Source of the DNA: Paenibacillus sp. Soil787
Lineage (GTDB): Bacteria > Bacillota > Bacilli > Paenibacillales > NBRC-103111
DNA: 64,000 bases
NCBI RefSeq assembly: GCF_001429545.1
Contig: NZ_LMSP01000001.1
Span: forward strand, 953,754-1,017,753
Reading direction: 5' to 3'
This document shows, piece after piece, positions 1-64,000 of the stretch. The notes under the pieces were generated by a model. It searched no databases and was not told where the DNA came from. It was given only the letters and a program-made list of their open reading frames with translations. The translations under genes and the position numbers were made by a program. Position 1 is the first letter of the stretch. Every line of letters starts with the position of its first letter.

Positions 1-116
1 ATCGACTTGAGAAAATCGCTGACATCCTGCAGATGGATTTCAAAAAAATGAGTGACGTATTGCGCTTAAAGCTGGCCTTTCTTTTCCGAAACTATTTACA
101 AACTAGCAAGCATTAG
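1..116 (+). CDS. PucR-family transcriptional regulator, C-terminal end (partial)
   Basis: An open frame enters from the left edge (first full codon at 3) and stops at 114-116. The 37 visible residues begin RLEKIADILQMDF and contain LRLKLAFLF. This matches the C-terminal helix-turn-helix tail of PucR/CdaR-type regulators, whose consensus resembles YRLERIEELLGLDL followed by RLALQLALRL. Family members control purine, nitrogen or sugar-acid catabolism, which fits the amidohydrolase immediately downstream. Only the tail is visible, so the effector is unknown; the family call rests on this short stretch. Confidence 0.6.
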   Translation, partial: RLEKIADILQMDFKKMSDVLRLKLAFLFRNYLQTSKH

Positions 117-150
117 CAGCATTGGAAATTAAGATGAAAGGAGCAGTTTC

Positions 151-1314
151 ATGGGACAGTGGTTAAGTAACGTTCAAGTTAACGGCGGCCTGCACGACAT
201 CTATTTGGATCAAGGCGTCATTGCCCAAATCGTACCTCAGGCGAGTGATCGGGAGAGGATGACTTGGGATGCACAAGGGATGCTGATGCTGCCTACTTTT
301 AAAGATTATCATGTGCATTTGGATAAAGCTTTCCCGGATCGAGAGTGGGTTTCACGACGAAAGGTCGATTCATTATTCAAACAGTTTCAAATGGAAAAGG
401 ATCTGCTAGCGCCTATGAAAAGCGGACAGAAGGAGCGTGCACGAGCGATTTTACAGCAAATGTTGGCCTTCGGAACTACACGACTTCGCGTCCACGCCGA
501 CATCGATCCCGAGATTGGACTGACGCACTTGGAGATGGTTCAGGGGTTGAAAGAGGAGTTCAAAGGCACGCTGGACATCGAAATCGTCGCTTTCCCTCAG
601 CAAGGATTAATCCGTTCACAGTCGGTTAGCCTCATCAAGCAAGCACTTCAAGAAGGAGCTTCTATCGTCGGGGGTGTTGACCCCGCAGGCGTTGACCGGG
701 ATATAGAAGCCTGTTTGAGTGCGATATTCGAGCTAAGTGTTGCTCATGACGCAGAGGTCGATATTCACTTGCACGATCCTGGGCATCTGGGATTATTCAC
801 CCTAGAGCGAATTATGGACTACACCGAGCAAAGCGGCAAAAACGGCAAAGTCACTATCAGTCACGCTTATTGCCTAGGCCAAGTGTCAGAAGCTGAATCT
901 TTGGCTATTGCAGAACGGCTAGCCATGTTGGACATTGCTATTGTCACAAGCGTTCCCATTGACTCAGCTATGCCTCGCGTAACGCTGTTAACCTCGCAAG
1001 GTGTGAGAGTCTACTTCGGCTCCGACCATACCGGTTTGGACGCTTGGACACCCTTCGGATTCACCGATCAGCTTGCGAGAGGCCGAAGAATGGCGGACAT
1101 GAACCGCTGGAATGACGATGAACGACTGCGATCCGTTTACCCTTACTTAGGTTCCACAGCAGCTGCTTTCCAGATTGGGGACACTGCAGATTTCATATTG
1201 CTTGATGCGATAAATGCTGAGCATGCGGTAGCTGCCGCCCCTCCGCGTGAGATCGTCAGCGTTCGAGGCGTGCCAGTCGCAGGGAAACAATTGCAGAGCG
1301 CTTGGAAGATTTAA
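151..1314 (+). CDS. Amidohydrolase, cytosine-deaminase-like
   Basis: A 387-residue metal-dependent hydrolase of the amidohydrolase superfamily. The metal-binding signature DYHVHLDK places His54 and His56 after the first strand; later ligand candidates are in DIHLHDPGH, ISHAYCLG and the FGSDHTGLDAW segment, whose Asp is the usual catalytic or metal ligand. The pattern resembles cytosine deaminase and related deaminases acting on ring amidines. The start has a clear AAAGGAG site 7-8 bases upstream. It lies between a PucR-type regulator and an NMT1/THI5-like binding lipoprotein 37 bases downstream, which suggests uptake and hydrolysis of a small nitrogen heterocycle or pyrimidine. The exact substrate cannot be read from the sequence. 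Confidence 0.8.
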   Translation: MGQWLSNVQVNGGLHDIYLDQGVIAQIVPQASDRERMTWDAQGMLMLPTFKDYHVHLDKAFPDREWVSRRKVDSLFKQFQMEKDLLAPMKSGQKERARAILQQMLAFGTTRLRVHADIDPEIGLTHLEMVQGLKEEFKGTLDIEIVAFPQQGLIRSQSVSLIKQALQEGASIVGGVDPAGVDRDIEACLSAIFELSVAHDAEVDIHLHDPGHLGLFTLERIMDYTEQSGKNGKVTISHAYCLGQVSEAESLAIAERLAMLDIAIVTSVPIDSAMPRVTLLTSQGVRVYFGSDHTGLDAWTPFGFTDQLARGRRMADMNRWNDDERLRSVYPYLGSTAAAFQIGDTADFILLDAINAEHAVAAAPPREIVSVRGVPVAGKQLQSAWKI

Positions 1315-1351
1315 AAGGGAACGATAACCGAAAGAGAATGGGGAGATTTCA

Positions 1352-2464
1352 ATGAAATTACTGGGGACAACAAAGGTTAACACGGCCGCCATTGCCATGG
1401 TCATCCTTCTCACAGCTTGCGGAACGAACAATTCAGCAACAAGTACAAATGCTGGTTCAACAGCAACAACAGGAGGAACAGAATCAACGTCAACAGCCAA
1501 ACCAACAGGGACAACAGATGGAACAGCATCAACTTCAACAGCCAAACCAACATCAACAACAGATGGAAATACTCCGACATCTAAGCAACCGGATAAAGTT
1601 ACTCAGGCGATGAGTTGGTTTGCACAACCAGAGATGGGCGGACACTACGCCGCGCAAGTCGCCCATTTTTATGAGAAAGCGGGCCTAGACGTCACCTTGC
1701 AGCAAGGCGGGCCACAAGTATCCAACATTCAGCTAGTCGCATCAGGCAAGGTACAATTCGCCATGGCTAACGCCGACGAAGTCGTACTCGCGCGCAAAGA
1801 AGGCATCCCCGTTAAAGTGATCTACGCGAACTTGCAGACAAATCCGCAAAACCTGATCTACCACAAAGACTCCGGCATTAAGAAAATCGAAGACTTGAAC
1901 GGGCGCAAGGTGTACACAGCTGTAGGCTTCCCCTTCTGGCAATACATCAGCTACAAATATAAACTCGATAAAGTCCAAGTTCAAAATTACACCGGCTCCC
2001 TCGCTGGCTTTAGCGCAGATAAAGACTCCATCACGCAAGGCTTTGCCACCAATGAACCTTACGTCTTGAAAAAACAAGGCGTTGACGTCGCTTGGTTCCT
2101 CAATGCCGACCTTGGCTACAACCCCTACGGCAACGTCGTCATCGCAACCGATGACTTCATCAAAAAGAATCCAGACTTGATCAAAAGATACTTAAAAGCA
2201 ACAACCGAAGGCTGGGACTACTATTATGCTCATGCTGATGAAGTGAATAATGCGCTTAACGGAGTAAACAAGGATTACGACGTGGATCACTTGAAAGACG
2301 CGCAAGACGTTGCAAAAGATTACATTTTTGGCGGAGACGCTAAAGCACATGGGGTTGGCTACATGTCCGAAGATCGTTGGAAAACACTTGTAAGCCAGAT
2401 GAAAGAAGCCGGCATGATTAAGATGACATCCCGGTTAAGGATTTATATACGAATGAGTTTTTGA
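1352..2464 (+). CDS. ABC transporter substrate-binding lipoprotein, NMT1/THI5-like, C-terminal frameshift
   Basis: A signal peptide ends in a lipobox with Cys23 (ILLTACGT). A threonine-rich linker of about 50 residues follows, containing an imperfect repeat of TSTAKPT and TTDG units. The mature domain (MSWFAQPEMGGHYAAQ, then LVASGKVQFAMANADEV) is typical of NMT1/THI5-type binding proteins for pyrimidine precursors, nitrate or sulfonates. The last residues from about 2420 look wrong (MTSRLRIYIRMSF). Shifting by one base at 2420-2422 gives KDDIPVKDLYTNEFLMAK, ending at a TAG at 2473-2475, which fits the family better. One base therefore appears to be missing, by mutation or sequencing error. 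No permease or ATPase follows. Confidence 0.8.
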   Translation: MKLLGTTKVNTAAIAMVILLTACGTNNSATSTNAGSTATTGGTESTSTAKPTGTTDGTASTSTAKPTSTTDGNTPTSKQPDKVTQAMSWFAQPEMGGHYAAQVAHFYEKAGLDVTLQQGGPQVSNIQLVASGKVQFAMANADEVVLARKEGIPVKVIYANLQTNPQNLIYHKDSGIKKIEDLNGRKVYTAVGFPFWQYISYKYKLDKVQVQNYTGSLAGFSADKDSITQGFATNEPYVLKKQGVDVAWFLNADLGYNPYGNVVIATDDFIKKNPDLIKRYLKATTEGWDYYYAHADEVNNALNGVNKDYDVDHLKDAQDVAKDYIFGGDAKAHGVGYMSEDRWKTLVSQMKEAGMIKMTSRLRIYIRMSF

Positions 2465-2560
2465 TGGCGAAGTAGCACGGCGCGGAGAATCGTGATGAAC
2501 CGATCGGAGGAAAGCGACTTCTCAGCGTACTTTTCCTTGCTACATCGCGGGTTTCACCCA

Positions 2561-2652
2561 AGGATAAACGACTCCGTCGTCCTTCAGGGACGAGCACGTT
2601 TGTCAAGGTAGATGCGAAGCAAAAGTATAAAACTTATACTTCTTTATCTACT
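2561..2652 (+). repeat. Terminal direct repeat A-left, two consecutive hairpins
   Basis: Hairpin I spans 2563-2604: the outer arm GATAAACG pairs with CGTTTGTC and a GC-rich top closes on a TTC loop. Hairpin II spans 2608-2651: outer GTAGAT pairs with ATCTAC, and inner AAGTATAA pairs with TTATACTT around AAC. The same architecture is present in the three other copies at 3143, 52848 and 53433. Confidence 0.8.
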
Positions 2653-2919
2653 GAAAAAGCCTGCATAAGTGCAGTCTTTTCAGTCGAATCCGACGATTAG
2701 AGAGGAATCCCTGCAAATATACAGTATTATTGCAGCCTTTCTGCTTATACCTGAGAAGTAGCTGCGAAAAAGTGTATTTTTGCAGGTATTTTATTTACCG
2801 AGCTAAAAAAGAGGTAAAAAGGATGTATAAATGCAGCCATTCTACAAAAGCTGATTTGTGCTTCGTTGAAGTTCGTATCGTACAACGTTTTTGCCTGCTG
2901 CTCCTGTGACAGCAGAAAT

Positions 2920-3162
2920 TCACCCCTTCGTGCAGAGCGACTGCAGCATTCGAACGGCAGTTCGGTGATTGATGCCTAAATGAGTCACTACATCAATAGA
3001 ACGCAGCGGACGAGCGAGTCTGCATAGGCGGACCCAGTCGAGACGAGACGAACGGTTTCCCCTCTCCGATACGCTGCTCGAAGCAGTCTTTATCTTGTCC
3101 CCTAATCGACTTTCATCGTTAGGCGAATTGAAGAAGCTGACAAGGATAAACGACTTCGTCAC
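2920..3162 (-). pseudogene. Small helix-turn-helix reading frame inside element copy A
   Basis: The translated segment DWVRLCRLARPLRSID followed by VVTHLGINHRTAVRML resembles the N-terminal winged helix of YafY/DeoR-type regulators (a 'RL.RLLR..... LGVSRRTV' pattern). The frame stops at 80 residues soon after the recognition helix. In copy B, a two-base length difference lets the frame continue to 91 residues. No effector domain is present. The 5' part overlaps the right terminal repeat. It is probably a relic of a regulator or a very small DNA-binding protein belonging to the element. Confidence 0.4.
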
Positions 3163-3235
3163 CCTTCAGGGACGAAAGCGTTTATCAAGGTAGATGCGAA
3201 GCAAAAGTATAAAAGTTATACTTTCTTTATCTACT
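3143..3235 (+). repeat. Terminal direct repeat A-right, two consecutive hairpins
   Basis: Hairpin I is at 3145-3186: GATAAACG pairs perfectly with CGTTTATC, and TTCG pairs with CGAA closer to the loop. Hairpin II is at 3190-3234: GTAGAT pairs with ATCTAC, and AAGTATAA pairs with TTATACTT. Sequence differences from the left repeat mostly keep the stems paired. Confidence 0.8.
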
Positions 3236-3542
3236 AGAAAATAGGCTCGGTTTTCGAGCCAATTCTTTCTTTGGTGGCCGCAGGCCAACTGATCACTAAT
3301 TACGCCCTCATCTACGCGATCAACACTCCGATCTATGTTCGCGAGCATAGTGAATATAAGCAGCTAATCTAAGTTGACGGGGAACGAGGAGCCTCTATTT
3401 CGGCGAAAATGCAAATATGGGGTTGGTACGCGGAACGTAGTGACGCTACTTTGGTGTTTTCATCATAAATTTAGTGAAATATACATGTAAACTTTTTAAA
3501 CTAATCGTTCGTCTTATTGACATTAAGATATAAGGCGAGGGA
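3236..3542. other. Intergenic stretch after element A
   Basis: A short hairpin GGCTCG-gtttt-CGAGCC lies at 3244-3260. A coding-like stretch without a clear start runs plus-strand to a TAA just before 3370 (it includes the residues NYALIYAINTPIYV and ends EYKQLI). It may be the tail of a lost gene. No other feature is evident before the ribosome binding site of the acyltransferase (AAGGCGAGGG, 3532-3541). Confidence 0.4.
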
Positions 3543-3551
3543 TTGAGGACA

Positions 3552-5438
3552 ATGAAAGACACCTTGGGAACGTTTCATCATAACAACAAGAGAGGACAGC
3601 TGGTTAAGCATAGTTCCGGAATTAAACGTTACATGCCGGGATTAGATGGGCTTAGAGCACTTTCTGTAATGGCAGTAATCGCTTATCATTTCAACCTTAA
3701 ATGGGCTTCTGGAGGGCTCTTGGGGGTCGGGATTTTCTTTGTTCTGTCCGGTTACCTGATCACGGATCAACTCATCACTCAGTGGAAACAAAACAAGAGG
3801 CTCGATCTGAAAGAATTCTTGATAAGACGAGCGCGTCGATTGCTGCCAGCAATGTTCACAATGTTAGCCTTTGTTGTCATATGGTTGATCCTGTTCGACA
3901 AATCCCGATTAATCGCATTGAAAACCGACTTTCTTTCAGCAGCTCTTTATTTCAATAACTGGTGGCTTATTTCCCATGAGGTATCGTATTTCGAAAGTTT
4001 TGGCCCTCCTTCTCCTATCGGACATCTTTGGTCTTTGGCAGTTGAAGAGCAGTTTTACCTTATATGGCCATTAGTTCTCATCATTCTGTTGCGTATTGCA
4101 CCTCAAAGAGGCAAAGTTTTCTTACTCACACTTGTTGGTGCAACTGCTTCTGTACTAGCTATGGCGATGATCTACGTACCGGGAATGGATCCAAGTCGAG
4201 TCTACTACGGCACTGACACCAGAGTATTCGCTCTGCTATTTGGTGCTGCTCTTGCCATCGTCTGGCCAAGTCAGAATATAACTGCAAATATATCTCGTAG
4301 ATCTCGAAATTTCTTGGATTTGACTGGAGGAATTGGATTATTCATCATCATTCTTATGATTTGGCGAACTAATGAATACGGAGACTATCTCTACTATGGC
4401 GGGCTTATGTTTTTCTCTATCACATCTGCGATTGTAGTCGCAGTACTCGCGCATCCGGCAAGCCGCCTTGCAAGGCTCATGGGATGTGGTCCTTTGCGCT
4501 GGATCGGCGTTCGCTCCTATAGTCTTTATATTTGGCATTACCCTGTCATCATGCTAACTAGTCCTACTGTTGAAACCAATCCCTCGGGCATTATTCGTAT
4601 TTTTCTTCAATTAGTGGCTAGTCTTCTCCTTGCCGCATTATCATGGAAATACATCGAGGAGCCTATACGCAATGGTTTATTAGGAAAAATGTGGAGAAAA
4701 ATGAACATGAATCCGAAGCTAATTTATCGTCAACTGTTATTTATTATCACAGTAATCCCACTCCTATTTTTATCTGTATCCTGCAGCAACAAAGTGGATT
4801 CGTCCGTTTCAGTCAAAGCAACTCCAGAAACTGCTGTTCAAAATATGAAAGATCAATCCGACACTTCGTCACATTCTAAAAATGAGGAATCAATAAATAC
4901 ACTAACAGAATTACCTAAAACTCCTAATCCTAAAGATCAGATAATCAATACCCCAATCACCAAGGAAGAGTCCGATAAAGGGGTTACAGCTATTGGCGAT
5001 TCGGTTATCCTTGATGCCGCTCCTTTTCTGAAAAAAAATCTGCCAGGCATCGTGATCGACGGCAAGGTTGGCAGGCAAATGTCACAAGCTCAAGAAGTAG
5101 TCGATCAGCTCAAAGCGAATGGGAAACTTGGCAGTCGGGTTATTATTGAGCTAGGTACCAACGGGCCGTTTAACAGCAAAGAACTACGAAAATTACTTAC
5201 ATCACTCGGTGAAGTTCAGCAAATCGTACTTGTGAATACTCGTGTTCCGAAAAAATGGCAAGACACAGTCAATTCAGTCCTAAAGGAAGTCTCTGCAGAT
5301 TATCAGAATGCTACACTTGTAGACTGGTATTCTTTAAGTCAAGGAAAGGATAATTACTTCAGCGAAGACGGCGTTCATCTAAAACAGGAGGGGGCTAAGT
5401 TCTACGCCGAACTTGTCGCGAAAGCCATTCGGCAGTGA
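3552..5438 (+). CDS. OatA-like membrane O-acyltransferase with C-terminal SGNH domain
   Basis: The N-terminal part is an acyltransferase-3 membrane domain. It starts with the signature PGLDGLRALSVMAVIAYH, which carries the conserved His, followed by GIFFVLSGYLIT and about ten transmembrane segments. After an eleventh helix and a Ser/Thr-rich linker comes an extracytoplasmic SGNH domain. It has AIGDSV with the nucleophilic Ser (residue 487 counted from TTG 3543), IELGTNG, and EDGVHL with the Asp/His pair (609/612). This architecture is that of OatA-type peptidoglycan or wall-polymer O-acetyltransferases. Two starts are possible: TTG at 3543 or ATG at 3552, with ATG preferred. The gene stands alone; a weak stem-loop follows the stop. 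Confidence 0.88.
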   Translation: MKDTLGTFHHNNKRGQLVKHSSGIKRYMPGLDGLRALSVMAVIAYHFNLKWASGGLLGVGIFFVLSGYLITDQLITQWKQNKRLDLKEFLIRRARRLLPAMFTMLAFVVIWLILFDKSRLIALKTDFLSAALYFNNWWLISHEVSYFESFGPPSPIGHLWSLAVEEQFYLIWPLVLIILLRIAPQRGKVFLLTLVGATASVLAMAMIYVPGMDPSRVYYGTDTRVFALLFGAALAIVWPSQNITANISRRSRNFLDLTGGIGLFIIILMIWRTNEYGDYLYYGGLMFFSITSAIVVAVLAHPASRLARLMGCGPLRWIGVRSYSLYIWHYPVIMLTSPTVETNPSGIIRIFLQLVASLLLAALSWKYIEEPIRNGLLGKMWRKMNMNPKLIYRQLLFIITVIPLLFLSVSCSNKVDSSVSVKATPETAVQNMKDQSDTSSHSKNEESINTLTELPKTPNPKDQIINTPITKEESDKGVTAIGDSVILDAAPFLKKNLPGIVIDGKVGRQMSQAQEVVDQLKANGKLGSRVIIELGTNGPFNSKELRKLLTSLGEVQQIVLVNTRVPKKWQDTVNSVLKEVSADYQNATLVDWYSLSQGKDNYFSEDGVHLKQEGAKFYAELVAKAIRQ

Positions 5439-6049
5439 GAGTATTGCAGTATTGCAATAGACTATAAGTGGCAAAGCAAAAAACAGCAAACTCGTATGCT
5501 AGAAGGTCTATTTCTAACGATGTCCTTTTTTAAAAAATACGTGGAATTCCCCTTAACCCTATGTTGAAAAACGTAATCTTGTAACGTTCCCACAAGGTAA
5601 AACAACAGCTCGTATAGCACGCAATGATAAAGAAGAGGGTTACCAGCTTTTTTTAAAACGATCAATTGTACAGCGCGTCCTATCCAAGTGCAATGCACAA
5701 CGAACAAAAATAGGACGCTCCATATTTATTAGTGATCACCACAAGCTCGTAGAAGCGGCAAAAATTCGGAATGAGACCTGAAGACCCCTTCGTCCGGCAG
5801 AAGCCGCGACCAAGGGGTATTGCTGCATGAGAACTGCGGCTTAAAAAACTTATATTAATCGACGGTCTCTCTTGTTCCGCTAATTCAATTTTCAGCTCAT
5901 TTCATCCACTTTAGCGGCATGTCGTTCCGTTGAGATCAACTCTGGCCCCAAAGGACCTCCCCCTAATGGCTGAAGTCCTCATGGATACGTGTTGGTATTC
6001 ACTTCTGAATCGTGCCAAAAACTCAGCAGCAGGCAGAAACATCCGCCTC
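5439..6049. other. Intergenic region with a possible gene remnant
   Basis: A stem-loop TATTGCA-GTAT-TGCAATA follows the acyltransferase stop. From 5557 to 5781 a plus-strand frame stays open for 74 codons without any start codon. Its translation contains TTARIARNDKEEGYQLF and KIGRSIFISDHHKLVEAAK and ends with a TGA at 5779-5781. It looks like the tail of a lost gene but matches no family I recognise. An inverted repeat AAGCCGC/GCGGCTT lies at about 5810-5853. Nothing further is supported. Confidence 0.35.
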
Positions 6050-7933
6050 TTATAAAGGCACCACTTTGCGCCATGTGCGCAAAGCTGTTACATCTTCCGC
6101 GCTTGCGGCCGCGTAAGCTTCGCAAACGAAGCCCGGGACTTCCGTGCCGTCCCGGAGCTCAACCTTCCCGATCCCCAGCGGAGCTGGGATCGCAGCCGCA
6201 AAGCCGCCGAATGCTTCCAGCGGCATCTCCCACACCTCCAGCAGGATGGCTGCGCCGCCCTGCTGCTGCTTCACCAACCCCGGCTTCGCCGGCGTGGATG
6301 GCAGCTTCACCAGGCTGTACTTCGCTGCGGTCTCATCCTCCCGGATGAACCGCGCTCCACAGCCTAGCATTTGCTTCTCCAGCGGGTAGCCGCGCATGTG
6401 TAAGCCGCAGACCGCGACCAGCGTCGTCGGCGCCGCTGCCACGGCAACCTCATCCGCCGCCGAGCCTGCAGCACGCGGCGCGCTCGCCCCAGCAGCCGAT
6501 TCCAGTTCGGCGTCCACAGCACCCGCCACGAACTGCTCGGCTGCGCCGCAGATCAAGCTCTCTTCTTCAGCGAGCGCGAAGAACGTGATGCCAAAAGGTG
6601 TCTGCGGCGCCGCATCACCCGCAGGCACAGCAACACCGCACAAATCAAGCAGATTGCAATGATTCGTGTAGCGCCCCATATCCCGATTCGTGGCTATAGG
6701 GTCGGCCAGCACTTGCTCGCGCGTCCACGTCCCCCCGCAGGTAGGCATGACAAGCACGGCACCCTTCAGCAGTTTGCGAGCTTCCAGCTTGAACTGCTGC
6801 AGCTTATGCATCGCGTGGAATACGGATGCAGCATCGTACTCCGCAGCGGAGCCTGAACGGAGGATCTTTTCCGTGACGGGGTACGCGATGCCCGGATTCG
6901 CATCGATAAAGCTGCCCAAGGCCGCCCATCTTTCGGCCACCCATGGACCCTCATATAGAATTGCCGCCGCTTCGGCGAACAATGTAGCATCGATATATTC
7001 AACCGGGATGTTCAAATTAACACTTAATCCCTTCAATTTCTCAACAGCAGCGTCCCACGCAGCGCGGTACTCCGAAGCATAAGGACCATAAAAACCTAAT
7101 TCACCTTCAGGCAGAAAAACTTTGGCCGGAAGCTTAGCCGCTTCCCTAGTCACGCTGCGCGACCAAGGGTCATCTGCGTGAAGCCCGCGCACTACGCCGT
7201 CTACGGCGAGCGCGTCATCCAAGCTGTGCGCGAAGACTGTGATACAGTCTAAACTCGCACAGGCAGGTACTACACCTTTGGTTGGCCAGGCGCCGAGACT
7301 CGGCTTATAACCAACCAATCGGTTGAGCGCAGCAGGCACGCGGCCCGAGCCTGCTGTATCTGTGCCAAGCGAGAACGCCGCTTGCCCACGAGCTACCGAG
7401 ACGGCCGAGCCTGAGCTCGAGCCGCCGCTGATCAGTTCCGGGCGAAGCGCGTTATGCGCGTCGCCATAGGGACTTCTCGCGCCGACAAGCCCTGTCGCGA
7501 ACTGGTCCAAGTTCGTCTTGCCGACCGGAATCGCCCCTGCGGCAATCAATCTTTCCACTACGCCTGCATGCTCCGCTGGTGTATATGCATACTCCGCGCA
7601 GCCAGCCGTCGTCGGTACCCCAGCCAGATCAATGTTATCCTTGATCGCAAATGGAATCCCCCATAACGGCGCATCAGCCATAGAAACTGATTTTAATCTT
7701 TCCAGGTAAGGCTGAATGACATCCATCATCGGCGGTGTAATCCAAATATTCATAGTCTCATCGTTCGATGCGCGCTGCACAATAGCCGCTATCACTTCAT
7801 GCGGAGTTAATTCTTGTTTCTCGTACTTATCCCGCAGCCATGAGATACTTAATTCCTTAGCTATATTAATGCCGTTAATCTTCTCAATGTCCTCATTCTT
7901 TTCGATCTTTTCCACCTCATTAGCCTCAGTCAT
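6050..7933 (-). CDS. atzF: Allophanate hydrolase
   Basis: A 627-residue amidase-signature enzyme that hydrolyses allophanate to ammonia and CO2. Lys98 in FAIKDNIDLAG, the serine-rich GGSSSGSAVSV (residues 170-180) and Ser196 in GTDTAGSGRVPA form the Ser-cisSer-Lys triad. The region after about residue 500, starting near VCGLHMRGYPLEKQML, is the small C-terminal domain found in AtzF/DUR1,2 enzymes. It follows the carboxylase gene by 21 bases in the same operon and is the last step of the guanidine pathway. The segment encoding the 460-500 linker is alanine-rich and very GC-rich, which creates many long false frames on the plus strand. Confidence 0.93.
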   Translation of the reverse strand: MTEANEVEKIEKNEDIEKINGINIAKELSISWLRDKYEKQELTPHEVIAAIVQRASNDETMNIWITPPMMDVIQPYLERLKSVSMADAPLWGIPFAIKDNIDLAGVPTTAGCAEYAYTPAEHAGVVERLIAAGAIPVGKTNLDQFATGLVGARSPYGDAHNALRPELISGGSSSGSAVSVARGQAAFSLGTDTAGSGRVPAALNRLVGYKPSLGAWPTKGVVPACASLDCITVFAHSLDDALAVDGVVRGLHADDPWSRSVTREAAKLPAKVFLPEGELGFYGPYASEYRAAWDAAVEKLKGLSVNLNIPVEYIDATLFAEAAAILYEGPWVAERWAALGSFIDANPGIAYPVTEKILRSGSAAEYDAASVFHAMHKLQQFKLEARKLLKGAVLVMPTCGGTWTREQVLADPIATNRDMGRYTNHCNLLDLCGVAVPAGDAAPQTPFGITFFALAEEESLICGAAEQFVAGAVDAELESAAGASAPRAAGSAADEVAVAAAPTTLVAVCGLHMRGYPLEKQMLGCGARFIREDETAAKYSLVKLPSTPAKPGLVKQQQGGAAILLEVWEMPLEAFGGFAAAIPAPLGIGKVELRDGTEVPGFVCEAYAAASAEDVTALRTWRKVVPL

Positions 7934-7954
7934 TGATAAGACACCTCTCTCTCC

Positions 7955-10900
7955 TTAAGCAGATTGTGCAATACCGAGAATCAGCTGTCCGGCATGAACT
8001 TGATCCCCCGGCTTCACCTGAATCATCGAAACATACCCATCGCATGGCGCATGCTGCGGAAACTCCATTTTCATACTTTCGAGAATTGCCAGTTGATCGC
8101 CCTTCTTCACTTGTTCACCCGGAGATACAAGCACTTTCCAAACACTTCCCGGCATAATTCCGCGCACAGCAACAGTCCCCGCCGGCAATTCATCCTCTGG
8201 TGCCTCATTCACAGTTTCTTGTTCAGATACGTACTCAGCTAATCCCTTCGCCTTCCAGCTCTCCCGCTCCGCTTTAAAAGCATCCTGCTGCTGTTTACGG
8301 AATGTTTCCGCACTCTCTTCTATCGAACCTAGGAATTGCAAATATTCACCTAAGTCAAATGTCGTTTCCTGAATATCTGCTTCATACCGGCCCCGAGGGA
8401 AGTCTTCACGTAATTGCAGCAGCTCCTCTGCGCTGACCTCATAGAATTGGATTTGATCAAAGAACCTTAACAACCAAGGCTTACCCGCCTTAAAGCTTTC
8501 CGTAGAGCGAAGGCGATTCCACATTTGAATGGTACGTCCTACGAATTGATAACCTCCCGGACCTTCCATCCCATACACACACATGTAAGCACCGCCGATA
8601 CCAACGGCATTTTCCGGTGTCCATGTTCGTGCAGGGTTATATTTCGTTGTGACTAGACGATGACGCGGGTCGACAGGCGTGGCTACAGGAGCCCCCAAAT
8701 ACACGTCACCTAATCCAAGCACCAAATAATTAGCGTCATAAACAATCTTTTTAACATCATCAATTGTCTCTAAACCATTAATGCGTTGAATGAATTCCAG
8801 GTTACTAGGGCACCAAGGCGCATCTGGACGCACCCCTTGTCGATAACGCTGAATCGCCAGCTGTGTCGCGGGGTCATCCCAAGAAAGCGGCAATCGAACG
8901 ATACGTGAAGGTACGCGGAACTCTTCTAATGGAGGCAGCGCTGCATCAATCTCAACAATTTTCTTACACGCTTCACTTACCGTTATTTGTGAAGGATCGA
9001 TGTGAATTTGCAAGGAACGAATCCCTGGCGTTAAATCCAGCACCGGAATCGAGCCGCTTTTCACAATCGCTTGCATCAAAACCTGCACTTGGAACCGCAG
9101 CAGCAAATCTAACTCAAGCTCGCCATACTCAACAAGCAAGTTCTGATCTCCGCAGCAGCGGATCGTAATTGGAAATCTGCGATTAGCTGTTTCATGGAAA
9201 AGACGCGGATATTCCGGCGTAAGCTCTTCATTAACAGAAGGAAGCTGCCTAAGAACCAGCCGCCCGAAATCCCCCTCACCAATCGCACGCAAATTGCTTT
9301 CCTGCAGATCGCGCAAGGCTTCCGCTTCCGGAAGTGTTAGCAAATGGAATCGAATGGTATCACCCGGATGAAGCTGCCCCAGCTTCCAAAACTCAGCCGA
9401 AGCCGTCGTCACTGGACAGACGAAACCGCCAAGGCTCGGGCCGTCAGGTCCAAGCAGAATAGGCATATCCCCCGTCAAATCCAGCGTACCGACCGCATAC
9501 GCATTATCGTGAATATTGGATGGATGAAGCCCCGCTTCACCGCCATCTTCCCGCGTCCACAGCGGAGCAGGTCCTTTCAAACGAACCCCCGTCCTCGAGG
9601 AGTTAAAATGAACTTCCCAACTCGTTTCCGTCAATTGATCCAAGTATTCCGCGTGCAAAAACTCACCTGTACAATGAGGTCCAGGAATCACACCGATCGT
9701 CCACTCTCGCGTCATCACAGGACGATGCTCCAGAGCAAGCTCTGCCGCCTCTTGAACGGGACTTCCGCCTTCATTCACACCGAGCACATCTCCCGTACGC
9801 AGTGCTCGGCCGCCATGACCACCGAAACCGCCCAGCGTAAACGTGGATGAGCTGCCGAGAATTTTCGGCATATCCAAGCCGCCGCCAATCAGAAGATAAG
9901 TGCGCATACCTTCCTTGGCCTCGCCGAAGCTCAGCACTTGACCGCGAGCTGCCAACACCGGCCTATACGCTACAATAGCCGTTCCACCCAACTCCGCTTG
10001 CATATCTGCGCCAGTGACGCAGAACCACATGTCGCTGCGGAACTTATAAGAACCTCCGCGCAGTGTCATTTCCAATCCGCAGGCATCGTCAGCGTTACCG
10101 AGCAGCTTGTTTCCGATGCGGAACGATAGCGGATCCATCGGTCCGCAAGGGGGTACACCCACGTCCCAGTGGCGGATGCGCCCCGGGAAGTCCTGAACGG
10201 TGGTTTGAATCCCGCCGTCTACAACCTCCAGAGCCCGTTCCACTGGCTCGAACGTATTCAACAATTGCGTGAAGACGTTCCCGTCTACGCAATCTTTCTC
10301 TTGCAGAAGAGCCTGTAAATACTGCAGGTTCGTTGTAATACCGTACATGCGCGTTTCCGCCAACGCTTCGATCAATTTACGAATAGCGTCCAAACGGTCT
10401 GTACCGTGGACAATGATTTTAGCCAGCATCGGATCGTAAAGGGTTGTGACCGTAAGGCCATCCCGAACCCATGTCTCATTCCTTGCTTTATCAGAGAAGA
10501 CCGCCCGATCCAGCTGCCCTGCACTTGGACGGAACTGCTCAAGGCAGTCCTCCGCATAAATCCGCGCTTGAATGCTGTGCCCTACCGGCTTACGGATAAG
10601 CGATTGAATATTGGTAAGCTCATTAGCCGCTTCAAGCACCATCCACTCGACTAGGTCAATACCCAACACTTCTTCCGTCACACCGTGCTCAACCTGAAGT
10701 CTGGTATTGACCTCAAGGAAGTAAAACTCAAACGTCTCAGGATCATAAAGATATTCAACGGTACCCGCACTGCGATAGCCCACTTCCGCAGCAAGACGCT
10801 TCGCCGAAGCGAACATCGCCTCACGCACTTCATCCGACAAATTCGGAGCCGGACTTTCTTCAATAACCTTCTGGTTACGACGCTGAATGGAACAATCTCG

Positions 10901-11608
10901 CTCACCCAGCGTAACGACTTCCCCGAAGTCATTACCGAAAATTTGCACCTCAACGTGGCGCGCTCTCGCGATATATTTTTCAAGGAACATGCCGCCGTTT
11001 TTGAAATTCGTCTCTGCCAAATGGCGGACGCCGTCATAAGCGGCTCTTAATGTGGTCTCATCTGCGCAGACGCGCATCCCAATGCCGCCACCGCCTGCTG
11101 TGCTTTTGAGAATAACAGGGTAACCAATACGTGCAGCTTCAGCTAATGCCTCGTCCAGTTCCGTAATCAGCGGTGTTCCCGGCAGCATCGGTACGCCCGC
11201 TCTTTCAGCGATTTCCCGTGCAGAATGCTTGAGTCCGAACATTTCCATTTGCTCTGGCGTTGGTCCGATGAACACAATGCCATTTTCACGGCAAGCACGA
11301 GCGAAATCGGCATTTTCACTTAGAAAGCCGTAACCGGGATGTATCGCCTGCGCACCGGTTTCCAGCGCTGTTTTCAAAATCAGCTCTGTATTCAAATAGC
11401 TTTCCTTCGCCGGTCCCTCCCCGATCAGAACAGCTTCATCCGCACCATCCACATGTAAACTATCTTGATCTGCCCCTGTATAAACAGCAACGGACGCAAC
11501 CCCGAGCTTGCGTAAAGTACGCTCAATACGTACAGCGATAGCGCCACGATTAGCAATCAGCACTTTCGTAAACATCGTATCCACACCCCTCAGAATTTCG
11601 TAGACCAT
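7955..11608 (-). CDS. Biotin-dependent guanidine (urea-type) carboxylase
   Basis: A 1217-residue single-chain carboxylase. Domains in order: biotin carboxylase (MFTKVLIANRGAIAVR, a glycine-rich STAGGGGIGMR loop, EVNTRLQVEHGVTE); KipA-like and KipI-like carboxyltransferase halves (about 470-780 and 800-1090); and a biotin carrier domain with ESMKMEF, the biotinylated Lys being residue 1180. Such proteins were long named urea carboxylase. Members linked to DUF1989 genes and a ykkC guanidine-I riboswitch carboxylate guanidine in the published pathway, and that is exactly the context here. Two starts are plausible: ATG 11608 with AAGAGGAG, or ATG 11575 with GAGGGGTG, the latter matching the usual family N-terminus. 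The next gene upstream ends 24 bases before. Confidence 0.92.
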   Translation of the reverse strand: MVYEILRGVDTMFTKVLIANRGAIAVRIERTLRKLGVASVAVYTGADQDSLHVDGADEAVLIGEGPAKESYLNTELILKTALETGAQAIHPGYGFLSENADFARACRENGIVFIGPTPEQMEMFGLKHSAREIAERAGVPMLPGTPLITELDEALAEAARIGYPVILKSTAGGGGIGMRVCADETTLRAAYDGVRHLAETNFKNGGMFLEKYIARARHVEVQIFGNDFGEVVTLGERDCSIQRRNQKVIEESPAPNLSDEVREAMFASAKRLAAEVGYRSAGTVEYLYDPETFEFYFLEVNTRLQVEHGVTEEVLGIDLVEWMVLEAANELTNIQSLIRKPVGHSIQARIYAEDCLEQFRPSAGQLDRAVFSDKARNETWVRDGLTVTTLYDPMLAKIIVHGTDRLDAIRKLIEALAETRMYGITTNLQYLQALLQEKDCVDGNVFTQLLNTFEPVERALEVVDGGIQTTVQDFPGRIRHWDVGVPPCGPMDPLSFRIGNKLLGNADDACGLEMTLRGGSYKFRSDMWFCVTGADMQAELGGTAIVAYRPVLAARGQVLSFGEAKEGMRTYLLIGGGLDMPKILGSSSTFTLGGFGGHGGRALRTGDVLGVNEGGSPVQEAAELALEHRPVMTREWTIGVIPGPHCTGEFLHAEYLDQLTETSWEVHFNSSRTGVRLKGPAPLWTREDGGEAGLHPSNIHDNAYAVGTLDLTGDMPILLGPDGPSLGGFVCPVTTASAEFWKLGQLHPGDTIRFHLLTLPEAEALRDLQESNLRAIGEGDFGRLVLRQLPSVNEELTPEYPRLFHETANRRFPITIRCCGDQNLLVEYGELELDLLLRFQVQVLMQAIVKSGSIPVLDLTPGIRSLQIHIDPSQITVSEACKKIVEIDAALPPLEEFRVPSRIVRLPLSWDDPATQLAIQRYRQGVRPDAPWCPSNLEFIQRINGLETIDDVKKIVYDANYLVLGLGDVYLGAPVATPVDPRHRLVTTKYNPARTWTPENAVGIGGAYMCVYGMEGPGGYQFVGRTIQMWNRLRSTESFKAGKPWLLRFFDQIQFYEVSAEELLQLREDFPRGRYEADIQETTFDLGEYLQFLGSIEESAETFRKQQQDAFKAERESWKAKGLAEYVSEQETVNEAPEDELPAGTVAVRGIMPGSVWKVLVSPGEQVKKGDQLAILESMKMEFPQHAPCDGYVSMIQVKPGDQVHAGQLILGIAQSA

Positions 11609-11632
11609 CTATCTCCTCTTAAGCAAAGGAAC

Positions 11633-12286
11633 TTAATTCTCCCAAATAAGAACCTGAATCGGCGTCGGATTATAGGCATTACATGGATTATTAAGCTGCG
11701 GGCAGTTGCTGATAAGCACCATAGAGCTGCCTAGCGACTGAACCTCAACATAGCAGCCCGGAGCGGAAACGCCATCATCGAACTTCAGTCCACCATCTGG
11801 TGTGACAGGTACATTCATAAAGAAGTTAATATTCGGCGCCAAATCCCGCTTCGTATATGCTCCGCTTTCGTGCTGAGCAAGCTGCAGCATAAACGTATCT
11901 CGGCAATTATGCATCGATAGCTTATCGTGCGAGTAACGTACCGTGTTGCTTTGAGCCGAGCACGAACCCCCGACCGTATCATGGCGCCCGCAGGTGTCGG
12001 CTACGATTTCAAGCAATTCCTTACCGGATTCTGCCCGGAGGACAGAGCCGGTGCTGAGATAAATGTTGTTTTGACCTGCAATCGTCGCAACCGCACTATA
12101 ATGATCTTCCGGATTCTCTGCATCATAAAACAACGTGTCTGCCGCCTGGTTCCCTTCCAGATCAACAATGCGCAGCACTTGCCCTGGCTTCAAAACACGC
12201 ATCCAGCCGTCTCCCGCTTGAATAACTTCGCTATAGCTGGCATCCTCGACTTTACGAGGGCTTTCTACACGATTAAATACAGCCAT
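11633..12286 (-). CDS. DUF1989 protein, urea-carboxylase-associated protein 2 / carboxyguanidine deiminase subunit
   Basis: A 217-residue DUF1989 family protein. The family pattern is clear: [21 protein letters not shown], then [11 protein letters not shown] with conserved cysteine context, SMHNCRDTF, and [14 protein letters not shown]. Once annotated as urea amidolyase-associated protein 2, this family in riboswitch-controlled operons forms one subunit of carboxyguanidine deiminase. That enzyme converts carboxyguanidine to allophanate plus ammonia. It sits between the other DUF1989 gene (32 bases upstream) and the carboxylase (24 bases downstream), so it is an operon member. Which of the two paralogues is the A or B subunit I cannot tell from sequence. 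Confidence 0.9.
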
Positions 12287-12317
12287 TTCAGTTCCTCCTC
12301 AGCATTTTTCGCTTATT

Positions 12318-13037
12318 TCATAAGCCAAGTAGCGTGTGATATTCCCATGTATTTTCAAAAGCTCGGCGATTTTCCGGGCGGTAATTCAAGCAATAATCAT
12401 CTTCACCCACAGGCGATGCGGAAAGCACCTCCATTTTGACAGGTACAGATGGATACGTTGATCTTGGGTCTAGCGGGTTTGGCGTGTTTGATAAAACGAG
12501 CAAGGCATCTAATTCCGTACGCAGCGTAACCGTCGCTCTCTCAGGACAATGAGCAGCACTAAAATGCATATCCCCATTATCATCACAAGACACTTTGGAA
12601 AATAAATTCACAACCGGCATCATATCGCGCATGCTAAGGCCATTACGCACCAGCTCTACCGCGAAGTTCTCCTGCCCGCTCCGCAGCCATTCATTTCGCT
12701 GCTCTTGGAAATTCGTCGTCCCGTACTTGGCATCCGTAGCCGCACGGCTTGTGTATCCACTAAGCGGATCATGCCAACCGATACTGTCCTCCACAATGCT
12801 CACTAACGCTCGGCCATTGTCACTCATCAGAACGTTACCGCGTGTCAAATGGGCTGTATACTGGGCTTTCAGCGTATCCGGCATATTGTAGCGCTCCGTA
12901 AGATCCTGCGCGTGGAATACTTGTATAGACACATTCGCTCCCGCCTCCAGCGCCGTAAAACGAATCAACTTCCCTCTACCAATCGCTCCTGACCACTTGC
13001 CGCCCGGCCCTATTGTCTTGCTCCAAATGTTATCCAT
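12318..13037 (-). CDS. DUF1989 protein, urea-carboxylase-associated protein 1 / carboxyguanidine deiminase subunit
   Basis: The second DUF1989 paralogue, 239 residues from the chosen start. It contains LEAGANVSIQVFHAQDLTER, LVSIVEDSIGWHDPLSG, MMPVVNLFSKVSCDDNG and LDALLVLSNTPNPLDP. The frame is open back to an ATG at 13094, but that codon lies within the riboswitch terminator hairpin. The start at 13037 (MDNIWSKT) has AAAGGAG nine bases upstream and is preferred. It is the first gene of the guanidine operon and probably pairs with the downstream DUF1989 protein as a heteromeric deiminase. Confidence 0.9.
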   Translation of the reverse strand: MDNIWSKTIGPGGKWSGAIGRGKLIRFTALEAGANVSIQVFHAQDLTERYNMPDTLKAQYTAHLTRGNVLMSDNGRALVSIVEDSIGWHDPLSGYTSRAATDAKYGTTNFQEQRNEWLRSGQENFAVELVRNGLSMRDMMPVVNLFSKVSCDDNGDMHFSAAHCPERATVTLRTELDALLVLSNTPNPLDPRSTYPSVPVKMEVLSASPVGEDDYCLNYRPENRRAFENTWEYHTLLGL

Positions 13038-13065
13038 GCTACCCATCTCCTTTGCCATGTCGTTA

Positions 13066-13112
13066 AACAAAAAGGGAGACATCACAAGACTCATGTCTTG
13101 GTGATATCTCCC
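13066..13112 (-). terminator. Intrinsic terminator of the leftward guanidine-I riboswitch
   Basis: Read on the minus strand, GGGAGATATCACCAAGAC pairs across an ATGA loop with GTCTTGTGATGTCTCCC, with one mismatch and one offset, and is followed by TTTTTG. The 5' arm begins in the last bases of the aptamer. Ligand binding would compete with terminator formation, giving an ON switch. Confidence 0.88.
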
Positions 13113-13193
13113 AGGTTTTTATCCTTCCGTGGCGCTCTTAGGTAAGAGCGGTTTACTCTCGGACCAGCCCGGTCATGACCGGCGGAACCCTAG
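13100..13193 (-). promoter_or_regulatory. Guanidine-I (ykkC) riboswitch, leftward
   Basis: On the minus strand the conserved ykkC elements appear in order: CTAGGGTTCCG at the 5' end, a P1b-type arm CCGGTCATGACCGG, GCTGGTCCGAGAGTAAAC, a hairpin GCTCTTACCTAAGAGC, then CACGGAAGGATAAAAACCTG before the terminator. This matches the published guanidine-I aptamer consensus closely. It controls the carboxyguanidine deiminase, carboxylase and allophanate hydrolase operon. Confidence 0.93.
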
Positions 13194-13221
13194 TAAACAA
13201 TCGTATTCGTTTGTGTTACTA

Positions 13222-13250
13222 AACATAACATCGTTAATGGTATGTGTCAA
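13222..13250 (-). promoter_or_regulatory. SigA-type promoter for the leftward guanidine operon
   Basis: Reading leftward, a perfect -35 TTGACA (complement of 13245-13250) is followed after 17 bases by TATGTT (complement of 13222-13227). This lies about 30 bases before the first conserved base of the aptamer, as expected for a riboswitch transcript start. Confidence 0.65.
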
Positions 13251-13405
13251 TAAGTTCTAGATTTATTCCGTATTTTATCTAAAATACTTCTCACGCGCTT
13301 AACTTTGTGTTATATTAACTTACACATAAGGCTGATATCTAACACAAGCAAGTAAAATGCCACTTTCACCAATAGGTAAGTAATGATTCATCACATACAT
13401 GGTTT

Positions 13406-13500
13406 TCTAGGGTTCCGCGAGGGCATGACAGCCTCGGTCTGGACCAAGAGAAAACGCACAGCTAACCCTGTGTTCACGGAGGGATAAAAGCCCGGGAGGA
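13406..13500 (+). promoter_or_regulatory. Guanidine-I (ykkC) riboswitch, rightward
   Basis: The conserved order is CTAGGGTTCCGCG from 13407, a hairpin around GAGGGCATGACAGCCTC, GGTCTGGACCAAGAGAAAAC, a second hairpin CACAG-CTAACC-CTGTG, then CACGGAGGGATAAAAGCCCGGGAG. This is a close match to the guanidine-I consensus, including the 3' GGGA-AAAGCCCGG block. It is followed directly by a terminator and an APC-type permease. Confidence 0.95.
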
Positions 13501-13534
13501 TATCTGTTTCATAGATATCTCCTTGGCTTTTTTG
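13487..13534 (+). terminator. Intrinsic terminator of the rightward guanidine-I riboswitch
   Basis: AGCC-CG-GGAGGATATCT pairs with AGATATCTCC-TT-GGCT across GTTTCAT and is followed by TTTTTT. The 5' arm is made of the conserved 3' end of the aptamer, so guanidine binding should prevent termination. Confidence 0.92.
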
Positions 13535-13585
13535 CATATACGCCCCTGTATGATCAACGGCAAACAATGATAAGGGAGTGTCACT

Positions 13586-14935
13586 ATGAAAACAGAAGTT
13601 ACTTTACGCCAATCTTTAAACCTATCCCAAGTCGTTTACATGGGGCTTGCATGGATGACGCCTATGATTTATTTCTCCATCTATGGCATTGCTTATGAGA
13701 ATGCGCATGGCATGCTGACGCAAGCTTACCTGCTTGCTTTCATTGCCATCTTTTTCACCGCGTACAGCTATGGCGTTATGTCCAAATCTTTTCCCACATC
13801 AGGCTCCGCTTACACCTATACGAAGAAAAGCATCCATCCCTACTTAGGCTTCCTGGTCGGCTGGGCGCTGCTCCTTGACTACTTTTTCTCCCCCATCATT
13901 GCCTGCCTCACCTTCGGCATCTATCTTCACGCCCAGTTCCCGTCCATTCCGGCTTATGTCTGGATCATCGGGCTCAATATCGTCCTCGGAATCGTAAATA
14001 TTATTGGCATTAAGTTTTCTGCAAATATCAGCAAGCTGTTCGTTTGGATTCAGATTCTTTTTATAGCGGTCTTCTGTTTCTTCCTTTTCCGAAATATCAC
14101 CGGAGATGTTCATCCGCTGCAGCCATTCCTGCAAACCGAAGTACCCTTCTCCACCATTCTTGCCGGAGCTTCGATGATCTGCTTCTCCTTTCTAGGCTTT
14201 GACACGATCACGACCATGTCCGAAGAAACCAAAAACTCCGAGAAAACGATCCCTCGGGCCATCATGATCATCATCATTACAGCCAGTATCCTGTATCTGG
14301 TGCCGTCTTTCCTGACACAGCTGGTTTATCCACAGCTAACCTTCGTCGATATGGATTCGGCTGGTTTCGAGATCGTGAAGCTCGTCGGCGGAGCCGCACT
14401 TAGCTCTGTGTTCATCACCGTACTTATACTCGCCATTTTTACCCAAGGCTTATCATCGGTAACTAGCGTTTCTCGTCTCCTCTTTGTGATGGGGCGCGAT
14501 TCCGTTCTCCCTAAACGGGTGTTCGGTTCCCTGCATCCTAAGTTCAACACACCCGTCACTAACATTGTGATCGTCAGCGTCGTCTCTCTGCTCGCTCTGG
14601 TTATATCGCTAGACAATGCTGTGAAATTCGTGAATTTCGGGGCATTGACGGCCTTCTTCTTTGTAAATATCTCCGTTATCGCTCAAAAATACATCAAAGA
14701 TAAGCAGCGCTCGCCGAAGATGACGTTCCTCTATCTCATTATGCCGTTGATCGGAGCCTGTTTCATTGGCTATCTGCTGTCTTTGCTCGACAAAGATGCC
14801 CTATGGATGGGAGGCGTATGGCTCCTCGCGGGCATTGTGTATCATTTGATGCGAAAGCGTTCGGTTCGATTGCTATCGGCGTCGAAAAGACCAATCATCA
14901 CTGGCAGTGGCAGTCCTTCTGGGTCTTTGGAATAG
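13586..14935 (+). CDS. APC-superfamily permease, probable guanidine (or guanidino compound) importer
   Basis: A 449-residue integral membrane protein with about twelve hydrophobic segments. APC-family landmarks are present: LNLSQVVYMGLAWMTP in helix 1, SFPTSGSAYTYTKKSIHPYLGFLVGWALLLDY in helices 2-3, and FLGFDTITTMSEETKNSEKTIPRAI. It resembles putrescine/amino-acid permeases of the PuuP group. The start has a GGGAGTG site. Its only visible control is the guanidine-I riboswitch, so uptake of guanidine or a guanidine precursor is a reasonable inference; the family alone would suggest an amino acid or polyamine. Export is less likely because known exporters of this regulon are SMR or MATE proteins. 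Confidence 0.85.
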   Translation: MKTEVTLRQSLNLSQVVYMGLAWMTPMIYFSIYGIAYENAHGMLTQAYLLAFIAIFFTAYSYGVMSKSFPTSGSAYTYTKKSIHPYLGFLVGWALLLDYFFSPIIACLTFGIYLHAQFPSIPAYVWIIGLNIVLGIVNIIGIKFSANISKLFVWIQILFIAVFCFFLFRNITGDVHPLQPFLQTEVPFSTILAGASMICFSFLGFDTITTMSEETKNSEKTIPRAIMIIIITASILYLVPSFLTQLVYPQLTFVDMDSAGFEIVKLVGGAALSSVFITVLILAIFTQGLSSVTSVSRLLFVMGRDSVLPKRVFGSLHPKFNTPVTNIVIVSVVSLLALVISLDNAVKFVNFGALTAFFFVNISVIAQKYIKDKQRSPKMTFLYLIMPLIGACFIGYLLSLLDKDALWMGGVWLLAGIVYHLMRKRSVRLLSASKRPIITGSGSPSGSLE

Positions 14936-14945
14936 AACGAGAAAA

Positions 14946-14976
14946 ACCGCCAGGAATCATCCTGACGGTCCTTTTT
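14946..14976 (+). terminator. Rho-independent terminator after the permease
   Basis: ACCGCCAGGA pairs with TCCTGACGGT across ATCA, followed by CCTTTTT. It is ten bases after the permease stop. Confidence 0.8.
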
Positions 14977-15026
14977 AGGTTTAAAGCGAATCCGCAATTT
15001 TATCCTAACAATTTGTTTTGCATCTT

Positions 15027-15337
15027 TTATTCCATCGAGCCAAACAACTCACGAAGATAATCCCGACGCCCATGCAACATGCGGTGAATGATGACAGTAT
15101 TTTCAATAATCCTGTAAAAAACCAGATATGGATGCACGATAATAAATCGATATCCACGCTGTACAAGTGTATATTCCTCATCCGACAATACCGAACCCTT
15201 ATTTGGAAAATCCGCCAATTCTGCAATTTAAAGATCTAACTTTTCCAAGAGGTTTTCTGCGGCTGACACATTGTCTTGCGATATAAACGAGAAAATCTCG
15301 TCCATATCATCAATTGCTTTGCGGGAGTATATTTGAC
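15027..15337 (-). pseudogene. RelE/ParE-family toxin, inactivated
   Basis: Read leftward from the antitoxin stop, a RelE/ParE-type sequence is recognisable: SRKAIDDMDEIFSFIS, then LLEKLDL, then an in-frame TAA (complement of 15228-15230), and then IAELADFPNKGS, RGYRFIIVHPYLVFYRI and MLHGRRDYLRELF to a stop at 15027. The start is also damaged. Where an ATG overlapping the antitoxin stop would be expected, the sequence reads GAATAAGGTC, and the first codons KVKY are out of frame with SRKA. At least three lesions are therefore present and the toxin should be inactive. Confidence 0.75.
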
Positions 15338-15338
15338 C

Positions 15339-15611
15339 TTATTCTTTCGCGGCATTCAGCTTCCTCCGCATATTTCCTATGACTAGGTCATGTTCAATTA
15401 ATTGCTCTCCCTCAGCAACCTGCTTTTCCGCAATCAGCAACTTCGATTGTAACTTGATACGGGCTTCCATACGTCGAAATGCTTCATGACTCATCACAAC
15501 CAGATCCGCTTCTCCATTACGTGTAAGTATAACCGGCTCATCTATTTCATGGCAGTATTTTGAAAAGCCATTATAATCCTGTCGAATTGTAGTAGACGGC
15601 TTAATATTCAT
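15339..15611 (-). CDS. Phd/YefM-type antitoxin
   Basis: A 90-residue antitoxin from the ATG at 15611, which has GGAG nine bases upstream (the frame is open to 15626). The N-terminal half MNIKPSTTIRQDYNGFSKYC with EPVILTRNGEADLVVMSHEAF is the standard Phd/YefM DNA-binding fold. The charged C-terminal half (MEARIKLQSKLLIAEKQV, then MRRKLNAAKE) is the toxin-neutralising tail. The partner toxin downstream is broken, so this antitoxin appears to persist as an orphan, perhaps as a repressor or as protection against related toxins. Confidence 0.85.
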   Translation of the reverse strand: MNIKPSTTIRQDYNGFSKYCHEIDEPVILTRNGEADLVVMSHEAFRRMEARIKLQSKLLIAEKQVAEGEQLIEHDLVIGNMRRKLNAAKE

Positions 15612-16020
15612 TTTCATCAACTCCATTGAATGACATTATTCTGACGATATTATATCATTAAAACAACAGTTATTGCTCCCTCCGCTTTACCGTTATTAAT
15701 GATAAGGTTCACCGCGCTGTCTGTAACGGCAAGGTATAACATATTTGCCATAGCGTACGGATCTGATTGAAACATCCCAGCTCATTATATTCGAAATATC
15801 ATATACAATCACTCATATCGCCACATACCGGCTCATTGTATTCGAAATATCATATACAATCACTCATATCGCCACATACCGGCTCATTGTATTCGAAATA
15901 TCATATACAATTGCTCGATCCGACCTCGGAGTTCTCAATACCTCCTCAAGCTTTTCCAAATAAAACTTGCCGTTACTTGTGATACGGTTTTCACCTTATC
16001 ATTAATAGTGGTAAAACAAT
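15612..16020. other. Intergenic region carrying a tandem repeat
   Basis: Apart from the 51-bp tandem repeat at 15780-15911 listed separately, the stretch is AT-rich. It ends with GTGATACGGTTTTCACC near 15980, a string that partly recurs near 18567. I see no gene. Confidence 0.4.
15780..15911. repeat. 51-bp tandem repeat, 2.6 units
   Basis: Units start at 15780, 15831 and 15882. The unit begins GCTCATTRTATTCGAAATAT and continues with CATATACAATCACTCATATCG and GCCACATACCG. Unit 2 and the third partial unit are identical over their overlap, and unit 1 differs by one base. The period is a multiple of three, giving a repeated SLYSKYHIQSLISPHTG in one frame, but there is no start site. No direct-repeat/spacer structure of CRISPR type is present. 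Confidence 0.9.
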
Positions 16021-16045
16021 AAAAGTCGCCACATTGGCGACTTTT
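16021..16045. terminator. Bidirectional terminator-like hairpin
   Basis: AAAAGTCGCC pairs perfectly with GGCGACTTTT across ACATT. A and T runs flank both sides, so it could stop transcription from either direction. Confidence 0.75.
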
Positions 16046-16129
16046 ATCTCTATGTGAGTTCATTCCACTTATTGACCTGCTTTGGTGGTATATACTTTAT
16101 GATTTTAATGCCCAATTGCGACCAACTGA

Positions 16130-16312
16130 TTACCTCAAACCAGAATGGACCATTTCACCTTTGAAAAGGTTTCGGGGCATTACACCAGTGACTTTGCCTC
16201 CAGCAGCTAATACTGCATCAGCAACTCGTCCCAGCATCTGGTCGATCTCTTCCAATTTCAATTGCCCTGACTGCTCTTGCTGTTTCCCCAACTTCCTCCA
16301 TAAGGAATCCAA
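16130..16312 (-). pseudogene. LOG-family (lysine-decarboxylase-like) protein fragment
   Basis: The stretch VADAVLAAGGKVTGVMPRNL followed by HSGL is characteristic of LOG-type nucleotide 5'-monophosphate phosphoribohydrolases (compare ADAVLAAGGEVIGVIP). The fragment is fused upstream to unrelated residues (MDSLWRKLGKQQEQSGQ) and stops right after HSGLR. The Rossmann-like N-terminus and the PGGxGT active-site region are both missing. It is a gene remnant, not a functional enzyme. Confidence 0.55.
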
Positions 16313-16372
16313 TTCTTTCTAGATGACACAGACCACAATGGCCGGATTCCTCCACTTGCGCTTTTGCTTACT

Positions 16373-16837
16373 TTAATATTGTCCTTTAATTACAAAATAC
16401 GAGCCCCGAATTGTTCCGGCTAGTTTAGACTTCTGCCTGGCAAACTTAAACTTCGCTTCTAACTCCTTTGGTACCTCCATCCCCTCAGAAAGCTTAAAGC
16501 CAACGGCCCGCTTCTTAGGATCATCAACCGTATACATGACATTGAGCGCAAGACCATCCTCATAAAAGACATAGGTAAATTGAATATTTTCCACTTGAAA
16601 ACGCGACGTTTCTAAAGGTTTGGCCGCAAACTCAATACCACGTTCTTCTTTCAAAATTCGGTTCACATACTCAAGGCTCTCTTGACTTTCGCTAGCTGGC
16701 TCAACCGTAAATTCATGCTTGTATTTGTTCATAAAGTAACGAGCTTCATTAGCACGTAAACCAGCGAGCGCTTCCACGACTGGTGAAGACTCTAAACCAA
16801 CCGTAGACACATCTTTAAAATCAACGATATACGACAT
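16373..16837 (-). CDS. Conserved hypothetical protein, 154 aa
   Basis: A soluble, charged protein without signal peptide or membrane segment, starting MSYIVDFKDVSTVGLE. The start at 16837 is chosen because GGAG lies eight bases upstream; the ATG six bases earlier is too close to that site. The C-terminal half contains FTYVFYEDGLALNVMYTVDD and alternates hydrophobic and charged residues, suggesting beta strands. I do not recognise a family. It stands alone between a LOG fragment and the MerR/Hsp33-like pair. Confidence 0.65.
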   Translation of the reverse strand: MSYIVDFKDVSTVGLESSPVVEALAGLRANEARYFMNKYKHEFTVEPASESQESLEYVNRILKEERGIEFAAKPLETSRFQVENIQFTYVFYEDGLALNVMYTVDDPKKRAVGFKLSEGMEVPKELEAKFKFARQKSKLAGTIRGSYFVIKGQY

Positions 16838-16843
16838 TTCCAT

Positions 16844-17104
16844 CTCTCCATTTCGCTTTATTCCCTAACAAAAGGAATCAAAAACTAAGCCATTCCTCAA
16901 TGTAGAACCACGCATATAGCCAAACTTCAAATACATCCTCTTATCCACAAATATTATAGCAAAAATGATTCAAATAGAAAATTGTTGGATGGCGATTCTC
17001 CGTGTTGTCCGCAAGGCAAGTATCGTTTTAATGATCAGGAAGGTATATTTGACATCAATGAATAGTAAGGAAGAATGTTGATTATGTTGAAATTCATATT
17101 GAAT
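16844..17104. other. Intergenic region with a short coding-like stretch
   Basis: A plus-strand frame without a start codon ends at a TAG (17063-17065) and reads LLDGDSPCCPQGKYRFN then DQEGIFDINE, which looks protein-like. It may be a remnant tail. No promoter or terminator could be supported. Confidence 0.25.
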
Positions 17105-17815
17105 TTATTGATTTTTATCATATTCATTAATCAATCCGACTAAATATTTATAATTATCCTCTGTAATTCCAAAAGTATTTGTGGGATTTTTTTGATAAAA
17201 TTCTTCTGCAAATTTTATCATATCATCGGATACTTGATTTGCCTCAAGAATGTTCTCCTTCCAATATTCAATACATTTAATTGTTTTCTTATCTTTTGAA
17301 GACAATTTATGCTCTAAGCAAAAATTCAAGTCTTTTATAAATTCATTCCAACCTTTTATATTGAAGATAAAATTTGTATCCTTTTTCTGTGCCAAGTTTT
17401 CAATCTGTAATTTTGAAATTCTAGTATCATTTGTTATTTGTGAAAAAAACGGAAGAATATAAGGGGTTATATCTTGCTTTTCGCTAACCTGCTCATCAAG
17501 ACTGGATAATCGCATTAAACGTAATTGTAAATCTGTAATTGCTGTCTCAATCCTACGTTTTTCTTCTTTAATAAAAAGCCGAATATCAAAATCATTATTA
17601 TTTACATATTGATTAATGTTATTTAAACTCATCCCTATATTTTTAAGTGAAATGATTACGAAAACTTTCGAAAAAGAATTTGAATCATATAATCGATGAC
17701 CATACTCATTGGTATATGCTGGGGTGAGTAGGTTTATTTCATCATAGTATTGTAATGTTCGTACACTTACACCAGTCAATTCAGAAAGCTCTTTAATTTT
17801 TATATATTGTTCCAT
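17105..17815 (-). CDS. MerR-family transcriptional regulator
   Basis: A 236-residue protein with an N-terminal MerR winged helix-turn-helix (IKIKELSELTGVSVRTLQYYDE, residues 5-26). The dimerisation coiled coil follows (KEEKRRIETAITDLQLRLMRL, about 80-105). The C-terminal region of about 120 residues resembles TipA-type effector-binding domains in length but has no cysteine metal site. It is the second gene of a two-gene operon, 11 bases after the Hsp33-like gene. The operon promoter has the 19-bp spacer that MerR proteins untwist, so autoregulation is likely. Confidence 0.9.
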   Translation of the reverse strand: MEQYIKIKELSELTGVSVRTLQYYDEINLLTPAYTNEYGHRLYDSNSFSKVFVIISLKNIGMSLNNINQYVNNNDFDIRLFIKEEKRRIETAITDLQLRLMRLSSLDEQVSEKQDITPYILPFFSQITNDTRISKLQIENLAQKKDTNFIFNIKGWNEFIKDLNFCLEHKLSSKDKKTIKCIEYWKENILEANQVSDDMIKFAEEFYQKNPTNTFGITEDNYKYLVGLINEYDKNQ

Positions 17816-17826
17816 AGTTATACACT

Positions 17827-18474
17827 CTATTCTATCTTGTTTTCTGATATTACATTTGCCAAATGACTATACATATTTGCAACATGATTCCAATCAACTT
17901 GTTCTAACTCCCTTGATAGGTATACCAATTCATCATCACTTTTAGAAATTAATTTTTCATCAGCAAATGGTAAAGGTTGCATCAAAAGCCCTCTTGAAGA
18001 ATTATCCCCTGCCATTATAAAATGACTTGGAAGCTGTTCGCTCTGTACTGTAAAATGAGACAATAGCATAACGACACTATCCATAGACGCCTCAACTGTC
18101 CCTGTGTGTAATCCTGTTTCCCAATTCCCTGTTGTTATTGACACTACAGATTTATTGTCAAATAAATCAGCTACAGTTCCATCAAATTCATTAAGTTTAT
18201 CTTTATACTCAATACTAAATTTTGAATCTGTGATTTGACAAAAAATAGAGACTCCTTGAGAAAGACGAAAAGAAAAACTTATTTTTGCATTAAAATCATT
18301 TATGGCAGATAATAGTGTACAATTTGTAATGATCTGCTCCAAAAACTTGCGTATACAATGAGTTCCTGTAAATTCACTTAATGCTTTTTCTGAAATTTGA
18401 TGTGTATCAGCAATAACCATTCTAAAGTCTTTGTTTGCTGAAAGCATTTTTATAATATTATTCATTTCTATCAC
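17827..18474 (-). CDS. Hsp33-like protein lacking the zinc redox domain
   Basis: A 215-residue protein. It resembles the N-terminal domain of the redox chaperone Hsp33/HslO: FRMVIADTHQISEKALSEF near the start, ITTGNWETGLHTGTVEAS, and the characteristic HFTVQSEQLPSHFIMA followed by GLLMQPLP. Canonical Hsp33 is about 290-300 residues and ends in a Cys4 zinc domain (CxC and CxxC). That domain is absent here, and the three cysteines present are scattered. Redox-activated unfolding therefore cannot work in the usual way. The gene is expressed with a MerR-type regulator. Function is unknown; it may be a sensor or a constitutive holdase. Confidence 0.65.
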   Translation of the reverse strand: MIEMNNIIKMLSANKDFRMVIADTHQISEKALSEFTGTHCIRKFLEQIITNCTLLSAINDFNAKISFSFRLSQGVSIFCQITDSKFSIEYKDKLNEFDGTVADLFDNKSVVSITTGNWETGLHTGTVEASMDSVVMLLSHFTVQSEQLPSHFIMAGDNSSRGLLMQPLPFADEKLISKSDDELVYLSRELEQVDWNHVANMYSHLANVISENKIE

Positions 18475-18487
18475 CTCTTAAAGGTCA

Positions 18488-18518
18488 ATTTTACTGTATC
18501 ACGTAACGTGATACACAA
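18488..18518 (-). promoter_or_regulatory. MerR-type promoter with palindromic operator
   Basis: On the minus strand TTGTGT (complement of 18513-18518) is separated by exactly 19 bases from TAAAAT (complement of 18488-18493). The spacer contains the palindrome TATCAC-GTTAC-GTGATA. A long spacer with an operator centred between -35 and -10 is the hallmark of MerR-regulated promoters. The regulator is encoded by the second gene of this operon. Confidence 0.75.
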
Positions 18519-18993
18519 GTGCTTTTTGATTTTAAAAAATGTTTTTTCTCCGCTTTATCACTTTTGTGATACGGTTCCCAGCGATTTATCCGCATCGCTA
18601 TTTGCACATATTCCACTGTATAATTCCAATGGAACTAACCCTAACCGCCGATGTCATGAGACATCATTGGATATAATCCAATCAAATACCTCAAGCTGAG
18701 GTATTTCGACCTTTCTCCCAACTCAAATAAATAAGGGGTAAGCTTCGCTCACCCCAAATCGTATAAATTCTAGGGAATAGTTTGTTGTGGGTGTTAGCTT
18801 TAGTGCTGGCTCTTGGTATTCGGTGTTCGGTGCATTATTTAGCACACTTTACTCCACTTGCCTATATCGAGCTCACTCAATCTTGATAGCCACTCTTGCC
18901 CAAAAAGACGTCAAAACTCATTATTCTTTACATGCTTGTGGCGAAGTGATCCTTCAGTAATGCTTTGATTCATTCGCAAGAAAGCCACCTTAC
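18519..18993. other. Intergenic region with a second TATCAC/GTGATA palindrome
   Basis: TATCAC-TTTT-GTGATA near 18557-18572 repeats the half-sites of the MerR operator with a four-base spacer. A hairpin GGGGTAAGC-TTC-GCTCACCCC lies near 18735-18756. No gene is supported in this stretch. Confidence 0.45.
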
Positions 18994-19995
18994 TTACTCG
19001 GAATGTTCCGACTTCCGGTCAGCAGGAAAAACAAGCCCCATCTGCTTCCTAGCCTCATCCATAATAGCCATGGCAATGCTTGAATTCGCATGTGAGTTCG
19101 TCGTGGACTCCAATGCTCCGCTTTTGATAAGCCGAATAAATTCTTCTGCTTCATAGCGCATGTTTCTTACAGCTTGCTCCCGCGTCAGGTTTTCCACTGA
19201 TCCATCTCGGTAACGGATTTCAACTTTTTCAGGCGTGTTGATTTTATCGATGACCATCGTCGCGTGCTCTCCCTGAATTTCTGCAGGTAAATAGGAGCTC
19301 GAAATTTTGGAGTGCATAATCACAGCATCCATCTCTTTGTAGCTAAGAAGCAGGCTGCCCTCGCCATCTACGCCCGACTCCAACAGTACTCCGCTTGCTT
19401 GTACACGTTCCGGAGCGCCAAAAAGCACCGCCAACGGATAAATACAATAAACGCCTAAATCCATTAATGAGCCATTGGAAAAAATGGGATTGAACGCATT
19501 CAGTACCTTCCCCTGCTTATAGGCATCATATCTCGAGGAATATTGGCAATAGCTCGCAAAATAACGACGAATTTTTCCTAGCTTATGTAAATTGTCTTGA
19601 ATTGCCTTGAAATTAGGAAGCAGTGTGGACTTGAGGGCTTCCATGAACACCACTTTATTCGTTTGCGCTGCCTTAATTATCGATGAGAGCTCGGCGACAT
19701 TGGATGCCGCAGGCTTTTCGCAGATAACATGCTTGCCATGATTCATACAGAGTATCGCGTATTCCGCGTGAAATGAGTTCGGACTCGCAATATAAACCGC
19801 ATCGAATTCCTTACTTTGTGCAAACGTTTCTAGGCTTGTATAGATATGAGGAACCTCAAATTTCTGAGCGAATTCCGCAGCTTTCTCCTCTGTACGCGAG
19901 TAAACGGCAGTTAAGGCGAACTCCCCTGTCTCGCGGGCAGCATGAATGAATTCTTCCGTAATCCAATTGGTTCCTATAACAGCAAAACGTATCAT
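18994..19995 (-). CDS. Gfo/Idh/MocA-family oxidoreductase
   Basis: A 333-residue NAD(P)-dependent dehydrogenase. The N-terminal Rossmann fold starts MIRFAVIGTNWITEEF, the family marker HVICEKPAASNVAEL carries the conserved EKP, and the C-terminal alpha/beta domain includes GSLMDLGVYCIYPLAVLFG. The start at 19995 has AAGGAG six bases upstream; an in-frame ATG 33 bases earlier lacks a site. The gene stands alone. The substrate is probably a sugar, polyol or dihydrodiol (dimeric dihydrodiol dehydrogenase-like members share this LMDLGVY motif). Confidence 0.88.
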   Translation of the reverse strand: MIRFAVIGTNWITEEFIHAARETGEFALTAVYSRTEEKAAEFAQKFEVPHIYTSLETFAQSKEFDAVYIASPNSFHAEYAILCMNHGKHVICEKPAASNVAELSSIIKAAQTNKVVFMEALKSTLLPNFKAIQDNLHKLGKIRRYFASYCQYSSRYDAYKQGKVLNAFNPIFSNGSLMDLGVYCIYPLAVLFGAPERVQASGVLLESGVDGEGSLLLSYKEMDAVIMHSKISSSYLPAEIQGEHATMVIDKINTPEKVEIRYRDGSVENLTREQAVRNMRYEAEEFIRLIKSGALESTTNSHANSSIAMAIMDEARKQMGLVFPADRKSEHSE

Positions 19996-20105
19996 TTCGT
20001 TCTCCTTTATTCCACTCTTGTTTTTCATAACTATACCATGATTTCAGAGTTGTTGAAAAAATGTACATAAACATGAAGTCAGAATTTCCCCATAATAACC
20101 CCCCC

Positions 20106-20156
20106 TTGACATGAAACCAAAAGGTTTCGTATAATCCTTTGTGTAACCATTTGGTT
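20106..20156 (+). promoter_or_regulatory. SigA promoter with two ArsR-type operators
   Basis: TTGACA (20106-20111), an 18-base spacer and TATAAT (20130-20135) form a near-consensus promoter. A perfect palindrome GAAACC-AAAA-GGTTTC (20113-20128) fills the spacer. A second one, AACC-ATTT-GGTT (20145-20156), lies about 30 bp further, at the transcript start. The operon's last gene encodes an ArsR repressor, so autorepression is the natural reading. Confidence 0.8.
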
Positions 20157-20233
20157 TCGTATTGTAATACCTTTGGAAAACCTAATCTTTTGGACACAAT
20201 ACGAAAAGGACATATAGGAAGGAATGACTTACG

Positions 20234-20614
20234 ATGCAGGACGAATTGTTGAAGAAGCTGCGCTACAAGCAAGGACGAGCCCTCGTTCTTCAGGCACCCG
20301 AAGGCTACAAGCTTGGGATTGAGGATAATGAGGAGCTGAATGGCACCTACGATTTCGTTCAGCTTTTTGTTAACAATGCTGCCGAGGTGGCTGAATGGGC
20401 ACCTAAAGCGATTGCCTATTTGAACGATGAAGCTGTGTTCTGGATCACCTATCCGAAGCAAAGCTCGAAGGTGAAAACCGACATTAACCGAGACATTCTA
20501 TGGAAGTTGATGGATGAAAATACGGACTATCGTCTTGTAAGCAATGTTGCGGTGGACGATAAATGGTCGGCCCTGCGTTTGCGTCATAAGAGTAAAGTAA
20601 AAACGAAATCCTAA
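20234..20614 (+). CDS. Conserved protein, DUF3052-like, 126 aa
   Basis: A small soluble protein starting MQDELLKKLRYKQGRALVL, with GYKLGIEDNEELNG and EAVFWITYPKQSSKVKTDINRD. The content and length resemble DUF3052 proteins often seen next to SRPBCC/ArsR genes; no catalytic residues are known to me. It is the first gene after the ArsR-controlled promoter and is followed 28 bases later by the SRPBCC gene, suggesting one operon. The AGGAAGGA site upstream supports the start. Confidence 0.75.
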   Translation: MQDELLKKLRYKQGRALVLQAPEGYKLGIEDNEELNGTYDFVQLFVNNAAEVAEWAPKAIAYLNDEAVFWITYPKQSSKVKTDINRDILWKLMDENTDYRLVSNVAVDDKWSALRLRHKSKVKTKS

Positions 20615-20642
20615 AAAAATATTTATTGGAGGCTACTTATTT

Positions 20643-21068
20643 ATGGAAAATCAGACTCAAGGCACATTGCCGGATATCAAGCAAACACTTGTTTTTAACG
20701 CACCGATTCAAAAGGTTTGGAATGCCGTAGCGACATCTGATGGCATCGCAGCCTGGCTCATGCCCAATAATTTCAAACCAGAAGTTGGTTATGAATTTCA
20801 CTTGGAAGCAGGACCTTTCGGCAAATCCCCTTGTAAAGTAACCGAGCTCGACCCGCCAAACCGTCTATCTTTCGCATGGGGCAAAGATTGGTCGCTGACT
20901 TTTGAATTGACCGATTTAGAAGACAAAACAGAATTCACTCTCATCCACTCCGGCTGGGATGCGGATAAAGTTACGGAATTCGGTCAACCTCACACAGCTG
21001 TTCGCGAAACAATGTCGATGGGCTGGGTTGGCCTGGCGAAGAAACTGGCTGCTCACGTCGAGGCTTAA
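20643..21068 (+). CDS. SRPBCC / AHSA1-domain protein
   Basis: A 141-residue protein with a single START-like fold: IKQTLVFNAPIQKVWNAVA, SDGIAAWLMPNNF, DPPNRLSFAWG and LIHSGW. The C-terminal helix MSMGWVGLAKKLAAHVEA is typical of AHSA1 (Aha1-like) proteins that bind small hydrophobic ligands. It precedes an ArsR gene by one base, a very common pairing in Firmicutes and Actinobacteria. Ligand unknown. Confidence 0.88.
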   Translation: MENQTQGTLPDIKQTLVFNAPIQKVWNAVATSDGIAAWLMPNNFKPEVGYEFHLEAGPFGKSPCKVTELDPPNRLSFAWGKDWSLTFELTDLEDKTEFTLIHSGWDADKVTEFGQPHTAVRETMSMGWVGLAKKLAAHVEA

Positions 21069-21069
21069 G

Positions 21070-21450
21070 ATGGCAGTCCCCTCGCAGAAGCATGACGTCT
21101 TTCAAGCGATCGCCGATCCAACCCGCCGTCAGGTGTTGCAGTTGCTGGGAGAGCAAGAGATGCCCGTAACGGTTATCTCCGGGCATTTCCCGATGAGCCG
21201 CACCGCGGTGTCTAAGCATCTTCGTATTTTGGCTGATGCCGGGTTGGTGAAAGAACGCAAAGTCGGCCGCGAGACCCGATACAGGCTGGAGGCAGAACCG
21301 CTAATGGAGTTGAAGCGTTGGCTATCCTATTACGAACGCTATTGGGAAAACAAGTTAAACGTGCTCAAACGGTTCGTGGAATCGGACGATGAAGAAGGCG
21401 GAAATGCTTTATCCGCTCTGGAATTGGTCGATCCTACGAAACATGAATAA
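21070..21450 (+). CDS. ArsR-family transcriptional repressor
   Basis: A 126-residue winged-helix protein from ATG 21070, which begins one base after the stop of the SRPBCC gene. An upstream in-frame ATG inside that gene is not used. Core: FQAIADPTRRQVLQLLGEQE, MSRTAVSKHLRILADAGLVK, ERKVGRETRYRLEAEPL. No metal-binding cysteines are present, so it belongs to the non-metal SRPBCC-associated ArsR group. It probably binds the GAAACC-N4-GGTTTC palindromes in front of the operon. Confidence 0.9.
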   Translation: MAVPSQKHDVFQAIADPTRRQVLQLLGEQEMPVTVISGHFPMSRTAVSKHLRILADAGLVKERKVGRETRYRLEAEPLMELKRWLSYYERYWENKLNVLKRFVESDDEEGGNALSALELVDPTKHE

Positions 21451-21461
21451 TCAAGACTACT

Positions 21462-21493
21462 AGCCGTCGGTTCCTCGAACCCTCGGCTTTTCT
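21462..21493 (+). terminator. Terminator of the ArsR operon
   Basis: AGCCG-T-CGGTTC pairs with GAACC-CT-CGGCT across CTC and is followed by TTTTC, eleven bases after the ArsR stop. Confidence 0.7.
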
Positions 21494-21767
21494 TAACTTC
21501 ATTCCATTTGCATTATTTGGGACAATAGATTGTTGGCTCTCCAGCGACTCCTTCTCCCCACACACTCTCAAGTGAAAGTCTTAGACAACTCGTTCTCCCC
21601 TACCTCTAGTGAGCGTCTTTCATTCGTTGAATTGTTGCATTTCCTACAACATCATTAAGTTCCTCCATATTCATTTTGTTCCATCAAGCTTTATAGCGCA
21701 TATTTGTCCAAACCTTTCCTATGAATCAATCATAGAATATATCATTCCAAAAGAAAGGGTGATAGGA

Positions 21768-22136
21768 TTGGCAAACACAGATGTAAGGCTCCAACTTTTT
21801 TCTGGCAATAATTTTACAAATCGGCGGATTGTTCTTAGACGTGGAGGTGTAGCAGTTCGAGATTTAGGAGCGTTTCGTTTTGATAACGTCCTTTCCAGTT
21901 TCCGTCTAAGAAATGTTTCAACCACAGATTCTGTGACACTAGTTTTGTTTTCACGAATTAACTTTCAGGGATCCATTCGCATATTTCGTGGACGCCAAAA
22001 CGTGTCGAATTTAGGTAATTTCAATAATCTAACTTCTTCCTTAATTTTAGTAGGACGCAACCTTACAAATTCCCAAATTCAACAGATCCAAAGTACCGGG
22101 ACCCCTCCTCGCGATATTTTAGTTATCAGACAATAA
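21768..22136 (+). CDS. Beta/gamma-crystallin-like small protein
   Basis: A 122-residue protein read from TTG 21768, with an AAAGGGTGAT site upstream. Residues upstream of this point (open to 21609) look untranslated. Two similar motifs of about 40 residues are visible: LQLFSGNNFTNRRIVLRRGG ending NVLSSFRL, and LVLFSRINFQGSIRIFRGR ending NLTSSLILV. Each has the aromatic/Gly...SS pattern of beta/gamma-crystallin Greek keys. There is no signal peptide. Microbial members bind calcium and have been linked to spores or stress, but the canonical D/N-N-x-x-S/T-S calcium motif is only partial (NLTSS). Confidence 0.6.
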   Translation: MANTDVRLQLFSGNNFTNRRIVLRRGGVAVRDLGAFRFDNVLSSFRLRNVSTTDSVTLVLFSRINFQGSIRIFRGRQNVSNLGNFNNLTSSLILVGRNLTNSQIQQIQSTGTPPRDILVIRQ

Positions 22137-22387
22137 CAGATAAGTGAAAAGGGATCGCTGTAGCACGGCGGAGTGAATGATCCACCAGATGGTAGAGGCT
22201 GGTATTTAATTGAAGAAGGCTATAAATGCCAATTTCCATGAATAAGCTGACAGCCTTCACGCCGCGCTACAACGTACACCCAAGGTTCGCTCGCGTATAT
22301 TTCGGAGTCTCTCAGGTCCTCCAAAACAAAAAAGGCCATCTACCCTGCAGATTTCCACAGGTTGGATGACCTTTTTTTACACTATTC
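22137..22387. other. Intergenic region with long inverted repeat and terminator
   Basis: An imperfect inverted repeat pairs GTAGCACGGCGGAGTGAA (about 22162) with TTCACGCCGCGCTAC (about 22256-22271). A terminator-like hairpin AAGG-C-CATC / GATG-A-CCTT followed by TTTTTTT lies at 22332-22378; it fits rightward transcription of the crystallin-like gene. A GTAGCACGGCG string also occurs at 2472-2482. Confidence 0.5.
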
Positions 22388-22702
22388 CTAAACCGGCAGC
22401 CACTCTTGTGACCATTTCGCAATCTCGCCGAATATCGGAGCCAATGCTTGCCCCTTGTCCGTAAGTGAATATTCGATACGGACGGGACTTTCTGGGAATA
22501 CTACCCTCTTAACGATACCTTCATGCTCAAGCTCCTTCAGTCGCTCCGACAATACCTTGCCGCTCAAATTGGGAAGTGCCTGATCGATATTTATGAACCG
22601 CTGCGGGCCTGATAGTAATTGAAAAACAATAAGCGATGTCCAGCGCTTGCTGAGGATTTCTACAGCTTTCTCGAAACGAGGACACAGTAGGTTGCGTTCC
22701 AT
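22388..22702 (-). CDS. HxlR-family transcriptional regulator
   Basis: A 104-residue winged-helix protein starting MERNLLCPRFEKAVEILSKR, with W-TSLIVFQLLSGPQRFINI, LSGKVLSERLKELEHEGIV and PVRIEYSLTDKGQAL, all typical of HxlR. The single Cys7 in LLCPRF sits where redox- or aldehyde-sensing HxlR members have their reactive cysteine. The start at 22702 has GAGGTGAT in front; 15 further upstream codons are unlikely to be translated. Divergent from the DODA-type dioxygenase gene, which it probably regulates. Confidence 0.9.
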   Translation of the reverse strand: MERNLLCPRFEKAVEILSKRWTSLIVFQLLSGPQRFINIDQALPNLSGKVLSERLKELEHEGIVKRVVFPESPVRIEYSLTDKGQALAPIFGEIAKWSQEWLPV

Positions 22703-22781
22703 GTTTATCACCTCTATATGTCTATTTATTATAGAGTAAGTTGACACGGATATACAAGGTTACAAAAAGTAATTTAGTTAC

Positions 22782-22827
22782 TTGACGAAACTACAAATTT
22801 GACGTAATATCAGTTACATAAAGTAAC
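22782..22827 (+). promoter_or_regulatory. Promoter and operator of the dioxygenase gene
   Basis: TTGACG (22782-22787), 17 bases, TAATAT (22805-22810), then a palindrome GTTAC-ATAAA-GTAAC at 22813-22827. A related sequence, GTTAC-AAAAA-GTAA, occurs at about 22759 nearer the regulator gene. GTAC/GTTAC-type dyads are usual for HxlR proteins. Confidence 0.6.
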
Positions 22828-22881
22828 TAAGTGAATTTAAGTAATAATAAGAAAAGTAATTTATAAAGGAGTGTTTTTATA

Positions 22882-23649
22882 ATGATTTCACCCATATTTG
22901 TAGGACACGGATCTCCCATGATGGCTATTCAAGATACAGCTTGCACGCAATTCCTGCTCGACTATGGCAAGAAGCTTTCCCCGAAAGCGATTGTCATCTT
23001 CACGGCTCATTGGGAAACAGAGGTACTCACCATTTCGTCCACCAATGACGTATATGACACCATCTACGATTTCCGCGGCTTCCCGGATGAACTGTTTCAA
23101 ATCAAATATCCAGCCAAAGGGGATGTGGAACTGGCTCGAATAATCGCTGACCGCTTCACGGCGAAAGGCATCCCTGTGAATTTGGATTCACAGCGCGGGC
23201 TTGACCACGGTTCTTGGGTTCCGCTTTTACGGATGTTCCCGCTACCTGAATGCCCAGTCATTCAAGTGTCAGTTAACCCGTACTTGCCGCCTGCGGAGCA
23301 GTATCGCATTGGCGAAGCTCTGCGCGGTCTCGATCAGGAGGATATTCTGATTATCGGAAGCGGCGCTACTGTGCATAACTTACGAGCTCTCAATTGGGAT
23401 GCCAAAGAGCCAGACGCTTGGGCTGTTGATTTCGATGAATGGCTCATCCGCAACATGCAAACGCAGAATCTGGAGGCGCTGTTCGACTACGCCACTTTAG
23501 CTCCGAATGCTCGCATGGCCGTACCAAGACCAGAGCATTTCATTCCGCTCTTTATTACAATGGGCAGCGGGGATCCAAAGCGTCCCGCCGAAGTGATTCA
23601 TCGCAGCTACGAAGTCGGTTCGCTCAGCTATCTTTCGGTCTCATTTTAA
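22882..23649 (+). CDS. DODA-type extradiol ring-cleavage dioxygenase
   Basis: A 255-residue class III extradiol dioxygenase of the LigB/DODA (YgiD-like) group. His9 in FVGHGSPMMA, His43 in FTAHWETE, His109 in GLDHGSWVPL and the late His in PRPEHFIPLF are the expected metal and catalytic residues. Such enzymes cleave catechol-type rings. Members next to HxlR and DoxX genes are common in Bacillales and are suspected to act on quinones or catechols in detoxification. The start has AAAGGAGTG. It forms an operon with the DoxX gene 29 bases downstream. Confidence 0.9.
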   Translation: MISPIFVGHGSPMMAIQDTACTQFLLDYGKKLSPKAIVIFTAHWETEVLTISSTNDVYDTIYDFRGFPDELFQIKYPAKGDVELARIIADRFTAKGIPVNLDSQRGLDHGSWVPLLRMFPLPECPVIQVSVNPYLPPAEQYRIGEALRGLDQEDILIIGSGATVHNLRALNWDAKEPDAWAVDFDEWLIRNMQTQNLEALFDYATLAPNARMAVPRPEHFIPLFITMGSGDPKRPAEVIHRSYEVGSLSYLSVSF

Positions 23650-23678
23650 CAGAAAGCTCATAATGAGGTGTCTTTTCA

Positions 23679-24035
23679 TTGAAATGGACAATTCGCATTC
23701 TACAAGGCTTGTTGGCAGCAGCTTTTTTGATGTTTGGCATTTTGAAATTAGCAGCTCACCCCATACAAGTGGAGGCATTCACAACGACATATGGATATGG
23801 TTTAAGTTTCATGTATATCGTTGGGGCGATTGAATTATTAGCTGGAATCGGGCTGATTATCGGCTTCTGGAAGCCGCGCATCGCGTTCTACTCCGCTGGC
23901 ACTATTGTAGTTATAATGGCTGGCGCTATGCTAACTCATGTCCGATCAGGCCAAGGAATGAAAGCCGCGGCACTTCCGCTTCTTTTTCTCATGCTGGCAT
24001 TGATCGTTGTGCTAGGGCGCTCCAAGCGCGCATAA
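23679..24035 (+). CDS. DoxX-family membrane protein
   Basis: A 118-residue protein with four predicted transmembrane segments, reading from a TTG start (GAGGTG eight bases upstream): KWTIRILQGLLAAAFLMFGI, then IVGAIELLAGIGLIIGFW and AGTIVVIMAGAMLTHV. This is the DoxX-like fold, with the usual mid-membrane E-LLAG motif. It is cotranscribed with the dioxygenase, consistent with a role in handling quinone or thiol stress at the membrane. Confidence 0.85.
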   Translation: MKWTIRILQGLLAAAFLMFGILKLAAHPIQVEAFTTTYGYGLSFMYIVGAIELLAGIGLIIGFWKPRIAFYSAGTIVVIMAGAMLTHVRSGQGMKAAALPLLFLMLALIVVLGRSKRA

Positions 24036-24086
24036 AAGGCTTTTCCTGTTATCATCTTGTAGATGAGCGTGGGATAAGCCTTTTTT
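24034..24086 (+). terminator. Terminator after the DODA-DoxX operon
   Basis: AAAAGGCTT pairs with AAGCCTTTTTT across a loop of about 30 bases; it overlaps the DoxX stop codon. Confidence 0.6.
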
Positions 24087-24214
24087 ATTCATCAATATGA
24101 AAAAACATGAAACTTCAAGAAGAATAATGAGCATAATAATTGACAAAGACGAGACATACGGAATAAAATAAATACAGAAATCTTTTCCATTTTTCTAAAA
24201 AAAGGGGCATACTA

Positions 24215-24991
24215 ATGTTAGCTGAAGAACGCAGACAGTTGATTTTATCTATCCTTCAAAAGGACGAACGAGTTGTTGCCAAAGATCTTGCCGATCAGTT
24301 TCAATTATCCGTCGACTCTATTCGAAGAGATCTTACCATGATGGAAGAAATGGGCCTGCTTAAGAAAACGTACGGCGGCGCCATGCCTGTAGCCAAGGTT
24401 CGAACTTTGCCACAAACGGAATCTATCCGATATGGTGCAGCAATGCCACACCAACATGCGATTTCCAAGTTGGCTGCTTCCTATATTCAATCCAATGATG
24501 CCGTTTTTATAGGTGGAGCAGGGATTCATTATGGTATGCTCACATATTTGCCTAAACATATACCTTTCACGATTGTAACGAATTCGCTCAAAATCGCCCA
24601 ATGCATAAGAGAATATGACAACATTGACTCCTATTTAATTGGCGGCAAGCTTCGAGCTGCTTCTGGTAATATGATTGACCCGTTAGCGATTGAGCAGGTA
24701 AGGAAGTTTTCTTTGGATATATGTTTCGTAACAGGAGGCGGCCTGTCAGCCAAAGGTATAAGCACAGCCACTCCGGAGGGAGCAAGCTTTACAAGAGCTG
24801 TATGTGACATTTCCCGAAAAAAAATCGGGTTAGCACCACATGAAAAAATAGGAATCGATATGTTTGCTTGTTCCGTAACTACCCGACAGTTAGATTTGAT
24901 TATCACGGATGCGGAGACCGCAGAAGAGGATGTTCAGAAGATTAAGAATCAGGGTGTGGAAGTTATCATCGCACCGGTAGAACACAATTGA
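24215..24991 (+). CDS. DeoR/GlpR-family transcriptional regulator
   Basis: A 258-residue regulator. The N-terminal DeoR helix-turn-helix is AEERRQLILSILQKDERVVA followed by DLADQFQLSVDSIRRDLTMM. The sugar-phosphate isomerase-like sensor domain includes GAGIHYGMLTYL, TNSLKIAQCI, LIGGKLR and the C-terminal LDLIITDAE. It lies 25 bases upstream of a MurA paralogue and is probably cotranscribed. DeoR proteins usually sense phosphorylated sugars, so a signal from amino-sugar metabolism would fit. Confidence 0.9.
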   Translation: MLAEERRQLILSILQKDERVVAKDLADQFQLSVDSIRRDLTMMEEMGLLKKTYGGAMPVAKVRTLPQTESIRYGAAMPHQHAISKLAASYIQSNDAVFIGGAGIHYGMLTYLPKHIPFTIVTNSLKIAQCIREYDNIDSYLIGGKLRAASGNMIDPLAIEQVRKFSLDICFVTGGGLSAKGISTATPEGASFTRAVCDISRKKIGLAPHEKIGIDMFACSVTTRQLDLIITDAETAEEDVQKIKNQGVEVIIAPVEHN

Positions 24992-25016
24992 TCTGGATAT
25001 GGAAGGAAGATGCAGG

Positions 25017-26300
25017 GTGAAAGCAATTGAAGTGGTTCAATCTATGAACTTGAATGGGAACGTCAAGATTCCTGGCTCCAAAAATAGTTCGTTAGCTTTA
25101 TTGGCAGCAGCTTGTTTAGCCGATGAGCGAGTAAGGCTAACTGGCATTCCCGAGATTGCAGACTTTCACATTATTCGACAAATAGCGGATGACCTCGGTG
25201 TCCATATGTTTCGCGAGTCCACAAGCGATGTAATTATCGATCCTCGTGCTATTCACTCCACTTCCATTGACCCATTCAAAGCATCCAAAATCCGTACAGC
25301 CTATTATTTTGTTGGTGCTTTGCTTGCTAAATACGGTAAAGTCATTATCGGATATCCCGGAGGGGATGATTTTGTAAGCCGCCCCATCGATCAACATATC
25401 AAAGCATTGACCGCTATGGGGGCTAGATTTACGTTTCACGAAGACTACTATGAAGTGGAAGCTCGCGAGCTGCGCGGCGCAGATATTTACTTCGATATGA
25501 TTACGTCCGGAGCAACGATCAACAGCTTATTGGCCGCTGTAAGAGCTAAAGGGCGCACGATCCTTCGCAACGCGGCGAAAGATCCGGAAGTGGTTGATAC
25601 CGCCAACCTATTGAATCATATGGGCGCTAACATCAAAGGCGCCGGAACCGATACCATTCACATCGAAGGCGTTACTTATCTGAATGGCTGCTCCTATACC
25701 GTCATTCCGGATCGGTTGATCGCGGGAGCCTTACTTATGGCCGCGGGTGCAACCGGCGGTACGATAACCGTTGAAGATATCATTCCGGAACATCTCGGCT
25801 CGTGTATTGCCAAACTTACTGAGATTGGGTTATTTTTCGAATTCGGCGACAACTCCATCACAGCGCACTCTTCAGGGATACTCAAAGCAACGCGGGTCAG
25901 GACGGCCATGTATCCCGGATTTGCTACCGATTTACAACAACCGCTGACGGCACTTCTTACCAAAGCCGGAGGAAAAAGCATCATTACGGATACAATTTAT
26001 CCCAAAAGATTCAGTCATGTAGGGCAATTAATACGACTCGGAGCTGATATCAAGGTTCGTTCGGGAACTGCTTTCGTCAAAGGCGGTGTACCCTTACGAG
26101 GCAATCTGGTCCACGCCACAGATATTAGGGCCGGCATCTGCCTGCTGATAGGCGGGTTGATGGCAGAAGGCAGAACTACCATTACCGGCGTAGAACATTT
26201 TGAAAGAGGATATGAAAACATCGTCGATACATTTCGTTCCCTAGGTACCACGATCGAGGTTCGCGGCCTTCCCGACAAAGAGGTCGAATTCGGCGCCTAA
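25017..26300 (+). CDS. MurA paralogue (UDP-GlcNAc enolpyruvyl transferase family) with Cys-to-Asp active site
   Basis: A 427-residue EPSP-synthase-fold enzyme from GTG 25017 (AAGGAAG seven bases upstream; ATG 24999 has no site). Family residues are conserved: Lys-Asn in PGSKNSSLALLA (22-23), Arg in KIRTAYYFVG, Arg122 in SRPIDQH, Asp in MYPGFATDLQQP and Arg in TDIRAGICLL. The loop that in most MurA reads PGGCxIG reads PGGDDFVS here, so the catalytic cysteine (Cys115 in E. coli numbering) is Asp117. The same replacement in mycobacterial and chlamydial MurA gives intrinsic fosfomycin insensitivity. It follows a DeoR regulator and may be a conditional MurA or act on another substrate. Confidence 0.9.
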   Translation: MKAIEVVQSMNLNGNVKIPGSKNSSLALLAAACLADERVRLTGIPEIADFHIIRQIADDLGVHMFRESTSDVIIDPRAIHSTSIDPFKASKIRTAYYFVGALLAKYGKVIIGYPGGDDFVSRPIDQHIKALTAMGARFTFHEDYYEVEARELRGADIYFDMITSGATINSLLAAVRAKGRTILRNAAKDPEVVDTANLLNHMGANIKGAGTDTIHIEGVTYLNGCSYTVIPDRLIAGALLMAAGATGGTITVEDIIPEHLGSCIAKLTEIGLFFEFGDNSITAHSSGILKATRVRTAMYPGFATDLQQPLTALLTKAGGKSIITDTIYPKRFSHVGQLIRLGADIKVRSGTAFVKGGVPLRGNLVHATDIRAGICLLIGGLMAEGRTTITGVEHFERGYENIVDTFRSLGTTIEVRGLPDKEVEFGA

Positions 26301-26310
26301 ATAAAAAAAG

Positions 26311-26337
26311 AGACCCACAGCAACGGGCTGCGGGTCT
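26311..26337. terminator. Bidirectional terminator between murA-like and AraC genes
   Basis: AGACCCACAGC pairs with GCTGCGGGTCT (one mismatch) across AACGG. The A-run upstream gives a strong T-run on the minus strand, so it chiefly serves the leftward AraC gene. Confidence 0.75.
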
Positions 26338-26458
26338 TCAAGTATATATATTTAAAAAGGGGGTCGAATTTCAGTATAGGCTCCGAACCTTAAAGCCAGA
26401 TGAAAACCAGATGTCATTTTGGTTACAAATGATTCCTATTTGTTACAGACATGCTGCT

Positions 26459-27364
26459 CTATTTTTCCTTAATCGGAATATAAATGTCCATTTGTACAAG
26501 CTCATTTTTGGACGGGTTACAGCGTTCATCATACAGTTCGAACTCCGCGCTTCCTGCATGCTCATAGCCAGAATGAGGAAACCATTCTTCAAAAATGGAT
26601 TTCCACGTGCTCTGAATGGATGCGACAAACTGATCCTGAGTAACCTTTGGCGTTGTGAACACAGCATACCTTGCCTCAGGGAATTCTCGGCACACCAGAT
26701 CGGCTTGCACACCTTCGAAACCTGTGGCCTCCATTCCGATGATGTAACTTAAATCACCAGTCTCCATGTTGAAATCCGTACAAATGCCCAGCTCAACTTG
26801 TGAATTTGCATGTAAGCGATTGGGAATGCGACTCCCCTTGCCCTCTTGAAGATACGAGCCCCAGAATGCAGGGATTTCACGATGGTTTCTTCCCTCTTTG
26901 CAGGACGTTCTCAGTTCATAGCCAATCAGTTTAAAAGCAGGCTTCGTCTTCAGTTGATATTCCATTCGAATTCCTCCTAAATAAGGGTTGAATTTTCTTT
27001 GCAGCACATTCGCTTTCGCATAAACTGGCGTCAGTATGCCTTGTTTACGGTAAGCAAGCGGCGTACGTTCAAAAACTTTTTTGAATGCTCGAGTGAAATT
27101 CTCGTGGGACTGGAACCCATTGTCGAGGGCAATATCGATCAACTTCTTCTCCGTATGCGCAATCTGATAGGCCGCGCTCGCTAATCTTCTTTTCCGAACA
27201 TACTCCATCACAGCTTCTCCCACCATGGTTTGAAAGACTCTATGAAAATGGAAGTCAGAGAAACAAGCGACTTGAGCTAAACAAGCAACAGATAAAGGCT
27301 CGGATAGGTGATTTTCAATATAATCCAAAGTCTTCTGAATCTGCACAAAATAATCGGTGTCCAT
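26459..27364 (-). CDS. AraC-family regulator with GyrI-like effector domain
   Basis: A 301-residue Rob/SoxS-type regulator with the domain order HTH then effector. The N-terminal AraC motifs are IENHLSEPLSVACLAQVACF, FHFHRVFQTMVGE, DIALDNGFQSHENFTRAFKK and the RTPLAYRK end. From residue about 130 a GyrI-like (Cass2-type) small-molecule-binding domain follows: KTKPAFKLIGYELRTSC, YIIGMEATGF and a late YVPxx-like end LVQMDIYIPIKEK. Such proteins sense hydrophobic drugs or dyes. It is monocistronic; the target gene is not obvious from context. Confidence 0.9.
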   Translation of the reverse strand: MDTDYFVQIQKTLDYIENHLSEPLSVACLAQVACFSDFHFHRVFQTMVGEAVMEYVRKRRLASAAYQIAHTEKKLIDIALDNGFQSHENFTRAFKKVFERTPLAYRKQGILTPVYAKANVLQRKFNPYLGGIRMEYQLKTKPAFKLIGYELRTSCKEGRNHREIPAFWGSYLQEGKGSRIPNRLHANSQVELGICTDFNMETGDLSYIIGMEATGFEGVQADLVCREFPEARYAVFTTPKVTQDQFVASIQSTWKSIFEEWFPHSGYEHAGSAEFELYDERCNPSKNELVQMDIYIPIKEK

Positions 27365-27460
27365 CGGTTGCCCCCTCCAGCATTCTAAACACAGTGTAAG
27401 CTATTTAAAATAATGGTTCTTGATCTTTCTTGCTAATAGGCGTACGCGGTATCATCGCAT

Positions 27461-28174
27461 TTATGATTTCCAACTGCCTTTGGAAGCAACCGAATAGGTC
27501 TTGTACTGATTTCTGCCCTTGATTTCCAAGCAATTCATTTGTAAGCCGTATGCGCAGCCGCCATCAATGCCGATTTTATCACGATCAAACCAAACATCTG
27601 CTTTTCCGTGAATATCTTTGGCCGGCGTATGCCCAAATACGACTGTTTTTTTAACGACCGTTCGCTGCTGGACAAAAGGAGCTCGAATCCACATAAAGTC
27701 CCTTTCTGGCTGGGTTTTCCAATCTAAAAATGCAGGATTAAGCCCCGCATGTACATAAATGTGAGTCTCGTCCTCGTGATAATACGGAAGATTATTTAAA
27801 AATGAAATATGATTGCTGAACTTTGCTCGGATTCGTTCTTTCGATTGTTTCAAATCAAGCTCCTCGGACCCGCAGAAACTTTTAAATGTTTGGATGCCTC
27901 CATGCTCAAAAAACTTCATTTCCGTCAATGAATCAACGTCCCCCAGAACATCCACAAAACGTTGGTCATGATTCCCTTTGAGCGCAATTGCTCCCTTTTC
28001 TCGCACCAAATGCATAACGAATTCCACGGTTTCCCGACTTTGCGGCCCTCGATCCACGTAATCACCAAGCAGCACGAGCTGGTCTTCTACAGCATTAAAA
28101 TTTACTTTATCGAGTAATTGCTTGAACTCATCCACACAGCCATGTATATCGCTTACAGCTAATGTTCTTTTCAT
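27461..28174 (-). CDS. Serine/threonine protein phosphatase family metallophosphoesterase
   Basis: A 237-residue PPP-type phosphatase. The metal motifs are in order: SDIHGCVDEF (Asp9, His11), LLGDYVDRGPQS, LKGNHDQRF, a His in YVHAGLNP, and VFGHTPAKDI. Relatives include PrpE/diadenosine tetraphosphatase and bacterial Ser/Thr phosphatases. The start has AGGAGGAACAGGAT directly upstream. It stands alone in the opposite direction to nothing obvious, so the substrate is undetermined. Confidence 0.9.
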   Translation of the reverse strand: MKRTLAVSDIHGCVDEFKQLLDKVNFNAVEDQLVLLGDYVDRGPQSRETVEFVMHLVREKGAIALKGNHDQRFVDVLGDVDSLTEMKFFEHGGIQTFKSFCGSEELDLKQSKERIRAKFSNHISFLNNLPYYHEDETHIYVHAGLNPAFLDWKTQPERDFMWIRAPFVQQRTVVKKTVVFGHTPAKDIHGKADVWFDRDKIGIDGGCAYGLQMNCLEIKGRNQYKTYSVASKGSWKS

Positions 28175-28591
28175 ATCCTGTTCCTCCTGATGGCGTGCTC
28201 CGGCAAATCCGTCTATTTATGGGTATCTATTTGTTCTAGAACATGTCCTAGCAAACTCTTAATCTATGCGTATTTCTATGATTCACGTATTATTTTACCA
28301 TAGTTTGGTTTATTCGGGATTCCTTAATTATCATTAATCTTACGTAAGAAACATGAAAAGGACGTCCTGTTGGACGTCCTCGCTTTCAACTTCCTGTTAC
28401 TATGGATGTACGTCGCCTTTGAGGGCGGTGCTGAAGACTGTAGACGCCAAGGCGGTATGGGTTACGTGGAGCGGTATCCGTGACGACGGACTCCACGCCT
28501 ACGAGTGTACCATACCAACATTACGAGCGTCGTAGAACACTGCTGTGAAGTTTACGCCTTTGTAGATCTTTGTTCCACACGAACGACCGCT
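28175..28591. other. Intergenic region with hairpins
   Basis: A short hairpin GGACGTCC-TGTT-GGACGTCC lies at about 28360-28379. Further on, GGTATGG (about 28453) pairs with CCATACC (about 28510) and the inner CGTGGAG pairs with CTCCACG, giving a nested structure of about 65 bases. A 60-codon plus-strand frame (28353-28535) covers this but begins inside the hairpin and matches nothing. It may be a structured RNA or a gene relic. Confidence 0.3.
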
Positions 28592-28918
28592 TTATTCGTT
28601 CACTTCATATCTGGTTCCATCTATCCTAAATTCCGCGAAAGATGAGATACCTGGATATGCAGGATCCGTAGGAATACCAGGATAAGCCACTTGGAATTTC
28701 AAATATCTAAATGATTCGTTAACTAAGTATTCTTTTACTCGGAGGGTCTCCATTGCTTCTGTATTTGTCGTAAAAGTCTCCGTTAATAAAATCCAATTCA
28801 ATCCATCGTTGGATCCATATACATTCATTCCTTCAGAGCGGTTAGGGAAACCTCTTCTAGCTTGGAAAGAAAATGCTTTCGCCGAGACTTTATATTCTGG
28901 TCCAAAATCAAAAATGAG
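28592..28918 (-). pseudogene. C-terminal discoidin-like (F5/8 type C) domain remnant
   Basis: An open minus-strand frame, starting just after a TGA and with no start site, reads FDFGPEYKVSAKAFSFQARR, NRSEGMNVYGSNDGLNW, ETLRVKEYLVNESFRYLKFQ and ends SSFAEFRIDGTRYEVNE. The pattern of SNDG-xNW...FRYLKF...AEFRI is that of a C-terminal carbohydrate-binding discoidin-like domain of surface enzymes. The rest of the host protein is missing upstream, so this is a gene tail. Confidence 0.6.
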
Positions 28919-29008
28919 TCATAGGCATAATAACTTAACTAGGATGTTTATTACTCAAAAATGACGGAAATTGCTTTAGTTAACTTAAACATCCCTGGCT
29001 ACACGTTA
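28919..29008. other. Short intergenic stretch with an inverted repeat
   Basis: AGGATGTTTA (about 28941) pairs with TAAACATCC (about 28987), and just inside the second arm TAGTTAA pairs with the TTAACTA just outside the first. No gene is visible. Confidence 0.3.
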
Positions 29009-29064
29009 AAAAACCCTCTTGTACATTTACGGAAGTTTATTTACATTCCGTTTGCACAAGAGGG
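29009..29064 (-). terminator. Long terminator hairpin after the ThuA gene
   Basis: Read leftward, CCCTCTTGT (complement of 29056-29064) pairs with ACAAGAGGG (complement of 29015-29023). Inside it ACGGAA pairs with TTCCGT, and TTTTTT follows. It lies about 80 bases after the ThuA stop. Confidence 0.7.
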
Positions 29065-29140
29065 GCTGATCTACAAATAGGCTCTTAAATTATGCCGTAC
29101 ACCGGTTTCGTTTCTGTTACTTGTTTGACAAGTAATCCGT

Positions 29141-29845
29141 TTACCTCGCGGCCCAAACCAACCCTCGTCTTATCATCTCGATAACTTGAGGTATGGTTAC
29201 GATTTCCGGAGAGTGTCCTAATGTATTGGCGTACACCCGGCCTTTACCGTATTTTTTGATCCACACCGTTGGCATAACGACCGGTCTCCAAACCTCAGGC
29301 GGAGATATTTCAAAATTGGTGGTGGCCAGCACATCGTTGGCTGGGTCGACAAGCATATAAAACTGTTCCGTTCTGACAGTAAAGTCCGGAATTCCCTTCA
29401 CAAGAGGGTGATTCGGATCCGTGATGTGCACCCGGTAAGTAACGTTCTTCGTGGCATGCCAAACAAACTGCCCGCCGACCATGAGCTGATATCTGATTTC
29501 ACAGCGAAAAGCATCGACCAAGCCCCCATGAAGCCCTGCAACGCCGGTGCCGCTTTCCACCGCGGACAGGAACGAATTCAACTGCTCCTCCGTCAGGGTG
29601 CCGAGGGTCCAGACCGGAACTATCAGATCCACTTGTTTTAATTTTTCCCGATCCAGAAAAACATCCAAGGTATCGGAAATCTCCACATCGAAGTTTTCTT
29701 CCCTCAAGATCCCTGCAAGAATACCCGAGATCTCTTTAGGGAAATGGCCTTTCCATCCTCCTTGGACAATTAACGCCTTCTTCTTCCCGAGCTGTATATC
29801 GTTCGAGGACTTATGGGAAAACCGTAAAGTGAATGCTCTTTTCAT
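29141..29845 (-). CDS. ThuA-domain protein
   Basis: A 234-residue ThuA-like (glutamine-amidotransferase-fold) protein. Landmarks: KKALIVQGGWKGHFPKEISG, DLIVPVWTLGTLTEEQLNSF, SGTGVAGLHGGLVDAFR, YQLMVGGQFVWH and NHPLVKGIPDF. The end has GKGRVYANTLGHSPEIV. Such proteins occur in trehalose and other sugar catabolic regions and are thought to bind or modify sugars; no enzyme activity is firmly assigned. It is monocistronic, between a discoidin-domain relic and an SDR gene in the opposite direction. Confidence 0.85.
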   Translation of the reverse strand: MKRAFTLRFSHKSSNDIQLGKKKALIVQGGWKGHFPKEISGILAGILREENFDVEISDTLDVFLDREKLKQVDLIVPVWTLGTLTEEQLNSFLSAVESGTGVAGLHGGLVDAFRCEIRYQLMVGGQFVWHATKNVTYRVHITDPNHPLVKGIPDFTVRTEQFYMLVDPANDVLATTNFEISPPEVWRPVVMPTVWIKKYGKGRVYANTLGHSPEIVTIPQVIEMIRRGLVWAAR

Positions 29846-30061
29846 ACGTCCCCTTCTCCCCTCATTAGTAATCGCCTGTCAGAGCATTATATGCATCATC
29901 TGCACATAAATTAACAGAAGAGGAATCAGGTATATTATTTTCAGCGATACCCACACACCTGAAACAAAAGTTAGAAGAAGGATGATGAACCGGCTCCGAC
30001 GGCACAACCAATCCGCAATGGGCATATGTTATGATATCTCAATTCACAAGAAGGACGGGAT

Positions 30062-30955
30062 ATGATGAAGCCCACTTACGGAAGTTATACCGATTGTAAA
30101 AGGATTCCGATTTATTATCTGCCGCAATATCAGCCACAGCAGCCCGGTATCGAATCAATCATGATTCCAAGGCCCGTTTCCGAAAACCCCGCTTATGCTG
30201 GAAGCGGAAAGCTGCGCGATAAAGTTGCGATTATAACGGGCGGAGACAGCGGGATTGGAAGGGCTGTGGCGTACGCGTTCGCCAAAGAAGGAGCGGACAT
30301 CGTCGTCGTTTATTACAATGAACACGGGGATGCCCAGGAGACATTGGCAAGGGTCAATCAATTGGGCCGAAGGTGCCTCACGCTCGCCGGAGATATCGGA
30401 GATGAATCGTTTTGCGGGCATGTGGTGGAAATGACGATCCGCACTTTCGGCCGAGTCGACTGCCTGGTCAACAATGCGGCGGTGCAGTTTTATCAGGAAA
30501 GCATCGAAGGCATTACGCGCGAACAGCTGGAACGGACCTTTCGAACAAATATTTTTGCGATGTTCTATCTCACCAAAGCGGCCCTCCCTTACTTGAAACC
30601 CGGAAGTACGATCGTCAACACCTCTTCCGAAACCGCAAGTATCGGATTTAAAGGGTTGATCGACTATTCGGCGACCAAAGGCGCGATTAGCACGTTTACG
30701 CGTTCCTTGAGCATGTCGCTGATCGATCGCGGAATCCGTGTAAATGCAGTTGCTCCGGGTAGAACGTGGACGCCTCTACAACCGGCATCGCTGCCTCCGG
30801 AGCTTTATATGTCGGCCGGTTTTGATAATCCTATGAAACGGGACGCCCAGCCTTGGGAGCTTGCGCCCGCATACGTCTACCTGGCATCCGACGATTCCAC
30901 TTATGTGATGGGTCAGGTGATCCATGTGAACGGAGGGTCGTCTTTCGGTCAATAA
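30062..30955 (+). CDS. Short-chain dehydrogenase/reductase, general-stress type
   Basis: A 297-residue classical SDR with a 50-residue N-terminal extension (YYLPQYQPQQPGIESIM). It carries VAIITGGDSGIGRAVAYAFA (nucleotide-binding TGGxSGIG), CLVNNAAVQF, TSSETAS and the catalytic YSATKGA (Tyr and Lys), ending YVMGQVIHVNGGSSFG. The extension with YLPQY...Q-PG-E and the C-terminus match the Bacillus YhdF/YhxD/GS39 group. Those proteins are annotated as glucose-1-dehydrogenase-like stress proteins associated with spores or general stress. Substrate unknown. Confidence 0.9.
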   Translation: MMKPTYGSYTDCKRIPIYYLPQYQPQQPGIESIMIPRPVSENPAYAGSGKLRDKVAIITGGDSGIGRAVAYAFAKEGADIVVVYYNEHGDAQETLARVNQLGRRCLTLAGDIGDESFCGHVVEMTIRTFGRVDCLVNNAAVQFYQESIEGITREQLERTFRTNIFAMFYLTKAALPYLKPGSTIVNTSSETASIGFKGLIDYSATKGAISTFTRSLSMSLIDRGIRVNAVAPGRTWTPLQPASLPPELYMSAGFDNPMKRDAQPWELAPAYVYLASDDSTYVMGQVIHVNGGSSFGQ

Positions 30956-30963
30956 CCGATTCA

Positions 30964-31007
30964 GGGAACCCGTCAACATTTTTACGTTAAAATGTTGACG
31001 GGTTCCC
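30964..31007 (+). terminator. Perfect 19-bp inverted repeat after the SDR gene
   Basis: GGGAACCCGTCAACATTTT pairs with its exact complement across a six-base loop (TACGTT). It begins eight bases after the SDR stop. No T-run follows, so termination would rely on the stem alone; it could equally be a protein-binding or cruciform site. Confidence 0.5.
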
Positions 31008-31207
31008 GAAATCACAATGATGTTTGAAAGAATAAATCAACATTCGACGACATAGATATACATAGATATTTTTCAGGATAAATGCGACACATTTATGACT
31101 AGACCGCGTGTCGATATGTAGAACAACTCCTATCTATCCGCTACTGCTGCCGGGGCAAAGTGAAGATTGCGGTGTATCTTGTATCGTTTTGAAAGGATCT
31201 GGTGGTA
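31008..31207. other. Intergenic region before the LysM-GMC pair
   Basis: AT-rich stretch. The only recognisable site is AAAGGATC at about 31192-31199, the ribosome binding site of the next gene. No clear promoter could be assigned. Confidence 0.3.
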
Positions 31208-32899
31208 TTGAGGATATACATTGCGAGTGATGGCGATACTCTCTTCAAAATTGCAAAAAAAAATGATATCGAATTGGAACAACTCACCTCCCTTAATCCA
31301 CACATTACAGCTCTTGATCGAAATATCACCGGCTTACAAATCAAGCTTCCTTCCTTAAATCCTTCCGGCAATGCGCAGGCCAGCCTTCACCTTTGTCCGG
31401 TGGAGCCGCTACCGGATTATCTGGATCATTGGATTCCCCTTACCTCACTGGAACAGATGGCCCGGACGCATTATGATGTTCTCATTGTCGGGACAGGCGC
31501 CGGGGGTGGAGCGGTCCTTTGGCGATTATGCGAACATTGGGTGAAAAGCGGGAAACGAATAGGAGTTATTGAAGCCGGTGATCTTATGCTGCCGACGCAC
31601 GCCCAAAACATTGCGACAATGGATGCTGAGCGATACGTTAAATATTGGAGCAATCCCAAGTTTTGGAAAAAAGTCGGGGAATCGCAGCCTGTATGTCCGG
31701 TTCCTGATTTAATAGACGCATCGTTTCCCTTGGCTTTTCAACAGTTTTTAGCTTTAGGCGGAAGAACCATGATTTGGAACGCGGTATCTCCCCGTATGCA
31801 TCCCACCGAAATAATGAAGTGGCCCGTTCCTTTAAAAGAAATGGATTATTACTATCGCATTGCCGAAAAAGTGATGAGCGTGACTCGAAACTACTCCCAG
31901 GGGTCATTGTTAACGCAAAAGCTTCTTGAACGTCTTCAGACGCAGGGGTTTCCAGAAGCCGAAGACATGCCGGTAGCTGTCGATCTTGGACAGACCAAGT
32001 ATGGAGAACTTCATTCGAATGTATTTTTCAGTTCGATGTTATTTCTTGCACGAGCCTTGAATCGGAAGCCGTTCGATTTAACTGTGAGGGCCCGCGCAGT
32101 CCAGGTGCTGACGGAAAAAGGGAGAGCGGCCGGTGTCAGGGTCATGTCTCCGGATAAAAAAACTTATGATATCTTAGCAGAAACTGTAGTTCTATCCGCA
32201 AGCACACTGGAAACTCCACGCATTTTACTGAACTCGGGAATCAAAGGCGAAGCGGTCGGTCATTACCTGACCAATCATTCGAGAGTAGTTGGCAATGCAA
32301 TCATAAGCCGTCTTGAATTTCCGGAAGTCCTAGGCACACTTAACATTTTATTACCCCAAACGGAAGAACGCCCCTATCAAATACAGATGTACGGTCCAGG
32401 TCAATATTACTGGTATCATTATAAGACAGAACCACTGCAGCAGGAATGGAGGGTCGATATGCAAGCGTCAGGCAAGGTTGAATCGCGGTACGAAAACTAC
32501 GTTTCATTGGATCCCCAAAAAAGGGATGAGTATGGAATGCAGGAGCTTCAGGTTTGCTTCTCCTATAATGATCGTGATCTTGAAGTTATCCGCCAAATGG
32601 CTGAGGGCGTTAAACAGGCGAGTTATGTCATGAATGCGACCTTGCTAACTAACGGCGGTTCGGAAGTCTGCTTGAGATTGCCGGGTGAAGAAATACATGA
32701 GATGGGCACTTGCCGGATGGGAAATGATTCACGTAATGCGGCAGTAAATCGGTATGGCGAGGTCTTCGGCATATCAGGTCTTTTTGTGGCCGACAACAGT
32801 GTCATTCCCGCCAGCGGTGCATCCAATCCAACGCTCACTACCGTTGCTTTGGCCATTCGTACAGCAGATTATATCCAACAGCAGCGAGATGAACGATAA
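31208..32899 (+). CDS. LysM-GMC oxidoreductase 1
   Basis: A 563-residue fusion. Residues 1-50 are a LysM domain (IASDGDTLFKIAKKNDIELE followed by LTSLNPH). Next comes a GMC-type flavoprotein: YDVLIVGTGAGGGAVLWRL (FAD motif), RIGVIEAGD, GGRTMIWNAVSPRM, SASTLETPRILLNSG, EMGTCRMGND and the C-terminal ADNSVIPASGASNPTLT. There is no signal peptide. The gluconate-2-dehydrogenase/choline-oxidase group is nearest, but neither a small nor a cytochrome subunit is adjacent. Start TTG 31208 aligns with the paralogue's MRIY; GTG 31202 is an alternative. The LysM part could anchor it to peptidoglycan or the spore cortex/coat. Confidence 0.85.
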   Translation: MRIYIASDGDTLFKIAKKNDIELEQLTSLNPHITALDRNITGLQIKLPSLNPSGNAQASLHLCPVEPLPDYLDHWIPLTSLEQMARTHYDVLIVGTGAGGGAVLWRLCEHWVKSGKRIGVIEAGDLMLPTHAQNIATMDAERYVKYWSNPKFWKKVGESQPVCPVPDLIDASFPLAFQQFLALGGRTMIWNAVSPRMHPTEIMKWPVPLKEMDYYYRIAEKVMSVTRNYSQGSLLTQKLLERLQTQGFPEAEDMPVAVDLGQTKYGELHSNVFFSSMLFLARALNRKPFDLTVRARAVQVLTEKGRAAGVRVMSPDKKTYDILAETVVLSASTLETPRILLNSGIKGEAVGHYLTNHSRVVGNAIISRLEFPEVLGTLNILLPQTEERPYQIQMYGPGQYYWYHYKTEPLQQEWRVDMQASGKVESRYENYVSLDPQKRDEYGMQELQVCFSYNDRDLEVIRQMAEGVKQASYVMNATLLTNGGSEVCLRLPGEEIHEMGTCRMGNDSRNAAVNRYGEVFGISGLFVADNSVIPASGASNPTLTTVALAIRTADYIQQQRDER

Positions 32900-32912
32900 G
32901 GATGTGAAATCC

Positions 32913-34535
32913 ATGCGGATTTATGTGGCAGACAAAAGCGATACGCTCAGAAAAATTGCTCAAAAGTTTCACATTAACTTATCAGATCTAATAACTTTAA
33001 ACTTCCGAATTCCTGATCCAGATCATCCTCTTACCGGATTTCCCGTTTATCTTCCTCTCGCCGCTTCCGAGAGACGGGCCTATTCGGAGTCCGGCAGTAT
33101 CCAGGTAACTCCCGCCCCGGTCTCCGAGGTATCTTGGATACCGACAAGCTCCTTGGAGAAAATGAGTCAAACCGAGTATGATGTACTTATCGTAGGCACC
33201 GGGCCTGGCGGAGGAGCGGTACTCTGGCGATTGTGCGAGCAATGGAGAAAGAACGGCAAGAAGATCGGTGTCGTAGAGGCGGGTAATCTGATCCTGCCAA
33301 CTCATGCACGAAATATCGAAACCATAGACTTTAAGCGTTGGAACGACTTGGCGTATAACAGTCCGCGTTTAAAAATTCCGGTCTCCGGCACAAGACTTCG
33401 GCAGCTTATCGCTGTCGGAGGCAGGTCATTGGTCTGGTCGGGGGTTAGTCCGCGCATGTATCTCACTCCCGAGCAATGGCCTGTACCTGGGTGGGAGATG
33501 GACATGTACTACAATATCGCCGAACAAGCCATGCATGTTACAAATGTATATACCGAAGGATCCCCGATGAACCAACTTTTACTCAATCAACTTCGGAACG
33601 GCCCGTATCCCACAGCGGTGAACGAGCCGCTAGCCGTGGATATGGAACCGACCAGGTACGGCGAAATTCACTCCAACGTCTATTTCAGCTCGATCTCGTT
33701 TCTCGCCAAAGCGCTGTATCGAAAGTCGTACGATTTGGCTGTGCTGGCCCGCGCCGTACAAGTGGTAACCGAAAAAGGGCGTGTCGCAGGCGTTCATGTA
33801 ATGACACCCGATAAACGATCCTATGTCCTGAAAGCGAAAACCGTCGTCTTGAGTGCAAGCACTCTCGGAACTCCACGTATCCTTCTGCATTCAGGGATCC
33901 GAGGAGACGCGATCGGCCATTATCTGATCAATCACTCTGCTGTCAGAGGAACAGCCAAATTCAATCGCAAAGATTATCCGTATGTATTAGGTCCGATCGG
34001 CATATTGATTCCCGAAACCGAGAAGCTTCCTTACCAAATTGTGCTGGAAGGACCGATCGGTTATCATTCTTATCATGACAAACAAATCCCGTTCCAAGAA
34101 GAAATGGAATTGTTTGTTGCCGGCTTCGGTAAGATCCAGCCGCGGTACGAAAATAAAATCACACTCGATCCGTACAGACGCGACGAATACGGCATGCCTG
34201 AGCTTCAAATTCACCTTGATTACAATGAAGCAGATAAAGCCATTCTTGGGCAGGCTGCGGAAGAGGTAAAACGGGTTACGTCCGTGATTGGAGCCCCGCT
34301 CGTCTCTTTGGTCCCCGATGAGCCGGTAGCCGGCGACCACGAAGCCGGAACCTGCCGGATGGGCGACGATCCAGCCACCTCGGCAACCGACCGGTACGGG
34401 CAAATTCATGGTGTACCTGGTCTCTATGTGGCGGATAACAGCATTTTTCCGGTTCTGGGCGCAGCAAATCCGACGCTCACGATGGCGGCTCTAGCTATAC
34501 GCACGGCGGATTATATCATCCGGCAGCTCAAATAA
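32913..34535 (+). CDS. LysM-GMC oxidoreductase 2
   Basis: A 540-residue paralogue of the preceding gene with the same domain order: LysM (MRIYVADKSDTLRKIAQKFH then INLSDLITLN), FAD-binding YDVLIVGTGPGGGAVLWRL, KIGVVEAGN, GGRSLVWSGVSPRM, SASTLGTPRILLHSG, EAGTCRMGDD and ADNSIFPVLGAANPTLT. The start at 32913 is 13 bases after the first gene's stop and has AAGGATG upstream. A longer open frame back to 32754 lies inside gene 1 and is not used. The two proteins may form a heterodimer or differ in substrate. Confidence 0.87.
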   Translation: MRIYVADKSDTLRKIAQKFHINLSDLITLNFRIPDPDHPLTGFPVYLPLAASERRAYSESGSIQVTPAPVSEVSWIPTSSLEKMSQTEYDVLIVGTGPGGGAVLWRLCEQWRKNGKKIGVVEAGNLILPTHARNIETIDFKRWNDLAYNSPRLKIPVSGTRLRQLIAVGGRSLVWSGVSPRMYLTPEQWPVPGWEMDMYYNIAEQAMHVTNVYTEGSPMNQLLLNQLRNGPYPTAVNEPLAVDMEPTRYGEIHSNVYFSSISFLAKALYRKSYDLAVLARAVQVVTEKGRVAGVHVMTPDKRSYVLKAKTVVLSASTLGTPRILLHSGIRGDAIGHYLINHSAVRGTAKFNRKDYPYVLGPIGILIPETEKLPYQIVLEGPIGYHSYHDKQIPFQEEMELFVAGFGKIQPRYENKITLDPYRRDEYGMPELQIHLDYNEADKAILGQAAEEVKRVTSVIGAPLVSLVPDEPVAGDHEAGTCRMGDDPATSATDRYGQIHGVPGLYVADNSIFPVLGAANPTLTMAALAIRTADYIIRQLK

Positions 34536-34599
34536 GACCCAATAAATCTATACCTTTTTACATTCAGTAGTTTCCTTATACACGGAGTTTTCGTTCGCG

Positions 34600-34653
34600 T
34601 TATTCCTTCACTGCTCCAAGCATAATTCCGGATACGAAAACTCCAGCGGAAAA
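34600..34653 (-). pseudogene. C-terminal tail of a carbohydrate ABC permease (remnant)
   Basis: Between an upstream stop and a TAA at 34600-34602 the minus strand reads FSAGVFVSGIMLGAVKE. The ending VSGIMLGAVKE is the conserved C-terminus of LplC/MalG-type sugar permeases. No other part of the gene remains, so this is a deletion scar. Confidence 0.45.
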
Positions 34654-34705
34654 TCATAGGCTGCCAGACAACCAATCGCAAGCGATCAAGATTTCGTGCT
34701 CCTTT

Positions 34706-34888
34706 TCAATCTTTCGGCCAGATCGGAAGGTAAACATGGAATACAACGAGAAAGTTCAAGGTCAACCCGGCAAGCATCAAAAAACTGTATACAACCAGGT
34801 CTTTGTGATAGTTTTTATTCCTAATCATTCCAGGCACATCTCGAGAAGCAAGAAGTACAAAAAGAACTAAAATCAGGATGACTTTCAT
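34706..34888 (-). CDS. Small membrane protein at the end of the ger operon
   Basis: A 60-residue protein with two hydrophobic segments (ILILVLFVLLA and VVYSFLMLAGLTLNFLVVFH). Its ATG overlaps the gerC-type stop as TAATG, so translation is coupled. Small two-helix proteins of this kind accompany many ger operons, sometimes called D subunits. Nothing else identifies its function. Confidence 0.7.
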   Translation of the reverse strand: MKVILILVLFVLLASRDVPGMIRNKNYHKDLVVYSFLMLAGLTLNFLVVFHVYLPIWPKD

Positions 34889-36114
34889 TATCTTTCTGAC
34901 TCCTTCTCTTTCAAAATAAGAGGTTTATTCGTTAATCCTGTACGGTTTACTATCACATCAGCCGTGGTATCGACTTTCAGCTTTGGGAATTCCTCCTCCC
35001 AATGTTCTTTAAACTTATTCTTCCACTCTTTTGGATATCTCCGTTCTACAGCGATTCCAAATCCGAAAATATCTGATTTGAATTTTTTTTGTGCCATATC
35101 GAGTACCAGTTGAATTCTTTGCTTAAGATCATCTTCCAACTTATTTTCCACAAAATGAATGACTTTAGGATCACTCACATCCAATTTCGAGTTATTCTCA
35201 TAAAGTTCGTGCTCAGCTCTTACCTTCACTTCCACGCTTAATTCTCCATCCCTAAGAATAGGTTTGATTTGGGTCTCGGCCTTCAATATTAAAACGCTTA
35301 TTTTTCCATTTCCCTTTTCCTTCGGAATGTTTACCGTAACAACACCCGTTTTCATTTCGTTGCGAAGCCAGAGAACTCCTCTCGTCTCTAGGTCATTCAT
35401 CCAACCGATTAATTTATCCTTTTTGAATATGGCTGAGCCTTTGACCGAAAGGTTGGTTTCCACATTTGACGGAGATGGCACCTTGGAATCCCCTCCACTC
35501 GTTAAGCTCGAAGGCACGAGTTCCATTTCAGCAGCAATCGGTTCTACCCCTTCCGTCACAAGCATATGAACAAAATCCTTCAGATTCATCCTTACACCAA
35601 TGTGCTGTTTAACTTCCTCTCTCATGATTTCAGCGGGTATTCTTTCGAGTTTGGGGATAAACTTGAGAATCTTTACAGCCTCCCCTTTTGTGAATAAGAT
35701 GTAACTGCGCATTCGCGCTTCCCGCTGTCTAATAAAAAAATCGAGTACCGGTGAAACTCCGTCCCGGGCCATTTGTTCGCCAAAAATAATAATTGCGCTG
35801 TGGGAAAAGAATATTCGGCGTGGCAGTTTTTCTTGGAGTCTTCGATAGGCATCCAAAATCGTTTCCCCCTTTTCTGAAACGATCCATACCGCTTTAGCTC
35901 CAATGTCTTTTCCCCCGCCAATGCCACCTTGGCCTGCAGCGCCTAACATTCTCGGAATAGCCACCTGCAGTGCTAAACGGATTTTGCCATCCTCCATCTT
36001 ATCGATTCCTGCTGCGGTTACAAACGCTAAATCATTGACCTCTATCCGACTCCAGCAGCCCGAGAGAATCGGCATCATCAGAAGGATCAAACCCCATACA
36101 ATTCGTGTTCTCAT
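34888..36114 (-). CDS. Spore germination protein GerC (Ger(x)C family) lipoprotein
   Basis: A 408-residue lipoprotein with signal peptide and lipobox MMPILSGCWSRIEVND (Cys20). The family opening W-RIEVNDLAFVTAAGIDK is followed by LQVAIP, ETILDAYRRLQEKLPRRIFF and SHSAIIIFGE. The C-terminal domain includes RIQLVLDMAQKKFKSDIFGF and the late WKNKFKEHW. This is the third subunit of a germinant receptor on the spore inner membrane. The gene lies 26 bases after the GerA-type gene and overlaps the next small gene. Confidence 0.93.
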   Translation of the reverse strand: MRTRIVWGLILLMMPILSGCWSRIEVNDLAFVTAAGIDKMEDGKIRLALQVAIPRMLGAAGQGGIGGGKDIGAKAVWIVSEKGETILDAYRRLQEKLPRRIFFSHSAIIIFGEQMARDGVSPVLDFFIRQREARMRSYILFTKGEAVKILKFIPKLERIPAEIMREEVKQHIGVRMNLKDFVHMLVTEGVEPIAAEMELVPSSLTSGGDSKVPSPSNVETNLSVKGSAIFKKDKLIGWMNDLETRGVLWLRNEMKTGVVTVNIPKEKGNGKISVLILKAETQIKPILRDGELSVEVKVRAEHELYENNSKLDVSDPKVIHFVENKLEDDLKQRIQLVLDMAQKKFKSDIFGFGIAVERRYPKEWKNKFKEHWEEEFPKLKVDTTADVIVNRTGLTNKPLILKEKESER

Positions 36115-36140
36115 CCAACATTACCCTTCCGTAGTAAATC

Positions 36141-37775
36141 CTACTCCTTGCGGTTCGGTGGAACTGGACGCAACGGCTGTTTCATTCGGTGCGGATTTCT
36201 TTTTGCTCCTTCTTCCGGACGATCCGTCATTTGCCACCAAGGCACCCGAACAAGCACATCTTTAAGGTCACCAAAATGCAAAGGGGCTAAAGGTGACAAA
36301 TAGGGCATACCAAACGAGCGAAGGCGGCACATATGGCTCATGATGAACAACATGCCTAATAGTATTCCGTATAACCCCAGCGATCCAGCTAAAAACATCA
36401 TGGGAAAACGCAGCATTCTGATCGCGACCGCCTGGCTAAAGCTGGGAATGATAAAAGAAGCGATACCGGTGATGGATACGACAATAACCATCGGGGCGGA
36501 AACAATGCCCGCCTGAACAGCCGCCTGACCAATCACCAAAGCTCCGACAATACTCACCGACTGTCCTACCGGCCTAGGCAAACGCACGCCAGCTTCCCGC
36601 AATCCTTCAAAGGCTATTTCCATTAGCAAGGCTTCAACAATAGCCGGAAATGGGACCGTTTCACGGGAGGAAGCCACACTGTATAACAGAGTTGACGGAA
36701 CCAATTCCTGATGAAATGTTAATAGAGCAATATACAAAGATGGCAAAAACAAGGCAATCACCAGAAACAAAAAGCGTATCCAGCGGATCGCTGTCGAAAT
36801 CATAAAGCGCCCATAATAATCTTCACTCGCCTGCAGCATTTCATAAAAGGTAACCGGAACATACAAGGCAAAAGGCGTATTATCGATGATAATCGCTACT
36901 TTCCCTTCCAATAAATTGCCAACGACTTTATCCGGTCTTTCCGTACTCTGCACCTGAGGGAAAATGGAACTCGGAGTGTCTTCAATGAACTCCTCGATAT
37001 ATCCGCTTTCGAGAATTGCATCGATATCAATCCTGCTGATTCTTTCACGGACTTCCGCCACTAGCGTTTCATCAGCAATGTTATCCAAGTAAGTAATGAC
37101 GATTTCTGTTTTTGATAATCGCCCTACATTCATCGCTTCCATTTTAAGCTGGGGGGTTTTCAATCGCCTGCGAATGAGACTAGTATTTGTCCGCAGGTTT
37201 TCCGTAAATCCGTCCCTAGGGCCGCGGATCACCGCTTCAGTCGCCGGTTCTTCAACCGAACGGGACTCCCATTCTCTTGCACTGACGAATAAGGCCCGTT
37301 CTACACCGTCTAGAATCAATACGGTATCCCCGGACAACACATGATCTATCACATCTTGAAAACTTGTCCCACTGCTTATTTGTGCAGCAGAGATCACTTG
37401 TTTACTAAGAAAATCCTCCATTCCCTCGTAACGAAGCATGGCTTGTGTCAATTGATTTTTCCCATATTCCAATAGAGGTTTTATGACGTCATCGTCAATC
37501 AATTTCATGTTGACAAGGCCATCTAAAAAAAGAAGAGTCCCTTTTTGAGTCTCACCCACTTGAAAATCCCTAAATACAATATCGGAAGATCGATCAAATA
37601 TCGTTTTTAATTGTCCTACATTCTGTAAAAGATTCGAGCTAAGCAGATCACTTTTCAATGGTTCCCTGAGGATTGCGGATGATTGTTCAAGAAAGTTCGT
37701 ATTCTTTCGTTGAGAAGCCACTAAACTTTTCAACCAACCTAACTTTCCCTTTTCCATGCCAAATCCCCTCACCAT
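36141..37775 (-). CDS. Spore germination protein GerA family (A subunit)
   Basis: A 544-residue protein from ATG 37775, which overlaps the previous stop as TAATG; ATG 37757 with GAGGGGAT is an equally good alternative. An N-terminal soluble region of about 290 residues includes SSDIVFRDFQVG, VLSGDTVLILDGVERAL and the family motif EPATEAVIRGPRDGFTENLR TN-(T)SLIRRR (split here for length). It is followed by about five membrane segments with LYVPVTFYEMLQASEDYYGR and AFEGLREAGVRLPRPVGQSV. It forms the germinant receptor with the GerC protein and the divergent GerB-type protein. Confidence 0.93.
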   Translation of the reverse strand: MVRGFGMEKGKLGWLKSLVASQRKNTNFLEQSSAILREPLKSDLLSSNLLQNVGQLKTIFDRSSDIVFRDFQVGETQKGTLLFLDGLVNMKLIDDDVIKPLLEYGKNQLTQAMLRYEGMEDFLSKQVISAAQISSGTSFQDVIDHVLSGDTVLILDGVERALFVSAREWESRSVEEPATEAVIRGPRDGFTENLRTNTSLIRRRLKTPQLKMEAMNVGRLSKTEIVITYLDNIADETLVAEVRERISRIDIDAILESGYIEEFIEDTPSSIFPQVQSTERPDKVVGNLLEGKVAIIIDNTPFALYVPVTFYEMLQASEDYYGRFMISTAIRWIRFLFLVIALFLPSLYIALLTFHQELVPSTLLYSVASSRETVPFPAIVEALLMEIAFEGLREAGVRLPRPVGQSVSIVGALVIGQAAVQAGIVSAPMVIVVSITGIASFIIPSFSQAVAIRMLRFPMMFLAGSLGLYGILLGMLFIMSHMCRLRSFGMPYLSPLAPLHFGDLKDVLVRVPWWQMTDRPEEGAKRNPHRMKQPLRPVPPNRKE

Positions 37776-38008
37776 TAAGCCTTTATTTTTTTCAACAACG
37801 TTAAGAAAAGATGACCTGCTAACATAATAACCATAATGATCATGTAGAAAGCTCCCATAGCAGCCAACAGCATTTCCAAAACAGTAAACGTGTAAAAATG
37901 GGGATGGACCCATAAATTCGACGAAATTTCCTGTAAGTAAACATATATACACCATCCAATGAAAGCGGTGAGCACGAAGGCAAAACCTAGATTACGAATA
38001 TTCTTCAT
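37775..38008 (-). CDS. Small two-helix membrane protein, ger operon leader
   Basis: A 77-residue protein with two clear membrane helices (FAFVLTAFIGWCIYVYL and TVLEMLLAAMGAFYMIIMVI) and a lysine-rich end (LKKIKA). It opens the leftward ger operon and its stop codon overlaps the GerA start. Size and topology match accessory D-type subunits reported for some germinant receptors; that is an inference from position and topology. Confidence 0.7.
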   Translation of the reverse strand: MKNIRNLGFAFVLTAFIGWCIYVYLQEISSNLWVHPHFYTFTVLEMLLAAMGAFYMIIMVIMLAGHLFLTLLKKIKA

Positions 38009-38173
38009 CCGTTCTCCCCTGATAAGTAAGGTTTAAGCAGTTCTACTTACAATTTCCAACTATTATCTTTCGACAAATCAAGGTAAATAATACCTAATTC
38101 ATCAAATTTTCGTTTAAAAAAGAAGTGAACGTTAATAATGATATCTAATTCACAGAAATGGGATGAAGGCGAT

Positions 38174-39298
38174 ATGAATCAAGAGAAAATAGGTTTCAAA
38201 CAACTCTTTCTTATGATGTTAGCTTTTGAAATAGGAAGTGCTGTCATTTTTACGTTAGGAGCGGAAGCTAAACAAGATGCTTGGCTCGCCGTATTAATCG
38301 GCATGGTGTTGGGGCTTATTTTAATGTCCGTCTTCACCAAATTATCTGGGTTTTACCCAAATGATTCCTTGATCCAAATCATTCAAAAAGTTTCAGGTAG
38401 GTATATTGGATATCCACTCAGTATCACTTATATTATTTATTTCACATCTCAAGCTGCGAGGATCAGTCGAGATTTCTCCGATCTCATGCTTTCTACAATT
38501 TTAGTTGGAACCCCAGATATTTTTATTCTTGCAACTTTTGTAGCCGTAATTATTTATACGCTCCGCGGTGGTATTGAAGTGTTTGGACGGATGGCAGAAA
38601 TGGTGGTTCCCGGTGTTCTGTTAATATCCATTAGCACATGGATCATCGTTTATGCTTCAGGAGTTGTAGACCTGAAACAGCTTACACCTGTACTTGGTAC
38701 AGGAATAAAAAACGTATGGAAAGAGTCATTCCCAACCCTTACCAGCCTTCCTTTTGGGGAATTAGTCGCATTCACTATGATTTGGCCAACATTAAAAGAT
38801 AATACGAAGCTTAAAAAGGTGGGGATGACTGCAGTTTTGGCAGCAGGAGTTTTATTATCCCTTAATATAGTAGGCATGATCTCCGTTCTTGGACCTCAGT
38901 TGTACGGTATGTTAAACTATCCTTTATTATCGACTATACGAATGGCCTCTGTGGCGGATTTTCTTGAGCGGATCGATGCCGTAGTTATTCTGCTAATGGT
39001 AGCAGGGGGGTTTTTCAAAGTTGGTGTTTACATCTATGGTGCCGCGGTTGGAACAGCCCATTTATTTAATTTGAAGAGTTACCATTACGTTCTTATTCCG
39101 ATTGCAGCGATCACTGCCCCTCTTGGTCATGTCATGACAAAAACATATGCCGAGCACCTAGCTGTAGGTTTTAAATTTAACATGACCTATGTTCAACTTC
39201 CTTTACAATTTGTAATACCTAGTTTGTTACTGGTAGCAGCTTACTTTCACCAAAAATCACTATCCTACAGAGATCCTAAATTACGACAAAGCCAATAA
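38174..39298 (+). CDS. Spore germination protein GerB family (B subunit)
   Basis: A 374-residue membrane protein of the APC-like GerB/YndE family, about ten helices. The start at 38174 (MNQEKIGFKQLFLMMLAFEI) has AAGGCGAT upstream. Markers are GSAVIFTLGAEAKQDAWLAV, ARISRDFSDLML and RIDAVVILLMVAGGFFKVGV. This is the germinant-binding subunit that complements the leftward GerA and GerC genes. The receptor is thus split over two divergent transcripts with a spacer of about 165 bases. Confidence 0.93.
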   Translation: MNQEKIGFKQLFLMMLAFEIGSAVIFTLGAEAKQDAWLAVLIGMVLGLILMSVFTKLSGFYPNDSLIQIIQKVSGRYIGYPLSITYIIYFTSQAARISRDFSDLMLSTILVGTPDIFILATFVAVIIYTLRGGIEVFGRMAEMVVPGVLLISISTWIIVYASGVVDLKQLTPVLGTGIKNVWKESFPTLTSLPFGELVAFTMIWPTLKDNTKLKKVGMTAVLAAGVLLSLNIVGMISVLGPQLYGMLNYPLLSTIRMASVADFLERIDAVVILLMVAGGFFKVGVYIYGAAVGTAHLFNLKSYHYVLIPIAAITAPLGHVMTKTYAEHLAVGFKFNMTYVQLPLQFVIPSLLLVAAYFHQKSLSYRDPKLRQSQ

Positions 39299-39325
39299 CG
39301 ATTTACAAAAATTATTTAAAAAAAT

Positions 39326-39358
39326 AAGGCTGAACACAAATATGTGTCCAGCCTTTTT
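39326..39358. terminator. Bidirectional terminator between GerB and GH105 genes
   Basis: AAGGCTG-A-ACAC pairs with GTGT-C-CAGCCTT across AAATAT, flanked by A-run and T-run. It serves both converging genes. Confidence 0.82.
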
Positions 39359-39390
39359 AACACAAAAATCAATTTTAGCTCTTCGGATTC

Positions 39391-40485
39391 TTACTTCATG
39401 AGTGACTCCATTTCTACACACGCCATCACGAATGTACCAACACCATGCAGGTCATTCTCACTTGTTGGTCGAGTCACATAGTTCTCATAATCACCGGCTG
39501 ATGTTCCGATGCAGATCAGCGGTAAGATCACTCGTTCCTGCTCATCGAATTTCAACGTTCGAATCAGACCCTCATATCCCTTCACGGCTGCATCCACACA
39601 TTCTTGACCGACAACCCCGTGCTTAATCGCTTTGGCAATCGTGTATACGAATAGATTGGTACATGATGTCTCCAGCCAATTATCGGGCTGATCACCCTTG
39701 TCAACGATTTGATACCACAGTCCGCTCTCTGGATCCTGATAACGAATCAACGCATGAACGAAATCACGCAGCGAGTTAACTAACTCTTCGCGCCCTGGTT
39801 CGTCCATTGGGAGCTCATCAAGAAACTGCGCTACTGCTAGGCCATACCAGCCCAGTGAACGGCCCCAGAATTCAGGTGAACAGCCGGTTTCGGTATCCGC
39901 CCATGGCATCTTCCGGCTTTCGTCCCAGGCATGGTACAGCAGCCCTGTCTCTTCATCTTTCATATATTTGCGCATCAGTTTCTCTTGATGCAGTACGGTT
40001 CCACGCAAGCCGAGGTCTCCGTAAGCATTCGCATATTTCAATGAGAAGATGCCTGCCATATACAATCCGTCCAACCACATGTTGAAAGCATATTTGTCTT
40101 TATGCCAGTAACCGCCCTCCGAAGTGAGATTCAGCGTGTTCAGCAAGTTTCTCAGCTTATCCGCAGCGATTCGGTATTTGCTGTGTCCTGTCCGTTTGTC
40201 CAATCGGAACAACAAAAGCCCCGCTTGAACCGCATCAAGCTCATCCCGTGCGAAATAGAGATTGCCATGCTCGTCGATCAAACCATCGACATATGCCTGA
40301 ATGTAGGCGTCATAGCGATCATCCTGTTCAGCTTCCCAAAGCATTTCCATGCCGCATAAAAATACACCTTGGTGATAATGCCAACGCTCAGCGGGTGGCA
40401 GCTCCATAGGCGTGTAAGTGCTCATAATTGAATCGCAGGCAGCTCTTGCCCATTCGATGGGTGATTTTACAAAATGATGAGTCAT
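39391..40485 (-). CDS. Unsaturated rhamnogalacturonyl / glucuronyl hydrolase, GH105 (GH88-like)
   Basis: A 364-residue alpha/alpha-barrel glycosidase like B. subtilis YteR/YesR. RWHYHQGVFLCGMEMLWEA and the catalytic Asp139 in NMWLDGLYMAG correspond to YteR Asp143. CSPEFWGRSLGWYGLA and the late TRPTSENDLHGVGTFVMAC are further family motifs. It releases the unsaturated uronic acid from the ends of oligosaccharides made by polysaccharide lyases. No signal peptide is present, so it acts in the cytoplasm on imported oligomers. Last gene of the uptake operon. Confidence 0.9.
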   Translation of the reverse strand: MTHHFVKSPIEWARAACDSIMSTYTPMELPPAERWHYHQGVFLCGMEMLWEAEQDDRYDAYIQAYVDGLIDEHGNLYFARDELDAVQAGLLLFRLDKRTGHSKYRIAADKLRNLLNTLNLTSEGGYWHKDKYAFNMWLDGLYMAGIFSLKYANAYGDLGLRGTVLHQEKLMRKYMKDEETGLLYHAWDESRKMPWADTETGCSPEFWGRSLGWYGLAVAQFLDELPMDEPGREELVNSLRDFVHALIRYQDPESGLWYQIVDKGDQPDNWLETSCTNLFVYTIAKAIKHGVVGQECVDAAVKGYEGLIRTLKFDEQERVILPLICIGTSAGDYENYVTRPTSENDLHGVGTFVMACVEMESLMK

Positions 40486-40540
40486 ATTGAATTTCCTCTC
40501 TATGTCAAAATAGATTTTCGGATTAATTGAAATCCCTTCC

Positions 40541-41416
40541 TTATCCCTTTATGGAGCCGATCATAGCCCCTTTAGCAAAGTGCTTTTGCAAGAACGGATA
40601 CACACACAAGATCGGTAAAGTCGCCACGACGATAACAGCCATCTTGATCGATTGCGCAGGAGGCGGTGTGACACTATCCAAATCCGCACTGACATCCATC
40701 CCGCTGGCAAGCACGACAATTTGTCTGAGAAGGACCTGAATCGGCCACTTCGCACTCTCATTTAAGTAAAGAATCGCGCTGAGGTAAGTGTTCCAGTACG
40801 TCACAGCGTAAAATAACGAGATGGTTGCGATAGCCGGCATCGATAAAGGCAGCACAATTCGGAACAAAATACCAAAGTCGCTGCAGCCATCGATCTTGGC
40901 TGACTCTTCGAGTCCCTCTGGGATGTTTTGAAAGAAATTTTTCAAAATAATTAAATTAAAGGCACTAATCGCAGAAGGAAGAATCAACGACGCGTAGGTA
41001 TCGATCATCCCCAGTTCCTTCACAACCAGGAAGGTCGGAACCAAGCCGCCGTGAAACAACATCGTAAACACAACAAGAAACATAATGATTTTTCTTCCAT
41101 CCACGTCTTGACGGGATAAACCGTAGGCCATCAAAGCTGTGATAAACATACTGATGATCGTTCCCGCAAGCGTAGTACCAATCGAAACGCCCATGGCTTT
41201 AAAAATCGTATTCGTTGAGAAAATGAATCGATAGGCCTCTATGCTCCAATCCGTCGGAATGATGACAAATTTCTTGGCTGCCATTTCCGCGCTGGTCGTA
41301 AACGACCCCGCTACAACATGTACAAAGGGGATAAGCGTAATGAGACCAATAATCGTTAGTAACAAGTAATTGATGATGCCAAACATTCTGCCGCCAATCG
41401 TAGTATCTTCAACCAT
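40541..41416 (-). CDS. Carbohydrate ABC transporter permease, LplC/YtcP type
   Basis: A 291-residue inner-membrane permease with six helices. LPFVHVVAGSFTTSAEMAAKK-like N-terminus (here IPFVHVVAGSFTTSAEMAAK), EAA loop EGLEESAKIDGCSDFGILFR and the typical end QKHFAKGAMIGSIKG. Part of the uptake system with the permease upstream and the two binding proteins. A short hairpin GTTTTGC-TAAA-GCAAAAC lies just before its ribosome binding site (complement of about 41432-41451) and may affect operon mRNA stability. No ATPase is encoded nearby; a shared MsmX-type ATPase is expected. Confidence 0.9.
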   Translation of the reverse strand: MVEDTTIGGRMFGIINYLLLTIIGLITLIPFVHVVAGSFTTSAEMAAKKFVIIPTDWSIEAYRFIFSTNTIFKAMGVSIGTTLAGTIISMFITALMAYGLSRQDVDGRKIIMFLVVFTMLFHGGLVPTFLVVKELGMIDTYASLILPSAISAFNLIILKNFFQNIPEGLEESAKIDGCSDFGILFRIVLPLSMPAIATISLFYAVTYWNTYLSAILYLNESAKWPIQVLLRQIVVLASGMDVSADLDSVTPPPAQSIKMAVIVVATLPILCVYPFLQKHFAKGAMIGSIKG

Positions 41417-41467
41417 GATTTACACCTCCTAAGAGTTTTGCTTTAGCAAAACTTTCTTCGTAAGCAT

Positions 41468-42418
41468 TTAATAAACGCCCTCTTCGCCCATCTTCTTGGC
41501 AATTCGGTTAACTAGCATCACCAGCACAAGTCCAATAAACGATTTGAACAATCCGATAGCAGCACTGTAACTGAACTGCCCTTGTTTTAACCCTGCCGTA
41601 TATACATAAGTATCAATGATCTCCGCAACATTTCGGTTCATGGAGTTGAGAAGCAAGTAGACATGTTCAAAACCGAGTTCGAGAACCGCACCAATTTTCA
41701 AAATTAACAAAACAATGATGACACTTCGAATAGCTGGCAAAGTAATATGCCACATTTGTCTAATCCGTCCTGCACCATCCATACGCGCAGCCTCGTACAA
41801 CCCAGGATCGATGGAAGCAATCGCCGCCAGATAAATAATCGTGCCCCAACCCGCTTCTCGCCAAATGACCTGAAGAATATAGATCGGTCTAAACCACTCC
41901 GGTGCTAATAAGAAATTGATCTTTTCAAATCCGAAAAACTCAATAATATCATTGATAATCCCGCCGTCCATCGTCAGCATAACGAAACTGATCGAAACAA
42001 TAATAACCCAGGACATAAAGTGTGGCAGATAGACGATCGTTTGAAATGCTTTTTTGAAAAGATCCCCTTTGACCTCATTCAGCATGAGCGCCAGAATGAT
42101 CGGAATCGGGAAATAAAACAAGAGATTCATGACAAATAAAATTAATGTATTGCTTAAAATAATTAAGAAATCGGGCTCTGTAAACAAACGCCGGAAATGC
42201 TCTAAACCAACCCATTCACTCCCGCTAATCCCTTTAAAAGGTTTATAATTCTGAAACGAAATGATCAATCCGTACATAGGAATATATTTGAAAACGAGAA
42301 AGTATAAGACTCCCGGCAGCAGCATGACATAGATCCATTTGTTTTTCCAAAGTCGTCTACCCAGCTCACTGCTTTGTTTCCTAGCCATCATACGTTGTGC
42401 TACATTCACTTCCTGCAT
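41468..42418 (-). CDS. Carbohydrate ABC transporter permease, LplB/YteP type
   Basis: A 316-residue permease with an N-terminal cytoplasmic stretch, then YVMLLPGVLYFLVFKYIPMY, NYKPFKGISGSEWVGLEHF, the EAA motif YEAARMDGAGRIRQMWHITL and a C-terminal KSFIGLVLVMLVNRIAKKMG. Pairs with the downstream LplC-type permease to form the channel. 50 bases separate the two genes; the binding-protein gene lies 104 bases upstream in the same direction. Confidence 0.9.
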   Translation of the reverse strand: MQEVNVAQRMMARKQSSELGRRLWKNKWIYVMLLPGVLYFLVFKYIPMYGLIISFQNYKPFKGISGSEWVGLEHFRRLFTEPDFLIILSNTLILFVMNLLFYFPIPIILALMLNEVKGDLFKKAFQTIVYLPHFMSWVIIVSISFVMLTMDGGIINDIIEFFGFEKINFLLAPEWFRPIYILQVIWREAGWGTIIYLAAIASIDPGLYEAARMDGAGRIRQMWHITLPAIRSVIIVLLILKIGAVLELGFEHVYLLLNSMNRNVAEIIDTYVYTAGLKQGQFSYSAAIGLFKSFIGLVLVMLVNRIAKKMGEEGVY

Positions 42419-42522
42419 ACGACTTCTTCCTTTCCGGGCGATTCATATAAAGGGCGAAAGACTGCTACTGATGACACAGCAGCCTCCCCGCTTTTTAACC
42501 GGTGTGATTTACTGCGAACTTC

Positions 42523-44049
42523 TTATTTTTTATAAACAGCGTTGTATTCTTCGATAATTTTGTTGCCGCCACGACTTTTCCAATCCTCAATAGCCTTGTC
42601 AAAACCAGCCTTATCAAGCGTGCCATAGATATATTTGTTCGTTGCATCTTTAATCAAGTCTTGAAGTTGAACGCCCTTCTCCTGGTTCGTTTTTGAATCC
42701 AGAGCAGCTGCTGGATCCTGCACAGCGAACTTCAGATTGGCAATCTTGAGTTCATCTGCTTTACCTTGCGCAGGAATCGTAGGAATACCCAAGTATCTGC
42801 CGGAAGTATCTTCATCACCAATAGCCGCGTCCGTGAACGGCTTAACTTCGCGTGTCCATTTCTCTTCATCCAGCTTCTTCGCTTTGTTGTCGATTACGCT
42901 GTAGTTAACATCTTTAATGCCCCAGTTGGCAACATTGGCAACTTCAGGCGTCATCATTTTGTCAAAGAAGGCCAAGATCTTCTTTAGCTCAGCTTCTGTT
43001 TTCGTAGCGGATTTCGGGAACAGAACGACATTCGCATAGCCAGGAAGAGCCCATGCTGCGAATTTACCGCTTGGCCCTGCGACCATACTGTGCACATCTA
43101 CTACAGCTGTAGGCACGTTCTTAATCAAATCTTTATTGAGAGATGAAACATCTGTCATGGCACCGATGTACATACCCGCTGTACCGTTGGTGAACAGCTT
43201 TTGCTGATCCGTTTTACTTGTAGCTGCGAAGTCCTTGTTGATAAGTCCACCATCACGCAGCTTCTTGTAGTAATCCATCGTCGCTACATATTCGGGGAAC
43301 ATGAACTCAGGCTGCAGCTTGCCATCTTTAACGCCCCAATTGTTCGGTACGCCGAACCAAGTGGCAACGGTTTTGAATGATCCGTAAATGAGATCGTTAC
43401 GATCCGTTAAGCCGATGGTATCCTTTTTGCCATTGCCGTCAGGATCATTTTCAGTAAATGCCTTCATCATGGCAGCCAAATCTTCTGTTGTTGCAGGTGG
43501 CTTCAGTCCCAGCTTATCCGCCCAATCTTTCCGGTAGATAAGGCCTTGACGGGCAATGTCTACACCGCGATAGAGTGTGTAAAGCTTGCCATCCACTTTC
43601 GTATTGTCATTAGTCGTGGATTTCAATTTACTCAGGTTCGGAAAGTCCTTCAGCAAAGGACCAATTTCCCAGAATTGCCCGTCACGAATGGCTGATTTCA
43701 TCTGAATAAATGTCGCCTGATTTTTCAGGTAAGTAACTTGCGGCAGTGCGCCTGTAGCGAACGTTGTATTCAGCTTCTCCTCATACGTATCCGCCGGGAA
43801 AAATTGATACGTTAGCTTCGTATTTGTTAACTTTTCGAGTTCTTTAATGATTGTATCCGGCGGCGTTTGCGCCGTGTTTAGCGGTGCCATAATCGTGATC
43901 GCCGTCGGTTTGTTATCAGCTGTTGCTTTAGGCGACTCCACGCTAGTCGTAGCTGCAGGAGTTGACTTCCCCCCGTCTGAACAAGCTGCCAGCGCAAAGC
44001 TGGAGACAAGCAGAACACTAAGTGGAATCGAGACTAATTTTCTCTTCAT
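42523..44049 (-). CDS. Extracellular carbohydrate-binding lipoprotein 1, LplA/YtcQ type
   Basis: A 508-residue lipoprotein with lipobox SSFALAACSDGG (Cys23) and a Ser/Thr/Ala linker. The mature part has the family markers ELEKLTNTKLTYQFFPADTY, YRKDWADKLGLKPP, NDPDGNGKKDTIGLTDRNDL and NKDFAATSKTDQQKLF. The end reads WKSRGGNKIIEEYNAVY. It delivers an oligosaccharide to the LplB/LplC permeases. A paralogue lies just upstream (44337-45857). A pair of ATGATTAT direct repeats is located 120-147 bases before its start. Confidence 0.92.
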   Translation of the reverse strand: MKRKLVSIPLSVLLVSSFALAACSDGGKSTPAATTSVESPKATADNKPTAITIMAPLNTAQTPPDTIIKELEKLTNTKLTYQFFPADTYEEKLNTTFATGALPQVTYLKNQATFIQMKSAIRDGQFWEIGPLLKDFPNLSKLKSTTNDNTKVDGKLYTLYRGVDIARQGLIYRKDWADKLGLKPPATTEDLAAMMKAFTENDPDGNGKKDTIGLTDRNDLIYGSFKTVATWFGVPNNWGVKDGKLQPEFMFPEYVATMDYYKKLRDGGLINKDFAATSKTDQQKLFTNGTAGMYIGAMTDVSSLNKDLIKNVPTAVVDVHSMVAGPSGKFAAWALPGYANVVLFPKSATKTEAELKKILAFFDKMMTPEVANVANWGIKDVNYSVIDNKAKKLDEEKWTREVKPFTDAAIGDEDTSGRYLGIPTIPAQGKADELKIANLKFAVQDPAAALDSKTNQEKGVQLQDLIKDATNKYIYGTLDKAGFDKAIEDWKSRGGNKIIEEYNAVYKK

Positions 44050-44167
44050 ATTGGTTAGACCTCCGCGAAATTGTTGTGTGCTACAAGTTCCACACTATAC
44101 GGCCGCAGGGAGGTACCGAAATAATCATTTACTCATCTAGGCCTGGTTTGGCATGAGATGTGAGATG

Positions 44168-44196
44168 ATGATTATCGGTCGGGGAGATGATTATCG
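44168..44196 (-). promoter_or_regulatory. Candidate AraC-type operator, 19-bp spaced direct repeat (site 1)
   Basis: ATGATTATCG occurs at 44168-44177 and again at 44187-44196, a period of 19 bases. The same ATGATTAT-N11-ATGATTAT arrangement appears at 45908. Two same-facing half-sites about two helical turns apart is the classic layout for AraC-family activators. The nearby membrane-bound AraC regulator (46013-48334) is the obvious candidate. Confidence 0.6.
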
Positions 44197-44289
44197 TCTC
44201 CGGCGACTTTAACGATGAAAATCATCGTCTCAGCCTAAACCGAGCCTCCCTCTGTTGACCTCAACTCCTCCAGCAGCGCACCAAAACAC

Positions 44290-44322
44290 AAAAAAACCGC
44301 CGCGCACCAGCGCCAGCGGTTT
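44290..44322 (-). terminator. Terminator after binding protein 2
   Basis: Read leftward, AAACCGC-TG-GCGC pairs with GCGC-GG-CGGTTT across TGGT and is followed by TTTTTTT. It lies about 15 bases after the stop of the 44337 gene and isolates it from the operon below. Confidence 0.82.
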
Positions 44323-44336
44323 CCCCTTCCCCATCC

Positions 44337-45857
44337 TCAACCTCGCCTACCATAGGCCTCATTGTACTCTCTTATCATCTGGCCGCCGCCATTCCGCTTC
44401 CAACGCTCAATCTCTTGCTGGAACGCGGCTTTGTCCAGTTTCCCCAAAATGTAATTGTACGTAGCGTCAGACACAATTTTGTACAATTCGACGCCTCGCT
44501 CGTCGTAGGTTTTCGACTCCAGACCAACGGTCGGGTCTTTGACGATGTTTTTCTCGTTGTCTAGGCTCAGCCGGTCCGCTAGCTGTGACAAGGACTCGCT
44601 CTCCGAGACGCGCATGACCTTCGGATTATTCAGATCGGCAATCATGAGGGCATACAGCGCATTCACCTCATTCACTCGGATCTTGGAGGTTTCCTCCGTG
44701 AGTTGAACTTGATCCCCCTTGGCTGTGTAATGACGCCCCTCCAGCCCGTACTTCATCAAGTTGGCTACATCTTTATCCATCGTACGATCAAAAAATTGCA
44801 GCACCTGCCTAAGTTCCGCTTCGGTACGAATCGCTTTTTTCGAGAACAGGTAGAGCGCACTATAGTTGGGAATCGACCAAATCCGAAAACCATTCGGGCC
44901 TTCGATATGATTGACTAGCGTGAACTTCACCGCCGGGTTGCTCAAATGAGCTTCATCCGAAAGACGCTGCACATCCTGCATGCTGCCAATATAGACGCCT
45001 GCAATCCCGCGAATGAGTTTATCGCGCTGAACTTCCTTACTGGTGACTGCGAAGTCGGCATTGATCAGCTTCTCGTCATACAGTTTCTTCATATAGTTCA
45101 TCGTGTCTACGTAAGCCTGGGTTTCGAACTCAGGTACTAGCTTCCCAGCGCCATCAGTACCCCAATTATTCGGAGTACCTAAATAAGAACTGATCGTTTT
45201 GAACGCGCCAAAAACCAAATCATTCCGGTCCGTCAGACCGATGGTATCTGCCTTCCCATTCAGATCAGGATCCCCGAACGTGAAAGCTTTCAGTACCTGA
45301 TACAGCTCATCCAGATTCGTCGGCTTGGCCAGCTTCAGATTGTTCAGCCAATCCTCACGAATAATAATGCCCTGCCGAGAGGAAGGCCGCTCGGTGTACA
45401 AGCCATAGATTTTGCCATCGACAGCTGCCTGACCCAAAATCTCCTTGTTCAGTTGTTTCAGATTCGGGTATTCCGCCAAGTAAGGTCCGATATCCCAGAA
45501 TGCGCCGGAACGGATCGAATTTTTCATCAGCATGTAGTCCGTATATTTCACATAGGTTGCTTTTTTCAATGAGTTTGTGGTGAGTGCGGTGTTCATTTTA
45601 TCGGTATATATGCCGTCTGGAACCCAGTTTAGATCAAGCTTCGTTTGTGTGCGATTCTCGATTTCCTGAACCAATTCAGGAATGGGCGGATGCGGAAAGT
45701 GCAGCGGTACCATGATCGATATAACGGGACGATTGCCGTTCACATCCTCTGTCTTTTGGGAGCTGCTCTGACAAGCACTAACCAAAACAACCATTAATAG
45801 CCCTATCATAAGGAGACCAAAGAGCTTGAAACCTTTGCCGCATAAACTTGTTCTCAT
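44337..45857 (-). CDS. Extracellular carbohydrate-binding lipoprotein 2, paralogue
   Basis: A 506-residue lipoprotein with lipobox MVVLVSACQSSS (Cys29). It matches binding protein 1 along its length: QEIENRTQTKLDLNWVPDGI, IREDWLNNLKLAKP, GDPDLNGKADTIGLTDRNDL, NADFAVTSKEVQRDKL, and the end WKRNGGGQMIREYNEAYGRR. It has its own terminator and candidate promoter, so it is a separate transcript. It may widen ligand range, feed the same permeases, or act as a sensor partner of the divergent regulator. Confidence 0.9.
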   Translation of the reverse strand: MRTSLCGKGFKLFGLLMIGLLMVVLVSACQSSSQKTEDVNGNRPVISIMVPLHFPHPPIPELVQEIENRTQTKLDLNWVPDGIYTDKMNTALTTNSLKKATYVKYTDYMLMKNSIRSGAFWDIGPYLAEYPNLKQLNKEILGQAAVDGKIYGLYTERPSSRQGIIIREDWLNNLKLAKPTNLDELYQVLKAFTFGDPDLNGKADTIGLTDRNDLVFGAFKTISSYLGTPNNWGTDGAGKLVPEFETQAYVDTMNYMKKLYDEKLINADFAVTSKEVQRDKLIRGIAGVYIGSMQDVQRLSDEAHLSNPAVKFTLVNHIEGPNGFRIWSIPNYSALYLFSKKAIRTEAELRQVLQFFDRTMDKDVANLMKYGLEGRHYTAKGDQVQLTEETSKIRVNEVNALYALMIADLNNPKVMRVSESESLSQLADRLSLDNEKNIVKDPTVGLESKTYDERGVELYKIVSDATYNYILGKLDKAAFQQEIERWKRNGGGQMIREYNEAYGRRG

Positions 45858-45907
45858 GAGTGCTTCCCCCTTATAACAGCAGTGTTTTATAGTCAGAATC
45901 GGAGAAA

Positions 45908-45935
45908 ATGATTATCCGTCACTCAGATGATTATT
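45908..45935 (-). promoter_or_regulatory. Candidate AraC-type operator, 19-bp spaced direct repeat (site 2)
   Basis: ATGATTATC starts at 45908 and ATGATTAT at 45927, again 19 bases apart. Reading leftward, the site ends just before a TATAAA-type -10 (complement of about 45888-45893) and covers the place of a poor -35, as expected for an activator-dependent promoter. It lies 51-78 bases before the binding protein 2 start and 78 bases before the divergent regulator gene. Confidence 0.6.
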
Positions 45936-46012
45936 GCTCTTCATGCAAGTCTTGACTACAATACATAGATAGCCCGAATGATCATCCTCAAGATAGATAG
46001 GTGTTGGATGCG

Positions 46013-48334
46013 ATGCGCTCTTTAAGTTTCCTTAGCAAAATGACCATATTTGGGTTCCTGCTCAGCACTTTGCCGGTGATCTTCATCGGCGCTTTCGCCT
46101 TCGTCACCTCGTCGAGCGAAATTCAAAAGAATGTCAACGAAGGTAAAATGCAGTTAATCACCCAAATCAAATCTAATGTAGAGCAGAAATTAACGACTGT
46201 CAACCATACACTTAATCAGGTCATCAACTCTACCGTGCTCAAGAAGGCGATGGATATGCCGCTAACTGTAAACGATTTCATGATGTATGATGACCTGCGC
46301 AGCGAAATTCGTTATATGCAATCTTTTGATACCAAGCTGGAAGATGTCATCTTGATCAATGCCAGAGAGAACTGGATGATTAAGAACTCGGGCTTGTACC
46401 GCTATAACAGCTACCCTTATTACGATAAGCTTATGAGCCTGATGAACACACAGGAGAACAGCGTTTGGACGCTTAATCCATCCAAGTGGTTTTTCACCGA
46501 AGAAAATGCGCGAAGTGTTACCTGTGACTACAGTATTTCTCTGGTTAAAAAGCTGCCCACTACCGGTCTGGAGAAATACGGCCTGGCTCTGGCTAACATT
46601 CCTGCCTGCAGCCTGCAGGATTTGATCCAAAACGATACCGAGCATCTGGATGATATCCTGATTATGGATGAACAGAATCGAATTCTCATGCATCCGGATC
46701 CAAGCCTCATCGGCAAATCCATCACCGAAGCAGGGCTTGCAAATTTGAAGCAGTTAGAGGCGCCAATGGGTCAATTCTCAGCGAGTATTAACGAGAAGCC
46801 TTACTCAGTCTCCTTCCTGCGCTCCAACCTCAACAACTGGACCTATTTATCCCTAACCTCCATCGACAGTTTGACAAAGGAATCCAGTAAAATCGGGACC
46901 TATACGATCTATGTATGCGTCCTGATGCTGCTCCTCTCCATGGTTTTAGCTTGGCTAGGTTCGCGTAAAATGTATTCGCCGATCCAGCTTCTTTTGAACC
47001 AAATCGGCGGGCTTGTGACCGTCAATCAGAAGCGGAAGGCCAACGAGTTCCAGATGATCAGCGAGCATGTCCATACCTTGTTCCAATCGAAGTCCCAACT
47101 GGAAAGAGAAGTCCACCAGCATATCGGCCAGGTACGGACGTTTTTCCTAATCAAGGCTTTTCAAGGACATATCAAACAGAGCGAGCTGCTGGAGAAGCTG
47201 GCGCAATTCGGCTATAACAGGCACATTGAAGAGTGGAAAACGATGTCTGTAATCACGATGCAGATCGATTCTATCGACAATACGCGTTACGAAAAACGAG
47301 ATATGGAGCTGCTGCTCTTCGCTGTGCATAATATGATCGAGGAACTGATTCCCTCGCAGCAGCGTCTCGCACCTATCATTATTGACCAAACCGTGGTCAC
47401 CTTGATCGGAAGTGCCGATAACGAAGAAGCTGCTTTTCGCAATACCGTTTATGCATTAACCGAGCAGATGCAGCAGCATATCTATAGCTACCTGAATCTC
47501 CATGTTAGCATCGGAATGAGCCTCCCAATTCATGCTTTCTCGCAGATGGCGATGGCCTATCGGGAAGGTCTAGAGGCTTTGAAGCATCGCATCAAGCTGG
47601 GTGAGGGCATCATCATTCAATATGAAAATATTAACTCAGGGAAGCATTACTTGAATTTAAACTATCCGAAGCCGATCGAAAATGAATTGATGGATACGAT
47701 CAAGCTAGCCGAAAAGGATAAGTCCAAAGAGCTGCTGAAGCAGCTGCTGCAAGCGGTATTCGCAGCTCCGCTGACGCCGCAGGAGTATCAAATCCCTCTG
47801 GCACGGCTGCTCAACAACCTGCTCATGGTGATGCAGGAATCCGGAATCGGCTTGAATCAGATCCATCCGAACAAAGGGTCCCTTTTCGAGGAGCTCCTGA
47901 GTTTGCATATGGCAGCCGAAATCGAGGACTGGTTCTGGACAGAAGTCATTCACCCGCTGATTCGCATTTATCGCGACCGGCAGGATGCCCAGTACCACAA
48001 CATCTCCGAGAAGATTATTGATCTTGTGCAGCACTACTACGATACTGACCTGACGCTTGAAGAATGTGCCTCCCGGCTGCATTATAACGCGAATTATTTG
48101 AGCAGTATTTTCCGCAAAGAAACGAACTGTTCCTTCAGTGACTACTTATCGACCTACCGGTTCAATATGGCTAAGAAATGGCTGTCCGAAACCGATATGC
48201 CAATCAAAGATATCTCTTCCAAGCTGCGCTATAACAATTCGCAAAACTTCATCCGTTCGTTCCGCAAGCAAGAAGGATTAACCCCCGGCCAGTATCGGGA
48301 CAAAAAGAAAGAAGGCTCGGCACCTAGCAGATAG
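46013..48334 (+). CDS. Membrane-bound AraC-family regulator, YesS-like
   Basis: A 773-residue one-component sensor. A first membrane helix (TIFGFLLSTLPVIFIGAFAF) is followed by an extracellular Cache-like domain (to about residue 290), a second helix (IYVCVLMLLLSMVLAWLGS), a coiled cytoplasmic segment and a C-terminal AraC HTH (IIDLVQHYYDTDLTLEECAS, NYLSSIFRKETNCSFSDYL, DISSKLRYNNSQNFIRSFRK). This is the YesS/YtdP architecture that controls pectin or other polysaccharide uptake genes. Start ATG 46013 has AGGTG nine bases upstream; the frame is open to GTG 46001. It probably activates both divergent binding-protein genes. Confidence 0.9.
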   Translation: MRSLSFLSKMTIFGFLLSTLPVIFIGAFAFVTSSSEIQKNVNEGKMQLITQIKSNVEQKLTTVNHTLNQVINSTVLKKAMDMPLTVNDFMMYDDLRSEIRYMQSFDTKLEDVILINARENWMIKNSGLYRYNSYPYYDKLMSLMNTQENSVWTLNPSKWFFTEENARSVTCDYSISLVKKLPTTGLEKYGLALANIPACSLQDLIQNDTEHLDDILIMDEQNRILMHPDPSLIGKSITEAGLANLKQLEAPMGQFSASINEKPYSVSFLRSNLNNWTYLSLTSIDSLTKESSKIGTYTIYVCVLMLLLSMVLAWLGSRKMYSPIQLLLNQIGGLVTVNQKRKANEFQMISEHVHTLFQSKSQLEREVHQHIGQVRTFFLIKAFQGHIKQSELLEKLAQFGYNRHIEEWKTMSVITMQIDSIDNTRYEKRDMELLLFAVHNMIEELIPSQQRLAPIIIDQTVVTLIGSADNEEAAFRNTVYALTEQMQQHIYSYLNLHVSIGMSLPIHAFSQMAMAYREGLEALKHRIKLGEGIIIQYENINSGKHYLNLNYPKPIENELMDTIKLAEKDKSKELLKQLLQAVFAAPLTPQEYQIPLARLLNNLLMVMQESGIGLNQIHPNKGSLFEELLSLHMAAEIEDWFWTEVIHPLIRIYRDRQDAQYHNISEKIIDLVQHYYDTDLTLEECASRLHYNANYLSSIFRKETNCSFSDYLSTYRFNMAKKWLSETDMPIKDISSKLRYNNSQNFIRSFRKQEGLTPGQYRDKKKEGSAPSR

Positions 48335-48378
48335 GTTCCTTGCCTTCCTTGCTTATCCCTAATCCTAGCAACCAAATG

Positions 48379-48663
48379 CTAGGTTGTCGGTTTTACGGCA
48401 GCTTTGAGTGCCGCACGATTATCCCATAAAAACGATACAACACTGTTACGTTCTTCAAAGAACGATTCTTGCTCATCTTCATAGTCTTGGCCAAGTCCAT
48501 GAACGCTGAAACGGTCATCGGAGTAGTTCATCAAAGTCCATTGCCCTCCGCGTTTGTTGTCAGCAAACACAAGGTAGAGTTTCTCTCCTGAAGCGTCCCA
48601 TTTTGCAAACGTAGAAAAGTTATCCAAAATCGCTCCAATGTCATTTTTCTTTTTGATTTCCAT
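48379..48663 (-). CDS. Hypothetical protein, 94 aa
   Basis: A small acidic soluble protein starting MEIKKKNDIGAILDNFSTFA, with GEKLYLVFADNKRGGQW and FSVHGLGQDYEDEQESFF. A GAGAGGATAC-type site precedes the ATG. No family is recognised. It is followed by an inverted repeat CCTAGCA/TGCTAGG overlapping its stop. It may be cotranscribed with the 158-aa gene 26 bases upstream, and both may be of phage or plasmid origin, although nothing proves it. Confidence 0.6.
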   Translation of the reverse strand: MEIKKKNDIGAILDNFSTFAKWDASGEKLYLVFADNKRGGQWTLMNYSDDRFSVHGLGQDYEDEQESFFEERNSVVSFLWDNRAALKAAVKPTT

Positions 48664-48689
48664 GATCGTATCCTCTCTTTCATTTATTG

Positions 48690-49166
48690 TTAGGCAAGTT
48701 TACTCAAAAGCACAGTTTCCATTTCCTTTTCCTGAAGCTTGGTTTTCCACTCCATTTTATGTTGTGAAACGGTTAAAAATATGTGCTTATAGCCTTCTGA
48801 TATCGTCAAAACTGGTTTACCGTATACAAGTGACTGAGGCATATGGTAGTTGGCTTGTTCGACGTCTTTCATAGGGTCATTCTGTTTCCTTAGGATAATA
48901 AGCAGTTGCATACGACCAAACACCCTAAATTGATTACAGCACTCTGTATGATCCACATCATACCAATCCAATTTTTCAACTTCTTGAACCATAAAAACGT
49001 TGGAGTCCCCTAACTCATTCTCTAGCGTAATTTCATTAAGCTGGATGTTGGTTTCGTTTAATTCGTATGCAACCTGTTCTAAGGCTTGCTTTTTCGTTTG
49101 GGCTTGAATGAGGTATGAAATGTTGGCCTGAAAGGTTGCCTCTGCGATATAGTCTTCTTGTTCCAT
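48690..49166 (-). CDS. Hypothetical protein, 158 aa
   Basis: A soluble protein starting MEQEDYIAEATFQANISYLI, with a helical QAQTKKQALEQVAYELNE and WYDVDHTECCNQFRVFGRMQ. No signal peptide or membrane segment is present. AAAGGGG lies just upstream of the start. No family recognised; gene order suggests an operon with the 94-aa gene downstream. Confidence 0.6.
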   Translation of the reverse strand: MEQEDYIAEATFQANISYLIQAQTKKQALEQVAYELNETNIQLNEITLENELGDSNVFMVQEVEKLDWYDVDHTECCNQFRVFGRMQLLIILRKQNDPMKDVEQANYHMPQSLVYGKPVLTISEGYKHIFLTVSQHKMEWKTKLQEKEMETVLLSKLA

Positions 49167-49423
49167 TTCCCCTTTGATATCTCCTTTGAATTCATGATGT
49201 TTTGTGTTCTATGGACAAGAAAATACTATAAGAAAATGGATAAAAAGGTTGTCATACTCTCGGGGTGGATTTTAGGAACCTTTGTCGAATAAAATTTTGC
49301 CGATATAAAAAAGAGGGCACGCCCATGTAAGGTGGCCGTGAACGCTTGCGCCAGCAAGCTTCTTCATCACGTCTATGCCATCCTCACTACAGGCGAGCCC
49401 TTTCTCATTAACGATGTTAAAAA

Positions 49424-50260
49424 TTAAATCCCAGCCGCCGCATACACTTTGTCGAAGCCGGCTTTGGAACGCTGAACTAAGCTCTCAGGGGATTCTGTTG
49501 GCGGCGCTGCCGTCAATATTTCCTGAGAGACAGCCCCCTTATAACCAATACGCTGCAACCCTTGCAGGAAGCCTGCCAAGTCGATTACACCCTCACCTGG
49601 ATATAAACGTGCGTTATCCAACACTTCCTCCACAGGAACGTCTGGTGCGTCGTTGATGTGGACATGCACGATCTGCTCGGCGCGAAGCTTCTCAATATCG
49701 GCCACTGTTAGCTCGTTCGTGTACCAATGGTACGCGTCGAACAATAAGCCGACATTGCTCTCGCCAATGGCGTCAATCCAATCCAGCGTCTCATCCAGCG
49801 TCCAGATGAACGGATGCTTCCAACGGGTACGCAGATGATGCGGACCCACGAACTCTAGTCCAAGACGGATGCCGTAGGCGCCTAGGATTTGAGCACAAGT
49901 ACGCAGTCTGCGTGTGGCTAACGCCATGAAATGCGCAGCGCCCAAATCTGTTGAAGGTAACACGTACGTGCAGCAGCTTCTACATCCAAGCGCAGCAGCG
50001 GCGGCGGCTGCCTGCGTCAGCTTCGGCAAGTCTGCGCGGAAAGTTTCTTCCGTCCCTCGCCATTCAACCGGCAAACCGATGGAACCAATGATGAGACCAT
50101 GTTTATTGAGCAGCTCACGTGCCCCATCTACACTGTAGCTCTCTACTAAACCAAGCGCGTCGATGTCGACGGCCCCGAAGCCATATTTTGCAGCCAACTC
50201 TATGAATTGTTCATTACTTTCAAGCTTGCCGAGTCCAGCACCTGTTAATCCTCTAAGCAT
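49424..50260 (-). CDS. Sugar phosphate isomerase/epimerase (xylose-isomerase-like TIM barrel)
   Basis: A 278-residue AP-endonuclease-2/IolE-like TIM barrel. It has GLVESYSVDGARELLNKHGL, LGLEFVGPHHLR (conserved Glu metal ligand), VGLLFDAYHWYTNE (Asp/His), VHVHINDAPDVP and ECxx-like GAVSQEILTAAP near the end. These residues form the divalent metal site of sugar isomerases and epimerases. It lies 22 bases after an inositol-dehydrogenase-like gene and both face away from an AraC regulator, suggesting a small sugar or polyol pathway. Confidence 0.88.
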   Translation of the reverse strand: MLRGLTGAGLGKLESNEQFIELAAKYGFGAVDIDALGLVESYSVDGARELLNKHGLIIGSIGLPVEWRGTEETFRADLPKLTQAAAAAAALGCRSCCTYVLPSTDLGAAHFMALATRRLRTCAQILGAYGIRLGLEFVGPHHLRTRWKHPFIWTLDETLDWIDAIGESNVGLLFDAYHWYTNELTVADIEKLRAEQIVHVHINDAPDVPVEEVLDNARLYPGEGVIDLAGFLQGLQRIGYKGAVSQEILTAAPPTESPESLVQRSKAGFDKVYAAAGI

Positions 50261-50282
50261 GTTAATCCCTCCAAGTGTGATG

Positions 50283-51359
50283 TTATTCGTTCCAATTCAG
50301 CTTCACTTCATTCCCAGTTCGTGAAGATTCGTAAATGGCATCGAGAATTAAATTGTTCGTATAGCCGGAGAGTGCCGATGTAATCGGTTGTTTGCCTTCG
50401 CGAATGCAATCTAGGAAATGGCGGCTGAGGCGCAGACGTTCACCTTCATCATCATCCGGTTTCTTCAGATCGGTCTCGATCGCTTTGTTAAACTTCTCCG
50501 TTAACAGCTTACCGTTAGCCCCGCGATAGCTCGCTCCGCCATCTGTTCCCATCAGGTGAACGAACGGCGTATTGTCCGTATCCATATGCACAGCCCAGCT
50601 TACTTCCAGCGTCAGCGTGCTGCCATCTTCCATGCGAATCAAAGCAGTTGCCAAATCTTCAACGTCGTACGTACCGTTCCAGTTCGGCGTACCCCATGTA
50701 CCGATTCCTTTGCGGCGAGGCCCGAATTCGGCATATGTAGCGCCCGATACCGAAACCGGCTTCGGATTCCCCATCAAGTAGAGGGCAAGATCCAGCATAT
50801 GAACGCCAATATCAATCAGCGGGCCTCCGCCTGACTCCTCCATTTTCGTAAACCAAGTGCCCCAACCGGGAATACCCTTGCGGCGGAACCAACCTGTTTT
50901 CGCTGTATAAATTTTACCGAGCTCACCAGCATCGACCTGCTCCTTGATCTGAAGCGGCACGGATTCCCAGCGCATTTGGTGACCAATCATAACGACTTTA
51001 TCCGATGCTTGACTAGCCTTGTAAATTTGTTTGGCCGCTTCCGCATTGATACCCATTGGCTTCTCAATCAGCACATGCTTGCCTGCTTCAATCGCTTGTA
51101 CGGCAAGCGAAGCATGGTGCATATTAGGCACGCCGATAATGACAGCATCTACATTTGCACTTTGTATAAGTTCTTCAGGGGTTGCTGGCACGTAAGCAAT
51201 ACCGTGTTCCTGTGCGCGCGCTTCCGCAAGTGGCAGATAGGTATCCGTAATCGCCGTAATTTCACATAAATTACCTAGCTTCGAAAATTCACGAATGTGA
51301 ACCCCGCCAATATTCCCCGCTCCAATAATACCTACTCTAATTTTGTTAACGCTTCCCAC
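50283..51359 (-). CDS. Gfo/Idh/MocA-family oxidoreductase, inositol-dehydrogenase-like
   Basis: A 358-residue NAD(P)-dependent dehydrogenase. IRVGIIGAGNIGGVHIREFS (Rossmann fold), HVLIEKPMGINAEAAK (EKP motif), a long catalytic stretch GGGPLIDIGVHMLDLALYLM (Asp and His) and WNGTYDVEDLATALIRMEDG. Its partners, a TIM-barrel isomerase downstream and an AraC regulator in the opposite direction, indicate catabolism of a sugar acid, inositol or aminosugar; the substrate is not deducible. Confidence 0.9.
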   Translation of the reverse strand: MGSVNKIRVGIIGAGNIGGVHIREFSKLGNLCEITAITDTYLPLAEARAQEHGIAYVPATPEELIQSANVDAVIIGVPNMHHASLAVQAIEAGKHVLIEKPMGINAEAAKQIYKASQASDKVVMIGHQMRWESVPLQIKEQVDAGELGKIYTAKTGWFRRKGIPGWGTWFTKMEESGGGPLIDIGVHMLDLALYLMGNPKPVSVSGATYAEFGPRRKGIGTWGTPNWNGTYDVEDLATALIRMEDGSTLTLEVSWAVHMDTDNTPFVHLMGTDGGASYRGANGKLLTEKFNKAIETDLKKPDDDEGERLRLSRHFLDCIREGKQPITSALSGYTNNLILDAIYESSRTGNEVKLNWNE

Positions 51360-51481
51360 TGTTCGTTCCTCCTCATATGCACATCCTGTTCGATCTCCTT
51401 TTATGGTAAAATAAGTGCAGCAAGAAGTCGTACCGTTATTTCGGAAAACGTCCCATTTTTTCGAAGGAGATCAGCCTCACT

Positions 51482-52378
51482 ATGACGTACTTTCCCGATT
51501 ATCTAAAAACGTATCCTAATATGGAATCGTCTTTCCCTTTCCACTTCAGCAGGAATACGCTTGACCGCGGCTTTCGGGCACATCGCCATGATTACTTAGA
51601 GTTCTCTTATGTCGTTCATGGCCGAGGAGCAGAAACCATAAACGATGTGAAACATATAATGACACCAGGCACCTTTACGTTCGTACTGCCCTATCAGGTG
51701 CATGAAATTTTCACAGATCCGGGAGAGCATCTAGTCCTGTTCAACTGCTCGTTCAGCATGGACCTGCTTATGGAGCCAGGGAACGATCAGGGCTTGTCTG
51801 GCCTGTTTAATGATACGAATACCTTGCCGGGCTATGTCCAGCTGAGTGGGCAAGATCAACAGCAAATGAGTGCTCTCATTGAAGATATGTACAAAGAGTA
51901 CAACGCGAACGAACGCTACAGGCAAACGCTGCTGAAAGCGAGATTGAAGGAAATCCTTGTTCGGTTCGATCGTTATCGTTGGAAACAAGCGGGGCAGGCT
52001 GAGGTTACGGCCATCACGCCACTCTCTGGGGCCAAAACGAGTCCTTCCGTGTGGCCCATCATTCACTACATCCACCGGAACTATCAAGAGGATCTGGCCT
52101 TATCTGACCTCGCGACACGGTTCACGATGAGTGTATCCCGCATTAGCGAGGTCATTAAACAAACGACCGGCCAAACGTTCGTTCATTTCCTGCATGATCT
52201 GCGCCTGCGCCATGCGTGCAGCCTGCTTGTATCCACCGACATGAGCGTGACGGAGATTGCCTTGGAAGTCGGGTACGGTTCTTATAAGACATTTTCCCGC
52301 ATTTTTCGGGAAAGCAAAGGCATCGTGCCGAAGGACTATCGCAAAGCCGAGTATGGTCGACGAGTGACGCAAGGATAA
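51482..52378 (+). CDS. AraC-family regulator with cupin sensor domain
   Basis: A 298-residue regulator with an N-terminal cupin arabinose-binding-like domain (RAHRHDYLEFSYVVHGRGAE, MTPGTFTFVLPYQVHEIF). The C-terminal HTH pair reads YQEDLALSDLATRFTMSVSR, CSLLVSTDMSVTEIALEVGY and YKTFSRIFRESKGIVPKDYR. It is divergent from the oxidoreductase/isomerase pair with a spacer of about 120 bases and probably regulates them in response to their substrate. Confidence 0.92.
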   Translation: MTYFPDYLKTYPNMESSFPFHFSRNTLDRGFRAHRHDYLEFSYVVHGRGAETINDVKHIMTPGTFTFVLPYQVHEIFTDPGEHLVLFNCSFSMDLLMEPGNDQGLSGLFNDTNTLPGYVQLSGQDQQQMSALIEDMYKEYNANERYRQTLLKARLKEILVRFDRYRWKQAGQAEVTAITPLSGAKTSPSVWPIIHYIHRNYQEDLALSDLATRFTMSVSRISEVIKQTTGQTFVHFLHDLRLRHACSLLVSTDMSVTEIALEVGYGSYKTFSRIFRESKGIVPKDYRKAEYGRRVTQG

Positions 52379-52394
52379 ACCGTCGACAAGCCCG

Positions 52395-52472
52395 CTGAGA
52401 AGCCGGAAACGGCCTTCTCAGTCCTGGGCCAAGACCTCACACGCCGTAGTCGGCAGCTGAGAGGTCTTTTTT
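52395..52472 (+). terminator. Hairpin plus terminator after the AraC gene
   Basis: A first stem CTGAGAAG-CCG-GAAA-CGG-C-CTTCTCAG occupies 52395-52421. The second, AAGACCTC (52431) pairing with GAGGTCTT, ends in TTTTTT (to 52472). Confidence 0.75.
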
Positions 52473-52574
52473 GTCGTACATTCAAGTGTTCATTACTCCG
52501 CCTTTTACTTAGCACATTATGAATCTACTTTGCATCTTATATAAAGAATCTAGTTTAGAAGCGAGGTGATCAGA

Positions 52575-52838
52575 ATGGCTCGTGCAAAAGCTGTTTTACA
52601 GCCGGATTTAATATTGATCAGTTGGACAAGAAACCCTCTTCGCCCAGGCTCAGCACGCAGGATTATTGCTGCTCGTGTTATTGGAAGTGCTCAACCCTGC
52701 AGATTTACGTTGGTTCCCAATGGATTACTTATCAATGCCTTAAACTGCTTATTAGACCATGACATTGGTTTTAAAATCGTGTTCCAGAAAAAAACGTCAA
52801 GTTTTAGTGGATATTTGGTGTTACAACGCAATCGATAA
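52575..52838 (+). CDS. Hypothetical protein, 87 aa
   Basis: A basic protein starting MARAKAVLQPDLILISWTR, continuing PLRPGSARRIIAARVIGSA, FTLVPNGLLINALNCLLD and FKIVFQKKTSSFSGYLVL. GAGGTGATCAGA lies upstream of the ATG. It has no cysteine pair or membrane helix and I recognise no family. It sits directly before repeated element copy B. Confidence 0.5.
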   Translation: MARAKAVLQPDLILISWTRNPLRPGSARRIIAARVIGSAQPCRFTLVPNGLLINALNCLLDHDIGFKIVFQKKTSSFSGYLVLQRNR

Positions 52839-52847
52839 TTGGCTACA

Positions 52848-52943
52848 AGGATAAACGACTACGTCTTCCTTCTAGGACGAACGCGTTTGTCAAGGTAGAC
52901 GCGAAGAAAAAATATAAAACTTATACTCTCTCTCTTATCTACT
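52848..52943 (+). repeat. Terminal direct repeat B-left
   Basis: Hairpin I is at 52850-52891 (GATAAACG with CGTTTGTC). Hairpin II is at 52895-52942 (GTAGAC with ATCTAC, one mismatch); its inner stem is weaker than in the other copies. Confidence 0.75.
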
Positions 52944-52944
52944 G

Positions 52945-52972
52945 AAAAAGCCTGCATAAGTGCAGGCTTTTT
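52945..52972. terminator. Bidirectional terminator inside element B
   Basis: AAAAAGCCTGCA pairs perfectly with TGCAGGCTTTTT across TAAG. The matching place in copy A (2655-2680) has lost part of the stem. Confidence 0.8.
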
Positions 52973-53086
52973 CAATCGAATGCGACGATTAGGGAAGAAT
53001 TCCTGCAAATATACAGTATTATTGCAGCATTTCTGCTTATACCTGAGAAGTAGCTGCGAAAAAGTGTATTTTTGCAGGCATTTTAT

Positions 53087-53362
53087 TTACCGAACTAAAT
53101 AAGGGGTAAAAAGGATGTATAAATGCAGCCATTCTGCAAAAGCTGATTTGCGCTTCGTTGAAGTTCGAGTCGCACGACGTTTTTGCCTGCTGCCCCTGTG
53201 ACAGCGGTAAACCAATCCTTCGTACAGAGCGACTAGCGTTCGAATGGCAGTTCGGTGATTGATGCCTAAATGAGTCACTACATCAATAGAACGCAACGGA
53301 CGAGCGAGTCTGTATAGGCGGACCCAGTCGGGACGAGACGAACGGTTTCCCCTCTCCGACAC
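53087..53362 (-). pseudogene. Small helix-turn-helix reading frame inside element copy B
   Basis: The frame carries DWVRLYRLARPLRSID followed by VVTHLGINHRTAIRTL and ALYEGLVYRCHRGSRQ, a winged-helix-like segment as in copy A but continuing for 91 residues. The frame is open upstream through residues that also match copy A (SFFNSPNDESRLGDKIK). No ribosome binding site is evident at the listed start. It is probably a decaying or very small DNA-binding gene. Confidence 0.4.
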
Positions 53363-53432
53363 GCTGCTCGAAGCAGTCTTTATCTTATCCCCTAATCGAC
53401 TTTCATCGTTAGGTGAATTGAAGAAGCTGACA

Positions 53433-53523
53433 AGGACAAACGACTTCGTCGTCCTTCTAGGACGACGCGTTCGTCAAGGTAGATGCGAAGCAACAGTATA
53501 AAACTTATACTCTCTTATCTACT
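53433..53523 (+). repeat. Terminal direct repeat B-right
   Basis: Hairpin I is at 53435-53475: GACAAACG with CGTTCGTC (one mismatch) around GTCGTCCT-TCT-AGGACGAC. Hairpin II is at 53479-53522 (GTAGAT with ATCTAC). Confidence 0.75.
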
Positions 53524-53532
53524 TAAATAGAC

Positions 53533-53567
53533 AGAAAGATCCACAACAATGGGTTGTGGATCTTTCT
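53533..53567. terminator. Strong terminator hairpin
   Basis: AGAAAGATCCACAAC pairs with its near-perfect complement GTTGTGGATCTTTCT across AATGG. It lies just downstream of the leftward 53576 gene. Confidence 0.75.
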
Positions 53568-53575
53568 CCTGTTCC

Positions 53576-53962
53576 TTATACTACCGATAGAAATATCTTT
53601 ATACTGCCATCTTGAGAGTAAAATTCAAAATCGGTTTCATACGCTCTATTAATATCACTTTTCCAGATATCCACCCATGCATGAAAGACGCCTTGCGGAT
53701 CCGTATTATCTACTTCTACAACATGGTAGTTTCCTGCTAGAATTAGGACACTGCTTTCATCAATAAATTTTTCTTCCGAACCAATGTGCAAATCATAATC
53801 ACCTGTAAAATCACTAGAATAATTATTATAAACAGCATAGATATCACCTTTTACATTTAAACGAAGAAACTCTTCCCATAGATCAAGGATTTGGTCTGTA
53901 TGTTGATTATTTGTTCTTATTTTCTTGCCATAAATAAATTTTTCAGTCACTGCTGCATACAT
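53576..53962 (-). CDS. GyrI-like / effector-binding domain protein (Cass2 type)
   Basis: A 128-residue stand-alone effector-binding domain starting MYAAVTEKFIYGKKIRTNNQ, with DQILDLWEEFLRLNV and a C-terminal HAWVDIWKSDINRAYETDFE. The W-xDIWxSDxNRAY-x-DFE pattern is typical of the integron cassette protein Cass2 and BacGyrI. The start has GGAGG eight bases upstream; the frame extends further but without a site. It follows a decayed WYL-type regulator, the usual partner in such pairs, so its ligand-sensing role may now be orphaned. Confidence 0.8.
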   Translation of the reverse strand: MYAAVTEKFIYGKKIRTNNQHTDQILDLWEEFLRLNVKGDIYAVYNNYSSDFTGDYDLHIGSEEKFIDESSVLILAGNYHVVEVDNTDPQGVFHAWVDIWKSDINRAYETDFEFYSQDGSIKIFLSVV

Positions 53963-54025
53963 GTATATTTCCTCCAATTCGTTTTCATATAGAAAATATA
54001 ACATTCATAATATGACAACAGTCTG

Positions 54026-54567
54026 TCAGCATTCGCAAATAAATTTAATTTCATTCTGATATTCATTTTTAAGCCATAGTGGAGATAATATCTTTATATG
54101 CCTGCCAAACATGAGTAGGAATGGCAATATATTTTTAGCGCTGTCATAATGAAAGATTACCTTTAAGCTCCCATCTTCAAGTACCGATATTTCATCATCC
54201 GTAAAAAAATCGTACAACTTACCAAGTTCACTTTTTGAAAACAGTAATACAATCTTCTCTACTTTAACGGACTTTGCGGTCAAGTCTTCCGTTGCCTCCG
54301 TATAAGCAGTTCGAGTATTGTCATATATGACTCCTATTCATAAAATTTAATTTTAATGGTTGAATGATTCGATTAGATATAATCGCTGTTTGGGAGACAT
54401 AGTGAATACAAATTTTATTCCCCTCATCAATGATCGAGAGTACTTTTTTTATCTTCACTTTGGTTTCCTCTTCAATCGTTTCTAAATTCACCCGCTAGTT
54501 CATCAGCTGAAATTAATTTTTTCTTTAATAAATAGATAAGTATGGAGAACATTCTCGCTGTTTTCAT
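54026..54567 (-). pseudogene. YafY-type WYL-domain regulator, decayed
   Basis: Three pieces in order on the minus strand rebuild a YafY-like regulator. From 54567, ARMFSILIYLLKKKLISADE then LAGEF ends at a TGA (N-terminal HTH, missing its recognition helix). Then VLSIIDEGNKICIHYVSQTA and RIIQPLKLNF is the start of the WYL domain, ending in TGA. Then 54283-54026 reads DGSLKVIFHYDSAKNILPFL with IKILSPLWLKNEYQNEI, the WCX extension. Internal deletions and at least two frame changes separate them. The neighbouring GyrI-like gene is intact. Confidence 0.75.
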
Positions 54568-54648
54568 GGGCACCATCCTTGTTTGATCAAATTACCACAT
54601 TGCCTAAATAATTCATACATTTTCTTATATAAGAAGGAGCTGCATGAC

Positions 54649-55398
54649 TTGGACTTACTGTTCAAAGAGACCAGCAACAACCACGAAATATCGGTATATG
54701 ACACGCCAGAACTTTATGGGGAAAAAGGAAACTTCCGAGTATTAGAGTTTTCCAATAAGGCTATACAAGGTGCGATGGATTTGAATCATCCCGAACGAAT
54801 CCTTTTTGAATATCCGCGTGCGATTATCCATTTAATGGATTTTAACACCCCATCTTTCGAGGATGTATTTGTCATTGGGCACGGAATCGGAACGATTGCA
54901 GGGCATTATTCGGAGAAACGATTTAAAGTAGCGGAGCTCGATGATAGGGTTGTGGAGTTAAGCAAGCGTTATTTTGGATACCGCAAGGAGAATGTAAATA
55001 TTGGTGATGGACGCCAAATTCTTGAGTGTGAAGACCCGCAGACGTACGATTATATTATTTTAGACGCCTTTACGGAGAAGGGTACTCCTCTGCATTTAAC
55101 GTCCAGGGAATTTTTCAGGATAACGAAGGAAAAACTCGATTCGCAGGGGTCTATCATCATGAATCTAATAGGCAAAGGTGAGAATGATCAGCTTCTAAAC
55201 GCTATTCATACGACGCTTAGCGAGGAATATGCTTATATCAAATCGTTTGCCCTGCCATCTGAGGGTGCCGCGGACGTCCTAAATATCCTTATTATGGGCA
55301 GAAATAAGCCTATCGGATTTCAAACGCGCCACATGGCGGGTTTCACTGAGATTGAGCTTGGACAAGGTTATGTTATTAGGGACAGCAGTCCAAAGTGA
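54649..55398 (+). CDS. Spermidine-synthase-like SAM-binding protein
   Basis: A 249-residue protein from TTG 54649, with AAGGAG nine bases upstream; the open frame begins at 54583. It has ISVYDTPELYGEKGNFRVLE, the glycine-rich VFVIGHGIGTIAGHYSEKRF, VAELDDRVVELSKRYFG and NIGDGRQIL. The DYIILDAFT segment corresponds to the aminopropyltransferase active-site D-x-x-D/E region. The fold is that of spermidine synthase, but the usual polyamine-binding residues are not all recognisable, so it may be a related methyltransferase or aminopropyltransferase of other function. Confidence 0.75.
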   Translation: MDLLFKETSNNHEISVYDTPELYGEKGNFRVLEFSNKAIQGAMDLNHPERILFEYPRAIIHLMDFNTPSFEDVFVIGHGIGTIAGHYSEKRFKVAELDDRVVELSKRYFGYRKENVNIGDGRQILECEDPQTYDYIILDAFTEKGTPLHLTSREFFRITKEKLDSQGSIIMNLIGKGENDQLLNAIHTTLSEEYAYIKSFALPSEGAADVLNILIMGRNKPIGFQTRHMAGFTEIELGQGYVIRDSSPK

Positions 55399-55632
55399 TA
55401 ACGGATAAGTGCTGGAATATGCGCTTAACCTGAAGCGCCCGAACAATTAAGCGTGAAAATGCGCTTACAGCGATAGCTCTGCGAGCCGAAGCACGGCCGC
55501 CGGGTCCGAGAAGCCGGGACATGCACTAGCTGCTCTAAATCGGGATGGTCTTTTTTGGTGTTGTTCGTTACCTATCATTTATAATAAAATAGGAATAAAG
55601 AAAGAATAGATCAAAAGAAAAGGTGTCAATTC
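55399..55632. other. Intergenic region before the ABC-F gene
   Basis: It contains GC-rich short dyads around 55480-55530 and an AT-rich stretch (ATAATAAAATAGG) near 55580 that may hold the ABC-F promoter. No gene or classical attenuator could be supported. Confidence 0.3.
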
Positions 55633-57189
55633 ATGAGCATATTAAACGTAGAACGATTAAGTCACGGCTTTGGAGACCGCGCCATCTTCAACGATGTATC
55701 CTTCCGCCTACTCAAGGGCGAGCACATCGGACTCATTGGCGCTAACGGTGAAGGAAAGTCCACCTTCATGAACATTATTACAGGTAAGCTCCAGCCGGAT
55801 GACGGCAAGGTCGAATGGTCCAAACGTATGCGCGTTGGTTACTTGGATCAACATGCCGTACTGAACAAGGGACTTTCGATCCGTGACATCTTAAAGGGAG
55901 CCTTTCAATATCTGTTCGACATGGAACAGGAAATGAACGATATGTACGCCAAGATGGGCGACGTAACGCCAGAAGAGCTTGAGCAAATGCTTGAAGATGT
56001 TGGAACGATTCAGGATACACTGACGAATCAAGATTTTTACATGATCGATGCCAAGATCGAAGAAACCGCTCGTGGACTTGGTCTTACGGATATTGGATTG
56101 GATAAGGACGTCAATGATTTAAGCGGTGGGCAGCGAACGAAAGTATTGCTTGCGAAGCTTTTGCTCGAAAAACCGGACATTCTGCTCCTCGACGAGCCGA
56201 CGAACTATCTCGATGAACAGCATATCGAATGGCTGAAACGCTACCTGCAAGAGTATGAGAATGCCTTCATTCTCATCTCACATGACATTCCGTTCCTTAA
56301 CAGCGTTATCAACCTGATTTATCATATGGAAAATCAAGCCTTAAACCGCTATGTTGGCGATTACGAGCATTTCCAGCAGGTTCACGAAATGAGAAAGTCC
56401 CAGCTTGAATCCGCATATAAGCGTCAACAGCAGGAAATTTCTGAACTGAAGGACTTCGTTGCCCGTAACAAAGCGAGTGTCGCGACACGCAATATGGCGA
56501 TGTCTCGGCAAAAGAAGCTGGACAAAATGGAAGTCATCGAGCTGGGCAGAGAAAAACCGAAGCCGCAGTTTAATTTCAAGGAAGGTAGAACGGCTGGTAA
56601 GCTGATTTTTGAGGCGACAGATCTCGTCATCGGTTACGAAGATCCCTTATCCAGACCGCTCAACCTTCGCATGGAGCGAGGTCAGAAGATCGCGCTTGTA
56701 GGGGCAAACGGAATCGGTAAAACAACCTTGCTGCGCAGTATTTTAGGTGAAATCAAGTCGCTGTCCGGATCTGTACAAAAAGGCGATAACCTCCAAATTG
56801 GTTACTTCCAACAGGAGATCAAGGATTCCAATAACAACACCTGTATTGAAGAAGTGTGGAATGAGTTCCCCTCGTTCTCACAATTCGAAGTACGCGCGGC
56901 GTTAGCCAAATGCGGTCTCACAACCAAGCATATCGAGAGTAAAGTAGTGGTACTCAGCGGTGGGGAGAAAGCAAAGGTTAGGCTTTGCAAGCTGATCAAC
57001 CGCGAAACGAACCTCCTCGTGCTCGATGAGCCGACGAACCACTTGGATGTCGATGCGAAAGATGAGCTGAAGCGTGCTCTCCAGGCGTACAAAGGCAGCA
57101 TCCTGCTGATTTCCCATGAACCGGACTTTTATCGGGATGTCGTAACTGAAACATGGAACTGTGAATCTTGGACGACGAAAGTGTTTTAA
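55633..57189 (+). CDS. ABC-F family ATPase (YkpA/EttA-like)
   Basis: A 518-residue cytoplasmic twin ATPase without membrane segments. First Walker A IGANGEGKST, signature LSGGQRTKVLLAKLLLEKPD and Walker B LLLDEPTNYLDEQ; second Walker A VGANGIGKTT, signature VVLSGGEKAKVRLCKLINRE and Walker B LLVLDEPTNHLDVD. The linker region (SQLESAYKRQQQEISELKDF) is short, like Bacillus YkpA/YbiT rather than the antibiotic-resistance group. These proteins act on ribosomes. Monocistronic with its own terminator. Confidence 0.93.
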   Translation: MSILNVERLSHGFGDRAIFNDVSFRLLKGEHIGLIGANGEGKSTFMNIITGKLQPDDGKVEWSKRMRVGYLDQHAVLNKGLSIRDILKGAFQYLFDMEQEMNDMYAKMGDVTPEELEQMLEDVGTIQDTLTNQDFYMIDAKIEETARGLGLTDIGLDKDVNDLSGGQRTKVLLAKLLLEKPDILLLDEPTNYLDEQHIEWLKRYLQEYENAFILISHDIPFLNSVINLIYHMENQALNRYVGDYEHFQQVHEMRKSQLESAYKRQQQEISELKDFVARNKASVATRNMAMSRQKKLDKMEVIELGREKPKPQFNFKEGRTAGKLIFEATDLVIGYEDPLSRPLNLRMERGQKIALVGANGIGKTTLLRSILGEIKSLSGSVQKGDNLQIGYFQQEIKDSNNNTCIEEVWNEFPSFSQFEVRAALAKCGLTTKHIESKVVVLSGGEKAKVRLCKLINRETNLLVLDEPTNHLDVDAKDELKRALQAYKGSILLISHEPDFYRDVVTETWNCESWTTKVF

Positions 57190-57202
57190 ACTGTAACTAA
57201 GG

Positions 57203-57239
57203 AGCTTATCTAATCGCTTGCGATTAGGTAAGCTTTTTA
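57203..57239 (+). terminator. Terminator after the ABC-F gene
   Basis: AGCTTA-T-CTAATCG pairs with CGATTAG-G-TAAGCT across CTTG, followed by TTTTTAT. Confidence 0.88.
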
Positions 57240-57560
57240 TATTCATGCATGAGTCGCATGATGATATTTCAAACTGGCATCTTCCCCCGCGTCATCATCA
57301 TATACATGCGTTTCATGGGAATGAGAATCGTTCGAATGAACCATCCCACTCGAACTCCCCAGCGCACATATATAGGAATACAATTACAACTGCACCATAT
57401 GATCTGTTTTCTCACTATTCCAAGCCAATAATGCAGCATTCTCACCACTCTTCCGTGACCGTTCTTCTCTTTGAATTTATTGTAAATGAGATCACCCGGA
57501 TAAAAATCAGTCCTTAGACGGAATTACTCCTTCTTCTCCACCAACGCGACAAAAACAAAA
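57240..57560. other. Intergenic region, no supported gene
   Basis: A histidine-rich plus-strand frame (57218-57517) starts inside the preceding terminator, has no ribosome binding site and matches no family. I regard it as non-coding, possibly a relic. Confidence 0.4.
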
Positions 57561-57604
57561 AAACATGCCATTTTCACTTGTGTTTTAGTGAATTGGCATG
57601 TTTT
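57561..57604. terminator. Terminator after the HTH-PBP regulator gene
   Basis: AAACATGCCA pairs with TGGCATGTTT, and inside it TCACT pairs with AGTGA. A and T runs lie on both sides, so it stops the leftward gene. Confidence 0.8.
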
Positions 57605-57626
57605 AAAAATACATCGTTTTGATCCA

Positions 57627-58586
57627 TTAAGTCTCGAATAAAATGCGTCCTGTCTGAGATAAGTCATAACCTTGGATAGGACGCAGTTCATTATGGAAGG
57701 ATTCGGATTGTAAGACTTGCTTAAGTCGATCAATCCATTCCAGGTTCTCCGGTTTCTTTAACATGACAAGGTCATATCGCTCTTGAATAAGTGGAATGAA
57801 CTCAACGCCGCCAACCATATAGGCTGCTTTTTCAATCCCGACTCCGAAATCCGCTTCACCTGTGGCGACCTTACCAGCCACGCCCATGTGATTCGATTCC
57901 TCCTGCTCATATCCGCTTAGCAACTGATATGGGATTCCATGAAGACGGAGCTGCTCATCGAGAAGAACACGTGCGCCGGAACCTTTTTCACGATTGACCA
58001 ATTGAAGTCCAGGCTTCTTGAGGTCAGCCCAGCCGTAGATCTGTTTAGGATTTCCTTGCTTAACGTAAAGGCCGGCCGATCGTGAAACGAGATTCATAAC
58101 CAGATAGGAAGAACCCGTCAGCAATTTTCGGATATAGGGAATGTTATATTCGCCTGTGTCACCATCCAGCAAGTGGGTGCTGACAATATCAGATTCACCC
58201 TTATACATCGAAATTAAACTATCCAGACTTCCCACGTAAGAACGAAGCGGTCTGTAATTGGCTACATGTCTCTCTATATGTTTGGCTAAAATGTCCAAAC
58301 TAACATCTTGTCCAGTTATAACAAGAGATTGTTTCGAAGATGAGCCAGCCTGAGCATGAACTCGCTGCTGTGCATGAGGTTCAGCCAGATCCTTTTTGGG
58401 AGTTGAGGCTATACCTCCTTTCGTGCGTGTTTTATATGCCTCGAGATCCGATGCATCTACTCGCATTTGCTTTCCGACACGGTAGGCAGGCAGATCCCCT
58501 TTTTTAATTAGATCATAGACGGTTAGCTTGGAGATTTTCAAAAGTTTAGATATCTCTTCCGTTGTATAGGAAACGTCAGCTGTCAT
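57627..58586 (-). CDS. HTH-PBP one-component regulator of molybdate transport
   Basis: A 319-residue protein. Residues 5-55 are an excisionase/MerR-like HTH (YTTEEISKLLKISKLTVYDL, AYRVGKQMRVDASDLEAY). Residues 95-310 are a cytoplasmic periplasmic-binding-like domain (PBP_like): LVITGQDVSLDILAKHIERH, GDTGEYNIPYIRKLL, RSAGLYVKQGNPKQIYGWAD, NREKGSGARVLLDEQLRLHG. The combination occurs beside modAB genes in Bacillales (as YvgK in B. subtilis) and is thought to sense molybdate or molybdopterin. It is divergent from modA here with a palindrome between them. Confidence 0.88.
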   Translation of the reverse strand: MTADVSYTTEEISKLLKISKLTVYDLIKKGDLPAYRVGKQMRVDASDLEAYKTRTKGGIASTPKKDLAEPHAQQRVHAQAGSSSKQSLVITGQDVSLDILAKHIERHVANYRPLRSYVGSLDSLISMYKGESDIVSTHLLDGDTGEYNIPYIRKLLTGSSYLVMNLVSRSAGLYVKQGNPKQIYGWADLKKPGLQLVNREKGSGARVLLDEQLRLHGIPYQLLSGYEQEESNHMGVAGKVATGEADFGVGIEKAAYMVGGVEFIPLIQERYDLVMLKKPENLEWIDRLKQVLQSESFHNELRPIQGYDLSQTGRILFET

Positions 58587-58707
58587 AGTAAACCTCCAAA
58601 AGCATGTTTTTCATTATCATCTATCATAAGCGGATAAATAGGGTAATTCAATCCCGTTGTTTACTAATTAAATATGGTTTTATATAATGATCAATAAATA
58701 TACTATT

Positions 58708-58725
58708 CTATTTATAATTAAATAG
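58708..58725. promoter_or_regulatory. Palindromic operator in the mod divergent promoter
   Basis: CTATTTA-TAAT-TAAATAG is a perfect 18-bp palindrome. The TATAAT within it would serve as the modA -10, so a bound regulator would block it. It lies between the divergent HTH-PBP gene and modA. Confidence 0.55.
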
Positions 58726-58753
58726 ATATAAATTTAACCCCGGAGGGGACAAA

Positions 58754-59572
58754 ATGTTAAAGTTAAGAATGTTTAGTTATGTTTTATCATCTTTTGTTAT
58801 AACTGCTATGATCATCACAGGTTGTGCGAGCAAAAAGGAGCAACCTGCTGCAAGTTCAACACCAGTACCCACTGAGAAAGTAGAATTAACGATTTCTGCA
58901 GCCGCAAGCTTAACCGATGCATTCAAAGAAATTCAAACGAATTACGAGAATAAAAACAAACAAATTAAACTCAATTTTAACTTCGGAGCTTCAGGGGCTC
59001 TGCAACAGCAAATCGAACAAGGGGCTCCAGCAGATTTATTCTTTTCGGCAGCAACTAAAAATATGAAAACACTTGTCGACAAGCAGTTGATTGAACCATC
59101 ACAGCAAAAAAACTTGCTAATCAATGAACTGGTTCTCGTTGTTCCTGCTGATGGCAAAGTGACCGTACAAAAAATAGAAGATTTAACAAACGAAACGATC
59201 AAGCACTTAGCAGTCGGAGAGCCGCAAACAGTCCCTGCTGGCAGCTATGCCAAAGAAGCATTGACTAACGCGAAGCTTTGGGATACGCTTCAAGGCAAAA
59301 TCGTGCAGGCCAAGGATGTACGCCAAGTACTTACCTATGTGGAGTCCGGGAATGCCGAAGCCGGTTTTGTTTATAAGACCGATGCATTGACTTCAAAAAA
59401 CGTGAAAATAGCTTTTAGTGTTGATCCAATAACGTACACGCCCATTGAATATCCTGCCGGTATTGTAAAAGCAACAAAACACGGCAAAGAAACTGCTGAC
59501 TTTTACACCTATCTTCAAAGTAAAGAAGCCCAAGATGTGTTTGTAAAATACGGATTCTCTATTCCAAAATGA
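58754..59572 (+). CDS. modA: Molybdate ABC transporter substrate-binding lipoprotein
   Basis: A 272-residue lipoprotein with lipobox MIITGCASKK (Cys24). ModA hallmarks: VELTISAAASLTDAFKEIQ, FNFGASGALQQQIEQGAPAD, LVPADGKVTV-like VVPADGKVTV, VGEPQTVPAGSYAKEAL and SGNAEAGFVYKTDAL. It binds molybdate or tungstate outside the membrane. The start has GGAGGGG eight bases upstream. Its stop overlaps the modB start (ATGATG). Confidence 0.93.
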   Translation: MLKLRMFSYVLSSFVITAMIITGCASKKEQPAASSTPVPTEKVELTISAAASLTDAFKEIQTNYENKNKQIKLNFNFGASGALQQQIEQGAPADLFFSAATKNMKTLVDKQLIEPSQQKNLLINELVLVVPADGKVTVQKIEDLTNETIKHLAVGEPQTVPAGSYAKEALTNAKLWDTLQGKIVQAKDVRQVLTYVESGNAEAGFVYKTDALTSKNVKIAFSVDPITYTPIEYPAGIVKATKHGKETADFYTYLQSKEAQDVFVKYGFSIPK

Positions 59573-60246
59573 TGATGAAACAGATGAACTGGACAGAATT
59601 TGCTTATCCGATACTCCTTTCATTAAAGGTTGCCGTCGTATCCAGTGTTTTTGTTCTTCTGATTGGCGGATTAGCAGCTTGGGGAATGTCGCGGCGGAGC
59701 TTTCGAGGAAAGACGTTGTTAGAAACTACGTTTCTTCTGCCTTTGGTATTGCCTCCGACAGTCGTAGGCTTTATCTTGCTGGTCCTACTGGGTAAAAAGA
59801 GTTGGATTGGGTACCTCATGGAGAGTTTCTTCAATCAGTCGATCATATTTACATGGGGGGCAGCCGTAATCGCTTCAATCGTGGTGGCTTTTCCATTAGT
59901 CTATCAAACGATGAAAACCGGATTTTCCTCGGTTAACAAAGATCTGGAGGATGCAGGGAGATCAACAGGAGCAAACGAGTGGCAAGTTCTACGCTATATC
60001 ACCTTACCTTTGGCATGGCGCTCTGTTACGGCAGCTTACATTCTTGGCTTTGCTCGGGGGCTGGGGGAATTCGGTGCAACGCTTATGATAGCAGGCAACA
60101 TCCCTCACAAAACCCAAACACTGCCTACCGCCATCTATATTGCTGTTGAATCTGGTGATCAAACCCTCGCTTGGTACTGGGCAGGAGCCATAATCATTAT
60201 TTCTTTCGGACTGATGTTATTCGCAAATCACAAGCCCAAGAATTAG
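59569..60246 (+). CDS. modB: Molybdate ABC transporter permease
   Basis: A 225-residue permease with five membrane helices. The N-terminal YPILLSLKVAVVSSVFVLLI, MSRRSFRGKTLLETTFLLPL, the EAA loop DLEDAGRSTGANEWQVLRYI and the downstream FARGLGEFGATLMIAGNIPHK are typical of ModB. It is translationally coupled to modA. No modC ATPase gene follows (the next 500 bases hold no gene), as is also the case for the yvgKLM cluster of B. subtilis; an ATPase encoded elsewhere must serve it. Confidence 0.93.
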   Translation: MMMKQMNWTEFAYPILLSLKVAVVSSVFVLLIGGLAAWGMSRRSFRGKTLLETTFLLPLVLPPTVVGFILLVLLGKKSWIGYLMESFFNQSIIFTWGAAVIASIVVAFPLVYQTMKTGFSSVNKDLEDAGRSTGANEWQVLRYITLPLAWRSVTAAYILGFARGLGEFGATLMIAGNIPHKTQTLPTAIYIAVESGDQTLAWYWAGAIIIISFGLMLFANHKPKN

Positions 60247-60760
60247 AGAATTTGGATATGAAGACAACTGCCCGGAAAACTTATAAGCGTTTCATTTATA
60301 TTTTCCGGACTTGTTTAATTATTGAGGTTAATCTATTAAATGTGCCTTCTCACCAACATGAATAGGTCCCGTCAATTTTTAGCGATTGTCCAACGTGCAA
60401 TAAAGCGCCCCACCGATTAACGGATAAGGCGCTCAAAGATATGACCGATATTCCAAAGCTATTTTCCCGTGGCTATCGCAACCGGAAATAGACGTTTAAC
60501 GGACCTGGATGCCGTTAAAAGCCTATTTGGAGCGATGATTCCGAGCTTACGGACTTCAGCGCTGTTATTCGGTTTCAATCTATCTTATTTTCGCAATTTG
60601 AAGTAGATTAAGGGCTGCCGAGTCCATTAGATTTTCAAATTCAATCTTTTTCGGGGATTAACGTCGCTCCAGTCCTTTAGCCGGAAAGATGAATCTGAAG
60701 TTGATTTCGCACCCATTTCCTTACTCAACAGCTGTATGATGGCTCCTTCTATTTTTCATT
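60247..60760. other. Intergenic region with stacked inverted repeats
   Basis: The first inverted repeat is AGCGCC (about 60405) with GGCGCT (about 60428). The second is CTATTTTCC with GGAAATAG (about 60459-60492). The third is TTTAACGG with CCGTTAAA (about 60495-60519). Further on come smaller palindromes and TACGGACTTCAGCGC. The pattern of CGGAC...CCGTTA dyads resembles short filler repeats common between genes in Paenibacillus; that comparison is from memory. No gene is supported. Confidence 0.45.
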
Positions 60761-60967
60761 TCAATTCAATCTGCCGGGCTCTTTATTAACTTCAAAGTTA
60801 GTCGTATCGCTATAGCTCTCACCCATCGCCTGATAGTTAGACGGAACTTCTTCATCTGTCTGGTCCACATGATTCGAGATAGCGTTATCCGCGTTCTCTT
60901 CAGGATTCGAGGTTATGGCCCAGCTAACTGGACGTCCAAGCTTCTTATGCAATTCTTTTTGATCCAA
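60761..60967 (-). CDS. Small acidic hypothetical protein, 68 aa
   Basis: Read from TTG 60967 (GGAGG seven bases upstream): MDQKELHKKLGRPVSWAITS, then an acidic tail (NPEENADNAISNHVDQTDEE, ending NFEVNKEPGRLN). The frame also allows an upstream ATG (60988 or earlier). Low complexity and lack of hydrophobic core suggest an unstructured small protein. No family recognised. Confidence 0.5.
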   Translation of the reverse strand: MDQKELHKKLGRPVSWAITSNPEENADNAISNHVDQTDEEVPSNYQAMGESYSDTTNFEVNKEPGRLN

Positions 60968-61064
60968 AGAAATCCCTCCGTTGTCCATAACAAAATACAT
61001 TCACGTTATTGTTACTCAATGGAGAGTATTTCATTCCAGCGACATATCTGTAAGCCGCATAATA

Positions 61065-61756
61065 TTATATCGAAACCTCGAAATCCTTTACATGAACAGC
61101 AGTACCTTTAATCTCTATGCCATACCAATCATTGTTTCGTGTTACTGTTACGTGAATTCTGCCATCCCTGCCCATTTCATGGCCTTGCTCAATCAAAAGA
61201 TTTAGTGGAGAGTCAGTCTCCTTGTTCATATATTTGGCATAATAAGCTCCCATTATACCAGAAGCGGTGCCAGTAACCGGATCCTCAATCGTGCCGGAAT
61301 AGGGAGATGAAAAATGACGAGCATGCATTTGCGCATTCACATCGTATGTCTCTAAGCAAAAAGGGTGTACGGACGCCTTTGGCATTTCTTTTAATACCTC
61401 TGGAAATTGCTTATTATTCGGTTTCATTGTTCTGAAAGCACTAAGGTTTTTTATCGGGACTAACAACGTCCATATGCCCGTGCTTCCATACACTGTTGGT
61501 AGATTGGTTTCTATATCTTCTTCTTGAATTCCCATAACAGATGCCAAATCTTTCAGTGAACCATTGAACTCTTGGAATTGCGGAAGGGCCTGCTGCATCA
61601 TTATGTAAATCCCTTTATTCAGTTGTGAGTCAAGTCTAATCGATAATACGCCTGCTTTTGTTTCAATCGTCAATTCAGTTTGATCTCCAAGCACCCCTCT
61701 TGTTTTTAATGCATAAATAGTTGCCATTGTGGCGTGACCACAGAGGTTCTCCCTAT
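61065..61756 (-). pseudogene. PhzF-family isomerase, N-terminus missing
   Basis: From residues [18 protein letters not shown] onward this is a PhzF-like protein: [53 protein letters not shown]. Full-length members are about 290 residues and carry the catalytic Glu in an N-terminal NLSETTF-type motif. Here everything before the NLCGHAT motif (about 45-70 residues) is absent. Upstream codons ([11 protein letters not shown]) are only the translation of the adjacent terminator hairpin. The protein, if made, cannot be catalytic. Confidence 0.7.
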
Positions 61757-61782
61757 TATATATTTTTTTCTTCCCCAAAAAA

Positions 61783-61804
61783 GAAAAAGCTGCCGCGGCA
61801 GCTT
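61783..61804 (-). terminator. Terminator of the hybrid histidine kinase gene
   Basis: Read leftward, the perfect palindrome AAGCTGCCGCGGCAGCTT is followed by TTTCTTTTTT. It is about 55 bases after the kinase stop and overlaps the false start of the PhzF remnant. Confidence 0.82.
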
Positions 61805-61857
61805 CCAACTTTACAACATCTAACGACTCCGATCATTCGCTTGCGGGACATCTCGCT

Positions 61858-64000
61858 TCACGCCAAGTATCGATCGATCTCCATCTGAATGCGTACAATT
61901 CCCTCATGACAGACATCCAAATTGATTTCGTTTTCCATCTGTTTTTCCAAAGCCAGAACCGCCGTTAACAACGGCTCCGCGTAGAAATTGGCGGCAATAC
62001 CTTTAAGCGTATGAACCATTCTGCGTGCAGTCGCATTCTCCTGTTTGATGATAAATGGGAGGAGTTGCTCTGAGAAGTTACGGTAATCCTGCTTAAATTT
62101 CTCCATCATATATTGAAAAATGTGTATTTTGTGATCGATATTTCGCATGATTTGCGTGGTGTCTGCACCCTCGATTTCAAATAACCAACTCGGATTTAGC
62201 CACTTCTCCAGCATATCGGAAAGCTGCTTTTCATCTACTGGCTTAATCAGGATGTCATTCAGCCCAAGCTTAATAATATCCGGCCGGTCCTGCATCATGA
62301 CATCTGCTGTAAGGGCAATGATCGGGATCTTATTCATCCCTTTGAGCTTCCTCAGCCGATGTGTTGCCTCATAACCATCCATCTCAGGCATATGAATATC
62401 CATTAGAATAAGCTTCCATTCCTGCTGATCAACAAGTTCCAGAACTTCATAGCCATTCTGCGCGATAACCGCTTGGTAACCTAATTGTTCAAGAAGTCCA
62501 ATAATCACCAATTGATTAATTTCATGATCTTCCGCAACTAAAATGCTACCTTTGGACATGGAGGACAACGAGTTGCTTTCTTCAATGGCATTGTTAGCAG
62601 TGGCTTGAAATGCCTCCAGTCTACGTTGATTCAAAGCATGTAAACTTTTCTGCAACGTCAGCCTGCTGACGGGCTTAACAATAATTGCATCCGCTTTCAG
62701 TTCCGATGGCAATTCGAACATTTCATCTCTGCCTTCAAGTGTTGTAAACGCAATCACTCTCGTCTGTGTGCGATCTATCGCATCTACGACACGGCGCCAA
62801 GTGGCAGGATGCTGCATTTGATCCATTTGCATATCTAGGAATAAATAGTCTTTTGCAGAATTTGTCTTGCTATCATGTTCCAAAGAAGCAAATAAATCAG
62901 ATAAAGATGTAACTGTATCCACGTGATATTGAAAGGAACCAAGGAGCTCCGATATATGCTGCGCTACAACTGGATGATCTTCAGATAAGAGCACACGGTT
63001 ATTCCCCTGCGGCAGCCCAGCGTGCTTGTGCAGGCTTTTCGTCTCTTCCCTTACATCCCCCTTTGTGCCAAACATCAGGCTAAAATAAAAGCGGCTGCCT
63101 TCCCCAAGGACTGTATCCACCTGCAAAACACCCCCCATAGAATGCACCAAATGCTGACAAATGACAAGTCCTAACCCGGTACCGCCATACCTGCGGCTTA
63201 TGGATGTATCTGCTTGCGAGAACGGTACGAATAGCTGCGATAGCTGCTCCTTGGAAATGCCAATTCCAGAGTCTTCCATCGCAAACGAAACAACGACCCC
63301 TTCGTCCACATATCTCTCGACCCGAACTTTCAATCGGATATAGCCTTGCTTGGTAAATTTAATCGCATTATTAGATAAATTAATGAGTACTTGTTCGAGA
63401 CGGAAGGAATCCCCGCTAACGATATCCGGTAAATCTGCTGGAGTATCCAGCATGATCTCGACTCGCTTCTTGCCTATAGATACGCTGACTAGATCGGCAA
63501 CCTTTTGAAGTGATAGTTCTAGTGAGAAATCCACCATCTCTAAGGTCATTTTACCCGCTTCAATTTTGGAGAAATCAAGAATATCGTTAATCGTCGTAAG
63601 CAGGACATTCGAGGAACACTCAATTTTGTCCAAATATTCTTTTTGAATCGTCGTCAATTCTGTTCGTTGTAAGAGTAAAGAAAGTCCAATAATACCGTTA
63701 AGGGGAGTGCGTATTTCATGACTCATCCTAGCAAGAAACTTACTCTTCGCCCTGTTGGACTCATCCGCTTCTTCCCGCTTCTTCAAGTCGGTTATATCGT
63801 GTACCGTACCGGTGACCCCGGTGATTTCTGTTTTATCCTCATTGAATAAAGGGGACAAGGTGACGTTATACGCATGCTGATTGCCATCCGGAAGCAGGAA
63901 ATGGATTGCAAATTGCTGCGTTTTCCGCATCTCAATCGTTTGTTCGAATGTCCGCTGCCACTTCTTGGTGTCATCCATCTGGACCAGATCCGTTAATTGC
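61858..64000 (-). CDS. Hybrid sensor histidine kinase with PAS, two REC and HPt domains (5' end beyond window)
   Basis: At least 713 residues, with the open frame running off the right edge. Counting from ATG 63978, a PAS/PAC segment ends about residue 65 (ITGVTGTVHDITDLKKRE). HisKA has His87 in ARMSHEIRTPLNG. The HATPase has NLSNNAIKFT, DSGIGI and YGGTGLGLVICQHLV. A first REC is partly degenerate (LLSEDHPVVAQH, FLDMQM), a second REC is complete (LVAEDHEINQLV, LMDIHMPEMDG, then Lys in ILIKPV), and an HPt domain has His in MVHTLKGIAANF. This is an unorthodox phosphorelay kinase, which may be soluble or have membrane or further sensor domains beyond the edge. Confidence 0.93.
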   Translation of the reverse strand, partial: QLTDLVQMDDTKKWQRTFEQTIEMRKTQQFAIHFLLPDGNQHAYNVTLSPLFNEDKTEITGVTGTVHDITDLKKREEADESNRAKSKFLARMSHEIRTPLNGIIGLSLLLQRTELTTIQKEYLDKIECSSNVLLTTINDILDFSKIEAGKMTLEMVDFSLELSLQKVADLVSVSIGKKRVEIMLDTPADLPDIVSGDSFRLEQVLINLSNNAIKFTKQGYIRLKVRVERYVDEGVVVSFAMEDSGIGISKEQLSQLFVPFSQADTSISRRYGGTGLGLVICQHLVHSMGGVLQVDTVLGEGSRFYFSLMFGTKGDVREETKSLHKHAGLPQGNNRVLLSEDHPVVAQHISELLGSFQYHVDTVTSLSDLFASLEHDSKTNSAKDYLFLDMQMDQMQHPATWRRVVDAIDRTQTRVIAFTTLEGRDEMFELPSELKADAIIVKPVSRLTLQKSLHALNQRRLEAFQATANNAIEESNSLSSMSKGSILVAEDHEINQLVIIGLLEQLGYQAVIAQNGYEVLELVDQQEWKLILMDIHMPEMDGYEATHRLRKLKGMNKIPIIALTADVMMQDRPDIIKLGLNDILIKPVDEKQLSDMLEKWLNPSWLFEIEGADTTQIMRNIDHKIHIFQYMMEKFKQDYRNFSEQLLPFIIKQENATARRMVHTLKGIAANFYAEPLLTAVLALEKQMENEINLDVCHEGIVRIQMEIDRYLA

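Follow-up and report, generated by a model that had tools for sequence, protein, structure and literature searches.

Within the window, i.e. the whole 64 kb stretch of Paenibacillus DNA that was analysed, the locus consists of a set of enzyme genes on the minus strand and a divergent permease gene on the plus strand. The enzyme genes encode an allophanate hydrolase (6050–7933, minus strand), a guanidine carboxylase (7955–11608, minus strand) and two DUF1989 proteins, UAAP2 (11633–12286, minus strand) and UAAP1 (12318–13037, minus strand), both of which are predicted carboxyguanidine deiminase subunits. The allophanate hydrolase matches TIGR02713 with 611 bits (cutoff 511) and carries the Pfam domains Amidase and, at its C-terminal end, AH_C. 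In the carboxylase, which matches TIGR02712 with 1729 bits (cutoff 1304), biotin carboxylase, carboxyltransferase and biotin carrier are fused in one chain. UAAP2 and UAAP1 both belong to PF09347 and each scores above its own NCBIfam cutoff (TIGR03424, 301.5 bits against 284.7, and TIGR03425, 291.4 bits against 206, respectively), the published criterion for the Cgd clade being a PF09347 tree; UAAP1 and UAAP2 presumably pair with the names CgdA and CgdB. The frame of UAAP1 is open from 13094, but that first ATG falls within a terminator, and the ATG at 13037, which is preceded by AAAGGAG and was set by eye, is the likelier start. With all four matches over their cutoffs, this side of the locus has the gene content given in the original prediction, namely two DUF1989 proteins, a biotin carboxylase and an allophanate hydrolase.

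A covariance search of the window with the Rfam Guanidine-I model RF00442 (cutoff 63 bits) reveals two full-length aptamers standing back to back, both above the curated score. One is located at 13106–13204 on the minus strand and leads to the enzyme genes (89.4 bits, E 9.8e-15), the other at 13396–13500 on the plus strand and leads to the permease gene (84.9 bits, E 1e-13); these two are the only matches at the gathering threshold in the 64 kb. Both leaders fold better than 200 of 200 shuffles (z −3.64 for the plus and −5.02 for the minus strand). On the enzyme side, a terminator with its U tract is present at 13069–13112 (minus strand; hairpin 13112–13074, −25.5 kcal/mol), and the 3′ part of the leader (13122–13064) gives a terminator fold of −27.4 kcal/mol with z −6.80. 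The terminator on the permease side is located at 13486–13531 (plus strand), where the stretch 13484–13534 folds with −23.3 kcal/mol and z −5.48. Both terminators incorporate the GGGAG 3′ end of the aptamer and continue into U tracts, and the expression platform is mutually exclusive with the aptamer. Hence, the predicted arrangement of two head-to-head aptamers, each with its own terminator made from the aptamer 3′ end, is confirmed. The permease-side aptamer carries GGACCAAGAG where the consensus has GGUCCGAGAG, and an altered ligand was considered but rejected, as variants are widespread among leaders. The 33 aptamers on the permease side show the common form in 13 cases, GGACCAAGAG in 11, GGTCCAAGAG in 7 and GGACCGAGAG in 2, while GGTCCAAGAG is present in 23 of the 28 ABC leaders; this spread over permease-side and ABC leaders gives no sign of a new ligand. 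Antisense action between the two leaders was also rejected because they point apart without overlap.

The promoter scan of the region places a leftward promoter (TTGACA-17-TATGTT) at 13222–13250 on the minus strand and a rightward promoter (TTCTCA-17-TATATT) at 13288–13316 on the plus strand, a count of 2 against 1.6 expected and thus at chance level. The −35 of the former and the CTTCTCA and spacing of the latter are kept in relatives. Two perfect matches to the GlnR/TnrA consensus TGTNAN7TNACA, also kept in relatives and not mentioned in the original prediction, are situated between the aptamers. The box TGTTACTAAACATAACA (13214–13230) overlies the predicted leftward −10 and the box TGTTATATTAACTTACA (13308–13324) overlies the predicted rightward −10. 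Each box lies 57 nt upstream of the −35 of the opposite promoter, a distance close to the 58-bp place of the nif activator site. We also considered a TnrA-like activator site ahead of a TAAAAT −10 for the permease gene and dropped it, since relatives do not keep this stretch, whereas they do keep CTTCTCA and its distance to the box. According to the accessible text of PMC9948412, GlnR of P. polymyxa fills both the GlnR and the TnrA roles at the TGTNAN7TNACA consensus. In its region L079, the genome analysed here contains a GlnR-like frame of 139 aa that precedes glnA and is itself preceded by a box; it was named by gene order and by eye. We regard the two boxes at the locus as putative GlnR sites, at which GlnR would probably act as a repressor.

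In a family-wide sample we looked for the strict box in the 300 bp that precede guanidine-I. The box precedes the guanidine-I of all permease genes (33/33), deiminase-carboxylase operons (31/31) and ABC importers (32/32) and of a single SMR exporter (1/45), i.e. 96/96 assimilatory leaders against 1/45 exporter leaders, counts in which related species are not independent of one another and in which, at head-to-head loci, permease and deiminase share one intergenic region. Dinucleotide shuffling gave means of 0.3/33 for permease, 0.35/30 for deiminase-led, 0.3/28 for ABC and 0.1/30 for SMR leaders, and the pattern read backward was found 0 times in all groups compared. From the split between assimilatory leaders and SMR exporters, it seems that one riboswitch class serves two logics: guanidine together with nitrogen shortage for import and use, and guanidine alone for export. 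In a class sample, the box was present before 0/53 SMR genes and 3/3 deiminase-led operons. Beyond the family the pattern is less strict, with the box before 0/1 ABC leader and 5/6 leaders of another APC lineage, and L160, whose APC match is weak, lacks it.

The gene behind the plus-strand aptamer (13586–14935, plus strand) encodes a 449-aa protein with an AA_permease match, in agreement with the APC-type permease that had been predicted there. It is 43% identical to E. coli PuuP over 444 columns and 39% to PlaP, nearly full length in both cases, and its model (pLDDT 86.8) superposes with TM about 0.8 on the APC carriers 6f34 and AdiC (5j4n), which places it by kinship and fold among PuuP-type APC permeases. 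The protein is not a four-helix SMR guanidine exporter (Gdx), in keeping with the claim that it lies outside the known exporter types. Assignment to TIGR03428 ('permease, urea carboxylase system') was rejected with 66 bits against a cutoff of 740. In our tree of the collected permeases, it falls in a clade apart from PuuP (support 100/99) in which 59 of 62 rows are guanidine-linked, against 0/19 of the collected loci outside the clade; the joining of APC2_L141 and L298 in this tree is unsafe by the tree tool's own warning. The box is present upstream in 57/61 clade loci against 0/19 others, four clade loci being without it. The clade rows without a guanidine link are L237 and L238, which have no guanidine-I by Rfam and do have GlnR boxes, and L270, which has neither.

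It is unlikely, in our judgement, that the permease instead carries a polyamine, an amino acid, methylguanidine or agmatine, or that it exports or exchanges guanidine. The closest characterised relatives found, PuuP and PlaP, are putrescine:H+ symporters and the best matches with solved structures are amino acid carriers. However, the locus permease has I28 and the clade-specific A106, F110 and Q287 where PuuP has T, N, A and S, and the glycine motif that amino acid carriers have in TM1 is missing from it, as read from the alignment to 6f34 (transmembrane helix 1 of AdiC appeared misaligned). Elsewhere, the same genome contains a guanidine-I-led SMR exporter and a guanidine-I-led ABC importer, and with the latter an APC guanidine importer is not strictly needed. 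Against this, 33 of the 34 orthologues in the family stand directly behind guanidine-I, 24 of 80 named loci have the permease ahead of co-directional pathway genes, and the box accompanies assimilation, not export. From PuuP kinship, the guanidine-linked clade and the assimilation-type box, we infer that the permease is a guanidine importer in both substrate and direction, which supports its proposed candidacy for that role.

Another regulator might bind the boxes, or the nitrogen effect might be marginal and the locus respond to guanidine alone. The boxes are consensus matches, the site may also be recognised by other MerR-type proteins, and TGTNAN7TNACA is not enriched genome-wide (146 boxes against 154 for the reversed pattern), so that a lone box means little and the case rests on conservation. 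We nevertheless consider this alternative quite improbable in view of the sharp split between assimilatory and exporter leaders, the scarcity of half-site spacings of 5, 6, 8 and 9 (0 to 2 matches per group) and the 94-bp spacing between the boxes, which is retained in 23 of 25 loci of the genus.

The carboxylase has aspartates, D710 and D968, at the positions of K. lactis 1330 and 1584 (hand-counted on the alignment to 5i8i), and by the rule given in the accessible text of PMC11410670, Asp at both positions marks a guanidine and not a urea carboxylase. Although TIGR02712 bears the name 'urea carboxylase' and its partners are called urea amidolyase associated proteins, breakdown of urea by this operon is extremely improbable, since D710 takes the place of N1330 of yeast urea carboxylase, the two aspartates speak against a urea carboxylase and both leaders are guanidine-I. 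The enzyme set is complete, has both diagnostic aspartates and is under guanidine-I control, and it corresponds, as had been proposed, to the published guanidine carboxylase pathway.

The aptamers, terminators, enzyme signatures, conserved boxes and permease clade make it likely that this Paenibacillus locus serves guanidine uptake and breakdown for nitrogen, and we propose that two signals control it. Guanidinium would enter through the PuuP-like, probably proton-coupled permease, guanidine carboxylase would convert guanidine to carboxyguanidine, the two DUF1989 proteins would deiminate this to allophanate, and allophanate hydrolase would release ammonia. Expression would require two signals in series, nitrogen shortage and then guanidine. 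With ample nitrogen, GlnR, tied to glutamine synthetase, may shut both divergent promoters through the boxes covering their −10 elements. When nitrogen is short, transcription would begin, yet each leader would terminate unless guanidine, once bound to its aptamer, holds the 3′ end of the latter out of the terminator. SMR exporters of the family, with a riboswitch and without a box, would be expected to respond to guanidine alone. The combined response to guanidine and nitrogen that we infer suggests that the locus is on only with guanidine present and nitrogen short, unlike the guanidine-export genes of relatives. More tentatively, Paenibacillaceae and the Bacillaceae with the same permease may split their guanidine-I regulon by nitrogen, such that uptake, breakdown and, in three genomes, a chemoreceptor would require guanidine together with nitrogen shortage, and export guanidine alone. 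The pair of GlnR sites at this locus may then serve both promoters reciprocally: from its position on one −10 and upstream of the other −35, each site might act as repressor of the former promoter and as activator of the latter.

Both the guanidine pathway and its riboswitch have already been published, as has the proposal that an APC permease imports guanidine; the last is not new, as the accessible text of PMC11410670 predicts such an importer in comammox bacteria and ammonia oxidisers. A nitrogen gate on guanidine-I genes was not found in the literature searched. Guanidine riboswitches govern detoxification and nutrient genes alike. If the box pattern holds true, the cell sorts these roles by placing the RNA sensor under a nitrogen regulator for use and leaving it alone for export, and the box would offer a simple genomic test of import against export for unknown transporters behind guanidine riboswitches. 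The analysis also points to a permease clade whose members would be suited to proving ATP-independent import of guanidine.

Guanidine carboxylase operons under guanidine-I or -II riboswitches are described, in the accessible text of PMC12186494 and PMC12508155, from Raoultella, Klebsiella and Vreelandella boliviensis. Their enzyme set and riboswitch control are as in Paenibacillus, but they include an ABC importer, whereas at the Paenibacillus locus a PuuP-like APC permease is encoded divergently behind a separate riboswitch, and both sides are preceded by GlnR boxes. Comammox Nitrospira have guanidine-I, an APC permease and guanidinase, and ammonia-oxidising bacteria have an APC permease and the carboxylase pathway; there the permease, behind or near guanidine-I, is predicted to import guanidine without ATP, as far as the accessible text goes (PMC11410670), and the main text of that paper contains no occurrence of GlnR, NtrC or nitrogen limitation. 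The Paenibacillus GlnR regulon has the identical consensus box, and GlnR both represses and activates (PMC9948412, PMC6191146, accessible text). The accessible text of these papers names no guanidine gene, and the word guanidine is absent from the main text of the P. polymyxa study (PMC9948412), whereas at our locus the GlnR box is stacked on the riboswitch. Similar layering is found in the ilv-leu operon, a riboswitch leader under the global regulators TnrA and CodY; branched-chain amino acid operons carry T-box and 'guanidine' riboswitch leaders, according to the accessible text of PMC12452182. That operon, however, is biosynthetic, has tandem leaders and is without guanidine use.

Two full-length guanidine-I aptamers stand back to back in the window, on the enzyme side at 13106–13204 (minus strand) and on the permease side at 13396–13500 (plus strand). 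The 3' end of the aptamer is a component of the terminator that closes each leader, so that bound aptamer and terminator should be mutually exclusive; the original prediction of a head-to-head pair with a terminator each is borne out. Reading leftward, an operon carries the genes for two DUF1989 proteins (the predicted carboxyguanidine deiminase subunits), a 1217-aa carboxylase and allophanate hydrolase; the rightward gene (13586–14935, plus strand) encodes an APC permease. According to an excerpt of PMC11410670, guanidine carboxylases carry Asp at both 1584 and 1330 (K. lactis numbering), and residue 1330 separates them from urea carboxylases. When the window carboxylase is aligned with the K. 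lactis structure 5i8i (counted by hand), its D968 falls on D1584 and its D710 lies opposite yeast N1330. Therefore the pathway is the guanidine carboxylase pathway, as had been proposed from the enzyme set.

The aptamers are separated by 191 bp, in which the published GlnR/TnrA consensus, TGTNAN7TNACA, is matched perfectly twice (13214–13230 and 13308–13324); each of these boxes contains the -10 element of one of two predicted promoters. The window has 4 matches to this consensus against 0.78 expected. The promoter scan of the region found 2 against 1.6 expected, close to chance and no proof by itself. In the aligned relatives both -35 elements are conserved, as is their spacing. Of the 25 genus loci (L035–L059), 23 have the boxes 94 bp apart and the remaining two 95 bp, and this holds also for loci that differ in the spacing to the permease aptamer (L054, L055, L058).

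Analysis of the family (Paenibacillaceae) suggests that this box accompanies guanidine use and not export. A strict box was sought within 300 bp upstream of each collected guanidine-I site in a large sample, not a census (129 sites parsed by pattern, with missed sites added by coordinates). Among the matches listed, it precedes 33/33 permease leaders and 31/31 deiminase-led operons, two counts which are not independent because head-to-head loci have one common region, as well as 32/32 ABC importer leaders, 3/3 chemotaxis receptor leaders and the single leader of an isochorismatase-like gene, but only 1 of 45 SMR exporter leaders. It was found before none of four sites with another or no gene, nor before one weak match (L005). 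The naive Fisher p of this contrast is 6e-36, which ignores kinship. Shuffled sequences have a box in about 1% or fewer, and the reversed pattern occurs upstream of none of the collected sites.

In a class-wide sample (30 loci supplied by the search and 40 picked from its list), the box is absent from all 53 SMR leaders and present in 3/3 deiminase-led ones. It is also absent there from one ABC leader, from a leader with a weak APC match (L160) and from five other leaders; in L209 it lies 294 bp upstream. Distant families, which make up most of this sample, may use a different nitrogen control. A different APC lineage stands behind guanidine-I in L140–L143, L145, L155 and L216, and in genome G181 deiminase and carboxylase genes come after such a permease. 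Five of six class-wide leaders of this lineage have the box (all but L155), so this combination may have more than one origin.

Other genes are also led by guanidine-I. In L012, L016 and L021 (genomes G043, G032 and G041) the aptamer, at 1501, immediately precedes a methyl-accepting chemotaxis protein, with a GlnR box 18–19 bp upstream; the L016 protein has 4HB sensor, HAMP and MCPsignal domains (Pfam). It is possible that this receptor is a riboswitch-controlled guanidine chemoreceptor. In L108 (G018:C1:5306526) guanidine-I and two GlnR boxes precede the isochorismatase-family-like hydrolase gene (named by eye), and in L174 and L209 (G265, G341) the leader precedes a membrane protein roughly 280 aa long. 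Our own genome has four guanidine-I sites above the cutoff, two in the window, the third ahead of an ABC importer operon (binding protein, permease, ATPase) and the fourth ahead of an SMR gene; a fifth match, L005, falls below cutoff (37.7 bits) and is followed by the gene of an ABC ATPase.

Across 104 family genomes, 34 proteins match the permease at 57% identity or more, one per genome. The nearest named permeases (94–95%) belong to Paenibacillus sp. V4I3, Paenibacillus sp. Root444D2 and P. phytorum, which assigns the window to Paenibacillus. Among the matches listed, guanidine-I lies directly upstream of the permease in 33 of 34 (the exception is in G067), and a second one points away from it in 28 of 33 (27 from locus comparison, and L053 added from coordinates), leading to deiminase in 27 and, in L060, to the gene of an ABC binding protein. 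Several arrangements exist, the double riboswitch being one. Permease, deiminase, carboxylase and hydrolase follow in one direction in 24 of 80 named loci, and in 13 of the 80 the riboswitch is kept on the enzyme side only (in agreement with Rfam in 6/6 tested). Each of these 13 carries one or more boxes in the 600 bp ahead of the permease (at 60–73 bp in nine), which suggests that the permease stays under nitrogen control after it has lost its riboswitch. In L255 (Terrilactibacillus tamarindi) group II intron matches (3965–5966) lie between aptamer and permease, and the permease is separated from the deiminase genes by another guanidine-I.

Compared with the E. coli putrescine:H+ symporters, the permease shows 43% identity to PuuP and 39% to PlaP. 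Among solved structures, the one closest to the permease in both sequence and fold is 6f34, a bacterial cationic amino acid carrier (permease model pLDDT 86.8, pTM 0.84). A maximum-likelihood tree of 85 rows places the permease in a 62-row clade (support 100/99). Linkage to guanidine-I or pathway genes, labelled by us from the named-locus survey, is seen in 59/62 clade rows against 0/19 collected loci outside; a box lies within 600 bp upstream in 57/61 named clade loci against 0/19 others, the four without it including L249, where only 201 bp are visible. L237 (Paenibacillus sp. OV219) and L238 (P. taihuensis) have two GlnR boxes 77–94 bp upstream and no guanidine-I by Rfam despite their clade permeases. 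A paralogue in our own genome (L071, contig C7, 1293–2672; 52% identity) falls beyond the clade and adjoins ABC transporter genes. Residues I28, A106, F110, C164, A233, L272, Q287, V349 and L400 are clade-conserved and rare outside; Q287 is S in 22/22 outgroup rows, and in the 6f34 alignment I28 takes the place of the second Gly in the GTG motif of TM1. A106, F110 and Q287 map onto helices that hold substrate in AdiC, and may determine specificity.

A 139-aa frame ahead of glnA (L079) is, by place and look, a putative GlnR; it has a box upstream, as had 10 of 200 shuffles. A second glnA (L078) has one as well (23 of 200 shuffles). According to part of PMC9948412, GlnR of P. polymyxa covers both GlnR and TnrA roles. 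Under nitrogen shortage both promoters would be released or activated; after this step guanidine would open both leaders, and its uptake would feed back on the riboswitches. Exporters would have no nitrogen step.

Earlier publications cover the guanidine carboxylase pathway, the riboswitch and the prediction that an APC permease imports guanidine. Neither nitrogen control of guanidine-riboswitch genes nor a PuuP-type guanidine importer was found in titles and abstract openings of the open-licence papers listed; the one that contains all the terms sought, PMC12452182, concerns branched-chain amino acid operons. Each of the two boxes between the aptamers is 57 nt away from the opposite promoter's -35. 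The P. polymyxa nif activator site has a similar position, 58 bp upstream of its -35 according to an extract of PMC6191146.
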